A DNA stretch of 6,705 nt from Nitrospira sp. (GTDB lineage: Bacteria > Nitrospirota > Nitrospiria > Nitrospirales > Nitrospiraceae). Below, piece after piece: positions 1 to 6,705 of the stretch (its first letter is position 1; every line of letters begins with the position of its first letter). The notes below the pieces were generated by a model that was given only the letters and a program-made list of their open reading frames with translations, did not search any database and had not been told where the DNA came from. The stretch is taken from assembly GCA_030456405.1 (NCBI GenBank), contig JAKDNQ010000117.1, positions 1 to 6,705 on the forward strand, read 5' to 3'. The position numbers and the translations under genes were made by a program.

Positions 1-9
1 GGTCTTCCG

Positions 10-50
10 CTGAATCCAATTAGATACTTTTAGAATCAAAATGGATTCAG
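10..50. repeat. Short inverted repeat, 9-bp arms
   Basis: The arms at 10-18 and 42-50 (CTGAATCCA / TGGATTCAG) are perfect reverse complements separated by 23 bases. No T-tract follows on either strand, so it is not a typical intrinsic terminator. It could be the edge of a mobile or repeat element cut by the window, or a regulator site. No reading frame enters from the left edge: all three + frames meet a stop within the first 33 bases. Confidence 0.4.
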
Positions 51-203
51 TTGAGCGAGTGCCTCTCGGCTTCTGCTGCTACGTATTCCCCTCCGACATT
101 GCGGTAACCTTTGAATTGTCAAGACAATCAGGACGGATTTCACAAGAGCCGGCTAGAGAATCTCGCTGGCACAGCGATTGCGATATGCCTTAATCGTCAG
201 CAG

Positions 204-319
204 GATGCTCAAAAAGGCCGTTCAGCAAGGCCGCAACGAGCGAAGAGGCGAGGCGTACGCTTCGGTACGTTGAGCTTCTGAGCGAAGCGAGAACGAAGCT
301 GGCGGACTTTTTCAGCATC
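204..319. repeat. Imperfect palindromic intergenic element (REP/MITE-like)
   Basis: The outer arms at 204-220 and 303-319 are inverted repeats matching at 15 of 17 positions. In the middle a perfect stem, CGTAC (254-258) and GTACG (265-269), closes a six-base loop, GCTTCG. The whole stretch can fold back on itself, and GCGAAG/CTTC words recur between the arms. It holds no credible gene. This is the architecture of a non-autonomous, transposase-dependent palindromic repeat. From memory, very similar sequences recur between genes in Nitrospira genomes; that is recollection, not a search result. Confidence 0.6.
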
Positions 320-486
320 GTGTAGGGCGGACGAGCAGACGGCCATCCGTCATTGGGATTCACGCGTGAGGACTCACTGGCGAGGATTCATACCTGAGAT
401 TCCACTGACGACATGATTCTGGAGCAAACCCAACCGGACCCTCCCCCTGGTTGTATGCTTCCTGGTCGTCTGAACGTCAACGCCAT

Positions 487-525
487 GGGAGCCTCGGCTC
501 TGCGAGACCCGGAGCTGCGGCTCCC
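487..525. repeat. GC-rich hairpin with alternative pairing
   Basis: GGGAGCC (487-493) pairs perfectly with GGCTCCC (519-525). A competing short stem forms between GGAGC (511-515) and GCTCC (520-524) with a TGCG loop. The two pairings are mutually exclusive. No T-run follows, so a terminator role is doubtful; it may be part of a larger palindromic repeat. Confidence 0.4.
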
Positions 526-535
526 TCCCTTGGAC

Positions 536-617
536 AAGTTGGTCTGGTTTGTTTTGTTTATCTGGTTATTTCGTTCAACCAAACAAACGAGAAAAACCAA
601 ATAAACAAGAACAACTC
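536..617. repeat. Degenerate G/T-rich to A/C-rich foldback repeat
   Basis: From 538 to about 575 the + strand is almost entirely G and T with a few A and C. From 577 to about 615 it is almost entirely A and C. The halves pair in pieces: GTTTGTTT (547-554) with AAACAAAC (581-588), and GTTTAT (556-561) with ATAAAC (601-606). The texture is that of a short-period tandem repeat (about 7 nt) followed by an inverted copy. Translating the minus strand gives low-complexity Asn/Gln/Thr/Lys sequence, which explains the spurious ORFs here. Confidence 0.55.
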
Positions 618-649
618 TCCGCAGACCCCTACTAAAGGGGTATTGCGGA
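618..649. repeat. Compound hairpin, terminator-like without T-tract
   Basis: Two stacked perfect stems form: TCCGCA (618-623) with TGCGGA (644-649), and ACCCCT (625-630) with AGGGGT (636-641). They are separated by a one-by-two internal loop and capped by a five-base loop. The fold is strong, but it is followed by AAATGCC on the + strand and by a mixed sequence on the - strand, so it lacks the U-run of an intrinsic terminator. It may be an RNA structure, a processing site or part of the adjacent repeat. Confidence 0.45.
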
Positions 650-750
650 AAATGCCACAGAAGCCTAGCTAAAGTATATACGACGGTACGTAATTGTTTG
701 TACGCGTAGTATGACTCATTTCTCTCACTGGATCTTCAAAGGAGCCAGCC

Positions 751-948
751 ATGAATGGCGCCTCAGGCTTTCAAGAATTTCGGTCTTCTTCTTCCCGGTC
801 ACCAGCGAATCGGTTCCTTGCAGGAGCAACGACTTCAATTCGGTACAGATTCTTGGCACCGTTCCTGTCTTCTCCGAGGAGCATCGAGTTTTACACTAAC
901 CATCAGGAGGTGGAAGATGAAGAGGTTCTGTGGCCACGTCTTTGTTAG
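751..948 (+). CDS. Doubtful short ORF with a good RBS, possible leader peptide
   Basis: An ATG at 751 follows AAAGGAG (738-744) at a six-base spacing, better than chance would usually give, and opens a 65-residue frame. The product (Ser/Arg/Phe-rich near the N terminus, EVEDEE near the end) resembles no family I know. It has no clear membrane segment or domain. It overlaps the start of the gene at 917 by 32 bases in a different frame, which would allow translational coupling. It could be a leader ORF, a decayed gene or coincidence. I lean towards it not being a conserved gene. Confidence 0.2.
   Translation: MNGASGFQEFRSSSSRSPANRFLAGATTSIRYRFLAPFLSSPRSIEFYTNHQEVEDEEVLWPRLC
905..910 (+). promoter_or_regulatory. 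Ribosome binding site that sets the start at 917
   Basis: AGGAGG, a perfect Shine-Dalgarno core, sits six bases before ATG 917. An in-frame ATG at 755 would add 54 residues and bury the signal peptide, so the RBS and the signal peptide together favour 917. Confidence 0.8.
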
Positions 949-1324
949 TGGCCTGATGCTTGGGAGTCTGTTGCTACAATATGACACTGCATTAGCACAG
1001 TTTAGTGACACGATGCCGCACTTTGGAAAGAATAGCGCGTGTGGCAAGCATATGGTGAATCCTACACACCTAGGAACTCCTCAACAACCATTCTATTTGT
1101 GTAGAGGCACTTCTGGTGCAACTCATTGGTCCGCTGAGATCAGGAAGGATAAGCTCCCTTATGAACTCGTATGCACTCTGCCAAAAAGATCCACCGAGGG
1201 TGATGACTATATATGGGAGAACTGTAGTATCCCTCAGCCTGGTAATTATAGAGGAATCCTTAAGTACTGGGTAGGAACTACAATGTACACTTCTCCTCCG
1301 GACAAGAAGTTTGTCATACCCTGA
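917..1324 (+). CDS. Small secreted four-cysteine protein, unknown family
   Basis: The 135-residue product starts with a standard signal peptide: basic n-region (MKR), hydrophobic core to about residue 20, and an ALA motif giving predicted cleavage after residue 27. The mature part of about 108 residues has exactly four cysteines (42, 62, 86, 103), fitting two disulfides formed in the periplasm or outside the cell. The C-terminal half alternates hydrophobic and polar residues around a PxPGNYRGILKYWVG stretch (about 106-120) that resembles a strand pair of a small Ig-like beta-sandwich; this fold guess is inference. I recognise no catalytic motif or family. The start at 917 is set by a perfect RBS. 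A predicted lipoprotein gene follows after 82 bases on the same strand, possibly co-transcribed. Base composition is visibly more A/T-rich than the large gene downstream. A real, exported protein is likely; its function is unknown. Confidence 0.75.
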   Translation: MKRFCGHVFVSGLMLGSLLLQYDTALAQFSDTMPHFGKNSACGKHMVNPTHLGTPQQPFYLCRGTSGATHWSAEIRKDKLPYELVCTLPKRSTEGDDYIWENCSIPQPGNYRGILKYWVGTTMYTSPPDKKFVIP

Positions 1325-1395
1325 TCTGGGTTCGATCATGAATCCATCTAAAATGTGTCGTGACAGATTATTCCGCGATCATGAACATCAGAAAT

Positions 1396-1401
1396 GGAGA
1401 G
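1396..1401 (+). promoter_or_regulatory. Ribosome binding site that sets the start at 1407
   Basis: GGAGAG lies five bases before ATG 1407. In-frame ATGs at 1311, 1338 and 1353 have no comparable site and would place 18-32 extra polar residues ahead of the lipoprotein signal. Confidence 0.65.
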
Positions 1402-1406
1402 CGCCG

Positions 1407-1937
1407 ATGCGAGCTAGACCATCTTCCACACGCGAAATAGTGTGGTCTTTATTGAAATGCACATTGTTAGTCCCGATTCTTCTCACGTTTGGTTGTGCAA
1501 ACAAGCTAAACCTGATCTCCGAAGGTGGCAAAGAGCTATCTGACGGTATGCTCCCCTTCTTCTCCAGACTAGCTTCAGAATATGACTATTCCATCGTCGC
1601 GAGTGTCCCGAAGGGTGCGAAGACATTCCCAATCTTTTGGACAAAGAATGGAGAAGTTACCTGGAGGCCCTTTTGGATCCCCGTAACTTGGTGGCGATTT
1701 GGCCTGGTTGCAGAGGGGGTGAAAAATGCTGTGTGTTACACCGATTGGAAGCCAGTTAGCACTGAGGTTGGGCATGTGACTAAATTCCCGTGCGACATTG
1801 ATGTCGATCAATACTTTGCTGTCCCACTGGTTGGAATGCTTGACATGCGTTTCGGTGGAGACACAAAAACACCACCGGGGGACGATGAGGCAACTGACGG
1901 AGTAGCGCGTTTGTATTACCTAATTGAGACAAAATGA
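1407..1937 (+). CDS. Predicted lipoprotein, unknown family
   Basis: From ATG 1407 the product is 176 residues. A basic N terminus (MRARPSSTR) precedes a hydrophobic segment at about 11-28 that ends in LTFGC. This fits the permissive lipobox pattern, with Cys30 as the lipidated residue. The next residue is Ala, not Asp, consistent with sorting to the outer membrane if the Lol system is present. The mature protein has a notable aromatic cluster at residues 86-98 (TWRPFWIPVTWWRF) and two further cysteines, 110 and 129, that could pair. The tail is Gly/Asp-rich (FGGDTKTPPGDDEATDG) and ends LYYLIETK. I recognise no domain. It lies 82 bases after the four-cysteine secreted protein, in the same orientation and with similar composition, so the two may form an operon. 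A longer start at 1338 (199 residues) is possible but has no RBS. Confidence 0.7.
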   Translation: MRARPSSTREIVWSLLKCTLLVPILLTFGCANKLNLISEGGKELSDGMLPFFSRLASEYDYSIVASVPKGAKTFPIFWTKNGEVTWRPFWIPVTWWRFGLVAEGVKNAVCYTDWKPVSTEVGHVTKFPCDIDVDQYFAVPLVGMLDMRFGGDTKTPPGDDEATDGVARLYYLIETK

Positions 1938-2042
1938 AGTCTAGGTCTTCAATAATTTGAGAACGAGTGGTTCGACAGCAGGGCCCCCTCGGCAACCGCC
2001 AAAGCGCCAAACGAGAAGGTCGGTTAGCCATAGGACTTACCC

Positions 2043-2153
2043 GTGTTCGAACCATATGGGAATCGAGAAAGACACTCGATAGAATACGATCTCGAAAAAG
2101 AATGGCTCTCCTTTGATTTGGGATTAAAGTGCGAGGACGCGCGGTTCGAACAC
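2043..2153. repeat. 11-bp inverted repeat with GTTCGAAC cores
   Basis: GTGTTCGAACC at 2043-2053 is the exact reverse complement of GGTTCGAACAC at 2143-2153, and each contains the 8-bp palindrome GTTCGAAC. The arms are 89 bases apart and the second ends 27 bases before the exoprotein start codon. They could be paired binding sites of a dimeric regulator or the base of a long RNA stem. The TTCGAA core resembles a tRNA T-arm, but no cloverleaf is present. Confidence 0.45.
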
Positions 2154-2167
2154 CTTGAGTTGCAGCT

Positions 2168-2173
2168 GGGGGA
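2168..2173 (+). promoter_or_regulatory. Ribosome binding site of the exoprotein gene
   Basis: GGGGGA ends seven bases before ATG 2181. Translation from this ATG gives an immediate, typical signal peptide, which supports the start. An upstream in-frame GTG at 2043, with AGGA at 2032-2035, is a weaker alternative. Confidence 0.6.
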
Positions 2174-2180
2174 ATTCATC

Positions 2181-5100
2181 ATGAGAAAAAAGCCGGTGAC
2201 CGTCGGCGCTCCTTGTATCTCTTTCCTTGGCGTCGTTCTATTGCTCTTGAGCCTCTTCCCGTTCTCATCCTCCAATCTTCCTAGTGCCGATGCCGAACCC
2301 TCCACAGCGATCTCTCCAACTGATGGAACTGGAAGCCCTGCCAGTCTCGGTACAATCATCACGTCAGGAACCTCTATCGTTCCGACACCTCTGTGCACCG
2401 CCGAGTGTGTGATCACAGGAGGAACCAGGGCTGGCAACAATCTCTTCCACAGCTTCGGTGACTTCGATATCGGAGCATTGGACAGCGCCCGATTCCAAAC
2501 GGGGCTCGTCAACCCTCTCCCCGATTCGAACGTGTCGAATATCCTTGCCCGGGTAACGGGAGGGTCATCGAGTTTATTTGGAAGTTTGGACAGCGCAACC
2601 TACTACCCTTCCGCAAATCTGTTCCTGATGAATCCCGCAGGATTTTTGTTCGGTCCGAACGCCACCGTCAATGTAGGCGGGATGATGACTTTCACTACTG
2701 CCGACCGTCTACACTTTACGGACAACGTGCGCTTCAACGCAATTCCCGATGGAGCAGCCGACGTGTTGCTGAGTTCGGCGCCGGTGGCGGCGTTCGGGTT
2801 CATAGGGTCCAACCCGAATGCCATCAATTTCAAAGGTGGCCAACTCACCGTTGCAAGCGGAACCGGCCTCGCACTCATAGGTGGAGACATCAACCTAATT
2901 CCCGATTCTTCCGCCACGCCGAGCAGCATAACGGCTCCGGGTAGACCAATCCAACTAACAAGCGTCGCGGGAAAAGGTCTAGTCGCGGCGAACACGGGGA
3001 TGCCGGAACCTGGTATGGCCTTGGGAACGATTACACTTGGACAAGACACAAATCTATCAGCTGCTGGCGATGCTTCATTCGGGGATGGGAGCGGCGGCTC
3101 GATTTCAATCCGCGGCGGCCAGTTCGTAGCAACTGGAGCCACAATCATCACCAGTCCGTACACAGACTTCGTCAGTTTTTCCAGCACAGGATCGGGAGGA
3201 GACATCGCCGTGAACGTCACAGGCGCCGCCACGCTCGCCGACAGTTTCATTCAAACGAACTCCTTGGTCGCTGGTAACGCAGGCTCCATATCTCTTGCTG
3301 CTAAGACCGACCTAACACTCACAAATTCCATCATTGACTCGACAAGCATCAATGATTCGGGAACAGTTGGCGCCTTGGGCAACGGCGGAGCTGTGACTCT
3401 GACAACTGAAGAGGGAATCCTGTCCATGGGCGACTCGCTCATCTTGACCGTGGCCAATAATGCCGGAAATGGCGGCGCAGTGACGATCATGGGAAAGGAT
3501 GTCACTTTCAATAGAGCTGCTATCTTCACAGACGTGGATGCCACCGGTTTCGATGTAATCGGTAATCCGGCTCTGGGCCAAGTCCATCCAGGTGCGGTGA
3601 CCGTCACAGGGGAGAACACAGTGATGTTCTCGGGTTCATTTAGCGGGGATCCCGGCATTGCGGTCATCAACGCAAAGGCCTTGGGAACTCTAGTCGATGC
3701 AGGCGGGGTTACGATCACCGGCAAGACAGTGAATCTGTCAAACGGAACGGTCGATACAACTATGAGCAATCAGGGCATCATCAGTCCCGGCAACGGTGGG
3801 GCGATCGAAATCCAAGGCAACAGCGTGAATCTGACTCAATTCCAGCTATTCAGCAATGCCTCCGGCCCTACACAGAGCACCGGAACTGGAGGAAGCATTC
3901 TCCTTCGAGGTGTCGACAGTATCCAAGCCAACAACATCCAGCTGACCGCCTCTAGAGTAGACGCGAGCGCGGTGACCGGTGAGGGAGGAGGACCGATTGA
4001 GTTCCAGACGGAAGGTTTAACGCTCAGCGACGGTACAATTGTCACTACTAGCTCGCTCGGACCTGGCTCGGGTGGAACCATCACGATTGGGGGTGCTGAG
4101 AATGTCACCATAGAGTCCGGATCACAGGTCTTAACGGACGTAGTGCTCGGCGGTCCACTGATTCCACAAGGCACGGCAGGTGACATTTTGTTCGAAACCC
4201 AGAATTTGGCAGTCCTTAGCGGAGGGAAGATCGGTGCCAGGACCCTTATAAACTCCACAGGCAATGCGGGAAATATCACGGTGCAAGGCAATAGCAACAA
4301 CCCAGCCGAGTCGGTACTGATCGACGGCCCAGGCAGCGGCATCTTTACAACCACTGAAGGCACGGGAGAGGGCGGTAATATCAACCTTTTCGCTAACACG
4401 GTGACCGTGCAGAACGGCGGGACGCTGTCGGCTGCGACCTCCGGCACAGAGGCCACTGCCACCGGCGGCTCGATCATAGTGAATACGACAGATCATGTAA
4501 TCATCACGAACGGCGCTTCGATCTCGGCGGCTACCACCGGCTCCGGCGATGCGGGTAATATCATGATCGACGGTGGCAGTCTCACCGTCGCCTCTGGCGG
4601 ACGGATCGAAGCCAGCACGAGCGGCGCAGGAGATGGCGGCTCGATTGACATCACGACGACCGGCGACGTCACGGTGTCGGGAATCAGCTCCGACGGACAG
4701 ACCCGCAGTGGCATCTTCGCAAAGACGCTCAGCGCAGACAGTGGAAGCGGCGGTGGATCAGGAGGCGGAGGTGGTGGTTCTGGGGGTGGCGGTGGAGGCG
4801 CGGCGCCCAAACCAGGCAAAGCGGGCGACATCACTATTGAAGCAAAGAATCTCCTCCTCGACGAAGGAGCCCAGATCGACAGCAGCACAACCAGCGGTGG
4901 AGCCGGCGGAACGGTCTCGATCAAGACGGCAGAAAACATTACCATCGCCGGCTCCAGCACACGCTTGACGTCCGATGCCACGCGCGGAGACGGCAAGGGC
5001 GGCAACATTATTTTGGTCGCGAAGAACATCACAGTGCGCGACCGCGCCAACATCACCGCTGTCACAGGCGGCAAGGGAGACGCCGGTACCGTCACGCTGA

Positions 5101-6705
5101 CGGCCCTCGATCAACTGCTGCTTCAATCGGCGGGGACCATCACAACGAGCACGAGCGGCCCGGGCAAAGGCGGTACGATCATGATCCAAGCAAACCAGAT
5201 CCTGCTCGATGGGCAAGGAACGACCATCACCGCCGATACGCTACGGCCCTTCGCTGACATGACGATCACGATCGATATCCTGCACCCGAACGACGGCGAG
5301 CTGGTTGTGCAATTGGAGAGTCCAACCGGAACGCGGGTCGCGCTTCTTTCGCGCGTCGGCGGGAGCGGCGATAATTTCACCGACACACAGTTCAACGATC
5401 AAGCCACCACGCCGATAACGTCCGGATCGGCGCCCTTCACGGGCGAATTCAAACCGCGTGAACCGATGGGTCAATTGAACAATCAACTCGTCGCAGGCGA
5501 TTGGACATTGAACGTGCGGGATCAAGCGACCGGCACTGTCGGCTCTCTGGAGAGTTGGACGCTGCAGATCGGCGATCAGACCTTCCAATCGACCGGCGGG
5601 TCCACAGAGATTCTCGGCAATGGCGAAAACGTACAGTCCACCATCACCGTAACCAATCCAACTGTGCCGAACGTGCAGGGTGTCGGCGAACCGTCAGGCA
5701 GCGGCGGCAATGTGACCATCAATGCCGGCTCGGTGGCTGTCCAGAATGGCGCGACAATGTCGGCCACCACGAGGGGCTCCGGCCAAGGCGGCACGCTGAC
5801 TGTGAATGCAACCGATGCTGTGGCCCTCACCGGCTCAAGCAGCGGCCTCTTCACCGATAGCCAGGGAAGTGGAACCGGCGGCAGCGTCGCTCTCACCGCT
5901 GGTCACTCAGTCACGATCTTAGATGGCGCTTCGGTCACAGCTAGCAGCACCGGCTCCGGCAATGCGGGCAACATCCATATTGACGCGGGTCAGACCTTCG
6001 TCGCGACGAATAGCGCGAGCGCGGTGACGACGCAGGCCAAGGCCGCGAGCGGCGGAGACATCACGTTGGTGGCTACCGATAGGGTTCAGCTCAATAACAG
6101 CCAAATCAGCACTTCGGTCGTAGACGGGTCTGGAGGCGGCGGGGATATTTCGATCGATCCGCAGTATGTGATCCTACAAAATAGCCAGATTCTGGCCCAG
6201 GCGGATCAAGGTCAGGGCGGCGCGATTGCGATCACCACAAATCTATTCCTGCAGGATGCCACTAGTCTCGTCAGTGCAGATTCCCGCTCCGGCCTGGACG
6301 GCACCGTGAGGATTCAATCGCCGATCTCCCCAGCTAGCGGCAAGATTCAGCCGCTGGGTAACGAGCTTCTGGAAGCCACGTCGCTGCTCAACCAACGTTG
6401 CGCGGCCCTGACCGGAGGGGAGTTCAGCAGCTTCACTGTGGCAGGCCGGGACAGCTTGCCGACTGAACCGGGCAGTTGGCTCGCGAGCCCGCTTGTCGCC
6501 TTCGGCGCCGGTGAGGCGTTAGGAGTAAGGGGTGAGGGGATAGCGGCGCGAGGTGAGGGGCAAGGGGTAAGGGGTGAGGAGTTAGAGGGCAAGCCTCTCG
6601 GAGCTTCGCTTGCAAACGAGAGCACGCTCCTATCATTGCGACAAATTGCGCCGACCGGGTTCCTCACCCAAGCATTTGCCCAGGACTGGTCGGCTGGCTG
6701 CACAT
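2181..6705 (+). CDS. TPS (filamentous haemagglutinin-like) exoprotein with P domain, 3' end cut
   Basis: The visible 1508 codons are open without a frameshift to the window edge. The signal peptide is basic (MRKK) with a hydrophobic core at about 13-28 and likely cleavage after ADA (38). A TPS/haemagglutination-activity domain follows (about 45-181) with GGTRAGNNLFHSFGDF and an NPAG motif, then the usual extension with AFGFIGSNPNAI. From about 310 to 1390 there are roughly 20-residue coils of the type GSGDAGNIxIxxxxVxVxxGxxIxAxTxG, expected to form a right-handed parallel beta-helix. Insertions are a Gly/Ser linker (854-873) and a P/Homo B domain (1019-1130). The C-terminal region has Cys1407 and SSFTVAGRDSLP (1416-1427). 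The protein should cross the inner membrane by Sec and the outer membrane through a TpsB partner, to be displayed or released. No TpsB gene is in view. By recollection of homologues, the end (FAQDWSAGCT) is close to the true C terminus. Adhesion or biofilm function is inferred from the family. Confidence 0.93.
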   Translation, partial: MRKKPVTVGAPCISFLGVVLLLLSLFPFSSSNLPSADAEPSTAISPTDGTGSPASLGTIITSGTSIVPTPLCTAECVITGGTRAGNNLFHSFGDFDIGALDSARFQTGLVNPLPDSNVSNILARVTGGSSSLFGSLDSATYYPSANLFLMNPAGFLFGPNATVNVGGMMTFTTADRLHFTDNVRFNAIPDGAADVLLSSAPVAAFGFIGSNPNAINFKGGQLTVASGTGLALIGGDINLIPDSSATPSSITAPGRPIQLTSVAGKGLVAANTGMPEPGMALGTITLGQDTNLSAAGDASFGDGSGGSISIRGGQFVATGATIITSPYTDFVSFSSTGSGGDIAVNVTGAATLADSFIQTNSLVAGNAGSISLAAKTDLTLTNSIIDSTSINDSGTVGALGNGGAVTLTTEEGILSMGDSLILTVANNAGNGGAVTIMGKDVTFNRAAIFTDVDATGFDVIGNPALGQVHPGAVTVTGENTVMFSGSFSGDPGIAVINAKALGTLVDAGGVTITGKTVNLSNGTVDTTMSNQGIISPGNGGAIEIQGNSVNLTQFQLFSNASGPTQSTGTGGSILLRGVDSIQANNIQLTASRVDASAVTGEGGGPIEFQTEGLTLSDGTIVTTSSLGPGSGGTITIGGAENVTIESGSQVLTDVVLGGPLIPQGTAGDILFETQNLAVLSGGKIGARTLINSTGNAGNITVQGNSNNPAESVLIDGPGSGIFTTTEGTGEGGNINLFANTVTVQNGGTLSAATSGTEATATGGSIIVNTTDHVIITNGASISAATTGSGDAGNIMIDGGSLTVASGGRIEASTSGAGDGGSIDITTTGDVTVSGISSDGQTRSGIFAKTLSADSGSGGGSGGGGGGSGGGGGGAAPKPGKAGDITIEAKNLLLDEGAQIDSSTTSGGAGGTVSIKTAENITIAGSSTRLTSDATRGDGKGGNIILVAKNITVRDRANITAVTGGKGDAGTVTLTALDQLLLQSAGTITTSTSGPGKGGTIMIQANQILLDGQGTTITADTLRPFADMTITIDILHPNDGELVVQLESPTGTRVALLSRVGGSGDNFTDTQFNDQATTPITSGSAPFTGEFKPREPMGQLNNQLVAGDWTLNVRDQATGTVGSLESWTLQIGDQTFQSTGGSTEILGNGENVQSTITVTNPTVPNVQGVGEPSGSGGNVTINAGSVAVQNGATMSATTRGSGQGGTLTVNATDAVALTGSSSGLFTDSQGSGTGGSVALTAGHSVTILDGASVTASSTGSGNAGNIHIDAGQTFVATNSASAVTTQAKAASGGDITLVATDRVQLNNSQISTSVVDGSGGGGDISIDPQYVILQNSQILAQADQGQGGAIAITTNLFLQDATSLVSADSRSGLDGTVRIQSPISPASGKIQPLGNELLEATSLLNQRCAALTGGEFSSFTVAGRDSLPTEPGSWLASPLVAFGAGEALGVRGEGIAARGEGQGVRGEELEGKPLGASLANESTLLSLRQIAPTGFLTQAFAQDWSAGCT
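2313..2723 (+). other. TPS secretion domain within the exoprotein
   Basis: Residues about 45-181 match the haemagglutination-activity/TPS domain that is recognised by the POTRA domains of TpsB and nucleates the beta-helix. Visible landmarks are ITGGTRAGNNLFHSFGDF ending at residue 95, NVSNILARVTGG, and NLFLMNPAGFLFGPNA. The canonical NPNG is NPAG here (residues 151-154), a variant I recall from cyanobacterial and Nitrospira-like members. Two cysteines lie near residues 72 and 76 (LCTAEC), unusual in proteins of this class. Confidence 0.88.
4740..4799 (+). other. Gly/Ser linker in the exoprotein
   Basis: Residues 854-873 consist only of glycine and serine, with two runs of six glycines around Ser867, followed by AAPKPGKAGD. 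The tract lies in the turn between two beta-helix coils (SGIFAKTLS before, GDITIEAKNLLL after) and so is probably a flexible surface loop. On the coding strand it is G-rich and purine-rich, made mostly of GGN codons that vary at the third base, so it is not a simple DNA homopolymer expansion. Confidence 0.8.
5235..5573 (+). other. P/Homo B domain inserted in the beta-helix
   Basis: Residues about 1019-1130 follow the P-domain pattern (proprotein convertase P domain, Pfam P_proprotein) along its whole length. They have alternating hydrophobic strands leading to HPNDGELVVQLESPTGT (1035 onward), LLSRVGGSGDNF ending at Phe1066, then PFTGEFKP, AGDWTLNVRD with Trp1108 and Asp1114, and GSLESWTLQI with Trp1126. 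The usual H-x(n)-GDL is GEL here. This small beta-sandwich commonly stabilises subtilisin-like or metallo-proteases and can bind calcium. No Asp/His/Ser protease triad or HExxH motif is apparent in this protein. Beta-helix coils resume at GGNVTI (residue 1175 onward) after a linker of about 45 residues. Confidence 0.88.
6399..6461 (+). other. Conserved C-terminal motif of the exoprotein
   Basis: After the last beta-helix coil, residues 1407-1427 carry a cysteine followed by SSFTVAGRDSLP. From memory this resembles the C-terminal signature (Cys...SSF.V.GRGGLP) of many cyanobacterial and Nitrospira-like TPS or S-layer-family proteins. Its role is not established to my knowledge. The protein continues with PTEPGSWLASPL before the heptamer insertion. 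Confidence 0.55.
6510..6586 (+). repeat. Eleven degenerate heptamers, consensus GGTRAGG, inside the CDS
   Basis: Eleven units of 7 bases follow without gaps at 6510+7k. Four are identical GGTGAGG (6510, 6531, 6552, 6573); the others include CGTTAGG, AGTAAGG, GGCAAGG and GGTAAGG. GGTGAGG recurs every third unit, so the 21-base superperiod gives a 7-residue protein repeat (GVRGE / AARGE / GVRGE). Most remaining units deviate at one to three bases. The tract adds charged Gly/Arg/Glu sequence between the C-terminal motif and the terminal segment. The texture matches heptanucleotide short tandem repeats that occur dispersed in some cyanobacteria and, by my recollection, Nitrospira. Confidence 0.75.

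Follow-up and report, generated by a model that had tools for sequence, protein, structure and literature searches.

A P/Homo B domain within the beta-helix of a Nitrospira two-partner-secretion exoprotein appears to be circularly permuted

Nitrospira are nitrite oxidisers, and one of their genes raises the question of how a P/Homo B domain, a terminal protease domain, can be housed within the beta-helix of a secreted protein. The gene lies in the window, by which is meant the entire 6,705-nucleotide stretch of DNA that was analysed. In the ORF list, a single large reading frame runs from 2043 to 6704 on the + strand (the strand of all genes and domains of the window given below) with no stop before the right end. 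The longest frame opens at GTG 2043; the probable start is ATG 2181, followed by what is by eye a signal-like stretch, giving a TpsA-type exoprotein gene at 2181..6704 that is open at the window end. Since the closest relatives of the protein end in GCTS, GCQS or GCRS, the window appears to lack only about one codon and the stop. Two features of TpsA proteins were found, namely an N-terminal two-partner-secretion (TPS) domain (PF05860, 2406..2987, residues 122-315, Pfam E = 7.2e-29) and a right-handed beta-helix. The product is probably a TPS exoprotein with a long right-handed beta-helix, a probability that applies to the whole of the best explanation given below.

The original prediction placed a P domain at 5235..5573, and a Pfam search bears this out. 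The P_proprotein profile (PF01483) matched residues 1072-1176 (window 5256-5570) with an E-value of 1.3e-13 and a score of 51.3 bits against a curated cut-off of 21, covering positions 3-86 of 86. The stretch 5235-5573 corresponds to the P-domain core alone, assigned here to 5238..5576 (residues 1066-1178). As had also been predicted, neither Pfam nor NCBIfam identified a protease family in the reading frame. This orphan state had been taken as an oddity in itself; however, of the 72 non-TPS P-domain proteins listed, 38 are likewise without a protease family (a hand count from Pfam labels, with some records partial), so the missing protease is not the notable feature. What goes beyond the prediction is the apparent permutation of the domain, which is the main point, together with a conserved stretch around it and a C-terminal cysteine pair.

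Residues 1030-1200 were searched against 5.8 billion proteins, giving 172 matches of which 120 were listed. The TPS group comprises 48 of these, including the window's own protein; 46 carry both PF05860 and PF01483, and the other two (P0019 and P0027) have no TPS label and are 81% identical over the region. The set was later enlarged to 53 by further queries with P0072 (adding P0124) and P0081 (adding P0148, P0160, P0163 and P0164). All 53 were picked by similarity in the P region and are uninformative on how frequent P domains are among TPS proteins. In the alignment from the same search, ordinary P domains present an N-terminal segment, F.STD.P..IPDN..T.ST.TV, ahead of the core. In the TPS group, a beta-helix coil (GGTI.IQA..LLDG.GT.ITADT) leads directly into the core (..PFADMTITI..), and the segment is found after it (WTLQIG.QTFQSTGGS..IPDNG.VRSTITV). 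In the window this candidate relocated segment is QTFQSTGGSTEILGNGENVQSTITV, residues 1179-1203, encoded at 5577..5651.

An HMM of the N-terminal segment was trained on 180 copies from 72 non-TPS proteins, and the scores of the TPS copies are independent of that training. Over the 60 residues after the core, 50 TPS copies gave a median of 18.2 bits and a minimum of 9.0; before the core, the median was -0.5 bits and the maximum 4.2. Among controls, 1000 shuffles had a 95% point of 3.8 bits and a maximum of 11.3, and 960 other stretches of the same proteins had a 95% point of 2.7 bits and a maximum of 9.0. When whole proteins were searched with the full ordinary HMM, 39 of 50 TPS copies had a separate N-segment match behind the core, the window copy not being among them, and none of the 50 had one ahead of it.

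Copies were then classed by position with a threshold of 7 bits. In the first classing, all 51 TPS copies fell into the "after only" class, and the 237 non-TPS copies divided into 192 before, 18 both, 23 neither and 4 after only. A wider classing took in all 175 proteins with four divergent TPS proteins added. Here, the 53 TPS exoproteins contributed 56 copies, of which 54 were "after only", none was "before", and two were "neither" (P0148, first copy, 4.4 bits; P0164, 2.1 bits). The 285 non-TPS copies gave 215 before, 20 both, 46 neither and 4 after only. The segment is thus ahead of the core in 235 of 285, a figure that is no independent control because it includes the 180 training copies. 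The four non-TPS "after only" copies were considered as further permuted cases and set aside after inspection by eye: P0011 is truncated at the front, P0079 is weak, and in P0013 and P0123 another P domain follows.

Moving the segment to the front in silico raised the score of the ordinary full HMM in 51 of 51 TPS copies, with a median gain of 14.2 bits and a minimum of 6.2. With a shuffled segment, the median gain was 1.4 bits and the maximum 5.6 (46 of 51 positive). The window copy rose from 144.5 to 155.2 bits (+10.7), compared to 145.2 with its segment shuffled. Taken alone the window copy is weak and among the weakest of the set, with an N-segment score of 9.4 bits against a shuffle maximum of 11.3; its score is low because the IPDN motif, kept in many relatives, is degenerate and reads ILGN there. 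As a result, the case for permutation rests on the family. The usual P_proprotein strand order, with the N-terminal segment before the core, was not found in the TPS copies (54 of 56 have the segment behind the core, none ahead of it), so the TPS P domain is better regarded as a permuted relative than as a standard member of PF01483. Circular permutation, with the N-terminal strands moved to the end, is well supported at the level of sequence. If true, the P/Homo B domain would have a naturally occurring, circularly permuted form that is found, among the copies examined, in TPS exoproteins only, a restriction limited by the 46 of 285 non-TPS copies that score in neither place. Permuted P domains can pass as ordinary ones because all 86 positions of P_proprotein align to the core. 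Among the open-licence PubMed Central matches listed, no paper was found on a permuted P domain or on a TPS protein with a P domain.

The predicted structure, modelled up to residue 1372, shows beta-helix coils on both sides of the P domain, in agreement with the original prediction, and is consistent with the permuted order. Mean pLDDT was below 67 in three of five domain models; in the domain model that was compared, the moved strands form blocks with pLDDT of 89-96. All 16 listed rows for furin and Kex2 leave out the chain before furin 485 or Kex2 506, and their alignments begin at model residue 22. Six of the rows end at model 129-130, and ten extend to 160-170 with a few extra chain residues. 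The 4omc row covers 86 residues at 2.1 Å and 26% identity, and the 2id4 row 85 residues at 1.9 Å. The Z-score to furin, about 7, is close to what the tool itself notes as background. PLAT-type domains, of the PLAT/LH2-type beta-sandwich class of lipases and lipoxygenases, score slightly higher, and their alignments run in order over about model 20-153. Foldseek gave no match at E ≤ 0.001 for either model. In sequence searches of solved structures, neither the window segment nor the ordinary consensus gave a match, and profile A1 matched only the protease of Aeromonas sobria, over the core and with E = 0.0043. From the models, the moved strand may occupy the position of the native N-terminal strand.

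The P domain had been described as replacing a coil turn of the stalk. By eye, the alignment contains the whole of coil n (GGTIMIQANQILLDGQGTTITADT) and of coil n+1 (GGNVTINAGSVAVQNGATMSATTRGSGQGG), and the domain falls after ITADT and ahead of the following GG, which is an inter-coil turn. Since both coils are complete, the P domain is added to the helix and no coil is replaced; the part of the description that stands is that of a module outside the helix core.

In the best explanation, which is held to be probable, a permuted P domain is inserted in an inter-coil turn in the C-terminal part of the helix of a TPS exoprotein and displayed at the cell surface; its segment order is shown by sequence and its fold is predicted. 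The link between the N-terminal strand (..STITV) and the next strand (..ADMTITI) would have been broken, and the former termini of the domain joined (..WTLQIG-xQTFQST..). The two new ends presumably lie on neighbouring strands and, being adjacent, could therefore be accepted by one turn between two coils with the helix left unbroken, a geometric reason that we infer. Beyond the domain, the chain would re-enter the helix and continue through its C-terminal coils (5652..6398, residues 1204-1452). An alternative that yields exactly the same segment order is a tandem array of P domains cut out of phase: a normal P domain would have lost its N-terminal strand, and behind it would stand what remains of the front of a second P domain that was deleted. 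The trailing segment would then be debris, with the beta-helix lending a strand to the core. P domains commonly occur in tandem, the 20 of 285 non-TPS copies with the segment on both sides being examples, and the 18 of 237 such copies in the first classing make a tandem array plausible as the origin. Debris is another matter: the segment is kept in 54 of 56 TPS copies, even where identity in the P region falls to about 40-50%, its median identity to that of the window is 60% across 48 relatives, and it is predicted as confident strands adjoining the core. A broken array is therefore compatible with permutation as a route of origin and incompatible with it as debris, and as a substitute for permutation it is quite unlikely.

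In a tree of 110 columns, 49 of 51 TPS copies form one clade with support of 99/91. Both P0081 copies fall outside with unresolved placement, and all 51 were united in 18% of 200 bootstrap trees, from a bootstrap that had not settled. The TPS exoproteins P0081 and P0148 each contain two widely separated P cores, one near residue 350 and one near 1290; three of these four cores have the segment after them, the first copy of P0148 being below threshold.

Identity between the window and 48 relatives is far from even along the protein. Median values are 42% for the TPS domain, 26-30% for the middle coils, 57% just ahead of the Gly-rich linker, 72% for the linker and the five coils after it, 77% for the P core, 60% for the moved segment, 52-55% for the later coils and 22% for the tail; relatives chosen by their P region bias this profile, and the contrast with the TPS domain is still large. 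The linker (4740..4806) opens the conserved stretch, and the linker with about five beta-helix coils ahead of the P domain spans 4725..5234 (residues 895-1064). The profile fits either strong constraint or exchange of a cassette composed of the linker, the five or so coils, the P domain and the return. Chances are about even that permutation has let a terminal protease domain become a side domain of a beta-solenoid within a cassette exchanged among otherwise divergent TPS exoproteins of Nitrospira and relatives. Mobile elements were considered as carriers and rejected: viral contigs held no relative (13 pattern matches, 0 confirmed), and the two plasmid matches, of 40-43% identity, each cover less than 80% of the query.

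The function of the domain may be considered in terms of display, folding, or interaction with a neighbouring protein. Export through TpsB is proposed because the protein belongs to the TPS family and tpsB is next door in relatives; the TPS domain would leave first via the TpsB pore. The P domain could then be displayed laterally on the helix, as a module that binds a neighbour, the matrix or a substrate. Display is the best reading because a review of TpsA proteins treats the helix as a presenting scaffold and suggests that elements projecting from it might have specific functions (PMC5422565). The domain might instead be a folding or stability element with no ligand, for example a calcium-clamped nucleus that helps to draw the helix from the TpsB pore. 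In favour of this, the P region stops 203-460 residues short of the C end in 44 of the 50 copies from the first 48 proteins. The other six copies lie 73, 617, 625, 663, 1281 and 1516 residues from it, and divergent members carry the domain elsewhere. Furthermore, most TPS-bearing genomes of the family have no such element: across 175 genomes of the family of the L002 genome, the TPS domain is present in 115 and the TPS-type P domain in two, the L001 and L002 MAGs. A folding role is accordingly doubtful.

A docking site for a separate protease had also been suggested. The window itself ends within tpsA; in L001 and L002, tpsB (ShlB, POTRA_2) lies directly downstream, followed by CHAT-TPR, CHASE2-cyclase and DUF928 genes in L001 and by CHAT-TPR and DUF928 genes in L002. 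The CHAT-TPR gene, second after the exoprotein in both (L001 10978-13281, L002 13050-15485), encodes a peptidase-like protein for which the P domain could be a recognition site or maturation substrate. By eye, both proteins keep a His and a Cys of a caspase-like dyad, and that of L001 has a signal peptide; the sequences suggest an extracytoplasmic caspase-like peptidase. However, of 12 fetched stretches in which the exoprotein shows no P core, taken from the best-scoring TPS loci of the family and not a random sample, 9 also contain a CHAT gene, with DUF928 in 8 of those 9 (in L083 the CHAT gene is on the opposite strand). CHAT thus goes with the TPS operon and not with the P domain, and because a similar operon adjoins exoproteins that have no P domain, a P-specific dock for a protease is unsupported and recognition by CHAT-TPR very improbable. 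Two genes upstream of tpsA in L002 (5654-6493 and 6490-7227) recur in Nitrospiraceae TPS clusters (L077, L078, L084); by eye, the first has the look of a papain-like cysteine peptidase with a lipoprotein signal.

Among 22 loci found, the named genomes with the TPS-type P domain are two Nitrospira MAGs, L001 and L002, and it occurs in 1 of 32 genomes of the genus of L001. When 395 genomes spread over the phylum were sampled, 19 gave some P-domain match, with G002 alone reaching 1e-93 and the next at 5e-17 (8 candidates scored per genome, so that misses are possible). A wider spread was sought and rejected. An E-value of 1e-20 was passed by one of the four genomes behind other loci, 3 of 291 genomes of the cyanobacterial phylum and 3 of 274 genomes of the class of a Nitrosomonadales MAG, with 11-12 candidates scored per genome in the latter two samples and misses again possible; by eye, the P domains of these matches have the segment in front of the core, in the ordinary order.

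Compared to the P domains of furin, Kex2 and the Aeromonas sobria serine protease (P/Homo B, PF01483), the core sequence and predicted core fold are alike, with the best furin and Kex2 rows at about 26% identity and 1.9-2.2 Å over 85-88 residues. Unlike in proprotein convertases, the N-terminal strands of the window domain appear to follow the core, and the domain lies inside a beta-helix with no protease family. With the TpsA exoproteins FHA, HMW1, HxuA and EtpA the protein shares the TPS domain, the beta-helix and, in relatives, an adjacent TpsB; it differs in its P domain, in cysteines 55-100 residues apart and in an operon with CHAT-TPR and DUF928. Projection of a functional element from the beta-helix is shared with the M loop of HxuA and other extra-helical elements of TpsA proteins, as described in the same review (PMC5422565); there, loops or helices take the place that a whole permuted domain would have here. 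Natural permutation would likewise be shared with the calcium-dependent carbohydrate-binding modules that the title of PDB 2xhh describes as linked by circular permutation, which belong to another family (a weak Foldseek row, E = 0.48, TM-score 0.13 by query and 0.41 by target). If the explanation is true, it would provide a concrete case of evolution fitting a terminal domain into a repeat fibre, suggest a cut point and a join for grafting domains into beta-helices, and mark out a class of Nitrospira surface proteins.

The C-terminal cysteine pair was found in 46 of 49 TPS-P proteins, with one cysteine 58-102 residues from the C end and the other 2-4; it is absent from P0019, P0049 and P0081, and P0038 has two more cysteines there. 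In the window the pair is Cys1453 (6399..6401) and Cys1553 (6699..6701). By analogy, it resembles the anchor of HMW1 and HxuA, in which, according to that review, a C-terminal disulfide loop keeps the protein in the TpsB pore (PMC5422565), and it may close a loop that retains the exoprotein at the surface. The first cysteine of the window is the farthest from the C end among the 46 pair-bearing proteins, with 100 residues between the two. Between them, at 6510-6593, lie four coding copies of a 21-base GTGAGGGG-type repeat.

Two small genes precede the exoprotein at 917-1321 and 1311-1934. Neither of the upstream reading frames (755-1321 and 1311-1934) had a Pfam or NCBIfam match at E 0.1; by eye, one gene has a signal-like start and several cysteines and the other is lipoprotein-like. 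Rfam returned no match. At 10-50, near the left end, lies an inverted repeat whose 19-base arms are separated by a 3-base loop, possibly the terminator of a preceding gene.
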